Below, piece after piece: positions 1-64,000 of a stretch of 64,000 nt of DNA (positions within the stretch are counted from its first letter, which is position 1; every line of letters starts with the position of its first letter). The translations under genes were made by a program, and so were the position numbers. The stretch lies in NCBI RefSeq assembly GCF_000196115.1, contig NC_005027.1, forward strand, positions 6,630,001-6,694,000, in the 5' to 3' direction. Under the pieces are notes generated by a model. It was given only the letters and a program-made list of their open reading frames with translations, was not told the origin of the DNA and ran no database searches. Source of the stretch: Rhodopirellula baltica SH 1 (GTDB lineage Bacteria > Planctomycetota > Planctomycetia > Pirellulales > Pirellulaceae).

Positions 1-1
1 T

Positions 2-1774
2 CCTCGTGTCGTTGCCCATCCGGCGATCGAAGAGTACGGGATCGTTTCTTACGCCGGATTTCCCATTCGAACGCGATCGGGGGAAGTGCTCGGTACGCTT
101 TGCGTCGTCGATATCGTTCCACGTGAATGGACCGAAGACGAGCTGGAGACGCTGCGAGAGCTGTCGGCATCGGTCGAGTCAGAGATCGAATTGATCGCCG
201 CGGCGGAGCGGGAACGCGATCACGCTCGCATGTTCCAAACGATGATCCAAGCATCGCCGCTGTCGGTCATCGTCATGGACTACGATGGACGCGTGGAACT
301 TTGGAATGAAGCATCCGAAGCCATCTTCGGTTGGACCAGTGCCGAGGTGCTTGGGTATCCGTTGCCGATCATTCCCGATCACAAGCTGGACGAGTGCCAG
401 CGAATTCGAGACGCGGTGGGCGACGGGAGCGTGTTCCGCTGCGTGGACACATACCGTGCCAAGGGCGAGGATGCCAATGGTGAAAGGCGAACGGTGCACG
501 TCAATGTTTCCGCCGTTTCGTTGCACCGGTACGACGGGCACTCGGATCGAATTCTGCTGATCATCGATGACGTCACGCAGTCACACGCGGACACGCTCGA
601 ACGCGAGCGACTGTTTCGTGAATTGCAGAAAGAGAAGGCGTTGCTCAGTGAGATGGACGAACGCAAGAATCGTTTCCTCGCTCTGTTGGCTCACGAACTG
701 CGCAACCCGTTGACGCCGATCGGCAATGCCGTCGATCTGCTGCGTTTCGCGGCAAAGGATCCGAACCAAGTCAACGAGATCAGCACCGTTCTCGAGAGCC
801 AAGTCCACCAGTTGGTGCGATTGATCGATGACTTGATGGACGTTTCGCGGATCACACGGGGACGCATCGATTTGCAGCGGGAAACGGTTTCGATTCACGA
901 CATCGTTGCCAATTCTTGCCGAGCGGTGGAATCGTTGTGCAACGAGATGGGACATGAACTGATTCGACGAACCGATCCAGAGCAATCTCTCCACGTGCAT
1001 GGCGACTACGTGCGATTGACTCAGGTGGTGACCAATTTGCTGAACAACGCGTGCAAGTACACACCGCCGAGCGGTCGCATTGAGATCTCATGCGGACAGG
1101 TCGACGGCCAGGTGGAAATCGCGGTCAAGGACAACGGGGTTGGCATCCCACCGGAACACCGCAAGGGCATCTTTGAGATGTTCACTCAGGTGGATGAGAC
1201 GTTGAAGGACAGTCGCGGCGGGCTGGGGATTGGCCTGACCTTAGTCAAGCAATTGGTCGAGCTGCACGGTGGGAGGGTTTCGTTGGTGGACAGCGACGAC
1301 ACGTCGACCGGAAGCGAGTTTCGGATTCACTTGCCGTGTTTGGATGCCAAACCGAACGAGCCAAAAACGATCGTCGAAGAAGACAGGCCGACGCGACGTT
1401 TTCGGGTGTTGGTGGTCGATGATGTCCCCGCGATCGCGAAAATGTTCACGATGTTGGTTGGTGCGATGGGGCACGAGGTGCATTCAGCCCCCAGTGCACC
1501 CGAAGGCATTGAGCTCGCTCGCGAGTTGCGGCCCGACATTGTCTTTTCTGACATCTGCATGCCGGACATGGACGGTTACGAGCTAGCACGACAGTTCCGT
1601 AGCTTGTCGGAATTGGATTCCAGCATGCTGATCGCGATGACCGGCAACGGACAACCCGAAGACATTCGGATGGCCATGGAAGCGGGCTTTGACAGGCACG
1701 TCACAAAACCCGCTTCGGTCCAGCGTTTACGCGAGATCTTTCAAGAGCTGGAATCACGTCGCGAGATGAAGTGA
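2..1774 (+). CDS. Hybrid sensor histidine kinase / response regulator (5' truncated)
   Basis: The reading frame is open to the left edge, so the N-terminus lies outside the window. The first ~60 codons are the end of a GAF domain (GEVLGTLCVVD, PREWTEDEL). A PAS domain follows (about 230-590), with the typical VIVMDYDGRVELWNEASE start. Next come a HisKA domain with the phospho-accepting His in LLAHELRNPLTP and an HATPase_c domain with N box (NNACKYT), G1 (DNGVGIP) and G2 (GLGIGL). A C-terminal receiver has acidic DD (VVDD), phospho-Asp in FSDICMPDMDG and Lys in VTKPAS. It should autophosphorylate and pass phosphate to its own receiver. The cue is unknown. No membrane segment is seen in the part present. 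It converges with the POT transporter gene and is separated from it by a strong hairpin. Confidence 0.93.
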   Translation, partial: PRVVAHPAIEEYGIVSYAGFPIRTRSGEVLGTLCVVDIVPREWTEDELETLRELSASVESEIELIAAAERERDHARMFQTMIQASPLSVIVMDYDGRVELWNEASEAIFGWTSAEVLGYPLPIIPDHKLDECQRIRDAVGDGSVFRCVDTYRAKGEDANGERRTVHVNVSAVSLHRYDGHSDRILLIIDDVTQSHADTLERERLFRELQKEKALLSEMDERKNRFLALLAHELRNPLTPIGNAVDLLRFAAKDPNQVNEISTVLESQVHQLVRLIDDLMDVSRITRGRIDLQRETVSIHDIVANSCRAVESLCNEMGHELIRRTDPEQSLHVHGDYVRLTQVVTNLLNNACKYTPPSGRIEISCGQVDGQVEIAVKDNGVGIPPEHRKGIFEMFTQVDETLKDSRGGLGIGLTLVKQLVELHGGRVSLVDSDDTSTGSEFRIHLPCLDAKPNEPKTIVEEDRPTRRFRVLVVDDVPAIAKMFTMLVGAMGHEVHSAPSAPEGIELARELRPDIVFSDICMPDMDGYELARQFRSLSELDSSMLIAMTGNGQPEDIRMAMEAGFDRHVTKPASVQRLREIFQELESRREMK

Positions 1775-1788
1775 TCACCGAACAACTC

Positions 1789-1822
1789 TTCGCCACGGTT
1801 CATTGATTCAAACCGTGGCGAA
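1789..1822. terminator. Hairpin between convergent genes
   Basis: A perfect 12-bp stem (TTCGCCACGGTT / AACCGTGGCGAA) with a 10-nt loop lies 14 nt after the kinase stop and 35 nt after the transporter stop. There is no U tract on either strand, so intrinsic termination is plausible but not certain. The convergent position favours a bidirectional terminator. Confidence 0.65.
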
Positions 1823-1857
1823 TGCTGTTCATCGATGACGTCGCTCGGACAGCAACC

Positions 1858-3915
1858 TCAAGTTGAGATGGCTTCGTCGGCGAGAGCTTCGGCTTCGTGT
1901 TCAGCGTCTTCTTCGTCTTGGATGTAGGTCTTCTCTTTGTAGAGATAACCGACGGGGACGAACAAGATGGCGGTGACGAAGATGCACGTGGTCCAGAACC
2001 AGAAGTAAGCGGCACCTTCGAGGAGCGTGCGACCGCCGATTGCGTAGTCGCGTGAGAGTTTGGTCTCGTCACCGCCTCCACGCTCGCTGATCAACTTGCT
2101 TTTGACGGTTTCCGCTTTGTTGGGATCGCCTTCGGATTCGATGGCGATCTTTTGGCGTTCGAGCCAGTTGAAGGTTGGGGCGTCGGTGTTCACTGTGTCC
2201 GACGTGTTGGCTCGGTCCACGGTGCCGGTCAGGGTTTCGTCCCACTGGGTATCGTTTTCACCATCCGCACCCGCTGAGACGAGTTGGTACTGGTCTCGCG
2301 AGAGCAATTTGTAGGTGATCGGATTGCCAAATGCGTCCTCAGCCCCGGCAACCAGCGGTTGAGCTTCCTCAACGCTCGGGAAGGCTCTGGTGGAGTCGTC
2401 CCCGGTTTGATCCAGGAAGTAGGCTTCGATCTTCTCCGCGACGGCGTTGAAGCTCGTCAGGGATGCGTTTTCGATCGAATCCAGCTTGCCTTCCTTGTTC
2501 AGCAGAAGGGTCGCGTCGTCCGGTGTTCCCAGAGTGTTGTCAGGGCCTAGCAGGGTCAGTTTTGGGGCGGCTGGATCATCGAGCTTCAGTTCGCCAACGA
2601 AGCTTCCGTTGTCCATTGGTTCCTTGGCATCCTCTTCGAGGTCGATGTCAGCGGCAAGAGATGCCGCAGCGGGGGTTTGGATGTAACGGTTAACCGTGGC
2701 GGTGAAGACATTGCCCATCGATACCGAGAACAGGAACACCGCCATCACGATGGACTTCATCGTTTTTGGGGCTTGCGTGTAAGCGAATTCCAGACAGGTG
2801 ATCGAGACCATCACCTCAGACGCGGTGAGCACGGCGTAGGCGAGGAATTGCCAACCGATGGAGGGTTGGCTGCCAGCGTCAACGCGTTCTTGAAGCAACG
2901 CGACGATCGCGAATCCGCCAATCATGACGAACAGGCCAAGACTGATTTTGCGGATGGGGGTGAGTGGAAAGACGCGGTCGATCGTGGGATAGATCAGGAA
3001 TTGGAACAACGGGATCAACGTGAGGACCAGGATTGGATTGATCGCCTGGATTTGCGACTCCAACCAGGTGTAGCCGAGCCATTCTCGATTCAAGTTTTTG
3101 GCTTGTAGAACCCAAGACGAACCGGTTTGATCAAACAACGCCCAGAACACGGCGACGAATGAGAAGATGATCATCAGTTTGGGGATCGAGGAGAACTTTT
3201 CCCAGGAGAGAAGTTCCTGCAAGAAGCGATAGCCACCGGGCCGGATGTGAACAAATTTGTGCCGTCCCATCCAGAACAACAGCGTCGCGATTGCCATCAA
3301 CACGCCGGGGATCCCGAAGGCCCAGTGCGGTCCGTAGTGTTCGAGGACCCAAGGTGTCAGCAACGTCGAGATGAACGAGCCGAAGTTGATGCTGAAGTAA
3401 AACCACTGGTACACCTTCGTCAGCATGTGCGAGTTCGATTTGCCGAACTGATCCCCGACGTGAGCTGAGACGCAAGGTTTGATTCCGCCCGAGCCGATTG
3501 ATATCAGCAGCAAGCCGGCGAACAGCCACATGCCCGCGGACATCGGTGGCGAGCCCATCAATGCGAGAGCACCGTGGCCGATGCAGTAGACGATCGAGAG
3601 GTAAAGGATCGTTCGATACTTCCCCAGGAAGATGTCCGACAGCAACGCACCGATCACGGGAAAGAAGTACGCCGCGGCGGTGAACGTGTGGTAGTGCTCT
3701 GTCGCCTCGGCGTTGCTCATGCCTTGGTTCGTGGCCGCGCTGCTCATCCAGTGCAGGTAGTCGACCATGAACACGGTCAGGATGGCTTTCATGCCATAGA
3801 AGCTGAAACGTTCAGCCGCTTCGTTGCCGATGATGTAAGGGATGCCGGGCGGCATGCCCGTGGTCGCTTGGGGGCGATCGTTGTAGGCGGAAGGTGACGT
3901 ATCGGGTGTCGACAT
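1858..3915 (-). CDS. POT/PTR2 family proton-dependent oligopeptide transporter with large insertion
   Basis: This is an inner-membrane MFS peptide:H+ symporter (685 aa from ATG at 3915; a TTG lies just upstream). Family hallmarks are NEAAERFSFYGMKAIL at the N-terminus, the GALLSDIFLGKYRTI loop and the GSGGIKPCVSAHVGDQF signature. It is longer than the usual 450-550 aa. A hydrophilic stretch of about 220 residues (409-628) interrupts the last helices, and one more TM segment follows (about 637-660) before an acidic tail. Inside the insert, GNPITYKLLSRDQYQLVSAG followed by ADGENDTQW resembles the C-terminal part of GspG-type pseudopilins. The insert's role is unknown. The gene is monocistronic and ends at a hairpin. 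Confidence 0.9.
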   Translation of the reverse strand: MSTPDTSPSAYNDRPQATTGMPPGIPYIIGNEAAERFSFYGMKAILTVFMVDYLHWMSSAATNQGMSNAEATEHYHTFTAAAYFFPVIGALLSDIFLGKYRTILYLSIVYCIGHGALALMGSPPMSAGMWLFAGLLLISIGSGGIKPCVSAHVGDQFGKSNSHMLTKVYQWFYFSINFGSFISTLLTPWVLEHYGPHWAFGIPGVLMAIATLLFWMGRHKFVHIRPGGYRFLQELLSWEKFSSIPKLMIIFSFVAVFWALFDQTGSSWVLQAKNLNREWLGYTWLESQIQAINPILVLTLIPLFQFLIYPTIDRVFPLTPIRKISLGLFVMIGGFAIVALLQERVDAGSQPSIGWQFLAYAVLTASEVMVSITCLEFAYTQAPKTMKSIVMAVFLFSVSMGNVFTATVNRYIQTPAAASLAADIDLEEDAKEPMDNGSFVGELKLDDPAAPKLTLLGPDNTLGTPDDATLLLNKEGKLDSIENASLTSFNAVAEKIEAYFLDQTGDDSTRAFPSVEEAQPLVAGAEDAFGNPITYKLLSRDQYQLVSAGADGENDTQWDETLTGTVDRANTSDTVNTDAPTFNWLERQKIAIESEGDPNKAETVKSKLISERGGGDETKLSRDYAIGGRTLLEGAAYFWFWTTCIFVTAILFVPVGYLYKEKTYIQDEEDAEHEAEALADEAIST

Positions 3916-4272
3916 CAAGCAGGTTCCGTTGGATTGGCACGGATGGGCGAACAGGCCCTGTGGACGTCAGCGAGGAAGGGGTGATGGAGGAGCTGACAGA
4001 GGCCAAATTAAGCCGCTCGAGGCGGCCAAACCAGTCCCCGCGGCGATTAAATGGCCCTGGAAATCAACGTTTCAGGCGAAGCGAGATTTTGGGGCTCAAT
4101 TGCACGCCAAGCGTCGCGACACGGTGGTTGGTAGCGCCCTCTCGTTCTCCACTCCCTCGATTGAGCCAGGGCATAAAAAAAGCCACGTTCTCCAACTTGG
4201 AGCTCAACGTGGCTTGTCTAATTTGATTCACGAATGGTCGACGAACCTGATTGGTCGCCGGATTCGATCGGC
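3916..4272. other. Intergenic region, transporter promoter side and histone-gene terminator
   Basis: About 357 bases without a convincing gene. Short open frames on the plus strand here lack family signatures. The stretch must carry the minus-strand promoter of the peptide transporter, but I could not pick out a clear -35/-10 pair. Its right half holds the terminator of the histone-like gene. Confidence 0.6.
4174..4215 (-). terminator. Intrinsic terminator of histone-like gene
   Basis: On the minus strand AGCCACGTT / AACGTGGCT forms a 9-bp outer stem (4181-4189 with 4206-4214), with an inner CTCCAA/TTGGAG pairing. It is followed by a run of seven T (4174-4180). It lies about 60 nt downstream of the histone-like stop codon. 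Confidence 0.85.
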
Positions 4273-4533
4273 TTAGCGTCGTTTCTTCTTCGCAACTTTC
4301 TTCTTGGTTGCCTTCTTTTTGGCGACCTTCTTCTTGGTTGCTTTCTTGACGGCTTTCTTCTTTACAGCCTTCTTCTTGGTTGCCTTGCGAGCGGTTTTCT
4401 TGACGCCCTTCTTCGCAGCCTTCTTCTTAACGGCTTTCTTCTTGACTGCCTTGCGAGCGGTCTTCTTGGCTGCCTTCACGCTCTTTTTAGCAGCGCGTTT
4501 GACGGTCTTCTTGGTTGCTTTTTTCTTGGCCAC
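4273..4533 (-). CDS. Histone H1-like lysine-rich DNA-binding protein
   Basis: A very basic 86-aa protein made almost only of K, A, V, T and R in degenerate AKKKA / VKKKA / KKATKK repeats, ending KKRR. This composition matches the C-terminal tail of histone H1 and bacterial Hc1/AlgP-like proteins, which bind DNA non-specifically and help compact the nucleoid. I chose the GTG at 4533 because GGAGGAA sits 5-11 nt upstream. An in-frame ATG at 4593 would add 20 non-repetitive residues and has no Shine-Dalgarno. There is no globular domain. The gene is flanked by a strong terminator and by an unusual non-coding block on its 5' side. Confidence 0.85.
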   Translation of the reverse strand: MAKKKATKKTVKRAAKKSVKAAKKTARKAVKKKAVKKKAAKKGVKKTARKATKKKAVKKKAVKKATKKKVAKKKATKKKVAKKKRR

Positions 4534-5355
4534 GTTCTTCCTCCGCGAGAAAGGAACTGTTGCTGAGTCATTGTGACTTGCGAGCTGTGACATCGATTCG
4601 GTCAGCGCGATTGCGTCGACATCTTCGTCGTCAAAGTTGATTGCAAGTCACCGGCCACGGCTCAACAACAATCAATGGTGATCGATTCCATCCGCTTCGA
4701 TGATCCTCATCGACCTTGCAAACAAAAACGATCGTTAGTACGTGCGCGTAACTGTACGCGCTTCGCTGGATTCCGCAACATGTTTTCGTGAAAAAACCGC
4801 TTGCGTCGCCAACAAAATTTGCTACGGCAAACGCATTTTTTGCATGTTGTTTCACTTCGTTCGTGATGATGCGCATGTGTTGTTGCCATCAACGATCAAG
4901 TCAACGTTGCAACGTCGATTGCAAACAAGTGCGGTAACACTTGGCTTTTTCAATGTTTTTGCAGTAACACGCGTGCAACGTGTTGTTATCGCAACGCAAA
5001 CAAGCAGGCGGCGCGACATGTTTACACGACGCTAAATCATGCAACGAACACGCGTTTGAACAGCACAAAAAAAGTTTGAAAAAAACAACGCGTTGATCGC
5101 TCAAAACGGTCAATCAACGTCGAGTTGAAGACAAAAGTTGCGCACGAAGCGACGTGTTGAAGCGTTCGACACGCACATGTTTGCGCAGTGCAACACGTCT
5201 TGCGAAGTGTCTTCAATGACACCTGCGGATGTTTACCGTTGCATCGATCGGTGCTCACGCGATCGTTGATTGCATGTCACCAACATCGAGATGGTGGTGG
5301 TGAAGTGAAGCACCATGCAGACACGCTGCACGCGTGAGACACAAGCGAGTGCATG
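4534..5355. other. Long non-coding block of unusual composition
   Basis: About 820 bases without a credible gene. All frames give short Cys/His/Thr-rich translations with no family look. By eye the stretch is less GC-rich than its neighbours. It is dense in CAACG/CGTTG, GCAACG, ACGCG and short A or T runs, often as small inverted pairs such as CAACGTTGCAACGT near 4910-4925. It separates the histone-like gene from an M50 protease gene on the same strand. It must hold the histone promoter. No DnaA box of the TTATCCACA type was seen. Confidence 0.6.
4538..4544 (-). promoter_or_regulatory. Shine-Dalgarno deciding the GTG start of the histone-like gene
   Basis: Minus-strand GGAGGAA, followed by GAAC and then GTG. 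This is a strong ribosome-binding site for a GTG start and argues against the upstream ATG. Confidence 0.75.
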
Positions 5356-6156
5356 CTAGTAACGCGTCGGGCCTTGCAGCATTTGGTAGTTGCCCACCGC
5401 CAAAGACAAGAAAAGGATGCCAAGGAACATGTTTCCCGACGAAAAACCGTACGCCGTGCAAGCACCACCGACGATCATGCTGATCCACAGCCATGTGTCC
5501 GTTTGACCGCCGCCCATCATCACCAACGACCGCATGATTCGGCCTCCATCGAGCGGGAAGACTGGGATCAAATTCAACACCGCCCAAATCACGCTTGGCC
5601 ACACGTAAAACGTGACCAACGCGAATAGTCCGACGCTCTCGAAGTCATTCCCTTCCAGGATGCCGGGGATGGAACTCAACGGATACGGCATCAACGCGAA
5701 GGCCATGACGCTGTACCCCATCGCTTTGACAACAGCGACCATCACAGCGGCCGATGCCAACTGGGCAAGCGGGCCTGCCAGTGCGATCCAGAGTTCCGCG
5801 GCGGGACTGAGTCGCGGTGGAGCAAATGACGAGGCGAAACCACCGTAGTTGTTGGTGGTTCGAGGTACCGCGAGACCGCCGAAGTGATACAAAACCACCG
5901 ACGATTCGACACCAAATTGACGAAACGCGAATGCGTGTCCGAGTTCGTGAATCAGGATCGAAAACAGCATGCAAAGTGCCCACAGCAACAACAACGGGAG
6001 ACGCCCGGGGCTGCCCTCCATCCTGTCGAAGAATTGCACCAAGCTCCAACCAAACACCGCCGCACCCAGCCAGAACGTCCAGGCGATTCGGATCGGAAAT
6101 CCAAACAACTGGAAGTTCACGTCGTAAGGACTTTCGTCGGGTTGTTGAAGCAGCAT
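5356..6156 (-). CDS. M50 family membrane metalloprotease (site-2 protease-like)
   Basis: A 266-aa polytopic membrane protein that should cleave peptide bonds within or near the membrane. It has the zinc motif HELGH (residues 70-74) inside a hydrophobic segment and the second metal motif NLIPVFPLDGGR (195-206, Asp203 as ligand). There are about six hydrophobic segments, and no PDZ or CBS domain. It is close to the Rv0359/SpoIVFB-like short S2P group common in planctomycetes. The substrate is unknown. A hairpin 54 nt upstream of its start probably ends the preceding prolyl oligopeptidase transcript. Confidence 0.9.
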   Translation of the reverse strand: MLLQQPDESPYDVNFQLFGFPIRIAWTFWLGAAVFGWSLVQFFDRMEGSPGRLPLLLLWALCMLFSILIHELGHAFAFRQFGVESSVVLYHFGGLAVPRTTNNYGGFASSFAPPRLSPAAELWIALAGPLAQLASAAVMVAVVKAMGYSVMAFALMPYPLSSIPGILEGNDFESVGLFALVTFYVWPSVIWAVLNLIPVFPLDGGRIMRSLVMMGGGQTDTWLWISMIVGGACTAYGFSSGNMFLGILFLSLAVGNYQMLQGPTRY

Positions 6157-6203
6157 CGGATTGGTGGGCAGGTGAGATTGGGGGAAGTGTGTTGAGCTTG
6201 ATG

Positions 6204-6241
6204 AAACAACGCACGCGGTGGGGCGTTCCCATCCGCGTGCG
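6204..6241 (-). terminator. GC-rich hairpin after prolyl oligopeptidase gene
   Basis: CGCACGCGG / CCGCGTGCG forms a 9-bp stem (6210-6218 with 6233-6241) with further GGG/CCC pairing inside. On the minus strand it is followed by TTGTTT. It lies between the peptidase stop (6309) and the M50 start (6156). A second weaker hairpin (6263-6300) precedes it. Confidence 0.6.
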
Positions 6242-6308
6242 ATGATTTCATTGGATGAATTGGTTCAAGCAGTGTTCATCTTCGGATGAGGCTGCTGAAC
6301 AACCAAGA

Positions 6309-8546
6309 TCACTTCAAGTTTTCGAGCAAGAAAGACCAAAGGTCAGCGTACTCGTCGATCTTTTTGCTGGTCGGAGTACCCGCACCGTGACCGGCACGTG
6401 TTTCAATCCGAATCAACGTTGGGTTGTCGCACGATTGAGCCGCTTGCAGTGCCGCGGCGAATTTGAAACTGTGCCCCGGAACGACGCGGTCGTCTCGATC
6501 CGCCGTGGTCACCATCGTGGCTGGGTAGCATGTCCCAGGTTTCAAATTGTGCAACGGGCTGTACGACAACAGGTTGTCGATTTGTGTCTCATCGTCGCTG
6601 CTTCCAAACTCACTGACCCAAGCCCAGCCGATCGTGAATTTGTGGTAACGCAACATGTCCATCACACCGACCGCGGGCAAGCATGCACCGAACAGGTCGG
6701 GGCGCTGAGTCATCACCGCACCGATCAGCAAACCACCGTTGCTGCCGCCACGCACGCCCAGTCGCTCGCGGCTGGTCAGCCCCATGTCGATCAGGTGTTC
6801 AGCTGCTGCGATGAAGTCGTCGAAGACGTTTTGTTTCTTCAATTGCATGCCGGCTTCGTGCCATTCGCGACCGTACTCGCCACCACCTCGCAGGTTTGCC
6901 ACGGCGTACACGCCACCGGCGTCCAACCAACCTGCGATGCCCGGCGAATACGACGGTGTCAGCGAGATGTTGAACCCACCGTAAGCGTACAGCAACGTGC
7001 GGTTGCTGCCGTCCATGGGCGCGTCTTTGTGACGCGTGATCAGGATCGGAACCTTGGTGCCGTCTTTGCTGGTGCAGAAGACTTGTTCGGTGACGTATTG
7101 GCTGACGTCAAAGGCGACTTCGGGCATGATTGCCAGCTCGGATTTGCCCGTGGCCACGTCAACGCGGTGGATGCTCGGTGGCGTGACATAATTGGTGAAC
7201 GAAAAGAACGTCTCCTTGGCATCTTGTCGGCCTCCCAGGCCGCCCACGGAGCCCTTGCCGGGCAATTCCAGCGGTCCCATTGGAGATCCGTCGAGCGAGA
7301 ACCGTTCGACTTGGTTCAGAGCGTCGGCCAAGTAGTTGGCAAAGAACACCCCGCTGAGCAACGAGACATGCTCCAGAACGTGTTCGCTTTGGGGGATGAC
7401 CTCTTCCCAGCCTGCTCGATCGGCGGGTTCATCAACGTTGTCGTCGGTGCGTTTGGCGTGTTCGGCCACGTCCAAGCTGATCACGCGGCGACGTGGGGCC
7501 TCGTGGTCGGTTAGGAAGTACAACGTGGAGCCTACCGAGCCGACGAAGCTGTAGTCGGCGTCGAAGCCCATGATCAATCCGCGAACGGGCGCGTCTTCGA
7601 TCGTCAGGTCTTGAATGAACACCTGAGTCTTTGGTTCAGTGCCTTTCCAATTGGAAATCACCAAATAGCGGCCGTCGTCGGTGACCGATGCACCAAAGCC
7701 CCACTTGGGATGGTCGGGACGTTTCATGACCAGTTTGTCTTCGGACTGGGGTGTGCCCAGTTCATGCAAGTACATCATTTGGTTGTCGTTCGTCCCGGTC
7801 AGCTCTTCGCCTTCGGCGGGTTCGGCATAACGGGAGTAGTAGAACCCGTCGCCGTCGGGCGTCCACGCGATGCCGCTGAACTTGGACCACTGAATCAAAT
7901 CATCGGTGTCTTTGCCGGTCGCCACTTCGCGGACACGCCAAGTTCGCCAATCGCTGCCACCATCGGCGATGGCATAGGCGAGGTACTTGCCGTCTTCGCT
8001 GGGCACCCAAGATGCGAGCGACATCGTGCCGTCTTCGCTCAGCTTGTTGGGATCCAGCAAGACTTCGCGGTTGGCTTCCCACTGGGACGGAGGCACATCG
8101 ACGGGGGTGCGATACAGAACGCTTTGGTTCTGCAGTCCATCATTGAAAGTGTAGAAGTACGTTTCACCTCGTTTGGCGGGCAAACCGGTTCGCGAATAGT
8201 CCCACAAAGCTTCCAAGCGTGCTCGCATCGATTCGCGTTGCGGCAAAGATTGCAAGTAGCTCTGCGTGACCTCGTTTTGAGCTTCGACCCAAGCCGCCGT
8301 TTCATCGCTTTCGACATCTTCCAACCAGCGATACGGATCCGCCACTTCGCGACCGTGGTAATCGTCAACGACTTCGTCACGACGGCTGACGGGATACTCC
8401 AATTTCATGCGTGAACTCGAGGCGGTGGGTTCGTCCGCCTTCGCGGCGGGATGGAACAGGGAACTGATGCAAAGTCCGGCGATGACGCTGGCGGAAAACG
8501 CCGCCAACGTCTTTCGAAGGCGGTCGTTGCGTAGGGAAACGGTCAT
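6309..8546 (-). CDS. Secreted prolyl oligopeptidase (S9A)
   Basis: A 745-aa serine peptidase that cuts short peptides after proline. The N-terminal part is the seven-bladed beta-propeller, opening with the family-typical YPVSRRDEVVDDYHG and DPYRWLED. The C-terminal alpha/beta hydrolase has the nucleophile in GGSNGG (Ser about 602), the Asp region TADRDDRVVP and His in RAGHGAG (about 720). The start MTVSLRN at 8546 gives a signal peptide (hydrophobic stretch followed by AAKADEP), so export to the periplasm is likely. An upstream start at 8588 would add 14 unhelpful residues. It lies about 100 nt downstream of the 8.6-15.3 kb operon on the same strand and might be partly co-transcribed. Confidence 0.94.
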   Translation of the reverse strand: MTVSLRNDRLRKTLAAFSASVIAGLCISSLFHPAAKADEPTASSSRMKLEYPVSRRDEVVDDYHGREVADPYRWLEDVESDETAAWVEAQNEVTQSYLQSLPQRESMRARLEALWDYSRTGLPAKRGETYFYTFNDGLQNQSVLYRTPVDVPPSQWEANREVLLDPNKLSEDGTMSLASWVPSEDGKYLAYAIADGGSDWRTWRVREVATGKDTDDLIQWSKFSGIAWTPDGDGFYYSRYAEPAEGEELTGTNDNQMMYLHELGTPQSEDKLVMKRPDHPKWGFGASVTDDGRYLVISNWKGTEPKTQVFIQDLTIEDAPVRGLIMGFDADYSFVGSVGSTLYFLTDHEAPRRRVISLDVAEHAKRTDDNVDEPADRAGWEEVIPQSEHVLEHVSLLSGVFFANYLADALNQVERFSLDGSPMGPLELPGKGSVGGLGGRQDAKETFFSFTNYVTPPSIHRVDVATGKSELAIMPEVAFDVSQYVTEQVFCTSKDGTKVPILITRHKDAPMDGSNRTLLYAYGGFNISLTPSYSPGIAGWLDAGGVYAVANLRGGGEYGREWHEAGMQLKKQNVFDDFIAAAEHLIDMGLTSRERLGVRGGSNGGLLIGAVMTQRPDLFGACLPAVGVMDMLRYHKFTIGWAWVSEFGSSDDETQIDNLLSYSPLHNLKPGTCYPATMVTTADRDDRVVPGHSFKFAAALQAAQSCDNPTLIRIETRAGHGAGTPTSKKIDEYADLWSFLLENLK

Positions 8547-8648
8547 GTTGAAAATCTCGTCGTACATCGTGGAACGCGGCGTAACCAAAAACGTTGCCGA
8601 AACGACACTGTGTGTTTCAGCGGGCGGGGATGTTTTGTTTGCGAGAAC

Positions 8649-9182
8649 CTAGAGCGTCGATTCCGTTGTCGCGCTGCCAGTTTCGTCGAACGGTCGTTCA
8701 ACCAGTTGTCGGCGTCGGTCAATTTCGTCCTCATCCACTCCAGATTGCCGAAGTTGTTCGAGCAGGAACTCTTCGGCCATTGCGATCGCGGATGGAGTGC
8801 GACTGATCCGAACCTTGATGCCACTGGAATCGCCCGGTGCGGCTTGGACGGCCGACAACAATGCTTCCAGTGCCAATGCCTGTCGTTGCTCCGGCTGATT
8901 CGAATTGGTGACGACGAGGTAGCTTTCGCCCTCGATCAAAACATCGACAATCTCGGGCGTCACCACCGGCAGCGGAGTTTCCGTGTCTGATTTGGTCTCG
9001 GTTTCCTCAGAGGTGTCTTCTTCCGAAGCGACGATCGCATCAAGGATGGCGGAAGAGCCATCGGGGTTGGTGGAAACGGACGGTGATTCACCGCTTCGAA
9101 ACCCCAGGCCAAAGTCGAGAAACTGACTGGCGATCAACAAAGCGATTCCACCGCCAACAGCCAACGGGATTCGTTTACGCAT
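8649..9182 (-). CDS. Small membrane-anchored protein of unknown function, last gene of operon
   Basis: 177 aa from ATG at 9182, chosen because it gives an 8-bp overlap with the preceding ExbD-like gene and puts a hydrophobic anchor at residues 5-25 (MRKRIPLAVGGGIALLIAS). The rest is an acidic, Glu/Thr/Ser-rich linker and then a compact domain (about 100-160) with LIEGESYLVV and an ELLLEQL-type helix. I do not recognise a family. Its position suggests it works with the ExbB/ExbD-like pair as a third, extracytoplasmic component. Confidence 0.75.
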   Translation of the reverse strand: MRKRIPLAVGGGIALLIASQFLDFGLGFRSGESPSVSTNPDGSSAILDAIVASEEDTSEETETKSDTETPLPVVTPEIVDVLIEGESYLVVTNSNQPEQRQALALEALLSAVQAAPGDSSGIKVRISRTPSAIAMAEEFLLEQLRQSGVDEDEIDRRRQLVERPFDETGSATTESTL

Positions 9183-10056
9183 CGTCTGGGTTTCCCTGAA
9201 GTGGGGTGAGGTTTTCGGGTTCGGTGGACGCTTCCGCGTTGTCCACATTGTTTGCTTGTTCGGGGGCCTGAGCCGCACCGAGAATCGTGTACTCGAAACG
9301 GCTGGTCGGTGTGTCCGCTCGCAATCGTTCCAGTGTAGCGGGCATGGCATCAATCAACGGCTGGTAAACCCCGGCAACGCTTCGCGGTGCGTATGACACC
9401 AGCACAACGATCAACCCCTTGGGTTGTGGTGATTGTTTGTAAGCAGCAAACAGCCGGTCAGCGATTTCTTCGGTGCGTTGAGCTTGTCGGCGACTTTCGA
9501 GACGAAACGTTTCGGTGTATCCGGAAGCATCAAAGACTACGTCGCCCGTTTCACGAGCGTGGACTGTCCACACTTCGGCTCGCTTGAGCAATTCATCGTG
9601 TCCGACCAAAAATCGGATCAGCGTGTTGGGGTCGGCGGAAGCGAGTTGCCGTGATCTTTCGATCGCTCGTGCGATGACGTCTCCTGAATCAGCACTGGAT
9701 CGCAAGTTGGCTTGTTCAGAGGATTCCGCATCCAGGTTCAGCCACCCACGAAGCATCTCCAAGGCACGACTGACATCTTGCGTGTTGGCTTGCTGCGTTG
9801 CCAAAGCCATGTTGCGATCCGCGACCGCTTGGTCACGCTCGGCTCGCCACATCGTTTGCTCGTCCAGCAATGCTTGGCGTTCTTGTTCGATCTCTTGCGT
9901 TTGTTCCTGCGACGTTTCACGCATTTCCAAAAATTGTGCAAACACAATGATCAGCAGCAGATCCATTAACGGTGTCAACTGAAACCGAGTTCGTCGACGA
10001 AGGACGCCGGATGTGTTGGCTGAGGTTTCGTTGGAAAGAGACACCGGTTCGCTCAC
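9175..10056 (-). CDS. ExbD/TolR-like membrane-tethered protein with coiled coil
   Basis: 293 aa from GTG at 10056. The ExbB-like stop TGA overlaps this start (GTGA). After a short basic N-terminus (RRRTRFQLTPLMDLLL) there is one TM helix (about 30-48). The TPLMD motif, with Asp inside the helix, is that of ExbD/TolR, where this Asp carries protons in the stator. A Gln/Glu-rich coiled coil (about 50-110) and a C-terminal extracytoplasmic alpha/beta domain follow. The protein is about twice the length of ordinary ExbD. It probably forms a proton-driven complex with the upstream channel protein and transmits force to the envelope. Confidence 0.75.
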   Translation of the reverse strand: MSEPVSLSNETSANTSGVLRRRTRFQLTPLMDLLLIIVFAQFLEMRETSQEQTQEIEQERQALLDEQTMWRAERDQAVADRNMALATQQANTQDVSRALEMLRGWLNLDAESSEQANLRSSADSGDVIARAIERSRQLASADPNTLIRFLVGHDELLKRAEVWTVHARETGDVVFDASGYTETFRLESRRQAQRTEEIADRLFAAYKQSPQPKGLIVVLVSYAPRSVAGVYQPLIDAMPATLERLRADTPTSRFEYTILGAAQAPEQANNVDNAEASTEPENLTPLQGNPDDA

Positions 10057-10721
10057 GTTGTCGCTTCCGTTGCCGGCGTGGTCGACATCGCATTGGGATC
10101 GACTCGATCGGCCGGTCCCAATTCTCGTTTGGCTTTCGATGCCGTTTCGCGAACGTGCAAACGGTTTTCTGAAAGCTTGGCAAACCCTGGTTCGAAAAAG
10201 CTGTTGATCAACATCAATGTGATCGCCGCAGCCAACCCCGCAAACGTCGACCAGATAGCATCTCCGAAGCGTGTCACGATCACACCAACGGAGGCTTGAT
10301 CATCCGAAGCAAGGGCAGCACCGATCGCGAGGATCGTGCCCAGGACACCGGCCAGCGGGTAGGCCTCGATCATCGTTCGGGCGACGTTCCAAGCCGTCTC
10401 AAAACGAAGTGAATGCAAGTAGTCGCGACGTTCATCGAGAATTCGCATTCGTTGACTGAGCGCGACACGATGGGGAGAGCCCGAAGGTTCGACCAAGACA
10501 TCGTGGATGTCCGCCAGGCAGGCTTCGATTTGGTCCGACGGGTGAGCGTCGTAGTCCATGCGGCTGCGATTGGGCAACGAGTCCGTGAAACGCTGGAGCG
10601 TTTGCACGATCTTTTTACGATCCCCCCTCGCCCACAGCGCCAGCACGAAAAAGAACAGCAGGTGCGCCAACGCGGCAACCACGATCGCAACGGTCGAGTA
10701 GGACGAGATCAGCTCTAGCAT
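10053..10721 (-). CDS. MotA/TolQ/ExbB-like proton channel family protein
   Basis: 222 aa with an N-terminal TM helix (about 8-30), a cytoplasmic helical region (40-125) and two further TM helices. The first of these has AYPLAGVLGTILAIGA, a family motif of ExbB/TolQ/MotA (PLLGLLGTVxGM-like), and the last is STFAGLAAAITLMLINSFF. It should form the pentameric proton channel around the ExbD-like protein encoded just downstream. It starts 10 nt after the GH13 gene, so it belongs to the same transcript as the sugar genes. Confidence 0.82.
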   Translation of the reverse strand: MLELISSYSTVAIVVAALAHLLFFFVLALWARGDRKKIVQTLQRFTDSLPNRSRMDYDAHPSDQIEACLADIHDVLVEPSGSPHRVALSQRMRILDERRDYLHSLRFETAWNVARTMIEAYPLAGVLGTILAIGAALASDDQASVGVIVTRFGDAIWSTFAGLAAAITLMLINSFFEPGFAKLSENRLHVRETASKAKRELGPADRVDPNAMSTTPATEATT

Positions 10722-10731
10722 GGCCAGTCGT

Positions 10732-12447
10732 TCAGGCGGTGGAAGATGACTTCAACCAGCGTACCTGATACGGAGCCATCGCGATGGGGGCATTCTGATC
10801 CAACGATTCATCCGACAGAACGTCGAGGTCCAATTTGCCGGGCATGTCAGCCGGATCGACCGCACGAGTTTCGCCGGACAGGTTGGCCAGCACGCACAAC
10901 GCCGGCTGGTCATCGTGTCGCCTCACGAACCCAAGAAGCCCATCGGTTGGCAAATTCAAAACGGTCTGCGACGCGTTGGGATGGAACTGAGTCTGCTGCT
11001 TTCGCACTCGCAACAAGTGGCGATAGCCATTGGCGACGAGTTGCTGCAACGATCCGGTTTCGGACAACGCCGCTTCCAATTCAGCTCGCTCGTATTTATG
11101 GCGATTGATTCGGCGAGGGATGCCCGATGATTCGACGCCGGCGATATCGTTGGGCGACCCCACCAGCGAGTGGAAGTAAACCGCGGGAACACCAGCCATC
11201 GACAACATGATCGCTTGCGTGGCCAAGAACCGTTGGGCATGCTCCTCCGCGGGGACCGTTGCACGATCGGCGACGGCTTCCAAGTATGTGATGTTCAGCT
11301 CGTAAGGGCTTTGCGAACCATCGGGCTTGGTCCGCATTCCAATTCGACCACCGTGAGCCTTTGCAATTTCGACAAGTGCATCGACTCGTTCCTGTGGCAG
11401 AATGCCTTCGGCAGGCCGCACTCCGATGCCGTCATGCGACGCCGTGAAATTGAAATACGTGACTTGATCAGTGGGCAGATCCAGCGATCGCATCCAACCC
11501 TGAAGCACGCCGGTGTCACCGCTGTGAATCGCATCGAGCAACAACGGCGGCAGGCTGAACTGGTACACCATGTGGGCTTCATCGGTGCCGTCGCCAAAGT
11601 ACGAGATGTTTTCGGCGTGGGGCACGTTGGTTTCCGTCAACACGATGGTTCCGGGTGCGGCAACATCCAGCACGTGTCGCATCAGTCGGACCGCGGCGTG
11701 CGTTTGCGGCAGGTGCAAACACGACGTGCCGATCTCTTTCCACAAAAACGCGATTGCATCGAGCCGAATGATGCGTGCACCTCGGCAAGCGTATTCGACC
11801 AGCGTTTCCAGCATCGCCAGCATGACGTGTGGGTTGGCGTAATTCAGGTCGACTTGATCGGCGCTGAACGTGGTCCAAACGTGACGCTTGCCCGATGCCG
11901 AGTCGAATTCCGTCAGCAGGGGCAAACTTCGCGGGCGAACGACTTCCGAAAGATCTTCGGATGGATCGGCGGTGGCGTAGAAGTCTTTGTACTCGGGTTC
12001 GTCGTTCAAGAAACCTTGGAACCAACGATGGTGCTGCGACGAATGATTGAGCACAAGGTCGTACATCAAGTCAAAGTTTTCGCCCAACCGTTTGATGTCA
12101 TCCCAGTCGCCTGATTCGGGATCGACGGCCAAGTAATCCGCGACGGAGAATCCATCGTCGCTGGTTGACGGGCAAAAGGGTAGCAAGTGAACGCAGCGGA
12201 TCAGTTCGTCAAGGTTGTGATCCAGTAAGAATTGTCGCTGAGCATCGAGCGGCGACTTGCCCGGTTCGCGAATTTGATCGGCGTAGGTGATCATCACAAC
12301 GTCGCGATGATCCCACAATTCGTCGGGAGTTGAGGGGGGATTGGATTGGTCAAAGCATCGTTTCAAGCCGTCGGCGAGCACGTCGGGAACGTGCCCATAC
12401 ACATCGGTGATCCGTGACCGAGTGACGTCGTCGATGGTTGAGCTCAC
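10732..12447 (-). CDS. GH13 subfamily 18 sugar phosphorylase (sucrose / glucosylglycerate phosphorylase type)
   Basis: 571 aa, GTG start overlapping the previous stop (GTGA). The (beta/alpha)8 GH13 fold is shown by DLVLNHSS (130-137), the nucleophile in [10 protein letters not shown] (Asp230), the acid/base in VLTETNVP (Glu272) and the transition-state Asp in TASHDG (Asp339). The [15 protein letters not shown] stretch is typical of sucrose phosphorylases and their relatives, which transfer glucose from a glucoside to phosphate to give glucose-1-phosphate. Given the mggA/mggB-like neighbours, glucosylglycerate is an attractive substrate and would allow osmolyte recycling. Sucrose is the alternative. 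Subfamily choice by eye. Confidence 0.85.
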
Positions 12448-13709
12448 AAGTTGTCCTGTCCGGTGAAGTTGGTCACGAGGGCTCGCAGTTTGCGTCGCAG
12501 CACCCCGTAGGAAAAGAAAGCACGGCCGATTTCATAATTGAAATCAACCATCTCATCTCGGAACGCTTTGTCGCGGATGATCCGCTCCACCTTCGACACA
12601 ACGTCCTTGGTCAGATAGCCATCCATTGAGATGACCTTTGCCCCTTTGGGCTCGATGTCGGCGACGTAGATCGAGTAACGATTCACCAACAACGGTTTGC
12701 GGTAATAGAACGCTTCTAACAAAGCGTTGCCGAACCCTTCGTAGATACTTGGGTACGTGATGAAGTCGGCTTGCGAGTAAGCATCTGCCAACGTGTAAAT
12801 GCGATTGCCATCGGCATCGAGGGCTCGTTTGTCACCGACTTGATGATCACACAAACGCAAATCGACGCCACTGCTTTCGGCCAAGTCCATCAAGACTTGA
12901 AGGTACTCGTTGCCTTCATCGCCGCTGGCGTGCGAAATCACCAGTTTGCACTTGTCGTTTTTCAAGGCGGCAACCAACGCGATGGCATGCTCGATCCCCT
13001 TGCGAGGCACGACGCGGGTTGGCTGCAAGAACAGAATGTCGTCTTCTTCCAACCCAATGTCTTTGCGGAAGTGAGACGAGTACTCGTCGGCTTGTGGTGG
13101 TTCGTTTTCGAAGTCCAACACGTTGGGCACCAAGATCGACGAAACACCGCGGCGGTGCGACAAGTCTTCTTGTGCGAACGAGTTGATCGTCACGTTTTGA
13201 ATTTGTGGCAGTGCCGGCGGAAACGCCATCCAAAGCATGTCGGTCACGGCCGAGACGCTGAAACGATCTCGTTCCCAGTAGAAATCGTGGTGGTGGGCGA
13301 TCGTCGGAAAACCGGTTTCGGCGATGAAGTTCGTCAGCGCGACGCCGAGCGGCAAGTTCATCGGAATGCACAACGCGTTTTGAACGATCAGCAGATCGAG
13401 ATCGAAACGCCGAGTGAACTCGTACAGCGTTTTCTTCAGATAGTCCGCCAGCGTGTAGATCCGCTGGGTCACATCGGGCGTTCGAGTCCGCGTGCCAAAG
13501 GCCCTGCGGTTGATCCATTCGATGTCTGGATGGCCAAAGTAAGCGTGAGGAACAACCATCGACGTTGCTTTGTCACGGTCACTCTGTCCCGAGTACCAGT
13601 GGCTCACATGGCCATTGTCCCAGAGAACCTGAGCCCATTTCGCGCTCTCGAGCGACACCCCATCGGTGCCGGCGAAACGTGTTCCCACAAAGCCGATTTG
13701 GACGCCCAT
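12444..13709 (-). CDS. mggA: GT4 glycosyltransferase, probable mannosylglucosyl-3-phosphoglycerate synthase
   Basis: 421 aa from ATG at 13709 (a GTG at 13721 is possible). It opens [20 protein letters not shown], the N-terminus expected of MggA/MggS enzymes. The C-terminal GT-B half has [16 protein letters not shown] and the EX7E motif [11 protein letters not shown]. MggA from Rhodopirellula baltica adds mannose from GDP-mannose to glucosyl-3-phosphoglycerate, a step in making the compatible solute mannosylglucosylglycerate. The phosphatase candidate is directly upstream and a sugar phosphorylase overlaps downstream. The glucosyl-3-phosphoglycerate synthase (GpgS) is not in this window. The specific substrate is inferred. 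Confidence 0.72.
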
Positions 13710-13766
13710 CGTTGATGCCACTCATGCGTGTGTCGTCTAGCAGTAGAACGTCAAGTAAACGTTCGC

Positions 13767-14741
13767 TCACAGACACTCTACTATCTGTTCCCAGTGTGTC
13801 AGCACCATGTCAGGTAAACAATTTTGACAACGGGCGTCATCGGTGCGCAATCGCAGGCTGCGACCGTCCCCGGCGAACAACGCCGTACGCAGCCCAAACT
13901 GCTTCGCCGCCCAGACATCGTTGAGCATGTCGTTGCCAACGTAGAGCACCTGATCGGACGAAATTCCGAGGGAACCAAGATGACGCATCGCACGATCAAA
14001 CAACAACGGCCCAGGCTTGGCCGCTCGATAGCGATAGGAAAAATGACACGCGTTGAGATCGAACACGGATGACAGATCGCCCGCAATCGTTCTTTCGGCC
14101 GAATCGCTTGACGGGTCACGTTTCGCGTCCTGGGGCCGGATCGACATCAATGACCGAACGATCATCGGAGTGTAAAACTGAGCGTTGCTGACGATCCCCA
14201 AACGGCGACCCTTTTCCTTCATCGTCATCAGAGCATCGTGAGCACCGGGCATCGGCCAAACCGGGTTGGAACGCCCTTCGACACCGCAAATCCAATTCAC
14301 CAAAATTTTTGAATTCGTTTCCAAATCCGAGCGTCCGTTGGCGTGCAGCACCCGCCGCCAGATCTCCAGAATGTCGACTTCCGGCTTCGGGTTCGTCTCG
14401 AAACGAGCCGCCTCATTCGTTGCAATGATCTGATTTCGCAACTGGTCGGAAGTTGGGATGTCGCTCAGGTCGTCCACTCCGGCTGCCACGGCGGCATCGC
14501 GAATCCATTGATTGGCCGCGTCGTGTTTAGCGTCGTCAGCTGTTCCGACGTCGCCGCTGCCGCTGATCACCAACGTTCCATAGACGTCCAGCAAAATGAC
14601 CCGGATCTCGCGAAGATCAAATGGCTTGTGATGCGTCAGCGGAATGTGTGCCGAATCGACCGAGATCGGAGTTGGATGAAGCGGCGTCGAAGAAAAGAGA
14701 AGGTCCGTCAGTCCGGTGTCACGGTCGTTGGATGAGTTCAC
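13767..14741 (-). CDS. mggB: HAD-superfamily hydrolase, probable MggB-type phosphatase
   Basis: 324 aa, GTG start overlapping the fxsA stop (GTGA). HAD motif I is LLDVYGTL, motif II lies near GIVSNAQFY, motif III is the Lys in RAAKPGP and motif IV is YVGNDMLNDVWAA. Motif I carries DxY rather than the DxD of most HAD phosphatases, a form better known in haloacid dehalogenases. R. baltica is known to use an unusual, specific mannosylglucosyl-3-phosphoglycerate phosphatase (MggB), and this gene sits next to the mggA candidate. I infer that role, but the catalytic motif leaves doubt. The N-terminal ~45 residues before the HAD core are probably disordered. Confidence 0.62.
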   Translation of the reverse strand: MNSSNDRDTGLTDLLFSSTPLHPTPISVDSAHIPLTHHKPFDLREIRVILLDVYGTLVISGSGDVGTADDAKHDAANQWIRDAAVAAGVDDLSDIPTSDQLRNQIIATNEAARFETNPKPEVDILEIWRRVLHANGRSDLETNSKILVNWICGVEGRSNPVWPMPGAHDALMTMKEKGRRLGIVSNAQFYTPMIVRSLMSIRPQDAKRDPSSDSAERTIAGDLSSVFDLNACHFSYRYRAAKPGPLLFDRAMRHLGSLGISSDQVLYVGNDMLNDVWAAKQFGLRTALFAGDGRSLRLRTDDARCQNCLPDMVLTHWEQIVECL

Positions 14742-15277
14742 GGCGAAGGCGATTGTTTGGGTTCGAAGTGAGGCGAGTCAATCGTATCGCCCGCTCCGCC
14801 GGAACGCTGCCCCGATGAATCGGAACCGTTCTGATTAAAACCACGCTGACCGAATCCATCTTGCATCGATGGGCCGGTTGATGAGCCGGATCCGTCACCA
14901 CCGAACGTTCGCATTTGAAAACTTCCCGCGAATCGATGACGCAACCATCCGCCGATCAACCTGCGACCAGGAGGGGTCAACAGGGTGAATCCGAGTGCAT
15001 CGGTCAGCAAACCTGGTGTCAGCAACAACGCGGCCGCGAACGCGATCATCAACCCATCTTGAATTTCGCGGCTGGGCATCTTTCCTTGCGACATGGCCGA
15101 TTGAAACCGAAACCAAGTCGCCAAACCTTCACGGCGAGCCAAGAATGATCCAATGATCCCGGTGATGACCACAATCAACAACGTGGTCAACCAGCTGGTC
15201 GCATCTGCCAAACGCAGAAGCAAAATCAGCTCGATGAAAGGGACGACGATCAAGAGTGCAAGAAGTCGAAAGAACAT
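14738..15277 (-). CDS. fxsA: FxsA-family membrane protein
   Basis: 179 aa from ATG at 15277. FxsA is a small cytoplasmic-membrane protein, first known for relieving phage T7 exclusion by F. Its core is clear: FRLLALLIVVPFIELILLL, the ITGIIGSFLARREGL segment with conserved Arg/Glu, and FAAALLLTPGLLTDALGF. The C-terminus is a long Gly/Ser/Asn/Gln-rich tail (about 130-179), likely disordered. It is the first gene of the seven-gene operon and lies divergent from the PVC cytochrome gene across a 147-bp gap. Confidence 0.88.
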   Translation of the reverse strand: MFFRLLALLIVVPFIELILLLRLADATSWLTTLLIVVITGIIGSFLARREGLATWFRFQSAMSQGKMPSREIQDGLMIAFAAALLLTPGLLTDALGFTLLTPPGRRLIGGWLRHRFAGSFQMRTFGGDGSGSSTGPSMQDGFGQRGFNQNGSDSSGQRSGGAGDTIDSPHFEPKQSPSP

Positions 15278-15424
15278 CAATTGGGGCTCAGACGAAGGAA
15301 TGAATCCACTGCCAACTTGGCAAGAGAATCGGTTAAGATTCTGTACGATACGAAGGCATTGCGATTCTCGTTCCGCAAACTGACTTCTCCCGCCTCGATC
15401 CCCCCATTCTTTCTCGCTTTTTGC

Positions 15425-18400
15425 ATGCGTTTTATGAAATCTTTCGCGTTTCCGCGGTCTCGTTCCACCCGCCAGGCCAAGTTGGTTCCGACCGAGCAGT
15501 CGGTTGCCTCCCAGGCCCAAATGGTACCGCCTCGGGGCGTTCTACTTTTAAGTTTTGTCGCGTTTTCTTTGACGCTGGCCGGCTTGAACGTGGCGGCCAT
15601 GGACCCATCCAAACTGCCTGCAAAAACTCGTTTGGCGTTGGTCGGCAATGGAACGGCGCAGCGGATGAGCCTGTACGGGCATTTGGAAACCATGCTGCAT
15701 TTGCGAACCAGTGACAATCCACTGGTCGTTCGAAACTTTGGTTGGCCGACCGATGAAGTTTCCAAGCAACAACGCCCTGGCAACTACACGGTCATCGACG
15801 ATCCATTCAAAGTCTTCGCACCGCAAGCGTTCCTGTGCTTCTTCGGCATGAATGAATCGTTCGCGGGAGACGACATGGAACAAATCGCAAAATTTGAGGC
15901 GGACTACCACGCGTACTTGGATGAATTGGCAAAGCAGTTTGGGAGTGATGGACGGCCGGTCCAGTTCGCTTTGGTCACGCCGATCGCCTTTGAACCCAGC
16001 GGCAATCCGTTGCAACCCGATGGTTCGCTTCACAATCGTTACTTGACCGCTTATGCCGATGCGGTCAAACGAGTCGGCAAACAGCGTGAGCTAACGGTCG
16101 TGGATGTTTTCACACCGACCGCTGAATTGTTTCAACAACAAATTGGCTGCCAATTCACAACCAACGGCATGCATTTAAACGAAGCGGGGGACGAAGCTGT
16201 TTCGTTGCTGATCGATGCGGCGTTGTTTGACGGCGCGGGACCGGCGGTCGGTGCAGAACGCTTTGAAGCGATGCGCCAAGTCGTCAACGACAAGGCCTGG
16301 TTGCACCAGCAAGACTACCGAATGTTGAACGGATGGTATGTCTACGGTGGACGTCGCACCTGGGACACAGAAACCTTTCCCGGTGAGTTTCAAAAGATTC
16401 GCAAGATGGTCGCCGTTCGCGATCAACATCTGTGGGACATGTCTGCCGGTCGCGACGTGCCGGACGAAGTGGACGATTCAAAAACCGGTGAGGTCTTCAT
16501 TCCCGAAACCATGTTTGGTTCTCGCGATGATTCGTTCCGCGAAATGCGTGAACCTAAGACGTTGGAGTATCCGACACCGGAACAATCCATCTCGCAAATG
16601 GAGATTCCCGACGGCTTCGAAGTGGAGTGTTTCGCCAGCGAAAAAGAGTTTCCGGAACTTGCCAACCCAACGCAGATCGCATTCGATCAACGCGGTCGGT
16701 TGTGGGTGTCGTGCATGGTCAACTACCCGCAGTGGTTGCCGGGCAGCAGTCGCCCGAGTGATCGATTGCTGATCTTTGAAGACACCGACGGCGACGGCAA
16801 AGCGGACAAGTGCAAACCGTTTTATGACAAATTGATTTGTCCAACCGGATTTGAGTTTTACAAAGACGGCGTGTTGGTCATCGACGAACCGCACATCTTG
16901 TTTTTGCGAGACACCGATGGAGACGATGTCGCCGATGAAGTGACACACGTGTTGGACGGAATCGGAACCGACGACACTCACCATGCGATGGGCGCTTGGG
17001 AATATTCCAATGGCGGCCGCCTGCACATGCAGGAAGGCATCGCGATGTCGACGACCGTTGAAACACCTTGGGGACCTGTTCGAGAAGCGGGCGCATCGGG
17101 CAGTTACGTTTGGGATTTGGAAAGCCTGCGACTGACACACTTCCGCACGCCCGGTCAATACAACCCATGGTGTTTAGTCTTTGATCAACACGGCAATGGA
17201 ATCATTGGTGACGGGACCAATGCCCAGCACCACTGGACGAACGCATTGTCGGGTGGTGATGTCCGTTCGCGAAAAACGTTGGAGCCGATTTTCAACAACC
17301 ACGGAATCCGTCCGGCGGCAGGCAACGAGATCCTGCACTCACGTCAGTTCCCAGAAGAGTTTCGCAACCGTTTGATCTACGCGTGTGTGATCAACATGCA
17401 CGGGATGCCAGCGTTCGAAATTCGCGACCAAGATGACGAAGCAGGTTTGACCGGTGAGCGAACGGATGACTTGTTGGTCAGCACGGACATGTTCTTCCGA
17501 CCCGTCGATCCAAAGATTGGGCCGGATGGCGCGTTGTGGTTCGGCGATTGGTGCAACGCCCTGATCGGTCATATGCAGTACTCGCAGCGAGATCCAAACC
17601 GCGATCACGAACACGGCCGGATCTACCGGATGCGTCACAAAGAACGTCCTTTGCTCGACGTTGTGACGCAGTCGGATCTGCCGACGATCGAGGTGATGGA
17701 CCAACTGTTGGCATTCGAGACTCGAACCCGATACCGTGCTCGGCGAGCACTGCTCAGTCGTCCCGCCGAGGAAGTGGTTGCGGCATCGAAGCTATGGTTG
17801 CAGGACAATCCGGCTGCTGAAGCTGCTCTTGAGATCCTTTGGGTACAAGAAGCATTTCACAACGTCGACTTGGATCTTGCCCGAAAGGTTTTAGCGGAGG
17901 GCAATTTTCAGCAACGTGCCGCCGCGACTCATGTCGTTGGCAACGAATGGCGTTTTCTGTCCGGCAACGAGCAAGCCAACTCATCGGATCAAATCGAATT
18001 GTCGGTCGACCTTCCGTTTGTGCAGTTCCTCTTGGAAGCCGGTCGAGATGATCATGCTCGCGTGCGACTTGAATCGCTTCGTGCTGCTAGCCTGATGGAT
18101 CATCCCGTCGGAGTTCGTGTGGCTTTGGCCGGGATCGATCGACCTGCTGACAAGTGGATTCAATATGTCTTGGAACACACGATGTCGGCGTTGTCGAAGC
18201 ACTGGGACGGTGACTCAGTCGAAATTCAGGAACTGATCGCATCGTTGCCAGCCAAAGCGGCTGAGTATTTGAAGGAATACAAGATCGCGACCGGCCCGGG
18301 CGCGGAAGTCTATCGTCCTTTGAAAATCTTGGCCGATGTCGATGCAAAGCAAGAAGACCAATTGGTCGCGTTGCAACAAGTGGTCGCCGCATCTCGTGGG

Positions 18401-19282
18401 AATGCAGAGACGGGAGCCAAAGTGTTCGAACGTGTTTGTTCAGCTTGTCACTTGCACGGCAAACTTGGCAAGGCGTTTGGTCCTGAGCTGACGGACATCG
18501 GAGAACGGATGACGAAGGAACACATCATTCGGTCGATCGTTTGGCCAAACGAAGAAATCGCCAAGGGGTACGAAACGGTCATGATTTTGACCTATGACGG
18601 CGAAGCCATTGGCGGCTTTATTTTGAAGGAAGACGAAGAAACGATCTCGTTGGGGATCGCCGACGGTAAAACCAAAGTGATCGATAAGGAAGAGATCGAA
18701 ATTCGCAAACCGATGAAGGCTAGCAGCATGCCCGAAGGTTTGACCGAAACAGTTGCTCCGAGTGAGTTTTTGGATCTGTTGGCGTTCTTGGGCGGTGAGT
18801 GGATCGCGACAAACCCGAACACCGATTACCCGCTTCGCAAAGATGGGAATCTGATCGAGGTGACTCGTGATTCAATGATCAGTGTGCCTGGCGATTGGCC
18901 GGCCGTTTGGAACCGCGAAGCGGAGCACTTGTTCAGCGGAGAAGGCGTGCGAAAAGATCGTTTCGCGGTGCACTCGAAGCAGCCCGCAACCGATCCTGCG
19001 GTGATCCTTCGGTTGGCAAACCCGGCCGAATTGGTACGCGGCACGATCACGAACCGTCGAGACGAGGAGTTCCACGACCGAGCAAAGGGATTGGCCGTTT
19101 GGACTTCCAATGATGGAAAGGATTGGACCCGTGTCTGGAAGAGCGAGTCGCCGCAGGCCGAATGGAAGGTTGAACTTCCCGAGGGCACGGTCGCCAAATA
19201 CATCAAAATTGGCTTGGAAGGAACTGGCATCTTTCACATCGATCGCGCGGTCTTCTTCGGCCGTCCGGCAAAGGGAAAGTAA
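15425..19282 (+). CDS. PVC-type heme-binding CxxCH protein: SGNH + membrane-bound dehydrogenase + cytochrome c fusion
   Basis: 1285 aa from ATG at 15425 (a second ATG at 15434). Earlier in-frame codons run back to 15281 but would place charged residues before the signal peptide (VLLLSFVAFSLTLAGLN). Order of domains: an SGNH-hydrolase-like part (RLALVGNGTAQRMS, FFGMNESF, GMHLNEAGDEA), a beta-propeller of the Pirellula/Verrucomicrobium membrane-bound dehydrogenase type (about 400-780, with EDTDGDGKADK and DGALWFGDW), a helical HEAT-like part, one cytochrome c motif CSACH (about 1005-1009), then a C-terminal beta-sandwich resembling a discoidin domain. Probably periplasmic oxidation of a sugar or alcohol. 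The acceptor is unknown. Confidence 0.88.
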   Translation: MRFMKSFAFPRSRSTRQAKLVPTEQSVASQAQMVPPRGVLLLSFVAFSLTLAGLNVAAMDPSKLPAKTRLALVGNGTAQRMSLYGHLETMLHLRTSDNPLVVRNFGWPTDEVSKQQRPGNYTVIDDPFKVFAPQAFLCFFGMNESFAGDDMEQIAKFEADYHAYLDELAKQFGSDGRPVQFALVTPIAFEPSGNPLQPDGSLHNRYLTAYADAVKRVGKQRELTVVDVFTPTAELFQQQIGCQFTTNGMHLNEAGDEAVSLLIDAALFDGAGPAVGAERFEAMRQVVNDKAWLHQQDYRMLNGWYVYGGRRTWDTETFPGEFQKIRKMVAVRDQHLWDMSAGRDVPDEVDDSKTGEVFIPETMFGSRDDSFREMREPKTLEYPTPEQSISQMEIPDGFEVECFASEKEFPELANPTQIAFDQRGRLWVSCMVNYPQWLPGSSRPSDRLLIFEDTDGDGKADKCKPFYDKLICPTGFEFYKDGVLVIDEPHILFLRDTDGDDVADEVTHVLDGIGTDDTHHAMGAWEYSNGGRLHMQEGIAMSTTVETPWGPVREAGASGSYVWDLESLRLTHFRTPGQYNPWCLVFDQHGNGIIGDGTNAQHHWTNALSGGDVRSRKTLEPIFNNHGIRPAAGNEILHSRQFPEEFRNRLIYACVINMHGMPAFEIRDQDDEAGLTGERTDDLLVSTDMFFRPVDPKIGPDGALWFGDWCNALIGHMQYSQRDPNRDHEHGRIYRMRHKERPLLDVVTQSDLPTIEVMDQLLAFETRTRYRARRALLSRPAEEVVAASKLWLQDNPAAEAALEILWVQEAFHNVDLDLARKVLAEGNFQQRAAATHVVGNEWRFLSGNEQANSSDQIELSVDLPFVQFLLEAGRDDHARVRLESLRAASLMDHPVGVRVALAGIDRPADKWIQYVLEHTMSALSKHWDGDSVEIQELIASLPAKAAEYLKEYKIATGPGAEVYRPLKILADVDAKQEDQLVALQQVVAASRGNAETGAKVFERVCSACHLHGKLGKAFGPELTDIGERMTKEHIIRSIVWPNEEIAKGYETVMILTYDGEAIGGFILKEDEETISLGIADGKTKVIDKEEIEIRKPMKASSMPEGLTETVAPSEFLDLLAFLGGEWIATNPNTDYPLRKDGNLIEVTRDSMISVPGDWPAVWNREAEHLFSGEGVRKDRFAVHSKQPATDPAVILRLANPAELVRGTITNRRDEEFHDRAKGLAVWTSNDGKDWTRVWKSESPQAEWKVELPEGTVAKYIKIGLEGTGIFHIDRAVFFGRPAKGK

Positions 19283-19320
19283 TCCACACGTTGACGTCGT
19301 GATCCTTTAGCAATGAAACG

Positions 19321-19368
19321 AAAAAGGCCCGTTTGAAATCAGTTCGACGATTTCAGACGGGCCTTTTT
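19321..19368. terminator. Bidirectional intrinsic terminator
   Basis: AAAGGCCCGT / ACGGGCCTTT with an inner TGAAATC / GATTTCA stem, flanked by A's on the left and T's on the right. It serves the cytochrome fusion gene on plus and the fliN gene on minus. Confidence 0.92.
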
Positions 19369-19395
19369 GTATTCACGGTTGGTTCTTTCCGCGTC

Positions 19396-19695
19396 TCAGT
19401 CTTCTTTGGGAACGCCGATTTCGCGGACTCGCAAACCGAACTTGTCGCCAATTTTGACTGTTTCGCCGGTGGCGATTGGGTGACCACCCGCACGCAGCGT
19501 CAGCGGTCGGTCGCAATGCACGTCGAAGGTGAGCATCGAGCCGGGCACCAAAGCCAGAATCTTGCGAAGCGGCTCCTTTTTCTCCGCCAACGTGACGTTG
19601 ACGGTGGTGCGGATCTTCAGAACCTTCTCCTTGTACATCGACGATGTCGGAGGACTGGGTTCGGTCGGCTTGTCTTCGGTTGCGTTCTCGCTCAT
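19396..19695 (-). CDS. fliN: FliN/SpoA-domain flagellar motor switch protein, isolated gene
   Basis: 99 aa from ATG at 19695, preceded by an AAGGAAGA ribosome-binding site. After an acidic, Pro-rich ~20-residue lead the SpoA domain is complete: VLKIRTTVNVTLAE, then GSMLTFDV, IATGETVKIGDKFGLRVREI. FliN forms the lower part of the flagellar C-ring and helps set the direction of rotation. No other flagellar gene lies in the window, which fits the scattered flagellar genes of planctomycetes. A longer in-frame start at 19830 would overlap the divergent neighbour and is rejected. Confidence 0.88.
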   Translation of the reverse strand: MSENATEDKPTEPSPPTSSMYKEKVLKIRTTVNVTLAEKKEPLRKILALVPGSMLTFDVHCDRPLTLRAGGHPIATGETVKIGDKFGLRVREIGVPKED

Positions 19696-19739
19696 TCTTC
19701 CTTGTATCCTGACACATCGTTTATCGACCGGAATCCTCC

Positions 19740-20078
19740 ATGAAATCAACCGTTTTATTCCTCTCTGGCGATTTGATTTTTGCCTCGCGAGTTCGTGCCG
19801 CCTGCGAATCGGCGGACAAAACGTTTTCACTCGCCGGGCGATTGCCGGAAGAACTCAACGAAGATGTGGGATGGGTCATTGTTGACCTGTCGACTCGCAA
19901 CGGAGTCGTCGCGGAGCTGATGCCGACAGTTTCACGGGTGTGTCCCGAAGCTCGCGTGGTCGCTTATGGACCGCACGTGCAAGTCGCCCGCTTGAAAGGG
20001 GCGCGAGAGGCGGGCGTGCCAACAGTGCTGACACGGGGCCAGTTCGACGCCGGATTGTCGTCGATGTTTGCAGACTGA
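19740..20078 (+). CDS. Small receiver-like protein of unknown function
   Basis: 112 aa, soluble. Its pattern is that of a CheY-like fold: a short beta strand (TVLFLSGDLIFASRV), a strand ending in Asp (WVIVDLST), a strand ARVVAYGP and a final strand VPTVLTRG. The acidic pocket at the first strand and the conserved Lys are not clear, so phosphorylation is doubtful. It is divergent from fliN with only 44 bp between the two starts, suggesting a shared promoter region and perhaps a motility-linked role (inference). Confidence 0.7.
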   Translation: MKSTVLFLSGDLIFASRVRAACESADKTFSLAGRLPEELNEDVGWVIVDLSTRNGVVAELMPTVSRVCPEARVVAYGPHVQVARLKGAREAGVPTVLTRGQFDAGLSSMFAD

Positions 20079-20262
20079 GGTGACTGACCGCCAGGATGAG
20101 TGGTTGGCGAAGACGACTCATTCGATTGAATGCGACCTTGGATTGGCCGTTTGGGCCTATGCCCCGGTTCGCGAGGAAGCAACCGTGGCGAATGCCGAGG
20201 CGGCAATGCGATCGAGCTTGCAACTCAACACGCTGAATTCGCCCAGTGTCATCGACTCGGTT

Positions 20263-21705
20263 TCACCAGATGCTTTTGACTCGGTTGAGCTGCAGCTTTT
20301 CCAGGGCAACGTTTCCGCCTCGCGTGAACAAACGGACGGACTCATCGTCGGGTGTGAAAGCAAACTGCTCGCTGTAGGAGAACACGCCTCCGGCCGAGAA
20401 GACTTCGAGCGAGCTCCAATCGACCAACATGCGGATGGTCAGCTTTTTGTCGTGGTCAGGCTTGAGTGACTTTCCTAGCAACAGTTGCTTTTCGATGTCG
20501 TAAACAATCTCTTTGTTTGCGATCCGGAAGACAATTTGACCGGCGGTGGAGTCGCTCAAGTCGAACGTCGCGGTCAAGTCGAATGCCTCGGCGCGAACGT
20601 CTTTCAGTAGCCCGCCGTTTTCATCCTCGGGGGTGATTGTCTCGTTTGTCCAATTCGTAGTGTCATCGTAGATCGTCGTGATCGCTTGTATTGGTGTGCG
20701 GGTGACTTTCATCTTTCCGTCGTGAGTGACCAAGCCAATTTTCACCGGGAACGTTGCGTTGCGTTCCCAGGGGCTTTCACCGATGCCTCCGTTCCAATGA
20801 TCGTTCCATGCGATTTGAATCACATCGCCTGACGGAAGGTTGGGCCGAAAGAAGGTTTGCCCGGCATAAAAGTCGGGTCCAACATCCATCACCAAAGTTT
20901 CTTGTTCCGGTGTGAAGCGAACTCCGTCAAACTGGCCAACCAAGTAGGAACCATTTGCGTCGTGAAGAACCCACTTCATGTTCTCTGTGTTGCCGTCAAG
21001 TGGCAATTCAAACATGTCCGGGCACTCGTAACCAAAGTCGATGTTACTGAGTTGTTTCCACTCGACCAAATCGTCCGACCCGTAGAGCGTCGTTCCGTTC
21101 TCGTACAGTGCGAGGATCCACTTGCCGGTTGGTTCGTGGAAGAACACGCACGGATCGCGGGGGTCGGCTCCCTCAGTTTGGTTAGCAACCGGATTGCCGG
21201 AGTAGTCATGCCATGTGGTGCCGCCATCGTTGCTCCACGCCAAGCAGGTCCCTGCCTTGGTTCCGGTGTAGATCATCACCATGGCTTCTTTGGTTGAGCC
21301 GGTGATCTTCTCGGCGGTTTCTCCTGAAATCAAGACGCCGCTACCGGAGTAGACCTGTGCTCCGCTGACATTGCGTTTGGCTTCGGCGGGCAAAAATGAT
21401 TCTTGTGGGATGAGCGCGACGCCTTCGTCTTTCCAGTGCAGCAAATCGGGGCTGGTCGCATAGCCACCGTGGCGAATCGCTTTGCCCCATTGATACAGCA
21501 TGTGGTATTTGCCGTCGGCGTAGATCAACGCGTTGATGTCGTTCATCCACTCCGATTTTGGGCTGAAGTGAAACTGATTGCGGTAGTCTTCTCGGTAGTC
21601 GATTCCAGCAGGGTGCGGGTCGTATTGAGACTGGACGGGAGAAGCCGGTAGCACGCAAGCGAGAACCGTCGTGGCGACAAATAGAATGTGGTGTGAGGTG
21701 GTCAT
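20263..21705 (-). CDS. GH32 family beta-fructosidase (levanase / fructanase type), secreted
   Basis: 480 aa from ATG at 21705, with a signal peptide (ILFVATTVLACVLPASPVQSQ). The GH32 five-bladed propeller is supported by the nucleophile Asp56 in EWMND, the transition-state stabiliser in RDPCVF (Asp184) and the acid/base in YECPDMF (Glu227). The usual WMNDPNG is WMNDINA here. The C-terminal beta-sandwich includes MLVDWSSLEVFSAGG, typical of the family. It should release fructose from levan, inulin or sucrose outside the cytoplasm. A PfkB kinase gene is divergent, 170 bp away. Confidence 0.92.
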   Translation of the reverse strand: MTTSHHILFVATTVLACVLPASPVQSQYDPHPAGIDYREDYRNQFHFSPKSEWMNDINALIYADGKYHMLYQWGKAIRHGGYATSPDLLHWKDEGVALIPQESFLPAEAKRNVSGAQVYSGSGVLISGETAEKITGSTKEAMVMIYTGTKAGTCLAWSNDGGTTWHDYSGNPVANQTEGADPRDPCVFFHEPTGKWILALYENGTTLYGSDDLVEWKQLSNIDFGYECPDMFELPLDGNTENMKWVLHDANGSYLVGQFDGVRFTPEQETLVMDVGPDFYAGQTFFRPNLPSGDVIQIAWNDHWNGGIGESPWERNATFPVKIGLVTHDGKMKVTRTPIQAITTIYDDTTNWTNETITPEDENGGLLKDVRAEAFDLTATFDLSDSTAGQIVFRIANKEIVYDIEKQLLLGKSLKPDHDKKLTIRMLVDWSSLEVFSAGGVFSYSEQFAFTPDDESVRLFTRGGNVALEKLQLNRVKSIW

Positions 21706-21874
21706 GGATGGTGGGGGGCGTGGGGTGCGATGGTCAACCGCGTCAGTATAGCTGGCTGGCGGAGTCGTCTCTCGCGAGTACACTGCGGACCCGCCCAGCG
21801 GATGCGAGGCTGCTTTGGTCCAGGCCAATTCGCGGGCAAGGACGAGTCTGTTTCTCTCACTCTGGTTGAATTTG

Positions 21875-22870
21875 ATGACGCATGATGTTTACGCGGTTGG
21901 CAATGCTCTCGTTGACATTCAGACAATGGTTGCCGATGACCTGTTGTCCGAACTGAAGCTCGACAAAGGCATCATGACGCTGGTCGATGACGAGAAACAA
22001 GCGACTGTGCTGAGTCGATTTGACCTGCCGTCGCTGTCTCGCTGTGCAGGCGGTTCGGCCGCAAACACCATCGCCGCGGTCGCGGATTTTGGTGGCAAAG
22101 CTGCTTTCGTCGGCAAAATTGGTGACGACGAAACCGGGCAGTTCTTCTTGAAGGACTTGCGTGCTCTCGGTGTCACCATTGACGTGGATCCTCAGCCTGG
22201 GACACCAAGCGGAACATGTGCGGTTTTGATCACCGAAGACGCTCAGCGAACCATGCTGACGAACTTGGCCGCATCGACCGCGTTGTCCGAAGCCGACATC
22301 GACGAAGCCGTCATCGCGGCGAGCAAGTACGTCTACATCGAAGGCTACTTGTTCACCGGCGAACAAACCAAAGCGGCCGCTTACAAGGCGATCGAGCTAG
22401 CGAAAAAGAACGATGTCAAAGTCGCGTTCACCGCCTCGGATCCTTTCCTCGTCAACATGATGAAGGATGAAATGTGGGATTTGATTCGAGGCCCCGTCGA
22501 TTTGTTCTTCTGCAATGAAGAAGAGGCCAAGAGTTTGACCGGACTGGAAGACCCGATCGCTTGTGCGAACAAGATTCACGAGTCAGCCGAGAACGTTGCG
22601 ATGACTCTGGGGCCGAACGGTTCGATCTTGATGCACGGCGGCGAAGCGATTCCCGTGGAAGGCGTGAAGGTCAAAGCGATCGACACGACGGGAGCGGGTG
22701 ACATGTATGCCGGCGGCATTTTGTACGGCATCACCAACGGTTTGGATTGGCGTCAGTCAGGCCACTTGGCTTCGCACGCCGCCGCCCGGGTGGTGGCTCA
22801 AATGGGCGCTCGGTTGCAGAAGCCATTCACCGAAGACGAAGTCAAGCAGCTGACCGATCTGACTGTCTGA
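21875..22870 (+). CDS. PfkB-family carbohydrate/adenosine kinase
   Basis: 331 aa from ATG at 21875. Earlier in-frame codons to 21815 are not supported. PfkB signature 1 is CAGGSAANT (58-65) and signature 2 is [12 protein letters not shown] with the catalytic Asp. The overall sequence ([10 protein letters not shown] start, [12 protein letters not shown]) is closest to the adenosine kinase-like branch of bacterial PfkB proteins. It phosphorylates a sugar or nucleoside hydroxyl using ATP. The divergent GH32 makes fructose a possible substrate, but the sequence itself looks more like adenosine kinase. Confidence 0.88.
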
Positions 22871-22914
22871 GCGAAACGTCAGTCAAAGTCACAGGTAGGC
22901 TCGATCATCCAACG

Positions 22915-22956
22915 AAAAAACGCACCGGCGATGCAATCACCGGTGCGTTCTTTTTT
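22915..22956. terminator. Bidirectional intrinsic terminator
   Basis: AACGCACCGG / CCGGTGCGTT with an 11-nt loop. There are six T's on the right, one base after the stem, and an A run on the left. It serves the PfkB gene on plus and the peroxiredoxin gene on minus. Confidence 0.92.
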
Positions 22957-22961
22957 GAGCG

Positions 22962-23702
22962 TCAATGATTCAAATACTGAAGCTTTTTCACCGCGGCGAC
23001 GACGTCGGCGGGTTCGGCGCGTTTCTTGTAGTCCGCATCAACAAATGCGTAGGTGATCTTTCCATTGGTATCGATCACGTAGGTCGCTGCAAGAGGCAGT
23101 TCCATCGCGCCGTTGTCATTACGCTTGGCAAGTTGGAATTTGTCGCGGTACACCGGAAGGATTGATTCAGGCAAGTCGAACACGATGCCGTACTTTCGTG
23201 CGACTTCGCTTTTGCGATCGTGCAAGACGAGCATTTCCAGGTCGTTGGCTTCCGCCGTTTCTTTGGCTTTCTCAGGCACTTCGGGGGTCAAGACGACGAG
23301 CTTTGCACCAGCGCCTTCGATGGCCGAAAGTTGTTTCTGCATGGCTCGCAATTGCAGGTTGCAGTACGGGCACCATCCGCCGCGATACCACATCAGAATG
23401 ACGGGGCCTTCGGACCAAACGTCGCTGAGTGTGACTTCGTTTTGGTCCCACCCTTTCAGTGTCGCGTCAATTGCTTCGTCACCGACTTTCTTGGCCGATT
23501 CTTCGATGCCAGTCGCACGCACTTGCTCGACGCCACGTTGAAAAGTTTGCAGCACTTCGGCCGGATATCGTTTGGACGAATTGTCGGCTGTCTCTTTGAG
23601 TTGGGCTGATAAGCTGGAGGTCGATGATTCGTCGGCGGATGCAAATGGGGACATGGCAAATGCAGGCAGAAACGCCGCGCAGAAAAGGAGAGAAAGCCTC
23701 AT
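22962..23702 (-). CDS. Exported peroxiredoxin-like thiol protein (AhpC/TSA family)
   Basis: 246 aa from ATG at 23702, giving a signal peptide (LSLLFCAAFLPAFAMSPFASA). The thioredoxin-fold domain has GPVILMWYRGGWCPYCNLQ, with a CPYC pair instead of the single peroxidatic Cys context of classic AhpC. It has the family's LVVLTPEVPEKA and YVIDTNGKITYAFVDADYKKR. Likely role: reduction of peroxides or disulfides in the periplasm. The redox partner is not visible. A longer start (23786) adds a non-signal sequence and is less likely. Confidence 0.88.
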   Translation of the reverse strand: MRLSLLFCAAFLPAFAMSPFASADESSTSSLSAQLKETADNSSKRYPAEVLQTFQRGVEQVRATGIEESAKKVGDEAIDATLKGWDQNEVTLSDVWSEGPVILMWYRGGWCPYCNLQLRAMQKQLSAIEGAGAKLVVLTPEVPEKAKETAEANDLEMLVLHDRKSEVARKYGIVFDLPESILPVYRDKFQLAKRNDNGAMELPLAATYVIDTNGKITYAFVDADYKKRAEPADVVAAVKKLQYLNH

Positions 23703-23838
23703 GGATTCACAACGCTTGGTCTTGAGTGAAGAGAAGGTGTCAACTGAGGCATGATGTCCGCTGCCACGGTCAATCCGCCAATTCAAACTCGGACGCCCCG
23801 CCCACGCCGCCGCGATTGATTGGCGTCAAAGCCACGAA

Positions 23839-26202
23839 TCAGCGTTCCACCAATTCGATTTTCGCGAATGCCAATCGGAAGGTTTCCTCGGTTTCTTCAA
23901 ACTGAATCTTGGCGGTCCGCTTGGGGCCTTTGCCTGTTAGAGCGACGATGGTCCCTTCGCCATACTCGCTGTGGCGGACCGTGCTTCCTTCGCGGTAGGC
24001 ACCCAGTGGAGTCACGCCGGATTGCAGCAGATCACTCGCCGTCTTGAGTTCGGCTTGGATGGAAACCCTGGGCTTCTTTTTCTTCGGCGGCGGCACATCA
24101 TCGTGGTACACATCCGGAATCGCGGATTGGTCCGTCATCGGAAGAATTCGTGGTCCATCAGCGACGTCCGTTTGGCCAGCCGGACCGGTGTCGGTGACCG
24201 CAGCGGGTTCTTGGACCAGGTCCCATGAGTCCGGGTACTCGTCGTCATAGGCATCGTCAAAGAAGTTGCGACTGCCTTTGACTTCGACGACTTGCATCTC
24301 ATCACGAGGCAGTTCGCCCAAGAACATGCTGGGGATCGCAGGTTGGTTTTCGCCACGGAAGCTTCGCAGTTTTGCGTAACTGATCTGCAACCACTGTTCG
24401 GCTCGTGTGACTCCCACGAACAGTAAGCGACGTTCCTCTTCGAGTTGTGTTTCGTCTTCTTTGCTGCGGCGGTGAGGCAGCAGGTTGTCTTCCACCGCGA
24501 TGATGAAGACGCGAGGGAATTCCAAACCTTTCGCCGCGTGCAACGTCATCAAGGTCACGCGGTTGTTGGAATCCTCGAACGCGTCGGTGTCCGAGACCAA
24601 CGCGACCTGTTCGAGGAACGCTTCCAAGGATCCGTCTTCCGGATGCATTTGATCGAATTCAACGGCCGCGGAAATGAACTCGTCGACGTTGGCGATCGGA
24701 TTGTTGTCTTGTTGTTCCGGGGTGGTTCGTTCGAGGTAGGCAACGAATTTGATTTCTTCGATCAAGAACCGGAGCAGATCCTCCAGCGTCGCGGTCGCTT
24801 TGATGCACAAACGATCGTACAGACGAATGAAGGACGTCACCAACGTTTTGGCGCGTTTGGAAAGCGTGTCAATCTCGTCAACACGTCGGGCGGCTTCCAG
24901 CATTGGAATTCGATGATCGTCGGCAAAGCGTTGGATTCGCTCCAGCGTCTTGGCGCCGATGCCTCTCGTGGGCGTGTTGATCACACGTTGGAACGCGACA
25001 TCGTGACGAGGGTTGTTGATCAGGTGCAGATAGGCCAGCAGATCCTTGATCTCTTTCCGTTGATAGAACTCCAGACCGTTGACGATTTGATACGGGATGC
25101 CGCGATTCCGCAGGGCATGTTCGATCGACCGAGTCAGTGCGTTCATCCGGCACATGATCGCAAAGTCGCGAGGTTCGGCGTTGCCGGCGATCATTTGGTT
25201 GGCGATCTCATCGGCAATGCCGTCGGCTTCTTTGTAACCGTCCTCGTACTGTCGCAGCGTGACTGCTTCGCCGGTCGGGTTGTCGGTGAACAGGTTCTTT
25301 TGTTTGCGACGTCGATTGTGCCGAATCAGTTGATCGGCGACGCGAAGGATTTCGGGTGTGCTGCGATAGTTTTGTTCCAGCCGAACCGTTTTGACCGCCG
25401 GGTAATCCTTTTCGAAATCTAAAATGTTGTTGAGGTCGGCGCCTCGCCATCCGTAGACCGATTGGTCGGGGTCACCCGTCACGGCGAGGTTGGGGTGGTC
25501 GACCGAGAGCGCGCGGACAATGGCGTACTGAGCCAAGTTCGTGTCTTGGTACTCGTCAACCATGATGTACTTGAGTTTCTCATCGAGGTTCGATCGCACC
25601 TCGGGGTTCTCCCGCAGCAACCGAGCGAAGTGGAAAAGCAAGTCATCGAAGTCAACCGCGTTGGCGGTCAGCAGTTGCTGTTGATAGACCGGGTAAACCT
25701 TTGCCGCGACGGTGTCACCGGCGCGACCCGTTTGCTGGGCCATGATCTCGGGAGTGATCAGCCGGTTCTTGGCATTGGAAATCGCCGATGCGATTTGCTC
25801 GGGCGATGTGTGGCTTGTTGAAACGCCCGCCGCTGTGATCGCGCGTTTCATCGCGGATTTGGAATCGGACGAATCGTAAATCGAGTAGTTCTCGGCCAGT
25901 CCGACCATTGGTGCGTAACGCCGAAGTTGCTGCGCACAGAAACGGTGAAACGTTCCCATCCAAACCGGTTGGTTGGGGGCGAGCAAATTGACTCGCGACC
26001 GCATTTCATCGGCGGCTTTATTGGTGAACGTCAGAGCCGCGATTTGCCACGGGCGAATCCCGCTTTGCAGCATGTACGCGATGCGGTGGGTGACGACGCG
26101 TGTCTTACCGCTACCGGGGCCGGCGATAATCAGCAGAGGTCCGTCGATGTGCTGGACCGCTTCGGCTTGTGCGGCGGTCAGATCTTTTGTGATGGCATCC
26201 AT
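23839..26202 (-). CDS. pcrA: UvrD/PcrA-type ATP-dependent 3'-5' DNA helicase
   Basis: 787 aa, superfamily 1A helicase acting in DNA repair and clearing of replication obstacles. Walker A is AGPGSGKTRV (27-36), Walker B VDEYQDTN, then GDPDQSVYGWRGAD (motif III), LEQNYRSTPEIL (IV), TLMTLHAAKGLEF (V) and LLFVGVTRAEQ (VI). The C-terminus has the small Tudor-like domain of PcrA (GSTVRHSEYGEGTIVAL), linked by an acidic, Pro-rich spacer. Complete and of normal length. Confidence 0.96.
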   Translation of the reverse strand: MDAITKDLTAAQAEAVQHIDGPLLIIAGPGSGKTRVVTHRIAYMLQSGIRPWQIAALTFTNKAADEMRSRVNLLAPNQPVWMGTFHRFCAQQLRRYAPMVGLAENYSIYDSSDSKSAMKRAITAAGVSTSHTSPEQIASAISNAKNRLITPEIMAQQTGRAGDTVAAKVYPVYQQQLLTANAVDFDDLLFHFARLLRENPEVRSNLDEKLKYIMVDEYQDTNLAQYAIVRALSVDHPNLAVTGDPDQSVYGWRGADLNNILDFEKDYPAVKTVRLEQNYRSTPEILRVADQLIRHNRRRKQKNLFTDNPTGEAVTLRQYEDGYKEADGIADEIANQMIAGNAEPRDFAIMCRMNALTRSIEHALRNRGIPYQIVNGLEFYQRKEIKDLLAYLHLINNPRHDVAFQRVINTPTRGIGAKTLERIQRFADDHRIPMLEAARRVDEIDTLSKRAKTLVTSFIRLYDRLCIKATATLEDLLRFLIEEIKFVAYLERTTPEQQDNNPIANVDEFISAAVEFDQMHPEDGSLEAFLEQVALVSDTDAFEDSNNRVTLMTLHAAKGLEFPRVFIIAVEDNLLPHRRSKEDETQLEEERRLLFVGVTRAEQWLQISYAKLRSFRGENQPAIPSMFLGELPRDEMQVVEVKGSRNFFDDAYDDEYPDSWDLVQEPAAVTDTGPAGQTDVADGPRILPMTDQSAIPDVYHDDVPPPKKKKPRVSIQAELKTASDLLQSGVTPLGAYREGSTVRHSEYGEGTIVALTGKGPKRTAKIQFEETEETFRLAFAKIELVER

Positions 26203-26243
26203 GACGCAAGATTAGCGTTCCCAGGGAAACTGGGCAACGCAAA

Positions 26244-26274
26244 CAGGGGACCGACCCGATGGCCGATCCCCTGT
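26244..26274 (-). terminator. Hairpin after BBP7 gene
   Basis: ACAGGGGACCGACC / GGCCGATCCCCTGT pairs almost completely over 14 bp with a 3-nt loop, between the BBP7 stop and the helicase start on the same strand. The T tract after it is weak. Confidence 0.65.
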
Positions 26275-26321
26275 GTGAGATTTTCAGAGAGTGATTGTTT
26301 GGCGATTGACCGCCGAACGGA

Positions 26322-27980
26322 TCACCACATGTATTCAAAACCTGCTGCGAAACCGTTCAGTGTCAGCGACGTTTCCGAGGTGCTTGGTGCTGAGACACCG
26401 GCCCCGTTGGTTGCGAAGTCGTCGATGAAGCTGTTGTCCAGCGGAGCGGCGTAGACGTCATCGATTGTCAGCAGGTGATACGAACCACGCAGCGACAACG
26501 AGTGCGAGAATCGGTAGATACCGGTTGCTTGGAAATCCAAGATGAAGGCACCGTCTTGTCCGCCCGATTCAAACGTGTTCAATGCACCGGGGGTGATTCC
26601 GATCGACGAGGTTTGACCGAAGTCGTTCTGAACCCATGCCCCTTTGACTTCGGCACCCAGTTGAATTCCGGGGCGAGCGTTCCACCAAAGGTCGACGCCG
26701 GCTTGAGGACCAAAGTATCGGTTTTCAATGTCGAAGCTTTGTTGGAAGTCAGCGATGGTGCTGGAGGTTTCGGAGCCGTTGAAAGCGTATCGGTTGTCGA
26801 AAACCACGTGTCGGAGGCCGAGCAACCAAGAGCCTTGGAATCGTCCGTACGGTCCGACGGTTCGACGACGGTAGTTGATTTCGTAACTGTCGAATTCCGC
26901 TTCGGAAGTGATCGATTGGAAGTTTGACAGGTTGGCGTATCCGCCTGCCGGCGTGGTGCCGAAACCGGAATAAACCGAAGTCAAGTTTCCGCCTGGGTCA
27001 GATGCCGAGGCGGAGCCGCCCCATTCTTGGCCGCCCATGAAGGTGAACTCGACATTCGAGCCGGCACCGAAGATCAGTGCGAACGAGATGCGAGCTCCGG
27101 CTTCCAGGTCATCGTCGCCCAAGTCATCCTGGGTCAGCACTGGATTGTCAGCAACATTTGGCGTTCCGGTGGTCCCGTCGTTGGTCAAGACACGACCATC
27201 GGCGAACCCATCGAGCTCCTGTGTCAGGAACAATCCTTCGACCGATACGTCGTACCAGCGTTGGGCTGATTTACCGGCTTCAGAATAAGGTCGCAGAGCT
27301 TCGGCTAGACCGGCCAAGCCGCCGCCGATGTGTGCTGCCAGGATGCCGAAGTCGGTGCTGCCGGGGCCGCACTCATTGAGGCTTCCAAGCAATCCGCCCT
27401 GGCCGAGTGAGCCGTTGGTCAGGCACGAGCCCAATCCACCGCAGGCACCGCATCCGCCACCGCCGCATGATCCACAGCAATCGCCCATCACAGCAGGCAA
27501 TAGGCCGCGGAAGTTGCTGCCGCATTCTCCACTGGTGCAACCCGAGTCGCCGCATCCGCAGCTCATCGTGTCGCATCCGGCTGCGTAGCCACCGCCGAGG
27601 AAACCACCGCCTTGGTAACCAACTGGCATGACGCCAGCAGGTGCGTAGGCGGCTTGCGGGTAACCGCCTGGAGCGTAACCAGCAGAGCCATATCCACCCG
27701 GCATCATCAGCGGAGCCGATGGCAAGGTCGTGGCGATCGATTGTGCACCCGGCATGGAGCCTGGTGGCATCGACATGGCAGGCATGCCGTCGACCATCCC
27801 TGCTGGTTGAACACCGGGCGGTAGCATGAAGCCACTCGCCTCGTAGTCCATTTCATCACCCGCGGTGGGTGGTGCTGCAGCGACTGGCGTGGCAACTGCG
27901 ACGGCAATCAAGCCACCACAGACCAGGTCACGAAGCTTTCGTAATTTAACCGTCACGCTTTCGCTGAATGATTCCGTCAT
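26322..27980 (-). CDS. BBP7-type planctomycete outer-membrane beta-barrel protein
   Basis: 552 aa from ATG at 27980 (GAGG about 10 nt upstream; MMAQ at 28064 is an alternative). Signal peptide LVCGGLIAVAVATPVAAAP. Then a Gly/Met/Pro-rich low-complexity region, and a Cys/Gly-rich segment with CGCGDSGC and CCGSCGGGGCGACGG. The C-terminal ~330 residues alternate as beta strands with aromatic belts (YDVSVEGLFLTQELDG at their start), ending in LNGFAAGFEYMW. The terminal aromatic is usual for outer-membrane barrels. The role may be a porin or a structural protein of the planctomycete envelope. Confidence 0.85.
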   Translation of the reverse strand: MTESFSESVTVKLRKLRDLVCGGLIAVAVATPVAAAPPTAGDEMDYEASGFMLPPGVQPAGMVDGMPAMSMPPGSMPGAQSIATTLPSAPLMMPGGYGSAGYAPGGYPQAAYAPAGVMPVGYQGGGFLGGGYAAGCDTMSCGCGDSGCTSGECGSNFRGLLPAVMGDCCGSCGGGGCGACGGLGSCLTNGSLGQGGLLGSLNECGPGSTDFGILAAHIGGGLAGLAEALRPYSEAGKSAQRWYDVSVEGLFLTQELDGFADGRVLTNDGTTGTPNVADNPVLTQDDLGDDDLEAGARISFALIFGAGSNVEFTFMGGQEWGGSASASDPGGNLTSVYSGFGTTPAGGYANLSNFQSITSEAEFDSYEINYRRRTVGPYGRFQGSWLLGLRHVVFDNRYAFNGSETSSTIADFQQSFDIENRYFGPQAGVDLWWNARPGIQLGAEVKGAWVQNDFGQTSSIGITPGALNTFESGGQDGAFILDFQATGIYRFSHSLSLRGSYHLLTIDDVYAAPLDNSFIDDFATNGAGVSAPSTSETSLTLNGFAAGFEYMW

Positions 27981-28734
27981 CCCATTGTCCTCAAGGGTCA
28001 CACGCAGTCCGGTTCTTTGGTTGGGTCCGGGTTTGATTTGGGGATCGGGGGTCTGGGCCATCATGGGTTGCTCGTTTCTTTGCCTGGCAATTCGTCGCAT
28101 TGCAATCGTCTCCGCGGTCACAAAGACCCCAAAATCCCCCCGGGGGTCCCGCTCACGCGAGAACGCCCAGCCATAAAATGTCCTGTGGCTGTTGGGTTGC
28201 TGAATGCTCCAAAGGATTTCGCATCCGGCGACCCCGCCGTTGTGGACCGTTCCGCCGTGGACCGAGGTTGAAAGCGTTTCCGGGGAAGCCTGCCGCCAAA
28301 TTGGGGGCAACACCGCGGAAAAGGAGTTCAAACTCGAACGAAGAAACCGTTCCAGGCGGAGTTATCGGCACAACTTCCAGCAAACATTCGGTAATTCCGG
28401 AACAATCGGACCAACCCGAGCGATTGACACAACGATTCCAAGTGGACTGGAACACGAATTGCCCCTATAGAGCCCTGGATTCGCTCCCTGCCAAAGAGGC
28501 AGGATGTGAATTCAACGCGAAGATGACTTTGACAAATCGGGCGAAACCGCGATAATACGCACGTGGTGCAGGTTTCCCTTGATGCCTTTTAAGGGCGTTT
28601 GAAGTTGCCTTGGCGGTTGCCCTCATCATCACTCGTCTCTGTGAATGTGAGTTTGTTTTGGCGGTTCATCGCCTGACGCAACGCATTTCTAAGTAGACTG
28701 GGTGCTACTCATACTCCTTTGTGATCGATCCCCC
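27981..28734. other. Intergenic region between divergent BBP7 and sigma-factor genes
   Basis: About 750 bases. The frame of BBP7 stays open up to 28331 but the added protein is Arg/Pro-rich and unlike anything. Plus-strand frames here are also unconvincing. The right part contains a good sigma-70-like promoter for the sigma-factor gene and a transcribed leader of roughly 170 nt. Nothing else was recognised. Confidence 0.6.
28529..28556 (+). promoter_or_regulatory. Sigma-70-like promoter of ECF sigma gene
   Basis: TTGACA (28529-28534), 16-bp spacer, GATAAT (28551-28556), followed by purines/pyrimidines typical of a start site about 28563. The match is 11 of 12 to consensus. The distance to the ATG at 28735 implies a leader of about 170 nt. 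Confidence 0.7.
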
Positions 28735-29430
28735 ATGAACTTTTCAACTTCCGCAGCGGTCGCTGATTCGAAGGTGGATTCGGGAAACGTTTTCACCAGC
28801 GAATCCATCGCTGATCAAACCGACGAGCAATTGGTTGCGAAATATCGCACCAGCGGTCGTCGCGATATTTACGAAGCCCTGATGCGGCGATATGAACGCG
28901 AGATCTACGCGTATCTGCGTCGCTACATCGGCAACGCTGAAATGGCTGAAGATGCCTTCCAGGGTACTTTTCTGCAGGTTCACCTGAAGTGCAACCAGTT
29001 TGATTTGACCCGCCGTTTTCGACCTTGGCTGTATGCGATCGCTACCAACCAAGCGATCGATGTGCAGCGTCGTAACAAGCGGCACCGAATGGTCAGTTTG
29101 GACCGCCCCGCGAACGGTCAAGAAGATGATCGTGGCGGTAGCTGGTCCGAAAAGCTCGAAGGGGCGATCACGGATCCGTTGGCTGCTGCATCGAAGGAAG
29201 AAAACGGGCGCTGGGTGCATCACGCCGTCGAATCGCTCGGCGAGCCAATGCAACAAGTGGTCGAATTGGTCTACTACCAAGGCCTGAAATATCGCGAAGC
29301 AGCTGAGATTTTGGGGATTCCCGTTGGGACCGTCAAAAGTCGTTTGCACGCCGCCGTCAATCGCTTGAGCGGCCTTTGGGACGACAGTCACGACGGTGAA
29401 CGCGACGCGGAAGAACAACCGGGCGTCTGA
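28735..29430 (+). CDS. ECF RNA polymerase sigma factor
   Basis: 231 aa from ATG at 28735. Region 2 is clear: DEQLVAKYRTSGRRDIYEAL, EIYAYLRRYIGNAEMAEDAF, RRFRPWLYAIATNQAIDVQRR. Region 4 is the HTH of MQQVVELVYYQGLKYREAAE continuing into LGIPVGTVKSRLH. A ~30-residue N-terminal lead and an acidic C-terminal tail are extra. It directs polymerase to a regulon not visible here. A possible membrane-bound anti-sigma factor is encoded 445 bp downstream. The gene ends at an intrinsic terminator. Confidence 0.93.
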   Translation: MNFSTSAAVADSKVDSGNVFTSESIADQTDEQLVAKYRTSGRRDIYEALMRRYEREIYAYLRRYIGNAEMAEDAFQGTFLQVHLKCNQFDLTRRFRPWLYAIATNQAIDVQRRNKRHRMVSLDRPANGQEDDRGGSWSEKLEGAITDPLAAASKEENGRWVHHAVESLGEPMQQVVELVYYQGLKYREAAEILGIPVGTVKSRLHAAVNRLSGLWDDSHDGERDAEEQPGV

Positions 29431-29875
29431 TCGCGAAAACTCATCTTTCGCGGCGTTTTGGCTGCGGATTGGACACAAGCGGCGCCTCGGGGCCGCTTTT
29501 TTTCTGCGCCGGCCGCAAGGTTCGTGTGAACCATGGAAGGAATCCTTTCGTCTGACTGATTAGGTATTGGACCGGTCGCGAGTGGACAGTTTGTTTTCCA
29601 CGAGCATGGAGTGCGAAGCTGTTCGCACCGGACCTGCCCGAACACTCGCCCCGTCGCGGGCGTAATCATATTTTGAACCGATCCGAGAACTGTCTCGTCA
29701 GATAGCCACCGGGTGATGTGCTCGGTCTGGCGCACCAGCGATGGCCAATGGCGTTTGCCTTGGTTGTTACGACGCAAGCCGCGGCCGATGCCGTCCAGGC
29801 TATGCATCTTGGATCGGTTCCAAGTCAGCCTCCATTTCTCGCGTTTCTTTTTCCGCTTACGCAACGTCCTTTGTG
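29431..29875. other. Intergenic region between sigma factor and anti-sigma-like gene
   Basis: 445 bases. Contains the sigma-gene terminator, then a perfect hairpin GTGCGAA-GCTG-TTCGCAC (29611-29628). A minus-strand open frame covers the area but reads as an Arg/Pro-rich shadow. Plus-strand codons in frame with the next gene (from 29741) show no domain. The downstream gene probably has its own promoter here, which I could not define. Confidence 0.55.
29478..29503 (+). terminator. Intrinsic terminator of sigma-factor gene
   Basis: AGCGGC / GCCGCT stem (29479-29484 with 29492-29497) followed by seven T's. Confidence 0.85.
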
Positions 29876-31081
29876 ATGCAAGAAGATCTTCTTGGATATC
29901 TGCTAGGCGCGCTTGAAGCGGACGAAATGCAGCGGGTCGAGAAACTGTTGCGGGAAAGTCCTGAAGCCAGAGAAATGCTGGCGGATTTAGAACGCAAACT
30001 TGGGCCACTTCATGACGATTGTGAAATCGTCGAACCGCCGCCCTCCGACTTGGTTGCTCGAACGCTCGACGCGCTGCCGCCACTCCCGCCGATGCCCGGC
30101 ACCGAACCTGATCAGGCGAGCACACCTGCGGAATCCAAAGTGTCCGCGCCAGTGGCGTCGAAAATGTCACCGGTTTTGGAAGGATCTGATTCTCTTGCGT
30201 GGACCTGGCGAGATTGGGTGGGGTCGGCCACAGCCGCTTGCATCCTGTTGGCGATCGCATTGCCGTCGATGGTGGAAGGTCGCTTCATGGCTCGCAAAAA
30301 CGCTTGTCAGGACAATTTGCGGCAACTTGGTATGGCGATGACTCAGTACGTCACTCGCAACGCGGAGGCACGTTTGCCTTCCGTCGAATCGACCGGGTAT
30401 CAAGCATTTGCGGGTGTCTACGCACCACGGTTGCATGCGGCCGGATTGATGATGGATTCGCGGTCAACACTTTGCCCTTCGATTCGTTCCACCGATTTTT
30501 GGTCCGCTGGCGGATTGCACCCAGAAGACGGCAACTTCGTATCCGAACGTGCCGCGGAAGAAGTGCCCACGATGGTTACGCTTCGAATGCTCGACGAAGC
30601 CGCTCGTGATTTGAATCATTTCGCTGCCGCCGGCGCGACCACTGTCGAAGAGCAAGCGGCATGGCAGCGAGCGATCGCGCGTTTGCAGTGGCTTCAACAA
30701 ACCGCTGGTGGACACTACGCCTACACACTCGGCGTTCGTGATGGCGAAGAGTTTGCATCTCCACGTTTCCAGGGGCGTTCATCATTTGCTGTGATGAGTG
30801 ACGCGGCGGTGATGAAGGTTGTGGATCGTGTGGTCGACGAAGAAGGTTGGGCTCGAGCTGCTTCGCCGTCGCAGGACGGATTGATCAGCCACGGCGGCCG
30901 CGGGATCAACGTTCTCTACGAAGATGGCCGCGTTCGCTTCATCCCGGGTGAGTCTTTGAACCAACTGGTGGACCATCCGTTGGTCAATCATGACGGTCGC
31001 CCGGAAGCAGGCGTGAACATCGACGACGCCTCGCTCGCACCGAGTTGGCAAGCACCGTTCGTCCACGCTCGGCAGCGCTGA
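29876..31081 (+). CDS. Membrane protein with anti-sigma-like N-terminus and DUF1559-like outer domain
   Basis: 401 aa from ATG at 29876. The N-terminal ~45 residues (MQEDLLGYLLGALEADEMQR, then VEKLLRESPEAREML) resemble the helical anti-sigma domain without zinc ligands. A Pro-rich linker, one TM helix (about 113-133) and an outer domain follow. The outer domain opens ARKNACQDNLRQLGMAMTQY, like the region after the helix of DUF1559 pseudopilin-like proteins, and carries INVLYEDGRVRFI near the end, like their H-X9-DG motif (here spaced by ten). I infer that it restrains the sigma factor encoded upstream and senses the envelope. No experiment is known to me. Confidence 0.68.
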   Translation: MQEDLLGYLLGALEADEMQRVEKLLRESPEAREMLADLERKLGPLHDDCEIVEPPPSDLVARTLDALPPLPPMPGTEPDQASTPAESKVSAPVASKMSPVLEGSDSLAWTWRDWVGSATAACILLAIALPSMVEGRFMARKNACQDNLRQLGMAMTQYVTRNAEARLPSVESTGYQAFAGVYAPRLHAAGLMMDSRSTLCPSIRSTDFWSAGGLHPEDGNFVSERAAEEVPTMVTLRMLDEAARDLNHFAAAGATTVEEQAAWQRAIARLQWLQQTAGGHYAYTLGVRDGEEFASPRFQGRSSFAVMSDAAVMKVVDRVVDEEGWARAASPSQDGLISHGGRGINVLYEDGRVRFIPGESLNQLVDHPLVNHDGRPEAGVNIDDASLAPSWQAPFVHARQR

Positions 31082-31108
31082 TTGAACGCGAATTCGGTTC
31101 CTACGATC

Positions 31109-32085
31109 TCATTCGTTCGCCAATTCCGCCTGACGAAGCGCTTCCACCAAATCGGAAATTTGTTCCAGGTTCAGTTCCTCGGCGCGAGCGGTTTCGCCGT
31201 GGCCAAGCCGTCCGAGGATCTCGTCGATTGCAGGTTTGTCGAGGCGTCCCTTCATTGCGCTGATCACAACGCTTCGCAAGAATTTGCGACGGTGGAAGAA
31301 CAACGCCCGAACGGTTTGATGGAAATACTTGAGATCCGGAATTGCATTTCCCCGTTCGTGATCGACGTCGAGTCGCACGATTGCCGAGTCAACTTTGGGC
31401 CGGGGCCAGAACACGGTCGGCGGGAGTATGCGGACGATCTCGGCACGGCAGGTGGCTTGGATCCAGATGCTGAGCGCGCCGTAGTCCTTCGATCCTGGAC
31501 CGGCGACCATGCGTTCGCCAAGCTCCTTTTGGATCGTGACCACAATGCGATCTGGCGGCGGATCTTGGTGCAGCAGATTGCTGACGATTGGAGTCGCGAC
31601 GTTGTACGGCAAGTTCGCGACCAACATGAACTTGCTGTCATCGGGCAAACGCGACTTGGCTTCGCGGATCGATTCCATGATGTCATCACGGAACGTGCTC
31701 TTATTTTTCAGCGCGTCGCCCTGGATCATTTTCACGTGTGGGAACGGAGCCAGTTCCTCGGACGCGAGTTGGAAGAGGTTCTGATCAATCTCAACCGTCA
31801 GGATCGCACCAGCTTGCGATGCCATGATCGACGTCAGTGAGCCAACACCTGTGCCGATTTCAAGAACAATATCGCTCGGACCAATTTCTGCGGAACGGGC
31901 GATCAGCTCGACCAGATTCAAGTCAATCAAAAAGTTCTGGCCGTACTTCGATACCGGACGCAATCCAGCGGCGGTCAGTCGCTTGGAAAGGTAGGTGGCC
32001 GTTTGCCGTGAACCACGAGAGACATTGCTCGGGCGAGCGGGCGGATTCGGTCGAGCGTTGGGGCGATTGGGGTCGGACGCTTCAC

Positions 32086-32089
<4 letters not shown>
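31109..32089 (-). CDS. rsmA: 16S rRNA (adenine1518/1519-N6)-dimethyltransferase
   Basis: 326 aa from ATG at 32089, which overlaps the riboflavin synthase stop (ATGA). RsmA/KsgA dimethylates two adjacent adenines in the 3' end hairpin of 16S rRNA during 30S maturation. Motifs: [12 protein letters not shown]-binding [23 protein letters not shown] and the catalytic NLPYN. A Pro/Arg-rich N-terminal extension of ~30 residues precedes the core. Convergent with the anti-sigma-like gene. Confidence 0.95.
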
Positions 32090-34252
<2,163 letters not shown>

Positions 34253-34282
34253 TCGCCGAATTCAGGTTGGAAATGATTCAGC

Positions 34283-34312
34283 AAGCGGAGCCCAAGCGGC
34301 TCCGCTTTTTTA
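34283..34312 (+). terminator. Intrinsic terminator of enolase gene
   Basis: AAGCGGAGCC / GGCTCCGCTT, 10-bp stem with a 5-nt loop, followed by a T run. Confidence 0.93.
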
Positions 34313-34500
34313 TTAGATCGGTTACAAACTGGTCCGAGGTGACGTGACCGTACGATGGACTTCCAAGTCCGTCGATGCCGAGTCGGTATCCGTTCGGACC
34401 GGTTGCGTTGTAGAAGCCGGTGCTGACGCACTGCGGCTAATGTTGAATGCCCTCGCGTCTTTTTCTCTGAGCTCCAAAGCTCCAAACGCCGCTCCGTCCT

Positions 34501-34767
34501 TCACTCCGCTTCGCTGATTCCCGTCAGCCCAATCGCCTCATCGACGATCAATGTCGGGATTCCGCCACGAATGGGATATAGTCGATCGGCTGGTGAGTTG
34601 ATCAAACCGCCTTCGATTGGATCCGTCACGCGTTCATCCAATTGATCACGCGCGTTGCCGTCGCGGATCGCTTGATTGACCCTCTGGATGAGGGATTCGT
34701 CCGCCAGTGTGAGCTGACCGCCGTTTGAGGGACAGCGCAAGATAGGCAAGATATCCGGGGTGATCAT
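34501..34767 (-). CDS. Trm112-family small protein
   Basis: 88 aa. The fold is that of the Trm112/UPF0434 family: ILRCPSNGGQLTLAD at the start and LYPIRGGIPTLIVDEA near the end. The zinc ribbon of eukaryotic Trm112 is reduced; only one Cys is present. Bacterial members are thought to activate or stabilise methyltransferases. No partner is encoded next to it. Confidence 0.85.
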   Translation of the reverse strand: MITPDILPILRCPSNGGQLTLADESLIQRVNQAIRDGNARDQLDERVTDPIEGGLINSPADRLYPIRGGIPTLIVDEAIGLTGISEAE

Positions 34768-34899
34768 GGAGGGCTTCTTGGGGTTTCAAAAGTTTGACTG
34801 CAAGGGCGGTGAGCGTGTCACCGAATTCTAATTTCGGCAAACTACTTTTCTTGGGGCGGCCTTGCCATGCCCGATCCCACCTGCAGACGAAGGATTGTC

Positions 34900-35670
34900 A
34901 TGCGGAATTCCAATCGGACGAACCAGTTCATTGTTGGCGTTTTGGTCGCGGGGGCATTGATGTCCCTGACCACGTCGGTCACCGCTCAGGAAGGCGGTGA
35001 ATTGCACGCCGATCCAGCGACCGGAATTGTGTACCGGAAGCAAATTCGTCAGGTCCAGCGTCCGGTCAGCGAAGTCCAAATGAAGACTCGCGAGCAAACG
35101 GTTTACACACCCAAAGCGGTTGTCGAAACCAAACCCGTTGCTCGCACATCCTACGTCCCCGTGACCACAATGATGCTGCGTCCGCATTTGGAAGGTCGTT
35201 GGAATCCGTTCCGTCAGCCAACCGTGGCCTACCGGCACGTACCCGAAACCCGTTGGGAAGCACGCTCGGAGGTTGTTCATCAAACCGAAACTCGCGTGAA
35301 ATGGGAACCAGAGACGAAGCTCGTTCAAGTTCCCGAGCGAACGTTGCGGATGCAGAACGACCAAGTCGTCCAGTACGAACCAGTCGGCCAGTTGGCACCT
35401 CAAGCACAATCGCTGGCGTCGACCTCCAACATCCGTCCAGAAATCGCATCGCGTCTGCGTCCGATCGACTCCAACGCGCCGATTCAGCCGATCACCACTG
35501 GAGCTGACCAAATCGCCGCAGCGACCTTGGCAACCAGAGAACGTCCACGTTCATCACTGCAATCAGGAATGCGGGCCACCGAACTAGCCCCATCCAACCC
35601 AACCATCTACGGCCCACCCACCACGGGCACCACCGTAGCAGGCTTGCCAGTCATTAGCGTCTGGCGTTGA
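34900..35670 (+). CDS. Secreted planctomycete protein of unknown function
   Basis: 256 aa from ATG at 34900 (AAGGA upstream). Signal peptide FIVGVLVAGALMSLTTSVTAQ. The mature part has repeated YxPV and ETxxxW-type segments (RTSYVPVTTMMLRPHLEGRW, YRHVPETRWEARSEVVH) rich in Val, Arg, Gln and Thr. Proteins of this pattern are common in Pirellulaceae, but no function is known to me. No transmembrane segment follows the signal peptide. Confidence 0.75.
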   Translation: MRNSNRTNQFIVGVLVAGALMSLTTSVTAQEGGELHADPATGIVYRKQIRQVQRPVSEVQMKTREQTVYTPKAVVETKPVARTSYVPVTTMMLRPHLEGRWNPFRQPTVAYRHVPETRWEARSEVVHQTETRVKWEPETKLVQVPERTLRMQNDQVVQYEPVGQLAPQAQSLASTSNIRPEIASRLRPIDSNAPIQPITTGADQIAAATLATRERPRSSLQSGMRATELAPSNPTIYGPPTTGTTVAGLPVISVWR

Positions 35671-35731
35671 GAAGAAGGTCAGCACGTCTCAAGAGTGGCC
35701 TGATTCTTCCGGGGCTCAGATCAACTACTAA

Positions 35732-35745
35732 TACTACAGCGCTAA
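35732..35745. repeat. IS left terminal inverted repeat
   Basis: 14 bp, TACTACAGCGCTAA, inverse of the right end. Confidence 0.85.
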
Positions 35746-35904
35746 GTTTTGGGCCATCGGCATCGTGTGATGCTTTCGGGGTCGATACCGAGTTCGGCGT
35801 ATCTGTCGAGCTTCGTTTGCGTATGGCTGATGCGAGCCGCTACGTTGCGTGATTGATGGTAGTTGATCCGTGAGGCGACCTGATCAAGCAACATGCGACG
35901 ACTC

Positions 35905-37206
35905 TCACGAGGGAGTGACCAGCTGACAACGATTGCGTCGACCGCGTCGCGAATTTGCTGAATTGTCCACTCCGGATTTTTTTTCCCGCTCCTGCTGGCA
36001 GGTTTGCGAAAGAAACAGATAGCTCAACGACGTGATGATCAAGTGGCGTTTCAGACCCAAATATCGGCGCCCCTCGTAACAGTCTAAGCCGACCTCTTGT
36101 TTCTGATCCTCGAAACAACGTTCCACTCGCCATCGCTGAAACGCAACCTGTAGCAGCATCGCCATCGAAGCGAACTCGCTCGCGTTGCTGACGAAGAATT
36201 TCAGTTCGCCGTCAAGCACGTTTCTCGCGACCACCAACCACAGAGACAGCCCCGGTAGTCCGTCGCTGCCTTTGAGTGTGACGCGAACCCGCTTGGCTTC
36301 CCAGATGATGGGACCTTTCTCGCCGTCTTTGACGCGGTAGCGTTTCCAGCGTTTCGCTTTCATCGCTTCGCCGTGCCAGAACACTGTTTCAACACTTCGC
36401 GGCGAACTTTCCCCGCTCTTGACGCGGGGTGTCTTGCGACCTCGGCCGCGGCCGCCCTTGCGATAGGGCTGCTCGGTCACTTCGGGATGCTTCTCCCAAA
36501 CCGAAAACGTTCGCGGCACTTCAAGCACAAACTTCTGATCGCGGTCGGCAAGAGCTTCCAGGAATCCAGGTTTACCGCCGTAGCCTTCGTCAGCGGTTAG
36601 CCAAGGATATTCAATCCCCTCCTCCTTACTGCGATCAAGCAATTCCAACGCGATCTGCCACTTGGGGCGATAGACCATCTCATCGGGAATGCCGGCGGCG
36701 GCACAACGCTCGCGGTCGTTACTCCAGCTCTCGGGGAGGAACAGTTCACCATCGACCATGCAGTGAAAGTCTTCGTTCGCCGCAGCCAGATGAACCGTGA
36801 CGATACAGTTCTCCTGCTTGCCGACTTTGCCGCACCACTGTCGTTGCACGCCAGGCGTTTTGTCGCCCTTCTTGACGTCGCTGGTTTCGTCAATGATCGC
36901 GACAGTGTTCTTGTTGACATGCTCATCACGGACGATGTGGATCAGCCTCCTGCGAAGTCCATCTTCGTCCCACCGATGCTGGGCGATAAATTCCTGCAAG
37001 GTTCGCACCGGTGTACCGGCTTGCAACGCAATCGGCTCCACACTCTTGGCGTCCAGGTCGGAAAGTTGACCACGGACATAGGTCGTCAAATGAGCCCTCG
37101 TGTCGCTTCGTCGAAAACAATCGCCAAAGCGAGCCAAGTAAGCATTTAACCGATCTTCGAGTTGTTCCAGTTCAGCGACATCCATGCCAAGCTCTCCGTG
37201 CAGCAA
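35905..37206 (-). CDS. IS701-family DDE transposase
   Basis: 433 aa. First catalytic Asp in VAIIDETSDVKKGDKTPGVQ, followed by RQWCGKVGKQENC (conserved around the first Asp). Second Asp in WLTADEGYGG. The C-terminal Glu lies in the RCFEDQKQEVGLDCYEGR segment. It appears full-length and uninterrupted, so the element may still be active. It cuts and pastes the element using the 14-bp ends. About 160 bp of non-coding sequence lies between the stop codon and the left end. Confidence 0.92.
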   Translation of the reverse strand: MLHGELGMDVAELEQLEDRLNAYLARFGDCFRRSDTRAHLTTYVRGQLSDLDAKSVEPIALQAGTPVRTLQEFIAQHRWDEDGLRRRLIHIVRDEHVNKNTVAIIDETSDVKKGDKTPGVQRQWCGKVGKQENCIVTVHLAAANEDFHCMVDGELFLPESWSNDRERCAAAGIPDEMVYRPKWQIALELLDRSKEEGIEYPWLTADEGYGGKPGFLEALADRDQKFVLEVPRTFSVWEKHPEVTEQPYRKGGRGRGRKTPRVKSGESSPRSVETVFWHGEAMKAKRWKRYRVKDGEKGPIIWEAKRVRVTLKGSDGLPGLSLWLVVARNVLDGELKFFVSNASEFASMAMLLQVAFQRWRVERCFEDQKQEVGLDCYEGRRYLGLKRHLIITSLSYLFLSQTCQQEREKKSGVDNSANSRRGRRNRCQLVTPS

Positions 37207-37260
37207 ACAAAATCTCCAGCTGCTATTCTCAGCGAAAAGCCCGGCCCTCTACAACACCAG

Positions 37261-37274
37261 TTAGCGCTGTAGTA
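37261..37274. repeat. IS right terminal inverted repeat
   Basis: 14 bp, TTAGCGCTGTAGTA, inverse of the left end. Confidence 0.85.
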
Positions 37275-37343
37275 CTAGGTAGGCGGAGTGCAACGCTCCG
37301 CGTTGTGGTAATGCGTTCATTTCGTTGGCATCGAAATGTCAAC

Positions 37344-38006
37344 TTAAATGAAGCGTCTCACGCGGAAATTGGTCTTCGCGATTCCCAATCCTAGAATACT
37401 TAGAAATGCCAACGAACTCGGTTCGGGAACCGCTGTAGCGGTACCGCTAACAGTAAAACTATCGAAAAAAACGTCTTCAGTCGTCGCATTGAGGTCAGCT
37501 GTTAGTCTGAATTGCAAAGACACGTTTTCGTTGGCATCTGCACCCAGCGCGATTGTCGAAATCGAGGTTGGTGTAACATTTCCGTCATTACCAGACGTTC
37601 CATCACCGGAAATGTTGTTTACGCCGGTCCAAACCTCATTGTCCTGTAGCAGCGTCACAAAACCCGATCCACTATTATATTCAATGCGTATGAAGTCATC
37701 ATTCTCATAGCCGGTCAGCGATTGAAAGGCAGTGAAGTCAACAAGTATGTCTTCGAAGCCAACCGAGCTGATGGTTCGACTGATCGTCAACGTGATCCGG
37801 CTCGAGCCTCCGGTTTTCCGAAGTACTGCCGAGCTACCGTCCGACTCAATTAGTCCAGTGGCGGTATCGGCTGCTGAACTTAGTTCTGTCCAACCGTTGG
37901 TAGCTGGATCCGAACTGAAATCGTCAGTGAAAACAACGGCCGCTCGCGACGCGTTCTGAAGTGAAACAAGTAAGAGCGAACAGACCAAGAAAGAAGTGAA
38001 CTTCAT
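37344..38006 (-). CDS. PEP-CTERM sorting-domain protein
   Basis: 220 aa from ATG at 38006. Signal peptide FLVCSLLLVSLQNASRA. The mature part is a beta-rich domain with many Ser, Thr, Asp and Asn (SSRITLTISRTIS, FIRIEYNSGSGFV, FFDSFTVSGTATA), similar to a jelly-roll. The C-terminus is a PEP-CTERM signal: VPEPSS, a short hydrophobic segment, then RVRRF. It should be cut and sorted to the surface by an exosortase encoded elsewhere. Its bases look more AT-rich than the core genes, and it sits beside the IS, so transfer is possible. Confidence 0.85.
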   Translation of the reverse strand: MKFTSFLVCSLLLVSLQNASRAAVVFTDDFSSDPATNGWTELSSAADTATGLIESDGSSAVLRKTGGSSRITLTISRTISSVGFEDILVDFTAFQSLTGYENDDFIRIEYNSGSGFVTLLQDNEVWTGVNNISGDGTSGNDGNVTPTSISTIALGADANENVSLQFRLTADLNATTEDVFFDSFTVSGTATAVPEPSSLAFLSILGLGIAKTNFRVRRFI

Positions 38007-38554
38007 GCCAAAAGACCGCGGGCTGAAATTATGGACAGGAGTTTGAAAACGCGAGCCGAGCAAGAGTGAGCTCCGCCGCTCGTAACGCATTGACCTGTAG
38101 AAAATTCGATCGGTGAGGTGCCAAGCAGCGGACTCATTCTTTCCTGTGTCCTGTTGCTTGAAAATGCGAAAGTCGAGCTGCTCAGAATCCATGGGGGTCT
38201 GTGTTCGCTATGACGACGATTACTAGAGGGTGTCCAATTGATTGCGCCAGAGTAGAACAGTTGTCTCAACTGTTCCGTCGAGAAATGCAACGCAACTTCG
38301 TCTCGTGATTCATCCGTGCTTGGCGACCAAGGCAGGCCGCCAAACATACGGCGACGCACTGCATCGAGAAAAAGTGCAGCACACATTGCGGCTGCTATTG
38401 AAGGCACCCCGGTCGCGCCGTTAGGGCGTCACTCGCTAGCTGTCTTTGGGGAGCGTGCGATGTGGTCTCGAGATGCAGCCATCTTCTGGTTTTTTCGACG
38501 ATGACACAGAGTTCATAGCGACTCCGTTCAAGCGATGGTTCAATGCGCCTTCCG
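38007..38554. other. Intergenic region with hairpin
   Basis: About 550 bases. Frames on both strands are low in family signal and overlap one another. One perfect hairpin (38255-38275) is present. The area lies between two minus-strand genes and should hold the PEP-CTERM gene promoter. Confidence 0.55.
38255..38275. repeat. Perfect small inverted repeat
   Basis: GAACAGTTG / CAACTGTTC, 9-bp stem with a TCT loop. No T tract follows on either strand, so it looks more like a palindromic repeat or an RNA hairpin than a terminator. Confidence 0.6.
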
Positions 38555-40585
38555 CTATTCGGTCAGCGTCATTGGTGTGTTGTCCCGCTGTTTTATCAGC
38601 GAATCAATCTGCTTCGTTTGGACGGTGTTTTGGGGGCCGAGCAACAGTGCTGGATTGGCCGAGTGCTGATTCTGGTCCCAAGCCGCGATGATGGAACGGA
38701 TCGCCTCGCCACGTTCGGTATCCGATCCGGGCGGCATCATTTCCAGTTCAGCGAGACGCGGTAGCGTTTGCAACGAACGTCGGGCGATCAGTCGAATCGC
38801 ACGATAAGGATCGTTTAAGAGTTGAGCGAGGTAGATCGATTGCCAATCGTTGCCTGACGTAGCTTGCGCGTCCGTCCAGCCCATCGTCCATGCCGCGAGC
38901 GCCCGGTTGGCGGCATCGCCTTTCAGCAGCCACAAAATGGAAGCCGCGACTTCCGATTGGTCAGCGTCCAGTTCCGGTGCATCGATCGAATACCAGTCGC
39001 TCAGATGAGTTGCTGTCCATTTCATCGTCTTGTCTAAATGACATTGGTTGCACGCGTTGGGGCGTTTGGCAGCCAAGTCTTGCTTCAAGTCGGGAATGCT
39101 AATCGTGTGATTGCGGATTGCTTTAAGTAGTCCATATGCGGTGTGTGGCATGTGGCAGTTGTAGCAATTCGATCCTGTTGAATCCGCCGCGTGATGCGTA
39201 TGAGATGTCGAGTACTGCTGTTGATCATGGCACTGTAGGCAGGCATCGTTTCCGATCGCACTGGGCTTCAATTGGTCGTTGGCCCACTTTGTGCGACTGC
39301 GTGTGTCGTCGGGGAATTGATGGAGTTGGTGGCACGACAGGCAGCCCATCTCACCGCGTTGGAAGCAACCTGATTGTTCCAGCGACGTGTATTCCCGTCC
39401 TGAGACTCGGACCATTCCGTCGGAGTAGAACGTTCCTTCATTGGTGCGGACGACGCGGTCGCGAATGGCTTCATTCTTTAGCAGTTCCTTCATCTCGAGG
39501 CTGTGAAGATGCCATACATCGAATGACTCACGCAGGTCAGATCCCGGTGGGTAAGAGACGCCGTGGATGTTGATTCGGTTCGGGTCGCCCTTGAGTGTCA
39601 TCACCGAATGGCACTGTCCACACACTTGGGACGACCGGACGTGTGACAAAGTATCGGGATTGACGATGGGATCGTTTGATAAGACGACGTCCTCGGCTTG
39701 CTCACCAATCAACTCTCGATGGTGGGCGATGTGTTGTTGTCCAGGTCCGTGACAAGCCTCGCAACTGATTCCAAACTCAGCCACTCGGGTATCCCACTCG
39801 CCGACGCTCATTTCGCGTTTTTGAGGGTGCGTGGAATGACATTGGCTACAGGCGGAATTCCAACGTCCAATCTCGTGTGAAACGCCATGGTCAGCTGGTT
39901 GCAAAAACGCAGCCGATCTCGGGACCCATTCTTGCGTCTCGTTCAGAAAGACAAAGGGTAGGATGCCCAAAGTACGCTGCACGCCCATCGGAAACCAATA
40001 GGCCTGCATGTGGTGTGAACCGGTCGCCAATACGATGGGACTTCGAACGCGTTGGGATGCCGCAACCGTCCCTGGTATGGCAGCCGGATCCAGCATTTCG
40101 ACCCAACAAACGTCGCGGCCTTCTGTCAGGTAATAGTCTCGCCCATTTTCTGACAGCTTCACACCATCGAAGTCGCCCAACAGCACTTCAGGATCGGCGA
40201 CTTGAGTCATCGTGCGATGGTATGAATCGAACCAGGTCGCATGATTCTGTGGATGGCATTCCCTGCATGCGTCTGATGCAACATAGCCTTTGTCAGCAAC
40301 TTCGATCGGGCGAAAGGCGGACAGCTGAGCCATCGCCGGTGAGTTGTCCTGAATTTCCGGTGACACCCGCTCTGGCCTAGAAAAGCTTCGTGGTGGTCCA
40401 ATCGTCGTGGGCGTAGGCGTAGGCGGCAGAGCCAGGACAACAAAGGCCACTGCGAAAACGGGGACCACCAGCGCTCCTGCAATAGAACGTTTGATCCACC
40501 AAACCAACCCGCCAGCAACTAGCCCGAGAACGACGCTAAAACCGATGACTGTTCCATTCATGCCCGCATGCTCAAGAGGATGCAT
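38555..40585 (-). CDS. Octaheme c-type cytochrome with C-terminal HEAT-like part
   Basis: 676 aa (an ATG at 40561 is an alternative start). Two hydrophobic segments at the N-terminus (about 10-30 and 37-54) anchor it. The periplasmic part has eight CxxCH motifs: CRECH, CSQCH, CEACH, CGQCH, CLSCH, CLQCH, CYNCH and CNQCH. Many extra His residues can act as distal ligands (YHRTM, SHHMQAYWF, TSHTHHAAD). The last ~130 residues are helical with RALAAWTMGW and YRAIRLIARRSLQTLP, like HEAT repeats. It is likely an electron carrier or a multiheme oxidoreductase; the substrate is unknown. Confidence 0.88.
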   Translation of the reverse strand: MHPLEHAGMNGTVIGFSVVLGLVAGGLVWWIKRSIAGALVVPVFAVAFVVLALPPTPTPTTIGPPRSFSRPERVSPEIQDNSPAMAQLSAFRPIEVADKGYVASDACRECHPQNHATWFDSYHRTMTQVADPEVLLGDFDGVKLSENGRDYYLTEGRDVCWVEMLDPAAIPGTVAASQRVRSPIVLATGSHHMQAYWFPMGVQRTLGILPFVFLNETQEWVPRSAAFLQPADHGVSHEIGRWNSACSQCHSTHPQKREMSVGEWDTRVAEFGISCEACHGPGQQHIAHHRELIGEQAEDVVLSNDPIVNPDTLSHVRSSQVCGQCHSVMTLKGDPNRINIHGVSYPPGSDLRESFDVWHLHSLEMKELLKNEAIRDRVVRTNEGTFYSDGMVRVSGREYTSLEQSGCFQRGEMGCLSCHQLHQFPDDTRSRTKWANDQLKPSAIGNDACLQCHDQQQYSTSHTHHAADSTGSNCYNCHMPHTAYGLLKAIRNHTISIPDLKQDLAAKRPNACNQCHLDKTMKWTATHLSDWYSIDAPELDADQSEVAASILWLLKGDAANRALAAWTMGWTDAQATSGNDWQSIYLAQLLNDPYRAIRLIARRSLQTLPRLAELEMMPPGSDTERGEAIRSIIAAWDQNQHSANPALLLGPQNTVQTKQIDSLIKQRDNTPMTLTE

Positions 40586-40927
40586 CCGCTGTTGCCGATT
40601 GGAACGCGGCTAGCAAGCATTTGAAGACGCGTTTCGCCCGACATTCGACTTGAGTCCGGTTCCTTACCAGCCGGCGCTCAAATGACAGTTTGTCTTTTAA
40701 AAGTATGTCCTGGTCATCGGCCGATTGCAACGAAATGCTTGCATCAGCAGGATGAAGTCTGGGCGAACGTCATGAGCGATTTGGAAGGTCGGCTTGACTG
40801 ATAAGCCGAAGCACAAAGGTGCCCTATTGAAGAAGGAACGAACTCCGACGCGGTCCATTTGTGGGCTCACCCGAGCGATGGATGATACCGCTGCAAGAAC
40901 GCTCGGCGTCCGCTCCGTGTTGGCTGG
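40586..40927. other. Intergenic region, nothing recognised
   Basis: About 340 bases with scattered T-rich patches around 40690-40700 and no credible reading frame. It should hold the promoter of the octaheme cytochrome gene. Confidence 0.55.
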
Positions 40928-42019
40928 CTAAGCGGCTTTGACGAGGCCGCACGGAATGCCGACGACCTCAAGTCTGGATTTCTGGATTTGTTCGCGAGCT
41001 GACGCGAGCAGAGGGTCGATGTATTTCTTGGACTTTTCGACCTTACTCATCCAGTCTTCGTCGCCACCGGGTGCGGCCAGCAGACCAACGATGTCCGACG
41101 TGTTGGAACAGGTCAGGTAGTAACACCCCAACAAAGGTGACTTTTCAAAAACCCCCCGGTCAAACTGGCCGTTTCTCAGGTAAGTCATCGCCGCATCTCT
41201 TTCGGAGATGTCCAAACCGATCAAGACAAGCCGTTGGATCAGCTTCTGCACACTGGCAATCAAATTCACCACCATTCCGCCGTCGATGCAAGCCGATGCA
41301 AGACCAACAGTGAACTGGCTGGCCGTTCTGCCAATATCAAGTGCGCTTGCAACGAGCGCTTTCTGCAGCATCTTCTTGACCGCCTCCCCGGCCGCTCGTG
41401 CGTCGCCACCATGAAGTGCCGCAACAGCGCGAATGGATCTGTACCGCTGCAAGGCCGTTCCGTAGAAATCGCGAATGTGTTGGATCAGTCGCTCGCCCGC
41501 GCGGACGATCCCAACGAACGGGGCGATGTTGGAAAGGATGCTTGGGTCCAGCACGCTGGGTAGAATAGCCTTCAGGTCTGACGCCCCCACACCGGTGGCG
41601 GTCTCAAGCATGCGAACAACAAACCCATGTTTTTCCTGGGAATCATGCGAGCCTCGCCCGGACGTTCGTTCGGCGTTACGCCGGATATCTCGGCTCTCGA
41701 GTTGAAGCCTTGTTGTTTCTGCAGTGGATATGCCCGATTTGAAACGGATTTCAGCACTATGAAACAGGTTCCGCAGGTTTTGCTTGCGGTGACTGTTCAA
41801 TAGGTCCATCAGTTCTTTGGGTGGCATGGTCCGAATCCATTCGAAGTGATGTTTGTGAAACTCGTCTGTGGCCAGCGATCCTGCTTCCACCCGTGACGCA
41901 GTGAAGTTGGGCAGTCTGTGCATGAGATGGTTAGGCTCGTCCCAGCCCACTACGTCCTGTCCGTGCCAACGGCAAACTCCACCTCGTCGTTGCAACCGGC
42001 CTTTGGTTGTCATCGGCAT
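40928..42019 (-). CDS. Protein of unknown function with hydrophobic helices
   Basis: 363 aa from ATG at 42019. A TTG at 42043 and a later ATG (MHRLPNF) are other possible starts. No family recognised. The N-terminal ~100 residues are basic and polar (FHKHHFEWIRTM, SHRKQNLRNLFHS). The middle and C-terminal parts hold several amphipathic or hydrophobic helices (LPSVLDPSILSNIAPFVGIV, FTVGLASACIDGGMVVNLIA), with DDxG-like elements absent. It could be a membrane-associating or pore-type protein; this is a guess. It lies 176 bp downstream of a rhomboid protease gene on the same strand. Confidence 0.62.
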   Translation of the reverse strand: MPMTTKGRLQRRGGVCRWHGQDVVGWDEPNHLMHRLPNFTASRVEAGSLATDEFHKHHFEWIRTMPPKELMDLLNSHRKQNLRNLFHSAEIRFKSGISTAETTRLQLESRDIRRNAERTSGRGSHDSQEKHGFVVRMLETATGVGASDLKAILPSVLDPSILSNIAPFVGIVRAGERLIQHIRDFYGTALQRYRSIRAVAALHGGDARAAGEAVKKMLQKALVASALDIGRTASQFTVGLASACIDGGMVVNLIASVQKLIQRLVLIGLDISERDAAMTYLRNGQFDRGVFEKSPLLGCYYLTCSNTSDIVGLLAAPGGDEDWMSKVEKSKKYIDPLLASAREQIQKSRLEVVGIPCGLVKAA

Positions 42020-42195
42020 TCCGTGAAACGGAGTTGACCGCAATCAATTGCAGCGAATCGTTCAGCTCGAATTGCTGGTGCGGCTGAGGACAGTCCGGCA
42101 TCACCGGTTGCTCACAGCTTCGATTGGATGTGCCAAGCGAATTCTGGGTGAAACCCGGTTTGCAATGCGGGGCCCATCTGGGTCTCGGTAAAACG

Positions 42196-43551
42196 TCACT
42201 GTGGAGTGGCTGCTGCCCGGCACATCGCAAGCAATTGGTCTCTGCGGGCGACAATCTTTTGGTGAGACTCGCTCGGCCTTTTCTCGTCAACATGGATTTG
42301 ATTCAAAGAATCGATTGCGAGATCGGCTCTTCTCAGGACTTTCAATTGAATTTGAGCCAAACGCAGTCGTGCCTCGTTTGCGAACGCTCCGTCACGGTCT
42401 GCGATGATTTGCAGTGGACCCACCGCGGGAACGAATTGTTTGGCGGCGGCGTAAAGCTTTGCTAGATCAAAGAGGGTTTTGTCTGACAATCCTCTCGCGA
42501 TCGACAGCTGGTCCAAGCGAGCGAAATGCGAATTCGCAACGCTCAAGCTACCGCTCGCGATGGCTTGTCGTAGCAGCATCGACAATCGGTTGAACTCAGG
42601 GTGTGACTGTGACGCAGTCATGGCAGCCTGCGCCGCAGCTGCGGCATCATTGACGCCACGCTTTCTCTTGCCAAGGAATCCACGTTTGGTTTTGGGTTGC
42701 TTGGATGATGGGGATTGGCGTTGAGCGTAAGCAGAATTTGCGTCGACCTGGGAATGCTTGCTCGCCAACGCCGCCGCCACCGGATCGTAGGCGATGGCTG
42801 CTTCGCGCTGGATGGCTTCACGACGCGAAGGCGGACACAGCCACTCGTATTCTTGCAGCCATTCGTTGCGAGAGATGACATCCCAGTTCTCGCAGTCAAC
42901 TCGACCAGTGTGCAGCATCCAGAGCCCAATGGGTGCACCAACGAATGCACCGAGCATATGGAGTAAGCCGGACGAGACCGAGAAACCTGCGAAGAACATC
43001 TCGACGACTTGCAGGAACAAAAACAGCATCGCCAGGGTGACGACTTTGAGCTCGAAAGCCAGTGCTCGGATGAGAAGGAACAGACCGAAGATCAGCACGC
43101 ACTCGACATCGTTTTCCGGTGCCCAAATCAAGGCAATCGTCATCAAGCCGAATACGGCGGAGGAGGCACCGAGCGAATAGCCTTCGCCGACGAGGACCAG
43201 CATCATCAGCTGTTCGACAACGCATTCGCCGACAGCGATCCCCAAATAGATCAGCAAAAACTTCCATGCACCGACCTTGCCTTCGACGATCAAACCGAAT
43301 GCCCACAGAAAGAACATGTTGCCCATCAGGTGAAATGGGCCAGCGTGCAAAAAGGCACTGGTGACCCACTGGATCGGATTGATTGTCTCGTAGGACAGTG
43401 CGAAGCTCTCGAGTGTCTCGAGTTCAATGTTTCCGGTAACCAGCCCCCACACGCAGACAGCAAAGGCGAGTACGTTGGCAACGATCAAGCTGACAGTGGC
43501 GATCGGCCAGTGATAAATGGGGGCGTCGGTTGAGATGGGGACAAACAACAC
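42196..43551 (-). CDS. Rhomboid-family intramembrane serine protease with soluble C-terminus
   Basis: 451 aa, GTG start. The N-terminal ~220 residues form the six-helix rhomboid core: FHLMGNMFFLWAFG (helix 2 with the oxyanion Asn), the nucleophile in LGASSAVFG (Ser130; GASS rather than the usual GxSG) and the second catalytic His in GLLHMLGAFVGAPIG (His198). It cleaves membrane proteins within the bilayer. The C-terminal ~230 residues are cytosolic and helical with TPR-like segments (SLSVANSHFARLDQLSIARG, FDLAKLYAAAKQFVPAVGPL), a common planctomycete arrangement. Confidence 0.9.
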   Translation of the reverse strand: MLFVPISTDAPIYHWPIATVSLIVANVLAFAVCVWGLVTGNIELETLESFALSYETINPIQWVTSAFLHAGPFHLMGNMFFLWAFGLIVEGKVGAWKFLLIYLGIAVGECVVEQLMMLVLVGEGYSLGASSAVFGLMTIALIWAPENDVECVLIFGLFLLIRALAFELKVVTLAMLFLFLQVVEMFFAGFSVSSGLLHMLGAFVGAPIGLWMLHTGRVDCENWDVISRNEWLQEYEWLCPPSRREAIQREAAIAYDPVAAALASKHSQVDANSAYAQRQSPSSKQPKTKRGFLGKRKRGVNDAAAAAQAAMTASQSHPEFNRLSMLLRQAIASGSLSVANSHFARLDQLSIARGLSDKTLFDLAKLYAAAKQFVPAVGPLQIIADRDGAFANEARLRLAQIQLKVLRRADLAIDSLNQIHVDEKRPSESHQKIVARRDQLLAMCRAAATPQ

Positions 43552-44048
43552 GACGCGGTTCCTAGGCGGAAGAAGAAGGGGGACTGCAACAATCGCGATC
43601 GTAGTTTAATGCGACCGACGCATGTGGTGGCAACAAACCACCTGGTGTGGGGCGAGTGTTTTGGTTCGTCGCAATCCGTTCGCCAAAAAATATGTTTGCC
43701 AGTAGCGTCATCGCGTCGCGAATTGCACTAGCCCATTGCACGCTCGGGGTGCTTTGGCAAGGGACTCAGAATCGCCGCTCGCTTGCAAGTTGGGTTGGTA
43801 CGGATCCGCTGTGCCGATGAATCTGCTCTGCGTCCGAGACACTCCAAGAGTTCAGGCGATGGGATGGTCGAATTCATCGGTTCGGCGGCCAATAAAGTGC
43901 TGCTGTGTGAAAACACGGCTCGGGCGAATTGACTTAAGATGTGCCGATCCGCGGTCGTCACGGTGCGTTTTCTCCCTAGTCGACGTGACGATTGCGGCCG
44001 GACAGCCCACCTCGAAACCACCTGCCTCGTTTCCCAGTGCCGACTCCT
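43552..44048. other. Intergenic region between divergent rhomboid and MFS genes
   Basis: About 500 bases. Two overlapping open frames on opposite strands are Arg/Ser-rich and look like chance. A small hairpin GGTGG/CCACC (about 43625-43642) lies in the rhomboid leader. Promoters for both genes must be here but no clear consensus was seen. Confidence 0.55.
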
Positions 44049-45587
44049 ATGCAAGACGCAGAATCCAATTCCAAATCCGCCGCCGGTTGGATCGTTCCTT
44101 TGTTGTCGTTGATGATGTTCCTGCAATTCTTTGCGTGGGGAGCTTGGTTTGCGAGTTTGTCCGCCGCGATGGATTCGAATTTGCTGGGAGCATTCATCGG
44201 TGGGGCGTACGAAGCTGCTCCCATCGCCGCCATCTTTGCACCGTTGTTTCTGGGTCTGGTCGCCGATCGCTTCTTTGCCAGTGAACGCGTGATGGGAGTG
44301 CTGATGTTGGTGGGCGGCGGCATCATGTTGTTGATTCCGGGGATGGCCGAAAGTGCAACGGCGTTTGCCAATGAGACCGCGGATGCGATGCGAGCAGCGG
44401 GCACTTATGAAGCGGAAGCATTCAGCGCTTCCCAAGCCGAAGAGAACACCGCCGGCAAAACGTTGGTGTGGATGATCCTTGCTTACTTGTTGTGCTACAT
44501 GCCGACGCTTGGACTAGGAAACACGATCGCGTTTTCGAACATTCCCAGTCAAAACGATTTCCCGAAAATTCGCGTGTGGGGCACCATTGGATGGATCGCG
44601 GCCGGTTTGACCGTCGGAATCTTTGGCTGGTCGTCTTCCTACGACATTTTCTGGTTGGGTGCATTCAGTTCGCTGGCTTTGGGAGTGTTGTGTTTCTTTT
44701 TGCCGCATACCCCGCCGCCGCTCAAGGGTGAGCCGATGGACATGCGATCGCTGTTCATGGTCGATGCCTTTGCGTTGCTGAAGGATTGGAACTTTTCGAT
44801 CTTCGCGATTTGCTCGACGCTGATTTGCATTCCGTTGGCCTACTACTACGGCATGACCGCGACGTATTTGAACCAAACCGGATTCGCTGAACCGGCAGCG
44901 ACGATGACGATCGGTCAGATGTCCGAGATCATCTTCATGTTGCTGATCCCGTTTTTCTTCCGTCGCTTGGGCGTGAAAGTCATGATCCTCGTCGGGATGG
45001 CTTGCTGGGTGCTGCGTTATGCCTTGTTCGCCTATGGAGCTCCTGACCAAACGACTTGGATGTTGCTGGCTGCGGTAGCACTGCACGGCATTTGCTACGA
45101 CTTCTTTTTCGTGACCGGGTTCATGTACACCGACCAAAAGGCTCCACTCGGCATTCGTGGTCAAGCTCAAGGGTTGTTGGTGTTTTTGACCCAAGGTGTC
45201 GGGATGTTCTTCGGTTATCGCATCATGGCGGGCGGAAACTTGTTTGGTTTCATTCCGTTGAATCTGACGTTTGGACGTTATGGCCAAAAGGTCACGTCAT
45301 CGCCGACCTACGTGGAAGCTTTGGCTGACGCTCGCGGCGAATCCGAGTCGCTGACGTTCCTGGAATCCTTCACGCAGATGTTTTCGCGAGCGTTGCCGGA
45401 AGGGCTCGATGCGGGGATCTTGGCGGAAACGATGGAACAATGGAAAGACTTTTGGTTGTCGCCGGCGATCATGGCAGCGATCATCTTCGTCATCTTTGCC
45501 CTGACGTTTTGGGACCGAACCGAGACGGACCCCGAAACGGCCGAAGCAGCGACCGCTGAGCCCGTTCCTACTGATCCTGCTGTCTGA
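44049..45587 (+). CDS. MFS nucleoside:H+ symporter-type transporter
   Basis: 512 aa from ATG at 44049 (upstream frame to 43992 has no signal). Twelve hydrophobic segments. The start LLSLMMFLQFFAWGAWFASL, the FAPLFLGLVADRFFASERVM loop and VWGTIGWIAAGLTVG are typical of the NupG/XapB-like nucleoside symporter family and of planctomycete relatives annotated as such. A ~60-residue polar loop (about 395-450) splits the last helices. The substrate may be a nucleoside or a sugar; it cannot be told from sequence alone. Confidence 0.87.
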   Translation: MQDAESNSKSAAGWIVPLLSLMMFLQFFAWGAWFASLSAAMDSNLLGAFIGGAYEAAPIAAIFAPLFLGLVADRFFASERVMGVLMLVGGGIMLLIPGMAESATAFANETADAMRAAGTYEAEAFSASQAEENTAGKTLVWMILAYLLCYMPTLGLGNTIAFSNIPSQNDFPKIRVWGTIGWIAAGLTVGIFGWSSSYDIFWLGAFSSLALGVLCFFLPHTPPPLKGEPMDMRSLFMVDAFALLKDWNFSIFAICSTLICIPLAYYYGMTATYLNQTGFAEPAATMTIGQMSEIIFMLLIPFFFRRLGVKVMILVGMACWVLRYALFAYGAPDQTTWMLLAAVALHGICYDFFFVTGFMYTDQKAPLGIRGQAQGLLVFLTQGVGMFFGYRIMAGGNLFGFIPLNLTFGRYGQKVTSSPTYVEALADARGESESLTFLESFTQMFSRALPEGLDAGILAETMEQWKDFWLSPAIMAAIIFVIFALTFWDRTETDPETAEAATAEPVPTDPAV

Positions 45588-45669
45588 TCACTTAGCGTTC
45601 GAACGTTTGCCAGCGGAGGCCAGAGCGAAACTGATTGCTCGACGAGCAGGCTTGGCGAACACGTGTCGA

Positions 45670-45689
45670 AACCGCGGAACCCCGCGGTT
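45670..45689. terminator. Hairpin after MFS transporter gene
   Basis: AACCGCGG-AACC-CCGCGGTT, a perfect 8-bp GC-rich stem with a 4-nt loop, 82 nt after the stop. No T run follows, so this is only a possible terminator. Confidence 0.4.
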
Positions 45690-45810
45690 GGATCCTGCGT
45701 TATGATGGAGCGAGGGATGTGACGGCCAGCCGGTTGGCTGAGCCGCGGCATTTCGGGTGGACGATCGCTTATTCAGCCATATCGCTTTTTCAGCCATACA
45801 GGGCTCTGAC

Positions 45811-48800
45811 GTGACATTTCCTTTTCGCCTCGGTTTTGAATCGCCCGACTACCTTTGGTGGTTGATAGCGTTGCCATTGCTGTGGTGGATGGGATGGTCG
45901 CATTTGCGAGTCCTGGGTGCATGGCGACGCGTGTTTGCTTTGGTCGTGCGGACCGTTGTTTGGACCGCGATCGTTGCGGCACTGGCCGGAGTTCAACTGG
46001 TTTGGACCAGCGATCGGGTCACGGTCATGTACGTGCTGGATCAAAGCGAGAGCATACCGTCGTCAAAACGGACGGCGATGTTGGACTACGTGATCGAATC
46101 GGTTCGTCGGCACCGCAATGCAACGCGAGGTGACCGTGCGGGCATCATCGTTTTCGGTCGAGACGCGATGATCGAGATTCCGCCATACGACGACAACGTG
46201 CCACCGATTCGTCGTCTGGAAAGTTTGCTCGAACGTACTGACGCGACCAACCTGGAAACGGCACTCAATCTCGCTCAGGCGTCCATGCCCGAGGACACGT
46301 CTCGACGCATCGTGATCGTGACCGACGGTAACGAGAACATGGGCGAAGCCCGCCGGATCGGAAGTCGCATTGTCGACGCAGGAATCGGGATTGATGTGGT
46401 TCCGGTGTTGAAAGAGGCCGGCGGAGAGGTATTGGTTGAGAAGATCGATTTGCCGAGTAATATTCGCAAAGGCCAACCTTTTGAAGCTCGCATCGTGGTT
46501 GACCGCCAAGGCGCAATGCCGACCGACTCAGACAAACCCGTGACGGGGCGACTAAGGGTCAAGCAAAAAGTTGCCGGCGAAGAAGCATTGTTGCTGGAGC
46601 AGACGGTCGAGCTGCAACCGGGCAAGAATGTGTTTCCGCTGCAGCACAAAATTGACCAACCAGCAGCCTACACCTATGAAGCCGAGTTCATCGCGGATGA
46701 AGATGAAGACGACTCGCTGACGCAGAACAACAGCGCGACCGGGTACACGTACGTCCGTGGCAAAGGTCGTGTGCTTTTGATTCACGGACCGGAAGACATT
46801 GGCGACTTCGAATTGCTGATCGCGACGCTGCGTGATTCCAACATCGAAGTGACGCCGATGCCGACCACGCAACTCTTCGGTTCGCTGGCGGAGTTGCAGC
46901 CTTACGACGCGGTGATCTTGGCTGGCGTGGCCAGAGTGTCGGGCGACACAACACAAACGATTACCTCGTTTAGTGATGACCAAATTGAAATGTTGGTCCG
47001 CAATACTCAGCAACTCGGGGCTGGGTTGCTGATGATTGGCGGGCCGGATTCGCTGGGTGCGGGTGGCTGGACCGGCACGGAGCTTGAAAAGGCGATGCCG
47101 GTTGATTTCCAAATCAAGAACACCAAGGTGCAAGGTGTTGGGGCGTTGGCTCTGATCATGCACGCCAGCGAAATGGCGCAGGGGAATTATTGGCAAAAGC
47201 AGATTTCAATTGCCGCGATCGAGCAACTCGGCAGTGCCGATAAAGCGGGTGTGGTTCACTGGACCATGAACGGCGACAAGTGGTTGTGGGGCGGATCCAA
47301 GGGGATGTTGGAAGTCGGCCCCAATCGTCGCGCCATGTTGGCAGCGGTCGGTCGGATGACGCCGGGTGACATGCCCGAGTTTGATCCGGCGATGCGAATG
47401 GCGGTGACCGGATTGGTTCGCACCGATGCATCCGTCAAACACTTGATCATCATCAGCGACGGTGACCCGGGACCGCCTAGCAACAGTGTCATCCAAGCGT
47501 TCAAGGACAATAGCATCACGATCAGCACCGTGGCGGTCGAATCACACGGACTGTCCGACAGCAGGCGTTTGCAAGACATCGCACGAGCGACCGGTGGGAA
47601 ATACTACGCCGTCAAATCAGGGCGTGCATTGCCGGGGATCTTCCAACGCGAAGCTCGCCGGGTGACTCGCCCGTTGATCTATGAGCCACCGGGTGGCGTC
47701 ATGCCACAGATCATTTTTCCGCACCCGGTGGTCGATGGCGTGGACTCGTTGCCACCCATCACCGGTTTTGTCATGACTCAGGTCAAAGACAGTCCGCTGG
47801 TTCAGGTGATCGCTCAGTCGCCCAAACCCAGCACACCGGAAAATGCGACAATCTTGGCGACTTGGACGTATGGTCTGGGGCGTTCCGCCGTGCTCACAAC
47901 CGACGCGGGGGCACGATGGACCAATGCGTGGACGGGGTGGCCCGGATACGAAAAATTGCATTCGCAGTTGGTGCGTTGGTTGATGCGACCCACCGGTGAC
48001 ACCGGCCAATTCTCGTTGGCAACGCAGGTGAAAGACAACATGGTTGATGTGATCGTGACCGCACTCGGCGAAGACGATTCCTTCCTCAACTTCTTGGAAG
48101 TCGGCGGCTCGGTTCTGGATCCCGAACTGCAACCATTGATGTTGGAAATGGAGCAAACCGCACCGGGGCGATATGAGGGTTCGTTCCCGATCGATCGAGC
48201 GGGAACGTATTTCGTCAACGTTATCCCCGGCCAAGGCAATGCACCTTTGTCGACGGGAGTCACGGTGCCGTACAGCGAGGAATTCCGGTATCGCCAAACG
48301 AATGAAACATTGATCGCGCAGTTGGCTTCGATGAGACCTGACGGCGGCGAAGCTGGTTTGGTGACCGAGCCGTTGGAAGCGATCCTCGATGACGCGTTGC
48401 TGTCGCGTGACACATTCCGAGGTGGCTTGCCATTGGCACGTCGCATTCGTGATGCGTGGCCTTGGTTTGTGCTGGCGGCTTGCGTGTTGTTCTTCACCGA
48501 TGTGTTGGTTCGACGCGTTGCAATTCGATTTGGTTTTTTGAAGTCTTGGTGGAAGCGAATGATCGGCGAAGCCCAGCCTGAAACGGCAACGGTTGCGAGA
48601 TTGGATCAATTGCGTCAAACCAAAGAAGACGTCAACAAGCAGCGAAGAGCCAGCCCACGTTTCGAACCGGAGTCGATTGATATCGGTGGTTCGAAGCAAT
48701 CCGACATCGGTGGCTTGGATTCATCGCCGGGACGATCCGAAAATACTCCGAATGCATCGCGGCCCGCGTCGACGTCGAGTGGCAACGATGAGTCGTCTCC

Positions 48801-48855
48801 GACCAGTTACACCGAGCGATTGTTGGAAGCCAAACGGCGGGCGAAGAAGAAATGA
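45811..48855 (+). CDS. Membrane protein with von Willebrand factor A and glutamine-amidotransferase-like domains
   Basis: 1014 aa from GTG at 45811 (AGGG upstream; the in-frame GTG at 45757 is an alternative). Two N-terminal TM helices (about 15-30, 40-62) are followed by a VWA domain with MIDAS-type VLDQSESIPSSK and IVVTDGNENMG-like strand (IVIVTDGNENMG). Then comes a class-I glutamine-amidotransferase-like fold (VLLIHGPEDIGDF, GLLMIGGPDSLGAGGW) and a second VWA-like strand (HLIIISDGDPGPP). A last TM helix (about 890-910) and a polar tail end it. Planctomycete BatA-like proteins have this build. The role is unknown; perhaps a calcium- or partner-binding envelope scaffold. Confidence 0.87.
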   Translation: MTFPFRLGFESPDYLWWLIALPLLWWMGWSHLRVLGAWRRVFALVVRTVVWTAIVAALAGVQLVWTSDRVTVMYVLDQSESIPSSKRTAMLDYVIESVRRHRNATRGDRAGIIVFGRDAMIEIPPYDDNVPPIRRLESLLERTDATNLETALNLAQASMPEDTSRRIVIVTDGNENMGEARRIGSRIVDAGIGIDVVPVLKEAGGEVLVEKIDLPSNIRKGQPFEARIVVDRQGAMPTDSDKPVTGRLRVKQKVAGEEALLLEQTVELQPGKNVFPLQHKIDQPAAYTYEAEFIADEDEDDSLTQNNSATGYTYVRGKGRVLLIHGPEDIGDFELLIATLRDSNIEVTPMPTTQLFGSLAELQPYDAVILAGVARVSGDTTQTITSFSDDQIEMLVRNTQQLGAGLLMIGGPDSLGAGGWTGTELEKAMPVDFQIKNTKVQGVGALALIMHASEMAQGNYWQKQISIAAIEQLGSADKAGVVHWTMNGDKWLWGGSKGMLEVGPNRRAMLAAVGRMTPGDMPEFDPAMRMAVTGLVRTDASVKHLIIISDGDPGPPSNSVIQAFKDNSITISTVAVESHGLSDSRRLQDIARATGGKYYAVKSGRALPGIFQREARRVTRPLIYEPPGGVMPQIIFPHPVVDGVDSLPPITGFVMTQVKDSPLVQVIAQSPKPSTPENATILATWTYGLGRSAVLTTDAGARWTNAWTGWPGYEKLHSQLVRWLMRPTGDTGQFSLATQVKDNMVDVIVTALGEDDSFLNFLEVGGSVLDPELQPLMLEMEQTAPGRYEGSFPIDRAGTYFVNVIPGQGNAPLSTGVTVPYSEEFRYRQTNETLIAQLASMRPDGGEAGLVTEPLEAILDDALLSRDTFRGGLPLARRIRDAWPWFVLAACVLFFTDVLVRRVAIRFGFLKSWWKRMIGEAQPETATVARLDQLRQTKEDVNKQRRASPRFEPESIDIGGSKQSDIGGLDSSPGRSENTPNASRPASTSSGNDESSPTSYTERLLEAKRRAKKK

Positions 48856-49049
48856 TGATGCTGGTCTTCGCCGCTTTCGCGGTGCTGCTGATCGGGCTGG
48901 AACTGTTCACCGGCTGCGCCATGTTGGGTTGGGCGGCGGACAAGATGGTTGTCGAGCGAGAGAAGTCGCCTGGCCCGTATTGGTTCGCAATCACACTGCA
49001 CACTATCGTCGGAATCGGGTTCCCGATTCTGTTCGCGATCTACAGCTAG
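48852..49049 (+). CDS. Small two-helix membrane protein
   Basis: 65 aa, starting within the stop of the VWA gene (ATGA). Two hydrophobic helices (about 2-24 and 45-64) around a short charged loop (DKMVVEREKSPGP). No family recognised. Translational coupling suggests it is a partner of the VWA membrane protein. Confidence 0.7.
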   Translation: MMMLVFAAFAVLLIGLELFTGCAMLGWAADKMVVEREKSPGPYWFAITLHTIVGIGFPILFAIYS

Positions 49050-49149
49050 CGTACGAAAGCTAAGATGGGCTCGCGTGATGCGTTGTCCCGTGTTGCGCTG
49101 TCATTGGGTCCAAACGCCGAGGGCGAGGTCCTAAGTCGCTGATGAGATC

Positions 49150-49572
49150 TCAAGTCGCCGACGGCGAGCGGACTGGATCGGACGATTCGCGATGGCTGAG
49201 CCAAGCCCAGCGGACCGTCGCGTACAGGATCACGGCCGTCAGCGTTCCCGCAGCGTCGGCTAGGAAATCCATCACATCGGAATGTCGGCCACGCACGAGC
49301 GATTGTGTCAATTCGTCGACGCAGGCGTACACCAAGCACATCGCCACAATGATCGGAAACCGACGCCACACCCGTGTGGAGGTCGTGCAATAGCAGAGCA
49401 ACATCGCCAGCCCAAAGAAGGCCGTGAAGTGCATCACTTTGTCGTTCACCGACGGCAACGCCTTTGGCATCTTTGGTAGATGAGTGCCGATGAAGATGGC
49501 GGTCCAGTAGGCGGCCAACGCGATCACAGCCAATCGAAAGCCGAGCAGTCGAAGTTTGGTGACCGGTTGCAT
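49150..49572 (-). CDS. VanZ-like membrane protein
   Basis: 140 aa with four TM helices. It has the VanZ features SVNDKVMHFTAFFGLA (Asp/His in helix 2 region) and CVDELTQSLVRGRHSDVMDF with DAAG. VanZ-type proteins give low-level teicoplanin resistance in enterococci; most relatives, including this one, have no known role. It is divergent from the DUF1080-like gene. Confidence 0.88.
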   Translation of the reverse strand: MQPVTKLRLLGFRLAVIALAAYWTAIFIGTHLPKMPKALPSVNDKVMHFTAFFGLAMLLCYCTTSTRVWRRFPIIVAMCLVYACVDELTQSLVRGRHSDVMDFLADAAGTLTAVILYATVRWAWLSHRESSDPVRSPSAT

Positions 49573-49634
49573 CAGCGGTGCTCTCGCGAGGACAATGGGC
49601 GTCTACGACAATTCATTTGCTAAAGGTTTCTATC

Positions 49635-50456
49635 GTGCGTCGGCAATCCACTCCTTCGATCAATCTGGCTTCGATTCCAGCGTCGCGGGCATTCTTCGCG
49701 GCGCTCGTGCTCGCACTTGTCCCATCTTCCGCATTTTGCCAGTCCGCGGAAACTCCCCCAACTGCCGCCAAGGGTGCCCCGGCTGCGGAAAAAGCTGGGC
49801 ATTCGGACGTGAAATGGCGTCCCCTGTCGGAGAAATGGGAGGATGCCCACTTTGGTGGCGACGGCGAAGTCACTCGAGAAAATTGGAAGAAGAAACCCGA
49901 GGGCACGGCCGAGAAGCGTCCCGGAGACGGAAGACTTTTCCGTTTGGGGATGGGCGACCCGCTGACTGGAATCCGTTGGGCGGGTGAGTTTCCGAAAGAA
50001 AACTACGAACTGCGGCTGCAAGCCCGTCGGACCGATGGATTCGACTTCTTTGCCGCGGTGACATTTCCCGTTGGCAAAGAACACTGCAGCTTTGTGCTGG
50101 GTGGCTGGGGCGGTGGCGTTGTTGGAATCAGCAGCATCGACGGCAACGATGCATCAAGCAATGAAACGACCGGCTACAAAGACTTCAAAAACAAGCAGTG
50201 GTACAACATTCGAATGCGCGTCGACGAAGAGAACGTGACGGTCTGGATTGATGACTCCGAATGGAGTAGCGTGAACCGATCCGAGCACACGTTCGATATT
50301 CGCATCGAAATGGATCCATGCCTGCCGGTGGGGATCGCCAATTTTCAGTGCGAGAGCGAAGTGCGAGGGATCGAGATTCGCAGTCTAGCCAGCGCCACGC
50401 GTGACGATGCGTCCGCGAAAGGAACCACCGAGGCGAAAGCGGCGGGCAACCCATGA
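49635..50456 (+). CDS. Secreted DUF1080-like (GH16-fold) protein
   Basis: 273 aa from GTG at 49635 (AAAGG upstream). The earlier frame from 49578 does not give a signal peptide at its N-terminus. Signal peptide [17 protein letters not shown]. The mature part is a concanavalin-type beta sandwich: [58 protein letters not shown] and [20 protein letters not shown]. This pattern is that of DUF1080/3-keto-disaccharide hydrolase-like proteins, common in planctomycetes. It may bind or cleave a polysaccharide. It overlaps tadA by 4 bp. Confidence 0.82.
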
Positions 50457-50932
50457 GTTTGGATCCTCTGGATATCGATCGTCACTGGATGCAGCGGGCG
50501 ATCGAGATGGCTCAGTCTGCCGCGTTGGAAGACGAGGTTCCGGTCGGAGCCATCATCGTGCGGTCGGGAACGGCGATTGCCGCCGCGGCGAATCAACGAG
50601 AAGCCTTGCATGATCCAACCGCTCACGCGGAAATGATCGCCATCACCCAAGCGGCCGCGTCGATCGAAAATTGGCGGCTGGAACAAACCACGTTGTATGT
50701 GACGCTCGAACCGTGCTTGATGTGCGCAGGTGCAATCCTGCAAGCTCGCGTGCCCCGGGTGGTGTTTGGCGCCAGCGATCCCAAGGCGGGGGCGGTGACC
50801 AGTTTGTATGAAGTGCTGACGGATTCTCGTCTCAACCATCGTTGCGAAATCACGCATGGCGTGATGGCGGAACAGTGCGGCCATTTATTAACCGAGTTCT
50901 TCTCTGCCAAGCGTGCATTGGGGAAAAAGTAG
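50453..50932 (+). CDS. tadA: tRNA adenosine(34) deaminase
   Basis: 159 aa, ATGA overlap with the gene before. The enzyme turns A34 into inosine in tRNA-Arg(ACG). The zinc site is HAE (58-60, Glu60 as proton shuttle) and PCLMC (87-91). The TadA-type [19 protein letters not shown] and [17 protein letters not shown] segments distinguish it from cytidine deaminases. Confidence 0.96.
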
Positions 50933-51007
50933 GGGAAGAAGTGGAAGTCAATTGACGCTAGAATGCAGGGCCTCCCCAGTCGCTGTCGACTGTCAAGCAA
51001 TGAGCGG

Positions 51008-51082
51008 GAAATGAGTGTCAGGTACCTTTTTGTGCGAAGCACCCAAGGGCCGTTCCGGCAAAAGGTACCTGTCACTCATTTC
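51008..51082. repeat. REP/MITE-like 75-bp palindromic element
   Basis: Two 23-bp arms (51008-51030 and 51060-51082) are inverse to each other with a single mismatch; each reads GAAATGAGTGNCAGGTACC then four T's. The 29-nt centre contains two mini-hairpins, GTGC-GAA-GCAC and GCCG-TTC-CGGC. It therefore folds as a three-way structure. It lies between tadA and the LRR lipoprotein gene, in the latter's presumed promoter region. No transposase is encoded nearby. Confidence 0.75.
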
Positions 51083-51175
51083 TCGACCGTTCCCAAACCC
51101 TCCCACCTATCCCGAGGCCAATCGCCTCGCGCCAAAATGAAACTGAATTTGCTCTCTTGCCCAAGTCCACGAGTC

Positions 51176-52504
51176 ATGACCTTTCATCGTTTGTATTTGA
51201 CCGGACTGCTTCTCGGTGGTTTGACTCTGACCGGTTGTTCCCGCTCCAACTCCGACGCGGAACCGAAAACGCCGGAAGTTGATGAAACAGTGGTCAATGT
51301 TCCCGTGCAAGCGACGCCAGACGATCCCGAAGCGGTGGCCGCTCTGACCGAAGCCGGTTACATCCTGACGAAAAACGACGACGGCAACGTGGTGGAGTTT
51401 TCCATCGCCAATCAAAAAGGTGGCATTGAGGAATCCCTGCAACACCTCCGTGGCATTCCGAACACCACGGAGGCAACGTTTAACGGTCCCGGCATTGATG
51501 ACGCGGGAATGGAAAATTTGAAATCGCTTGCCAATCTGAAACGCTTAACGCTGGCGGACACCGCAATCACGGACCAGACACTTAAAACTGTGGGCGAGAT
51601 GACCTCGCTGGATGCATTGTTTCTGCGACGCACCGGAGTCACGGATGAGGGTTTGGAGTTGCTCACTGGATTGAGCAAATTGCGAGCAATCGATTTGCGG
51701 AACACGAACATCGGTGATGCCGGCATGGATTCGCTCGCCAAGATCAAAACATTGATCGATGTGAAGTTGGAAAAGTCAAAGGTGACCGACGAAGGTTTGG
51801 TCAAACTCGCTCCGTTGCCACTGAAGTCCATCAACTTCAACTACTGCACGACGATCAATGGGCCGACGATGAAAATGCTGGGTCAGACTCCGACACTCGA
51901 GAATCTGCAGGGGGACTATTCCAAAATCAATGACGAATCGATGGCTGAACTCAAAGGGCTTTCCAAACTCAAACGACTGCGGATTCGCGGCTGTGATGTG
52001 ACCGGGGAAGGCATCCAACACATCGCCGGCAACAAGGCTCTCGCACGATTCGAACTTCGCGATTCCTCGGTCGATGACGATGGTTTGAAAGTCATCTCGC
52101 AATTGCCTGCCGTGACGCACGTCGATATTTCGGAATGCCGTTTGGCATCTCCCGAAGGCATCGCTCAGTTGGGCAAATTGACCGGTTTGACTTACCTTGG
52201 GCTCTGGGAAACCAAAACCAACGATGAGACCTTGGCCGGATTTGGCGACTTGGTCAATTTGGAAGAGTTGAATCTGAAGTCCACCGCGGTGACCGATGAA
52301 TCTTTGCCCGTGCTAATGAAGATGACCAAGTTGAAAACGTTGAATGTTGCTGGAACGCAACTCGGTGACGACAGTTTCCTTGAGTTGGCAAAGCTTCCTA
52401 ATCTGAAGAGCATGAACGTTGCCAACACCAGCATCGGATTCGATGTCATCGACACGTTGGCTGAGAATCATCCCGACCTCCAAGTCATTGAGTTTGAAAA
52501 CTGA
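51176..52504 (+). CDS. Leucine-rich-repeat lipoprotein
   Basis: 442 aa from ATG at 51176 (ATG at 51137 is a longer option). The start gives a lipoprotein signal, LLLGGLTLTGC, with the Cys at about residue 21. After an acidic linker (about 25-90) come about a dozen LRRs of ~24 residues: repeating LxxLxxLxLxxTxITDxxL, as in LKRLTLADTAITDQTLK and LRAIDLRNTNIGDAGMD. LRR surfaces usually bind other proteins. It is the first gene of an operon with DinB and a K+ channel. The frame back to 50963 crosses the palindromic element and is not coding. Confidence 0.9.
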   Translation: MTFHRLYLTGLLLGGLTLTGCSRSNSDAEPKTPEVDETVVNVPVQATPDDPEAVAALTEAGYILTKNDDGNVVEFSIANQKGGIEESLQHLRGIPNTTEATFNGPGIDDAGMENLKSLANLKRLTLADTAITDQTLKTVGEMTSLDALFLRRTGVTDEGLELLTGLSKLRAIDLRNTNIGDAGMDSLAKIKTLIDVKLEKSKVTDEGLVKLAPLPLKSINFNYCTTINGPTMKMLGQTPTLENLQGDYSKINDESMAELKGLSKLKRLRIRGCDVTGEGIQHIAGNKALARFELRDSSVDDDGLKVISQLPAVTHVDISECRLASPEGIAQLGKLTGLTYLGLWETKTNDETLAGFGDLVNLEELNLKSTAVTDESLPVLMKMTKLKTLNVAGTQLGDDSFLELAKLPNLKSMNVANTSIGFDVIDTLAENHPDLQVIEFEN

Positions 52505-53076
52505 TGCAAGCAAGCGTTACCGCGAGTCGTTCCAAAAGTCGCCGCCCAGGCGACGACGAACTATCGCTCGACTATCACCGTGAACTAGTCAGTCGTGTTC
52601 CTGGCCAGTGCGTCCTGCAGGCCATGGACGACCAACTGCATTGGGTTTGCGAGTTGGCCGGTAGTCTCTCGGCAGAGCAGATCGATAAGGTTCACAAGCC
52701 TTACACTTGGACGATTCGTCAGGTGGTCGAGCACTGCGTTGATGCGGAGCGAATTGGTGGTGATCGAATGTTGCGGATTGCGGCGGGAGATCAGGGCAAC
52801 CAACCCGCGTGGGATGAGAACGCTTACGCCGCGGCACGCTTCGGGTTGGGAAACATGCGAGAGCTGATTTCTGAACTCGGGTTCTGCCGGCAAGCCAACA
52901 CCACGTTGCTGCGGCGAATCAATCCGCGAGCTTGGGACAATGTCGGCACGGTCGATGGCAATCGCATCAGTGTCCGCGGGATGGCTTGGGTGACCGCCGG
53001 GCACTTGCTGCATCACTTGGAAATCATTGAACAGCGATGTGATGTTCACGTTTCTCGTGGTCCTCAAATGATATGA
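52504..53076 (+). CDS. DinB-superfamily protein
   Basis: 190 aa, 1-bp overlap with the LRR gene (TGATG). The four-helix DinB fold is seen in YTWTIRQVVEHCVDAERIGG (first metal His) and GMAWVTAGHLLHHLEIIEQR (other His residues, H-x3-H). DinB proteins are divalent-metal thiol transferases or hydrolases, of largely unknown substrate. Its final codons overlap the K+ channel start by 4 bp, so the three genes are translationally linked. Confidence 0.9.
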   Translation: MQASVTASRSKSRRPGDDELSLDYHRELVSRVPGQCVLQAMDDQLHWVCELAGSLSAEQIDKVHKPYTWTIRQVVEHCVDAERIGGDRMLRIAAGDQGNQPAWDENAYAAARFGLGNMRELISELGFCRQANTTLLRRINPRAWDNVGTVDGNRISVRGMAWVTAGHLLHHLEIIEQRCDVHVSRGPQMI

Positions 53077-54026
53077 GTACCGCGACCGAGAAAGTGTTGC
53101 GGCGTCGATTGATCCAGCGTCCCGCGGAGTCCGGTTTGCGGCAGACGCTCTACGACGTGATCTTCGAGGCTGATTCACCACTCGGTCGAGGTTTCGATAT
53201 CGGGTTGTTGGTCGCCATCATCGCCAGCATTGTGCTGGTGTCGCTCGAGACCGTGCCCGAGTATGGACTGCAACGTGATCCGAACTCTGAGGTTCCGGTC
53301 AGTTCTCTGGCGATATGGTTTTGGGTGTTGGAATGGTTTCTCACCATTCTGTTCACGATTGAATATGTGCTCCGTCTGTACTGCGTACGTCATCCGCTGA
53401 AGTACGCCTTCAGTTTTTGGGGGATCGTGGACTTGCTGAGTATCCTGCCAAATTATTTGGCGATTTTTGTCCAGTATTCAGCTAAGTCGTTTGTCATCCT
53501 CCGCAGCGTCAGGTTGCTGCGAGTCTTTCGAGTGTTGAAGCTTTGGCGAATGATGAGCCAAGCCGATGAGTTGGCAGATGCGGTTTGGAAATCACGAGAA
53601 AAGATCATTGTCTTTTTGGCGGTGGTGTTGGTCGCCGTCACCATCAGCGGCACGTTGATGTACCAGATCGAAACGGTGTTGATGGGCCAGTACCACGACA
53701 GCGATTTCACCTCGATTCCGCAGTCGATGTACTGGGCGATCGTGACCATGACCACGGTTGGTTATGGAGACGTTGTCCCGCACACCACGATCGGCAAGAT
53801 CATTTCAGCCGCTCTGATTCTGCTTGGTTACTCGTTAATCATCGTTCCAACCGGATTTGTCAGTGCGGAATTGACCAGCAAGATTGCTGGCGCGGCGGAG
53901 CACCATCCGTGCCCGCAGTGTGGTTTGCCAAACCATCGATCCGGAGCGGTTCACTGCGATCGTTGCGGGCATCGATTGGATGAAGCGATCCTTCCAGAAC
54001 CGGCCCCCGAAGCGACGCCGACATAG
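53073..54026 (+). CDS. Voltage-gated potassium channel with C-terminal zinc ribbon
   Basis: 317 aa, six TM helices. S4 has regularly spaced Arg (ILRSVRLLRVFRVLKLWRM). The pore has the selectivity filter TTVGYGDVVP (about 226-235). After S6 a short C-terminal region holds two CxxC pairs (CPQCGLP and CDRCGHR, about 280-300), that is a zinc ribbon instead of the usual RCK domain or cyclic-nucleotide domain. It should pass K+ on depolarisation. The ribbon may serve for tetramer stability or redox/zinc sensing (inference). Confidence 0.93.
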   Translation: MSTATEKVLRRRLIQRPAESGLRQTLYDVIFEADSPLGRGFDIGLLVAIIASIVLVSLETVPEYGLQRDPNSEVPVSSLAIWFWVLEWFLTILFTIEYVLRLYCVRHPLKYAFSFWGIVDLLSILPNYLAIFVQYSAKSFVILRSVRLLRVFRVLKLWRMMSQADELADAVWKSREKIIVFLAVVLVAVTISGTLMYQIETVLMGQYHDSDFTSIPQSMYWAIVTMTTVGYGDVVPHTTIGKIISAALILLGYSLIIVPTGFVSAELTSKIAGAAEHHPCPQCGLPNHRSGAVHCDRCGHRLDEAILPEPAPEATPT

Positions 54027-54058
54027 CACCGCCGTAACAAGAAGGTTGTTAGAGCAAG

Positions 54059-54472
54059 ATGAAATCAAAGCCACTACAGATGTCGCTCGGCAACATGCTA
54101 TACGCGACACTCGCTATCGCGGTCTGGCTTGCAGTGCTTCGCGTCTCCTTCGTCGCGGGAACGTTCGTTGTGTTGACGGTGCCACTTTTGATCGCATTGT
54201 GGAACCGAAAGATCCTGTTGCAAACGCGAATAATCAGCTCACTTCCTGTACGAGTTCCATTGTTCGTGATCCTCTTCTTCATGTTTTACGTGGCGATGCT
54301 CGGACCAGTCTCTTGGCTTCTGCCGGCAGGCCCCATGCCTGCTAAGCAGACACCAATATTTGTTGCAACGGTCGTTCTATTTGCCCCTGTTTATCTGGTC
54401 TGTGAAGTGTTTCCGAAGCTACGTGATCCATGCGGGGCCTATCTGAACGCTTGGAGGGCTGACGCTGGGTGA
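54059..54472 (+). CDS. Four-helix membrane protein of unknown function
   Basis: 137 aa, four predicted TM helices (MLYATLAIAVWLAVLRVSF, AGTFVVLTVPLLIALW, LFVILFFMFYVAMLGPVSWL and FVATVVLFAPVYLVCEVF). No family recognised. It follows the K+ channel by 32 nt on the same strand and may belong to that operon. Confidence 0.7.
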   Translation: MKSKPLQMSLGNMLYATLAIAVWLAVLRVSFVAGTFVVLTVPLLIALWNRKILLQTRIISSLPVRVPLFVILFFMFYVAMLGPVSWLLPAGPMPAKQTPIFVATVVLFAPVYLVCEVFPKLRDPCGAYLNAWRADAG

Positions 54473-54617
54473 AGTCAAATCTCAATTGCCCGTTGTGGGT
54501 GTGGAGGCTGACTTCGTTTTCGTATCATATTGCTCGCCACCACCGAGTGACGCCGGATATTTCCCCGGCCACGGACCAGTATCGGACGACGACGGCGACC
54601 ATGAATTGACGAGACTT

Positions 54618-55373
54618 CTAGCGTTCTACAGGTTTGGACGAACATTGCAGGTGATCGGCATAAACACGAGCCACGTCGGCCATGTAGTGGGTCATAGGTG
54701 TCTCGGCCGCCCGCCTCATGAACCGCTGAGCTTCTTCCGGTTTGTTCTCCGCATCCGCAATCAGCCCCAGGTACAAATCGGCGTAGAAACGAGCGGACTG
54801 CCTGGACGTCGGATGATCGATTGCTTCCACCGCGGCTTCGATTTGTGTCCCATCGCCACCTGGCAGGCGATCAAGGATCTCTGACATCGGAACTCTTCTG
54901 TCGCCTGGGGCAGGCAACAACAGTTTGCGAGCCGACTCAATGTCGTTGGCTTTGGCTTCGCAAAGAAATTGCCATGCTGCATTTTCGACGTCGTTGGGGT
55001 TCACGCGTCGATGAGCCTCGAACAATTCCCGTCCATCATCAAAACGTCCGGTGAAGAACAGAGCGATTCCGTACTGCCAAAGGTATGGCCGCAATTCCGG
55101 AGATTGCTTGATCGCGCTTTCATAGTGAGGAATGGACTCGTCCACTTTGCCACCGCGAAGCAACGCATCCGCCAATGCGACCTCCCGATTCGCGGACCCG
55201 GGGGTATCAGCTCGCAAACTAGATTGCGCTCGTTCGATCGATTGCTTATGACGGTCCGAGTGATCCATGCTGGGCGATTGTGCAACCGCGATGGGACTGA
55301 CCAAGCATGATAGCGAGAGAAAGCAAATCAGGAGTGTGCTGAGCGTTTGACGAGGACGAGTGATCATGGTCAT
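54618..55373 (-). CDS. Secreted tetratricopeptide-repeat protein
   Basis: 251 aa from ATG at 55373. The longer frame to 55586 overlaps the next gene. Signal peptide TLLICFLSLSCLVSPIAVAQ. TPR motifs: ANREVALADALLRGGKVDES, PELRPYLWQYGIALFFTGRF, then NDVENAAWQFLCEAKANDIE. The C-terminal part resembles the planctomycete periplasmic TPR proteins of the DUF type with a YADLYLGLIADAENKPEEAQ repeat. It may take part in protein assembly in the periplasm. Its partner is unknown. Confidence 0.85.
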   Translation of the reverse strand: MTMITRPRQTLSTLLICFLSLSCLVSPIAVAQSPSMDHSDRHKQSIERAQSSLRADTPGSANREVALADALLRGGKVDESIPHYESAIKQSPELRPYLWQYGIALFFTGRFDDGRELFEAHRRVNPNDVENAAWQFLCEAKANDIESARKLLLPAPGDRRVPMSEILDRLPGGDGTQIEAAVEAIDHPTSRQSARFYADLYLGLIADAENKPEEAQRFMRRAAETPMTHYMADVARVYADHLQCSSKPVER

Positions 55374-55568
55374 TGTTTCGGATTGGATTGGCTGATTGGA
55401 AAGTGGCATGGTCTTCCATGCATGTGAGGAGAACGATGCACAATCGAGGCACACATGCCGGAAACTGTGCCACATGACTCGGGTTGCATTGGGGGGTGAG
55501 GCTTTGATAACGCGGAGGGTGAACCATCCTGGCGACAAAAAGTTTACCGAGCAAATGACGACGATCTT

Positions 55569-56255
55569 GTGAAACTCATTCTTCATTCTTTCGTGTGGCT
55601 GATGACTGGCGGTGCGCTGCTAGTATCGTCGGGATGTCGGTTGCCAACCGGTTTGACGCACTCACGATGGGCAATGGAGCATCCAGAATACGCCAAGAAA
55701 TATGCCGATGGCGTTCCCAAGTCGGATCCGATTGGGAAAGTGAAACAAGCCAGCGACGCACGGTTTTTGAACGGTGCCTCCGGTACTTACGTTTCCGCCG
55801 GTGGAGTGTATCGGTCCAATTCAGGTGGCGGTTTTGTCGCGGACGTGGGCAATGAGAATTACTTGACGTCTTATCTCACGCAGAGACTCTCAATCTCTGG
55901 AGCCGCCGGGTGGGATCAAGCTTCGATTGGTCTCGACACCGGTTTGCGTCTTCAAACTCCAACTCGGCTGGCGCCCTTTGTGGGAGTGGGTGGCTACCTG
56001 GGGATGAACTGGGAGACGGTTGATGCGGACAACGACGGAGTTGACAACGACGACGACGGATCCACCGATGAACTCGGTGAAGAAGACACAGAATACGATC
56101 TGGCGCTGGCATCCGTTTATCCCGAAGTGGGCGCCCACTTTTGGTGGACCCCACATGCACGGTTGACCGGGTTTGGACGTTATTGGGTCACAACGGCAGG
56201 CCGGGATTCTGATGCCTGGATCATCGGCGGTGGACTGGCATTCTTTCGAAAGTGA
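55569..56255 (+). CDS. Outer-membrane lipoprotein with barrel and acidic calcium-type loop
   Basis: 228 aa, GTG start. Lipoprotein signal with Cys at about residue 23 (LLVSSGCRLP). The rest alternates like a small beta barrel (GGFVADVGNENYLTSYLTQR, GLRLQTPTRLAPFVGVGGYL), ending in GGGLAFFRK. One loop carries DADNDGVDNDDDGSTDELGE, a run of Asp pairs like thrombospondin type-3 or dockerin calcium loops. It may bind calcium in sea water. No clear family. Confidence 0.72.
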   Translation: MKLILHSFVWLMTGGALLVSSGCRLPTGLTHSRWAMEHPEYAKKYADGVPKSDPIGKVKQASDARFLNGASGTYVSAGGVYRSNSGGGFVADVGNENYLTSYLTQRLSISGAAGWDQASIGLDTGLRLQTPTRLAPFVGVGGYLGMNWETVDADNDGVDNDDDGSTDELGEEDTEYDLALASVYPEVGAHFWWTPHARLTGFGRYWVTTAGRDSDAWIIGGGLAFFRK

Positions 56256-56282
56256 CGCAACCGTCAGTCCTGGACAAATAGC

Positions 56283-57806
56283 TCAGGGATTGATCGATGT
56301 GTCTTGGGGTTGGTCCCAAAGACGATACGGGTCGTCCAAACGCTGCATCTCCGACAGCAACAACGCCTCCAGTTCCTGGCGTTTCTCAGCGTAAGCTGGA
56401 TCTTCTGCTAAGTCCGTTTCGAGTTCCGACTCTCGTTTGTGTTCGGGCAGATATTCCAGTGGGTTGGCAGCCAAATTGAACAATTGGGTTTCGCGGACTT
56501 TGCCGTCTAACGCGTCGTACTTGATCAGTTTCCAGTCGCCCTTCTTCACGCTTCGCATGCCCGGTTTGGTTCCGCCGCAGTAGACGCCATAGAGGACATC
56601 GCGAAGGACGTCTTTTTCGCCGCGGAGGACCGGTTGCAGAGATTGCCCTTCCAGTGTCTCAGGCGGATCAATTTTCGCGAGATCAACCAAAGTAGGCAAT
56701 AAATCGAGCAGGTACAAATTGCCAATGGCACGTTTCCCCTTGGGAATGCCAGGCCCCTGGATGATGAACGGAACTCGCCAAGTGTGTTCGTAGAGATTCT
56801 GTTTCCCTTGCAGGCCATGACGCCCAATCGCCATCCCATGATCGGACGTGTAAACGATGTAGGTGTTGTCTAGTTCGCCCATCTCTTCGAGCCGACGAAG
56901 CACCTTCCCAATTTGAATATCGATGTTTTCACTGCAAGCAAATTCTCGACCGAGCTCGTTGCGAATCGTTCGTTCGTCGCGACGATCCCACACGCCTTTC
57001 ACACTGACTTCATCGCGAAGATTGGGGTGTCCATGATGAAACGGGTGAGCTTCCAAATGGTTCGGTGGCAACGGTGGTTGCTTCGGATTCGCGGGAGGCA
57101 GCGTATCGCGATCGGTATGATTGGTGGCTCCATACTTGGCCAGCAATTCAGGGGTTCCGTCTCGCGTGTCGTGAGGATGCGAGAAACCAAAGTAGATCAA
57201 GAACGGATCTTCGTCCGCAGCCGCATCGCGCTTGTCGAGGTATTCCAAAACTTGTTTGCCATGCCATGCGCTGCCTGATTCCTCGGTTCCGCTACGCTTG
57301 GTTGCATCATGCACGACGGTGAATTTTTCGTTGGCTGCCGGGTAGCTGTTGCCCTTTTTGCAGGTTCGCATGGTGTCGTAACCCGCCCGATTGAAGATCG
57401 CTGCCATGGTGTATTCGGGCAGGTCTTCCGGAGCCAGCTTTTCGTCGGGGTAGCGGACGCTTTGGTTTTGATTGCGTTGCTTCGCGTTTTTGGGGCGTCG
57501 TTGCGGAAGGTGCCAAACGGTTCGTCCCGTCATGATCATGTGGCGTGACGGAGTGCAGACGGCACCTGACCATGCACCCATATGATGGGCGCCATCGAAC
57601 ACCATCCCTGACGCAGCCAAACGATCGATGTTGGGTGTGTCGAGCGGCGAATCCGGGTTGTAAATTTTCAGGTCCAGTGGCGATTGATCATCGACCACGA
57701 TCACTAGAAAGTTGGGGCGTTCATTAGCGGTGGCTGACGAAACGCATGCGAGGGTGAGCAACGCAGTCAAAGGAAGCCATCGGAGGACGGGGCTGAGTGG
57801 ACGCAT
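56283..57806 (-). CDS. Secreted sulfatase (formylglycine type), S1 family
   Basis: 507 aa from ATG at 57806. Signal peptide WLPLTALLTLACVSSATANE. The sulfatase core starts LVIVVDDQSPLDL. The active site is AVCTPSRHMIMTGR, with Cys84 converted to formylglycine. Metal-binding and His motifs include VYTSDHGMAIGRHGLQGKQ. It removes sulfate esters from polysaccharides such as algal carrageenan or fucoidan, of which planctomycetes have large sets. It is followed by another sulfatase in tandem (56 bp apart). The maturation enzyme is not in the window. Confidence 0.94.
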   Translation of the reverse strand: MRPLSPVLRWLPLTALLTLACVSSATANERPNFLVIVVDDQSPLDLKIYNPDSPLDTPNIDRLAASGMVFDGAHHMGAWSGAVCTPSRHMIMTGRTVWHLPQRRPKNAKQRNQNQSVRYPDEKLAPEDLPEYTMAAIFNRAGYDTMRTCKKGNSYPAANEKFTVVHDATKRSGTEESGSAWHGKQVLEYLDKRDAAADEDPFLIYFGFSHPHDTRDGTPELLAKYGATNHTDRDTLPPANPKQPPLPPNHLEAHPFHHGHPNLRDEVSVKGVWDRRDERTIRNELGREFACSENIDIQIGKVLRRLEEMGELDNTYIVYTSDHGMAIGRHGLQGKQNLYEHTWRVPFIIQGPGIPKGKRAIGNLYLLDLLPTLVDLAKIDPPETLEGQSLQPVLRGEKDVLRDVLYGVYCGGTKPGMRSVKKGDWKLIKYDALDGKVRETQLFNLAANPLEYLPEHKRESELETDLAEDPAYAEKRQELEALLLSEMQRLDDPYRLWDQPQDTSINP

Positions 57807-57861
57807 CGGGATCTCTTGGGGGATGAATGCGGGGGTGCGACTCGGTGGGTAATTCACGAGA

Positions 57862-59526
57862 TCAGGGTTGGGTGTTGGTGTACTCCGAAGGTTCCATCCA
57901 ACGAAGATCCTCCCAGTGACCGGTGTCGTTTGGTTGAGGATCGCCGGAAGTGCTTCGCCCGTTCACAACGATCTTTGTGAGAGCATTTCGCAAGCGGCGA
58001 ACAACCGTTGGGTGATCCGATGAGATGTCTTGGGATTCCGATGGGTCGTTGGCGAGGTTGTAGAGTTCTCCTTCATCGTTGTCTCGCCTTGGTGCGATCC
58101 ATTTCCAGTCGCCCGCGGTGATTGCGAATTCGCCTCGTACGCCATGGTTGATCAACGGAACTCGGTGATGTTCGTAGGACGGGTCGAGCAAAATTGATGC
58201 AAAGCTGTGGCTGTCTTCAGCAGCTTCGTCGGGCAACGGTCGGCCAAGCAGTTCGGCCACGGTCGCCAATAAGTCGACTTGTCCGACCAACGCATCACTG
58301 ATTCGGCCGGGTTGCTTGATGCCGTTGGGCCACCGGGCGAGCATGGGGACACGGTGGCCGCCTTCGTAGATATCGCGTTTGCCCCCTCGATAAGAACCAT
58401 TGCTGTGATGACCGAAGTCATCGATGCGTTGCTTCCATGATTTTTCGGGACCGTTGTCGCTGGTCAGAATGACGAGCGTGTTGTCGGTCAATCCGTTGGC
58501 TTCCAAGTGTTTGAGCAAGCGTCCAAGGTGGTGGTCCGTTTCGATCATGAACTCGCCATAGCCGCCACAATCCCCCTGCCCCCAATACTCGGGCAGTGGG
58601 CACACTGGATAGTGCGGCGAAGTCAGTGGCAGGTACAGGAAAAATGGCGGTGCGTTCGACGCTGATTCGTTGCCCGGTGTGGCGGTTGCTTCCGTGATCC
58701 ACTCAATGGCTTCGTCGGTGAAACGAGTCAAGCATTGATTGTCGACAAAGTCATCTGCGACCTCGATGGTGGTGTTCTTGAAACGCTTTCGAGCTTCGGT
58801 CTCCGTCTCCTGGTAGGGAGGCATGATGCGATAATCGACGTGCCGTTTGTTTGGCTTTTTTCCGGTCCAAGACTTTGGAGGAACCGCTGCGTGGCGACCG
58901 TCAAACCACGCCAGCACTCCGTAGTTCAATGAGGCGGGGATTCCAAAGAAGTGATCAAAGCCTTTGTCGAGTGGCATGTCGCGAACGGGTTGCGACCAGT
59001 CTCGCTTTTTGGGTGAGCCAGGAAACTGCATTCCAAGATGCCATTTACCGACCATGCCGGTCTGATACCCTTCGTCGCGAAGAAACGACGCAAGAGTCAT
59101 CCGATCGTCCGCGATCAAACACTTTCCTTCGGCATTCATCACGCCACGTTTGAGCGTTGTTCGCCAACTGTAGCGGCCGGTCAGCAATCCGTAGCGAGAA
59201 GGGGTGCAAACACTGTCGCTGGAATGAGCGTTTGTAAACGTCAGCCCTTCTTTTGCGAGGCGGTCCATATTGGGCGTCTCGAATTTTGCATCGGGGTTCA
59301 TGCTGCTGACATCCCCGAAACCCTGGTCATCGGTGTAGACGATGATCACATTGGGACGAGTGTCGGTCGAACCGATCACCGGGTTTTGCTGAGCGACCGC
59401 CCTGCGAGTCGAGACAGACAAGCAAACCAAACCAACGGCCAGAATCGCGATTGCGCGAAGGCTAAGATTCGATTGGGACAACCGAAGTCGCGAGTGAAGT
59501 GAAATCCAGGTTGAATCCGAGCGCAT
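57862..59526 (-). CDS. Secreted sulfatase (formylglycine type), S1 family
   Basis: 554 aa. A signal or signal-anchor segment at about 24-45 (AIAILAVGLVCLSVSTRRAV). Core VIIVYTDDQGFGDVS with the metal-binding Asp pair. Active site SVCTPSRYGLLTGRYS (Cys107 to formylglycine). Further motifs: GMVGKWHLGM and VILTSDNGPEKSW. It is more like arylsulfatase A than the neighbouring sulfatase is, so the two probably have different substrates. They lie in tandem on the minus strand. Confidence 0.94.
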   Translation of the reverse strand: MRSDSTWISLHSRLRLSQSNLSLRAIAILAVGLVCLSVSTRRAVAQQNPVIGSTDTRPNVIIVYTDDQGFGDVSSMNPDAKFETPNMDRLAKEGLTFTNAHSSDSVCTPSRYGLLTGRYSWRTTLKRGVMNAEGKCLIADDRMTLASFLRDEGYQTGMVGKWHLGMQFPGSPKKRDWSQPVRDMPLDKGFDHFFGIPASLNYGVLAWFDGRHAAVPPKSWTGKKPNKRHVDYRIMPPYQETETEARKRFKNTTIEVADDFVDNQCLTRFTDEAIEWITEATATPGNESASNAPPFFLYLPLTSPHYPVCPLPEYWGQGDCGGYGEFMIETDHHLGRLLKHLEANGLTDNTLVILTSDNGPEKSWKQRIDDFGHHSNGSYRGGKRDIYEGGHRVPMLARWPNGIKQPGRISDALVGQVDLLATVAELLGRPLPDEAAEDSHSFASILLDPSYEHHRVPLINHGVRGEFAITAGDWKWIAPRRDNDEGELYNLANDPSESQDISSDHPTVVRRLRNALTKIVVNGRSTSGDPQPNDTGHWEDLRWMEPSEYTNTQP

Positions 59527-59628
59527 GTTGAAGCCGGCGATGCTTGGGAAGCGAAGTTACCAGGATGGATTGTATTCCAATCCCGAATCGCTTTCGTATC
59601 ACACGGTCATTTTTCGCCCAGCGATGAT

Positions 59629-61671
59629 CTACTGTTGCTGAGGTTGAAGACGCTCGGCTCGTCGAAAGTACTGCTCAGCTTCGCTCGTATTCCCCAGTGC
59701 ATCGTGCATCGCGCCAAGGTTGTAGGTTGCACTCAGGTGATTGGGGACGATTTCTAGCACGCGCTCGAAGTAGCCGATGGCGTCTTCGGTCCGTTGTTGA
59801 TTTGCCGCGATCACGCCCAAGTTCAAAAGTGCGCTGACGTCTTCCGGGGATTCGTCCAGGACGCTCTGCCACACCTTGCTAGCGTCTTCCCACCGCTGGG
59901 CCGACATCAACACTCGACCAAGGTTGGTGCGATGATCCATTCGCTCGGGAGCGAGTTGCACCGCCTTCTGAAACAATTCGATCGCCTCCTCGTTGCGTCC
60001 TTGCGCCGAACGAAGCGTCGCTAGATTCCCGTATGAGTTGGCGTAGTTCGGATCAATTTCAATGGCTTGTTTCAGTGTCGCCTCGGACGCTTCAAAGTCA
60101 CCCATCATTCCCTGGGTCGCGCCCAATCCGTTGTAAGCTTCGGCGAGTCCAGGGTTCAGTTCGGTGGCACGGGTGTAGAGTGACAATGCTTCCTCCAGGT
60201 CACCCAGGTTTTGACGTGCTTGAGCCAAGTTGATGACTGAGTCGGCGAAGTTCGGTTTGATTTCCAACGAGCGACGCAGGTGTGTTTCGGCCTCGAGGTA
60301 GTCGCCACGTCGGTTCAGCAAGGCACCCAAATTGTTGTGAGCCATGAACGAGTTCGGGTTCTTCTCCAGGGTGTCTCGCCAAAGGACTTCCAGTCCGCTG
60401 TAAATCGTCGCTTGGCTAAACGCCACCGTGGCCAACAGCAACGCTGCGCCGCCTGCCATCAACTTGGGAAGGTGTCGGCCCAGCCCATATTCTTCTTCGT
60501 CGTCCTGTTCTTTGGATTGAAGCCAAGTTGCCACCACGCCAACGATCAATGCGATCAATGGAACACTGGCCATGTAAGCAAAGTGGTCGGCGACAAAAGA
60601 GAAACGCATGGGGTAAACATCAAAGAAACCCAAAGCGGGAAACAGCGTTCCGGCATACAAGCAAACCGCTGCGATTGGGCCACGTCCCAGCCGATGACGC
60701 ATCAAAAACAACGTGACCATGACGGCAACGGCTGCGATCGGGAATGCGTTTTGGGACCATGACGTGACGTCAATTTCCCATCGCGGGTAGGTGAAGATCA
60801 ACTCGGTCGGCCAAACCAGTTTTCCCGCGTAAAACCAAAGGGCTCTGCCCGCGATCAAGACTCGCTGCCATGGGGATAGTTCCCAGTCGATGCCGCTAGC
60901 GCCCACCTGAAACTTTTCCAACCAAACGGTCAGCAATCCCATTCCGATCCCGATCACGAAGAATGGAGCCAGGACGGCAACGTCTCGCAGACGAACCGTG
61001 CCACGTTTCCACCAGATCATCACAATCAACGCGGCAGGCAGCGTGGACGCGACGGTCTTGCTCAACAAAGCTGCAATGAAGCACAGCAGTGCCAGTGCGT
61101 ACCAACGTCGGTTCCGGGGCGCGGACTCATCTGCGATCTCGGGTTGAGTGAAGTCCCAGTACCTCAGCCAACAAAGAATCGTCAGCAATGTGAACAACCC
61201 GGATAGAACGTTCTTTCGTTCGGTGATCCATGCGACGGATTCGACGTGCATCGGGTGAACTGCAAAGAGCAACGCCGCGACGTAGGCACCCGGCACTGAG
61301 AAACGTGACAGCACACGCCAAAGCAGCAACGCACTGATGCAGTGGACAATCACGTTGACCAAGTGATAACCCATCGGATTCAGGCCCCACAGATGATTCT
61401 CAATCCAGAACGAACTGTGAACGATGGGATAGTACTGCGGCGTCGCTGACGGATCCGTCCAGATCGCAATCAGACCGTTGATCGTGTGGAGCGTCGGATT
61501 CTCGGTGACGTAGTCGTCGTCATCCCAAATGAAACCACCTTGGATTGCAGGCAGGTAGGCGATCATGGTCAATGCGAAGAGTGCCGCAGCTAACATCGCA
61601 GTCACAAGCGAGTTGGTGCTGCGAGATGGCTCGTCTGCCGCGGCAAGATTCGATTCCAGGCTGGCGCTCAT
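59629..61671 (-). CDS. TMTC-like membrane O-mannosyltransferase with TPR tail
   Basis: 680 aa, ATGA overlap with the ABC permease gene. The N-terminal ~430 residues are a GT-C membrane fold: the DD motif in FIWDDDDYVTENP and HPMHVESVAWITERKNVLSG, a pattern shared with TMTC and protein O-mannosyltransferases. The C-terminal ~230 residues are a set of about six TPRs (NNLGALLNRRGDYLEAETHL, YGNLATLRSAQGRNEEAIEL). TMTC proteins transfer mannose onto secreted proteins. Planctomycete members are uncharacterised. Its location in a metal-permease operon is unexpected. Confidence 0.82.
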   Translation of the reverse strand: MSASLESNLAAADEPSRSTNSLVTAMLAAALFALTMIAYLPAIQGGFIWDDDDYVTENPTLHTINGLIAIWTDPSATPQYYPIVHSSFWIENHLWGLNPMGYHLVNVIVHCISALLLWRVLSRFSVPGAYVAALLFAVHPMHVESVAWITERKNVLSGLFTLLTILCWLRYWDFTQPEIADESAPRNRRWYALALLCFIAALLSKTVASTLPAALIVMIWWKRGTVRLRDVAVLAPFFVIGIGMGLLTVWLEKFQVGASGIDWELSPWQRVLIAGRALWFYAGKLVWPTELIFTYPRWEIDVTSWSQNAFPIAAVAVMVTLFLMRHRLGRGPIAAVCLYAGTLFPALGFFDVYPMRFSFVADHFAYMASVPLIALIVGVVATWLQSKEQDDEEEYGLGRHLPKLMAGGAALLLATVAFSQATIYSGLEVLWRDTLEKNPNSFMAHNNLGALLNRRGDYLEAETHLRRSLEIKPNFADSVINLAQARQNLGDLEEALSLYTRATELNPGLAEAYNGLGATQGMMGDFEASEATLKQAIEIDPNYANSYGNLATLRSAQGRNEEAIELFQKAVQLAPERMDHRTNLGRVLMSAQRWEDASKVWQSVLDESPEDVSALLNLGVIAANQQRTEDAIGYFERVLEIVPNHLSATYNLGAMHDALGNTSEAEQYFRRAERLQPQQQ

Positions 61672-63116
61672 GATTGTTTGTCACTTGCCGAGGGGATGGG
61701 GCTGCCGTGCGGGTCTTTCTCTGGCGAATCGGTTTGGTGATCGAGTTGGTCCTGCAGTTGTCGATCCGTGAAGTGCTCGAGTTGGTGGGCTTTCTGGTGA
61801 ATTCGACTGCCTTCTAAATCCACCCGCGTGACCAAGTACTGTTCCCACAACCGGTGCGAGCGAACCAATGATTCCGCCTCGGTTCGGCCAACGTCGGTCA
61901 GCTTTGGAACAAACACTTCGGAATGGTCTTTGTCATTGGCCGTGCTGGTCGAAGCATCCGCTTGAGCCGTTTCGATGCGACCTCGCCATGCGTGATACTT
62001 CACCGCTGACTTGATTGCGAAACGGTTGGTCAGCAACACATCGGCCATCCAAGCATCCAGGTCGGCTTGCATTGCCATCGCGTCAGCGATTGGCCGTTCG
62101 TCCAGCGTCTTTTCTTCCATTCGATAAAGTAACGCTAGCACGTCGTCGGTCAAAATGGTCCACCGCAGCCATTGTTTGCGGAACCACTGTGGAATCAGTC
62201 CACGACGAGGTGAACCGACAACGGCCAGAGTGAATGCGAAACCGGTGGCAACTGCCATCATGCCGGCGGTGGTCGTGCTACGGAAACCGAACCAAGTTGG
62301 GATTTCGACGGCGGCGACATGTCCGGCCCATGCGCAGACGGCACCTATCAAGCAAGCCAGCACGATCATCATGCCCAACCGATCGGTCAGCAAATAGGCG
62401 GTCGCGGCGGGCACGACCAGCATGGCAACGACCAAGATATTGCCCACGCTTTCGAAACAGGCAACGGCCGTCACGGCGACCAAAGTCATCAGTACATAGT
62501 GAATCGCTTTGGCCGAGAACCCGCTGGAGGTGGCCAGTTCAGCGTCAAAGGTTGCCATCTTCAGTTCCTTGAAGAACAAGATGACAAATGCCGCGTTGAT
62601 GAAAGTCACGATCGACAGAACCACGACCACGCGAGGGATTTCGGTGGAACCGAGAATCGGTATGGGAACCGTCCACGTATCCAGTGGCGTGGATTCAATC
62701 GCACCGTAGAGCACGCATCCGGGATCGAGATCCACTCGGTCGGCGGCCAACACAATCATCACCAAGCCGGCGGCAAACAACGTGGTGAAGACGACGCCCA
62801 TGGAGGCACCTTCGTCGACTTCACCACGAACGTGAATCCAGTCTGATAGGAGTGCGGTGAGAACACCCACGATCACCGCACCAAGGAACATCCAGCCGCT
62901 GCTTCGGCTGCCCGAGATGAGAAAAGCCGCGGCCAAACCGGGCAACACCGCGTGGCTGATCGCATCACCAAGCAGGCTCATGCGGCGAAGTACCAAAAAG
63001 CAACCGAGCAGCGACGAGGCGACCGCGCACAGCATCCCCGCCGCGACGATCCAACCGTCCAACGCCCAATTCCATTCCACCATCCAAAATGGTTCGGTGT
63101 CAGCCTGTCCGATCAT
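61668..63116 (-). CDS. Mn/Zn/Fe-type ABC permease fused to a DtxR/MntR-like cytosolic domain
   Basis: 482 aa, ATGA overlap with the gene before. Residues ~1-290 are an ABC-3 family permease (like ZnuB/MntB/SitD): LLGCFLVLRRMSLLGDAISH, LPGLAAAFLISG, GNILVVAMLVVPAATAYLL. The C-terminal ~180 residues are soluble. They include a winged-helix-like part (TDDVLALLYRMEEKTLDERP), and LTDVGRTEAESLVRSHRLWE followed by HQLEHFTDRQLQDQL, matching the metal-binding and dimerisation domain of DtxR/MntR repressors. Transport of Mn, Zn or Fe is expected, with the tail sensing the metal. The fold assignment of the tail is by eye. Confidence 0.85.
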   Translation of the reverse strand: MIGQADTEPFWMVEWNWALDGWIVAAGMLCAVASSLLGCFLVLRRMSLLGDAISHAVLPGLAAAFLISGSRSSGWMFLGAVIVGVLTALLSDWIHVRGEVDEGASMGVVFTTLFAAGLVMIVLAADRVDLDPGCVLYGAIESTPLDTWTVPIPILGSTEIPRVVVVLSIVTFINAAFVILFFKELKMATFDAELATSSGFSAKAIHYVLMTLVAVTAVACFESVGNILVVAMLVVPAATAYLLTDRLGMMIVLACLIGAVCAWAGHVAAVEIPTWFGFRSTTTAGMMAVATGFAFTLAVVGSPRRGLIPQWFRKQWLRWTILTDDVLALLYRMEEKTLDERPIADAMAMQADLDAWMADVLLTNRFAIKSAVKYHAWRGRIETAQADASTSTANDKDHSEVFVPKLTDVGRTEAESLVRSHRLWEQYLVTRVDLEGSRIHQKAHQLEHFTDRQLQDQLDHQTDSPEKDPHGSPIPSASDKQS

Positions 63117-64000
63117 GCTTCGACTCCTTCGGTGGAGGAAGCGTGCGGGTCGGTTGGCATACGACGTTCACCCAGTTCTGCGTTGAGCAGCGATTCGAGT
63201 TCTGCAACCGTTTCGGGTTCGAGCACGTGTTCAATCGCATCGGCATCCCGGTCGACTCGTTGAGGAGCGATGTCGGCATGGTGAATCAAATACAGTTCCC
63301 ACAATCGGTGACGCCGTGTCAGCCGGCGAGCCTCCGATTCACCTCGTTTGGTGAGGGCGAATTCCATCTTTGTAATGTTCTCGCTGATCCATCCATCGCT
63401 GGATGCCTGTTCCAAAATTTTACGCAATCGTTTGTTCGACCAACTGCGGGCTTGCACCAATTCTTCCCAAGAAACGGACAGCCGGCTCGGGTCGGTTTCG
63501 AACAATTCGTAGAGTTCTCGCAGCAGGTGCTGACGATCGATGCTGGCGTTGAGGGACCGACGACGCCACATCCGAATCAGCAAACCGCGGCGGGCACCGA
63601 CAAAGAAACTGATGAGAAAACCCACTCCGGTTGTCAGCACGATCATCGCACCGCTGGGCAGTCGCGGCAGCATCGCGCTGGCGGCGGCTCCCACCAAACA
63701 CCCCACCATTCCGATCGCTGACGAGAGCACCATCATCCAAACCAAACGGTCCGTCCAAAACCGAGCCGAAGCGGCGGGGATGACCAAAAGCGCGATCACC
63801 AATACGAGGCCAACCGCCTGCAGGCCGATGATCGTGATCACCACCACGACGCTCATCAATGCCGCATCGAGCAACACGACCGGGTAGCCTCGCGAGCCGG
63901 CAAAGGCTTCGTCAAAACAAAGCAGCTTGAATTCCTTGAACAGCCCCACGCAGATCACCACGCAGATCAACGATGCGATCGCGATCAACCACGCGTCGCT
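63113..64000 (-). CDS. Mn/Zn/Fe-type ABC permease fused to DtxR/MntR-like domain (N-terminus outside window)
   Basis: The reading frame is open to the right edge, so the gene begins outside; 296 codons are seen. The membrane part (KEFKLLCFDEAFAGSRGYPV, VGLVLVIALLVIPAASARFW) is ABC-3 permease helices 5-8. The cytosolic tail is a fuller DtxR-like module: helix-turn-helix (LRELYELFETDPSRLSVSWE, RKILEQASSDGWISE), LTKRGESEARRLTRRHRLWE, then LIHHADIAPQRVDRDADAIE with the ligands His/Glu of the dimerisation domain. It overlaps the second permease by 4 bp. The ATP-binding and solute-binding proteins should lie upstream, beyond the window. Confidence 0.87.
   Translation of the reverse strand, partial: SDAWLIAIASLICVVICVGLFKEFKLLCFDEAFAGSRGYPVVLLDAALMSVVVVITIIGLQAVGLVLVIALLVIPAASARFWTDRLVWMMVLSSAIGMVGCLVGAAASAMLPRLPSGAMIVLTTGVGFLISFFVGARRGLLIRMWRRRSLNASIDRQHLLRELYELFETDPSRLSVSWEELVQARSWSNKRLRKILEQASSDGWISENITKMEFALTKRGESEARRLTRRHRLWELYLIHHADIAPQRVDRDADAIEHVLEPETVAELESLLNAELGERRMPTDPHASSTEGVEA

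Follow-up and report, generated by a model that had tools for sequence, protein, structure and literature searches.

The two ABC permeases encoded at the end of the analysed window, a stretch of 64,000 nucleotides from Rhodopirellula baltica SH 1, carry tails in which the DtxR half responsible for metal binding and dimerisation is kept, while a recognisable DNA-reading half has been lost. This combination suggests that the tails sense metal for the pump itself. The comparative pattern, with the metal domain kept and the PF01325 signature gone in two tail classes, appears to be new.

The end of the window lies inside a planctomycete metal-uptake operon with its genes on the minus strand. The gene of permease 1 (63113..64000, minus strand; TroC/PsaC-like) continues for 447 bases past the window, and in the whole genome the protein has 444 aa, of which the N-terminal 149 are encoded outside the window. 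It overlaps at 63113-63116 with the complete gene of the 482 aa permease 2 (61668..63116, minus strand), which in turn shares 4 bases with an open reading frame for a 680 aa TPR membrane protein (59629..61671, minus strand) that is probably co-transcribed with it. The ABC-3 domain PF00950 was detected in both permeases (E 1.3e-43 and 2.3e-28; 149.9 and 99.8 bits at a cut-off of 20.1), as was the DtxR metal-binding and dimerisation domain PF02742 (E 1.2e-20 and 8.3e-15, over the curated cut-off), confirming the first-pass annotation, which had described two successive ABC-3 permeases with DtxR/MntR-like tails. The operon further encodes a ZnuA/TroA-type binding protein (PF01297, E 3.4e-77) and an ATPase (PF00005, E 1.3e-29). 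Their nearest NCBIfam models, none of them matched over cut-off, are zinc and manganese/iron systems, and the top match of the ATPase is a manganese/iron ABC ATPase (under cut-off). The operon is best explained as encoding an ABC importer composed of binding protein, ATPase, permease 1 and permease 2, with manganese or iron as the presumed metal.

Assignment of the tails to the DtxR fold is based on Pfam, AlphaFold2 and Foldseek, and the metal half was read from sequence and predicted structure. Tail 1 (class I; 63116..63553, minus strand) consists of a winged-helix part followed by the metal-binding and dimerisation part, as delimited by AlphaFold2 helices and by Foldseek matches to DR2539, ScaR and MntR. 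Its PF02742 domain (63182..63352, minus strand) contains H380, E384, D399, D403, E406 and H407 in full-protein numbering, and the N-terminal ligand position is H307 (codon at about 63527-63529). In tail 2 (class II; 61671..62171, minus strand), the PF02742 domain (61692..61898, minus strand) contains H421, E425, H440, H444, E447 and H448, and the N-terminal ligand position is D325. The motifs RRHRLWE and RSHRLWE were found as previously noted, the former in permease 1 and the latter in permease 2, and the proposed search for metal ligands showed that neither tail lacks a residue at any of the six ligand positions of the DtxR dimerisation domain. In DtxR numbering, the residues at 79/83/98/102/105/106 are H,E,D,D,E,H for tail 1 and H,E,H,H,E,H for tail 2; the two tails differ chiefly in these ligand sets.

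The AlphaFold2 model of permease 2 has a mean pLDDT of 90.7 and that of permease 1, covering the part inside the window, of 87.7. For permease 2 the top Foldseek match was PsaC (7kyp; E 5.5e-14, 28% identity), followed by the MntR/IdeR/DtxR family; tail 2 matched IdeR, DR2539 and DtxR with a TM-score by target of up to 0.84. PsaC 7kyp was also the top match of the cut permease 1 model, with poor superposition (TM-score about 0.25, rmsd about 9), and was again followed by the MntR/IdeR/DtxR family; against two-domain repressors tail 1 reached a TM-score by target of up to 0.81, on a shorter chain. Structure prediction, which had been suggested as a check, thus placed both tails in this family. 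In permease 2 a single predicted helix (residues 307-340; 62097..62198, minus strand), the first of the tail and the one carrying D325, begins five residues past the last membrane helix (283-301), with a pLDDT of about 96 for residues 301-330 and 85 for 331-340, arguing against a disordered linker. Both permease models show a confident tail helix after the last membrane helix and no flexible linker.

Across the tails compared, those of the window included, PF02742 was present in 90/90, of which 50 belong to class I and 40 to class II (the class II set holds 40 of 41 tails, permease 1 of L097 being omitted). Ligand invariance within these classes is not independent evidence because the classes were drawn partly by ligands; free of that selection are the counts among 130 tails of at least 110 aa, where H79 was found in 119, E83 in 122, E105 in 123 and H106 in 121. 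The 31-column stretch from H79 to H106 has a mean identity of 69% in the 50 class I tails and 54% in the 40 class II tails, class-defining ligand columns included. Tails shorter than 40 aa were found on 58 of 217 permeases, 29 tails are winged-helix-only with the metal domain absent (in Chloroflexota-type operons such tails persist on either permease), and 12 long tails are ligand-poor. Since these lineages keep a tail after loss of the ligands or absence of the metal domain, metal sensing cannot be its sole role. Of 60 genomes listed for R. baltica's family, 18 contained a pair of long matching frames within 2 kb. The system is present in Planctomycetota, Verrucomicrobiota, Omnitrophota and Latescibacterota.

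The DNA-binding domain of DtxR, PF01325, was detected in 0/90 class I and class II tails at E 0.01, both tails of the window included, whereas 38/38 free regulators had PF01325 as well as PF02742. The free set, comprising R. baltica's own MntR and 37 of the 38 regulators found in the loci (L100 was dropped as a duplicate of L044), was chosen by phmmer with whole regulators and a minimum score of 100, a procedure biased towards members that have a DNA-binding domain. At 60-75% identity in the H79-H106 stretch, which contains the class-defining ligands, the winged helix was 24% identical between tails and 43% between free regulators (670 class I, 166 class II and 202 free regulator pairs). Judged from these alignments, the winged-helix half of the tails is diverging fast. 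The reading helix starts with V in 33/38 free regulators; W occupies this place in 42/50 class I tails and in 20/20 winged-helix-only tails of permease 2, and it is not kept in the 9 winged-helix-only tails of permease 1. Class I tails also keep an R (42/50) near the reading helix, and the possible contact partner of these residues could be anything. Net charge of the winged helix was rejected as a discriminator, as tails and free regulators did not differ (mean +2.1 in class I, +1.3 in class II and +2.0 in free regulators); of the 163 sequences considered (class I, class II, set A4 and free regulators, with A4 holding 35 of 39 tails after omission of L100, both L056 tails and L128), 3 in class I and the free set and 4 more in A4 lacked the anchor. 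With its positive charge and DtxR-like fold, the winged helix of the tails may still bind DNA in an unusual way. Fused tails are not alone in lacking PF01325: the free Cys-rich relatives from the loci L030, L032 and L033 also have a degenerate look, and no PF01325 match was found in the genomes of L030 and L033 and one, elsewhere, in that of L032.

The idea of a more complete DNA-binding part in the first tail became doubtful, PF01325 being detected in neither tail. A weak match to the winged-helix model PF24409 was obtained for tail 1 (E 0.002, under cut-off) and none for tail 2, which points one way, and the somewhat better fold match of tail 2 to two-domain repressors (0.84 versus 0.81) points the other.

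R. baltica encodes a free 137 aa MntR with PF01325 and PF02742, and in 32/32 planctomycete genomes with fetched tailed permeases PF01325 was matched elsewhere in the genome, 31 of them over cut-off. The palindromes upstream of class I operons follow the family of the free regulator and not the tail, as seen at a small number of loci (20). TGTAGC-N4-GCTACA was found in 5/8 loci with an MntR-type and 0/12 with a DtxR-type regulator (Fisher p = 0.0036), and TCTTGA-N4-TCAAGA in 0/8 and 4/12, respectively (p = 0.12, not significant alone); the four DtxR-type cases counted are the carriers of the latter motif. They are all verrucomicrobial, so that the association partly follows phylum. A third motif, TTTTGAC-N2-GTCAAAA, was scanned with up to 2 mismatches and no shuffle control, and stands outside the class I counts. 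R. baltica's own operon lacks these palindromes near the binding-protein gene, and weak matches in front of it were no more frequent than in shuffles. Its genome contains three TTAGC-N4-GCTAA sites, two of which lie upstream of the free mntR, at distances of 122 and 224 bases from the listed start. A wider palindrome pattern with 2 mismatches was uninformative (78 forward matches, 1104 in the reversed control).

Descent of the tails from nearby free regulators was rejected. In a tree of 150 of 156 sequences (the remaining six, 4 from class I and 2 from the free set, had no anchor motif), the 114 tails, comprising classes I, II, A and the single-permease type, formed one clade apart from the 36 free regulators, with a support of 0.968 for both domains and 0.944 for the metal domain alone.

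Taken together, we see an even chance that the tails work as a pair of metal sensors in the cytosol and tune the importer by transinhibition. The computed basis consists of the architecture, the predicted fold, ligand conservation, the missing DtxR DNA-binding signature, co-existing free regulators and palindromes that follow the regulator. The two permeases would pair as a membrane heterodimer, which would place the tails, presumably on the cytosolic side, as a built-in heterodimer beneath the membrane. At high cytosolic Mn(II) or Fe(II), metal would bind the tails, and their closure could alter the permease or its ATPase contact and presumably slow import. Such closure could act on the permease because the ligand-bearing first tail helix follows the membrane helix without a flexible linker. 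Transcription of the operon would be left to the separate free MntR/DtxR. Only tentatively do we propose the full picture of a metalloregulator fold turned into a heterodimeric, membrane-linked gauge, with two ligand sets (two Asp in one, His/Glu in the other), direct inhibition of uptake and a free MntR for transcription. Of the two roles raised by the first-pass annotation, gating of the transporter by the tail is thus favoured, with gating itself deduced, and DNA binding near the membrane became less likely given the missing PF01325 and the palindromes. If true, the tailed permeases would be a concrete example of a fused sensor exerting direct feedback on manganese/iron import, and this would suggest that chlamydial YtgCR became a cleaved, DNA-binding protein by later specialisation. 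By analogy, two points speak against the sensor pair: the corresponding tail of Chlamydia is reported to bind DNA and to be released, and known transinhibition domains sit on the ATPase subunit.

A repressor of the YtgCR type, with proteolytically released or membrane-tethered tails that bind DNA when loaded with metal and act as repressors of the operon encoding them, is an unlikely alternative. It has a described precedent in Chlamydia trachomatis YtgC (PMC5599777, PMC7755916, PMC6504234) with the same domain order, and the winged helix keeps the DtxR fold and a positive charge. Opposed to this are the lack of PF01325 in all 90 tails and its presence in every free regulator, the fast divergence of the winged-helix part, the PF01325 match in all 32 genomes with fetched tailed permeases (31 over cut-off), and palindromes that vary among operons of one tail class and follow the free regulator; the models without a flexible linker count weakly against tail release.

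We rate as improbable that the tails merely take over metal leaving the channel, or hold permeases and ATPase together, without feedback. The persistence of metal-domain-free tails in Chloroflexota-type operons and of ligand-poor ones in Bacillota implies a metal-independent role for part of the tail, and a W is conserved in all 20 winged-helix-only tails of permease 2, though not in the 9 of permease 1. Such a module would not explain why each permease of a double-tailed operon retains a DtxR sensor with its ligand set. A decaying fusion of no importance could account for lineages in which tails are absent, short, winged-helix-only or ligand-poor, yet it is very improbable in view of the conserved H79-H106 stretch, its ligand columns included, and of the paired long frames in R. 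baltica's family.

The closest known system is YtgCR (CT069) of Chlamydia trachomatis, described as a fusion in which the permease YtgC is continued by a DtxR-like repressor, YtgR (PMC5599777). According to the published descriptions, YtgCR is cleaved in infection and the tail binds and represses its own ytg promoter with Fe(II), and a review gives orthologous permease-DtxR fusions in 11 phyla (PMC5599777, PMC7755916, PMC6504234). The earlier statements that known DtxR/MntR proteins are soluble and that no study of how such fusions work is known do not hold against these accounts of a studied, cleaved and iron-responsive fusion. Like the permeases of R. baltica, YtgCR is an ABC permease that ends in a DtxR-like tail with its metal ligands conserved, and its operon also encodes a binding protein, an ATPase and a second permease (PMC5599777). 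In the published description, on which the comparison is based, the chlamydial tail is named on YtgC only, is released and binds DNA; in R. baltica each of the two permeases has a tail, the ligand sets differ between the tails, and the DtxR DNA-binding signature is missing. YtgR is given as the only iron-dependent regulator identified in Chlamydia, whereas R. baltica has a free MntR besides the tails.

With MntR, IdeR and DtxR both tails share the predicted fold, PF02742 and the ligand positions, and differ from them in being covalently attached to a transporter and in lacking a detectable PF01325. Tail 1 has D at position 102, a residue shared with the C102D variants of DtxR in structures 1ddn and 2qq9, and class I tails have D98 where DtxR has H98. 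The permease fold and gene set are those of PsaBC, TroCD, SitCD and MntBC, whose permeases, to our knowledge, have no cytosolic sensor tail; the chains of 7kyp are only 258-290 residues long. In MetNI and ModABC, the regulatory domain is located on the ATPase subunit and has a different fold. No transinhibition module made of DtxR-like tails on an importer was found in the literature searched, and the main text of a transinhibition review does not mention DtxR (PMC10710835). As that review describes, MetNI and ModABC are established cases of transinhibition through small fused domains, in which imported substrate acts on the domain from the cytosolic side and the importer shuts; this is the mode proposed here for the tailed permeases (PMC10710835).

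The 3' part of a metal-uptake operon on the minus strand fills the final 2.3 kb of the window (bases 6630001-6694000 within a 7.15-Mb planctomycete genome, probably Rhodopirellula-like as judged by its relatives). Read past the window edge (locus L004; L and G numbers denote fetched loci and genomes), the gene order is Nudix hydrolase, binding protein, ATPase, permease 1 (63113 to past the edge, minus strand, 444 aa), permease 2 (61668-63116, minus strand, 482 aa) and a TPR protein of 680 aa, with adjacent genes overlapping by 1 to 4 bases from the ATPase onward. The binding protein, encoded outside the window upstream of the ATPase, matched PF01297 (E 3.4e-77). None of the NCBIfam matches of the operon proteins exceeded its own cut-off, the best being AztC, EfaA, SloC and MntC for the binding protein and a manganese/iron ABC ATPase for the ATPase upstream of permease 1. 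Downstream of the operon lies a sulfatase-like gene (57862-59526), whose product carries a CTPSR motif.

Both permeases matched the ABC-3 family (PF00950) and the DtxR metal-binding/dimerisation domain (PF02742) above curated cut-offs. In a phmmer search against PDB sequences, the front part of permease 2 corresponded to PsaC and its C-terminal tail to DtxR-family repressors. AlphaFold2 models, obtained from input alignments of 42 and 44 sequences, had a mean pLDDT of 90.7 for permease 2 and 87.7 for the window part of permease 1. In Foldseek, PsaC (7kyp, E 5.5e-14) headed the matches of the permease 2 model, followed by DR2539, a manganese regulator, and by IdeR and DtxR, with E-values no better than 7e-5 and a TM-score by target of at most 0.84. 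The permease 1 piece matched PsaC with E 2.9e-4 and poor superposition (rmsd about 9), and DR2539, ScaR, MntR and DtxR with E-values no better than 1e-3 (rmsd 2.2-3.2 across ~120 columns); TM-scores by target of two-domain chains were mostly 0.7-0.8. Domain searches and structure comparison thus agree with the first-pass annotation, which had described DtxR/MntR-like tails on both permeases and named MntR and IdeR for structural comparison. In the models a gap of five residues, with no disordered linker, separates the last membrane helix from the first helix of the tail. Helix count from the coupling-helix side and an Arg/Lys run after the last helix would place the tails in the cytosol.

PF02742 matches were present in 79 of 147 planctomycete genomes, own included. 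Forty planctomycete stretches were fetched, of which 33, from 31 genomes, had at least one tailed permease (32 genomes with our own), and the best 80 of 567 loci confirmed in a contig pattern scan with alignment A1 were added. Titles among these best 80 included Planctomycetota, Verrucomicrobiota, Omnitrophota, Sumerlaeota, Latescibacterota, Bacteroidota, a gammaproteobacterial bin, Chloroflexota and Bacillota. Together, fetched stretches and best 80 loci yielded 217 permeases, with 130 tails of at least 110 aa, 29 winged-helix-only tails and 58 of less than 40 aa.

Within this sample, two tail classes, partly drawn by ligand set, were distinguished. The usual arrangement of double-tailed operons, seen in Planctomycetota and likewise in Omnitrophota L077 and Latescibacterota L080 and L083, is class I ligands (H79 E83 D98 D102 E105 H106) on permease 1 and class II ligands (H E H X E H, where X is E, H, D, M or, once, A) on permease 2. 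In Verrucomicrobiota permease 1 is class I and permease 2 bare wherever the gene is complete. In other planctomycetes and a scattering of phyla, permease 1 has the set H,E,H,E,E,H, and permease 2 is winged-helix-only or bare or, in L047, L056 and L057, long-tailed as well. Chloroflexota-type operons mostly have winged-helix-only tails on both permeases, while Bacillota permease 1 tails are without ligands (5 loci), short (L090) or bare. Across the 130 long tails H79 was kept in 119, E83 in 122, E105 in 123 and H106 in 121; 12 tails are ligand-poor, four of them in L060 and L061, where ligands are lost on both permeases. A further type consists of single permeases (L054, L062-L066, L068, L123; ~500-530 aa in members with an unambiguous start), whose tail of ~210 aa could accommodate DtxR's third, SH3/FeoA-like domain; FeoA was matched in two members of set A4, the other tails. 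In genome G022, class II and class I permeases (L042, L043) lie ~3.5 Mb apart on the contig, both with tails.

DtxR domains were also noticed elsewhere. Four planctomycete LolD/FtsE-type ABC ATPases (L069-L072) continue into a DtxR metal-binding domain that has Cys close to its ligands (PF00005 and PF02742 confirmed by scan in L070 and L071, L069 and L072 assigned by likeness); judged by sequence, these fusions add another type of transporter component bearing a putative DtxR sensor. Free ~220-240-aa proteins in L030, L032 and L033, in which the winged helix is degenerate and the DtxR metal domain rich in Cys (ACEFEH, CPHG, CC), resemble the tails of these ATPase fusions. L067 (3241-4275, adjoining a free DtxR gene), L074 (4807-5841) and L075 (4268-5308) encode proteins of ~345 aa that combine a DtxR domain with a FeoA-like end; the scan, which covered L075, found PF02742 and PF04023. 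The N-terminus of the L067 and L075 proteins has one hydrophobic segment, then a PxxGL-type turn and helix, and looks like a tailed permease's last membrane helix and tail without the transporter.

A permease tree of 211 of the 217 permeases separated permease 1 from permease 2 (support 0.955), with 96 of 98 second and 5 of 113 first permeases on one side. The seven misplaced rows are accounted for by single-permease loci (3) and overlong frames in L092 and L128 upsetting gene order (4); bare permeases occur on either side. All 114 long tails used grouped into one clade that excluded the 36 free regulators, and did so again in a tree of the metal domain. Tails of one origin thus occur on two permease lines that separated long ago.

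At E up to 0.01, the DtxR DNA-binding domain (PF01325) matched 0/50 class I, 0/40 class II and 1/35 other tails compared with 38/38 free regulators, PF02742 matching 50/50, 40/40, 29/35 and 38/38, respectively. Among pairs sharing 60-75% identity across H79-H106, the winged-helix part was 24% identical in both tail classes versus 43% in free regulators. The reading-helix V found in 33 of 38 free regulators gives way to W in 42/50 class I tails; this W was present in 20/20 winged-helix-only permease 2 tails and absent from the 9 winged-helix-only permease 1 tails. However, net charge is the same as in free regulators and the fold is kept, which speaks against a loss of DNA reading.

A free regulator is available: PF01325 matched at E 0.001 or better in all 32 planctomycete genomes with tailed permeases, above cut-off in 31 and weakly in G114, and no tailed-permease frame was among the matches listed (down to about E 7e-4). 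A binding-protein gene was present in 103 loci; upstream, 16 of them had TGTAGC-N4-GCTACA with at most 1 mismatch (shuffles predicted 0.08) and 5 had TCTTGA-N4-TCAAGA (shuffles predicted 0.12). Where the locus of a class I operon included an MntR-type regulator, the former was present in 5/8 and the latter in 0/8 cases, versus 0/12 and 4/12 with a DtxR-type regulator (Fisher p 0.0036 and 0.12, respectively); without a regulator in the locus, TGTAGC-N4-GCTACA was found in 9/27. Therefore, one tail class stands behind different palindromes. L155 has TGTAGC-N4-GCTACA and MntR together with permeases without the metal domain. In Verrucomicrobiota L111, L118, L140 and L148, ATCTTGA-N4-TCAAGAT lies upstream of the binding-protein gene, in the gap between the importer operon and a free, divergent regulator of DtxR type, and is a likely operator. 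Our own genome has three TTAGC-N4-GCTAA palindromes, two upstream of free mntR; none was found near the importer operon.

Taken together, the sensor on both halves, the lack of a recognisable DNA-reading part and the presence of a free regulator point to control of the importer's activity by the tails as putative metal sensors. Because tails lack ligands or the metal domain in some phyla, the tail must also have a role needing no metal, perhaps contact with permease or ATPase. Among the open-licence papers searched, neither planctomycete cases nor a transporter-gating role of such tails were found. Control of importer activity by small fused domains is established for MetNI and ModABC (PMC10710835). 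The first-pass annotation knew of no study of how such fusions work; PMC5599777 (also PMC7755916, PMC6504234, PMC10972484) corrects this, describing Chlamydia trachomatis YtgC, whose C-terminal DtxR-like domain YtgR is cleaved off and represses its own operon with Fe(II). A review also credits Thompson et al. (2012) with finding orthologous permease-repressor fusions in 11 phyla, so the fusion as such is not new.
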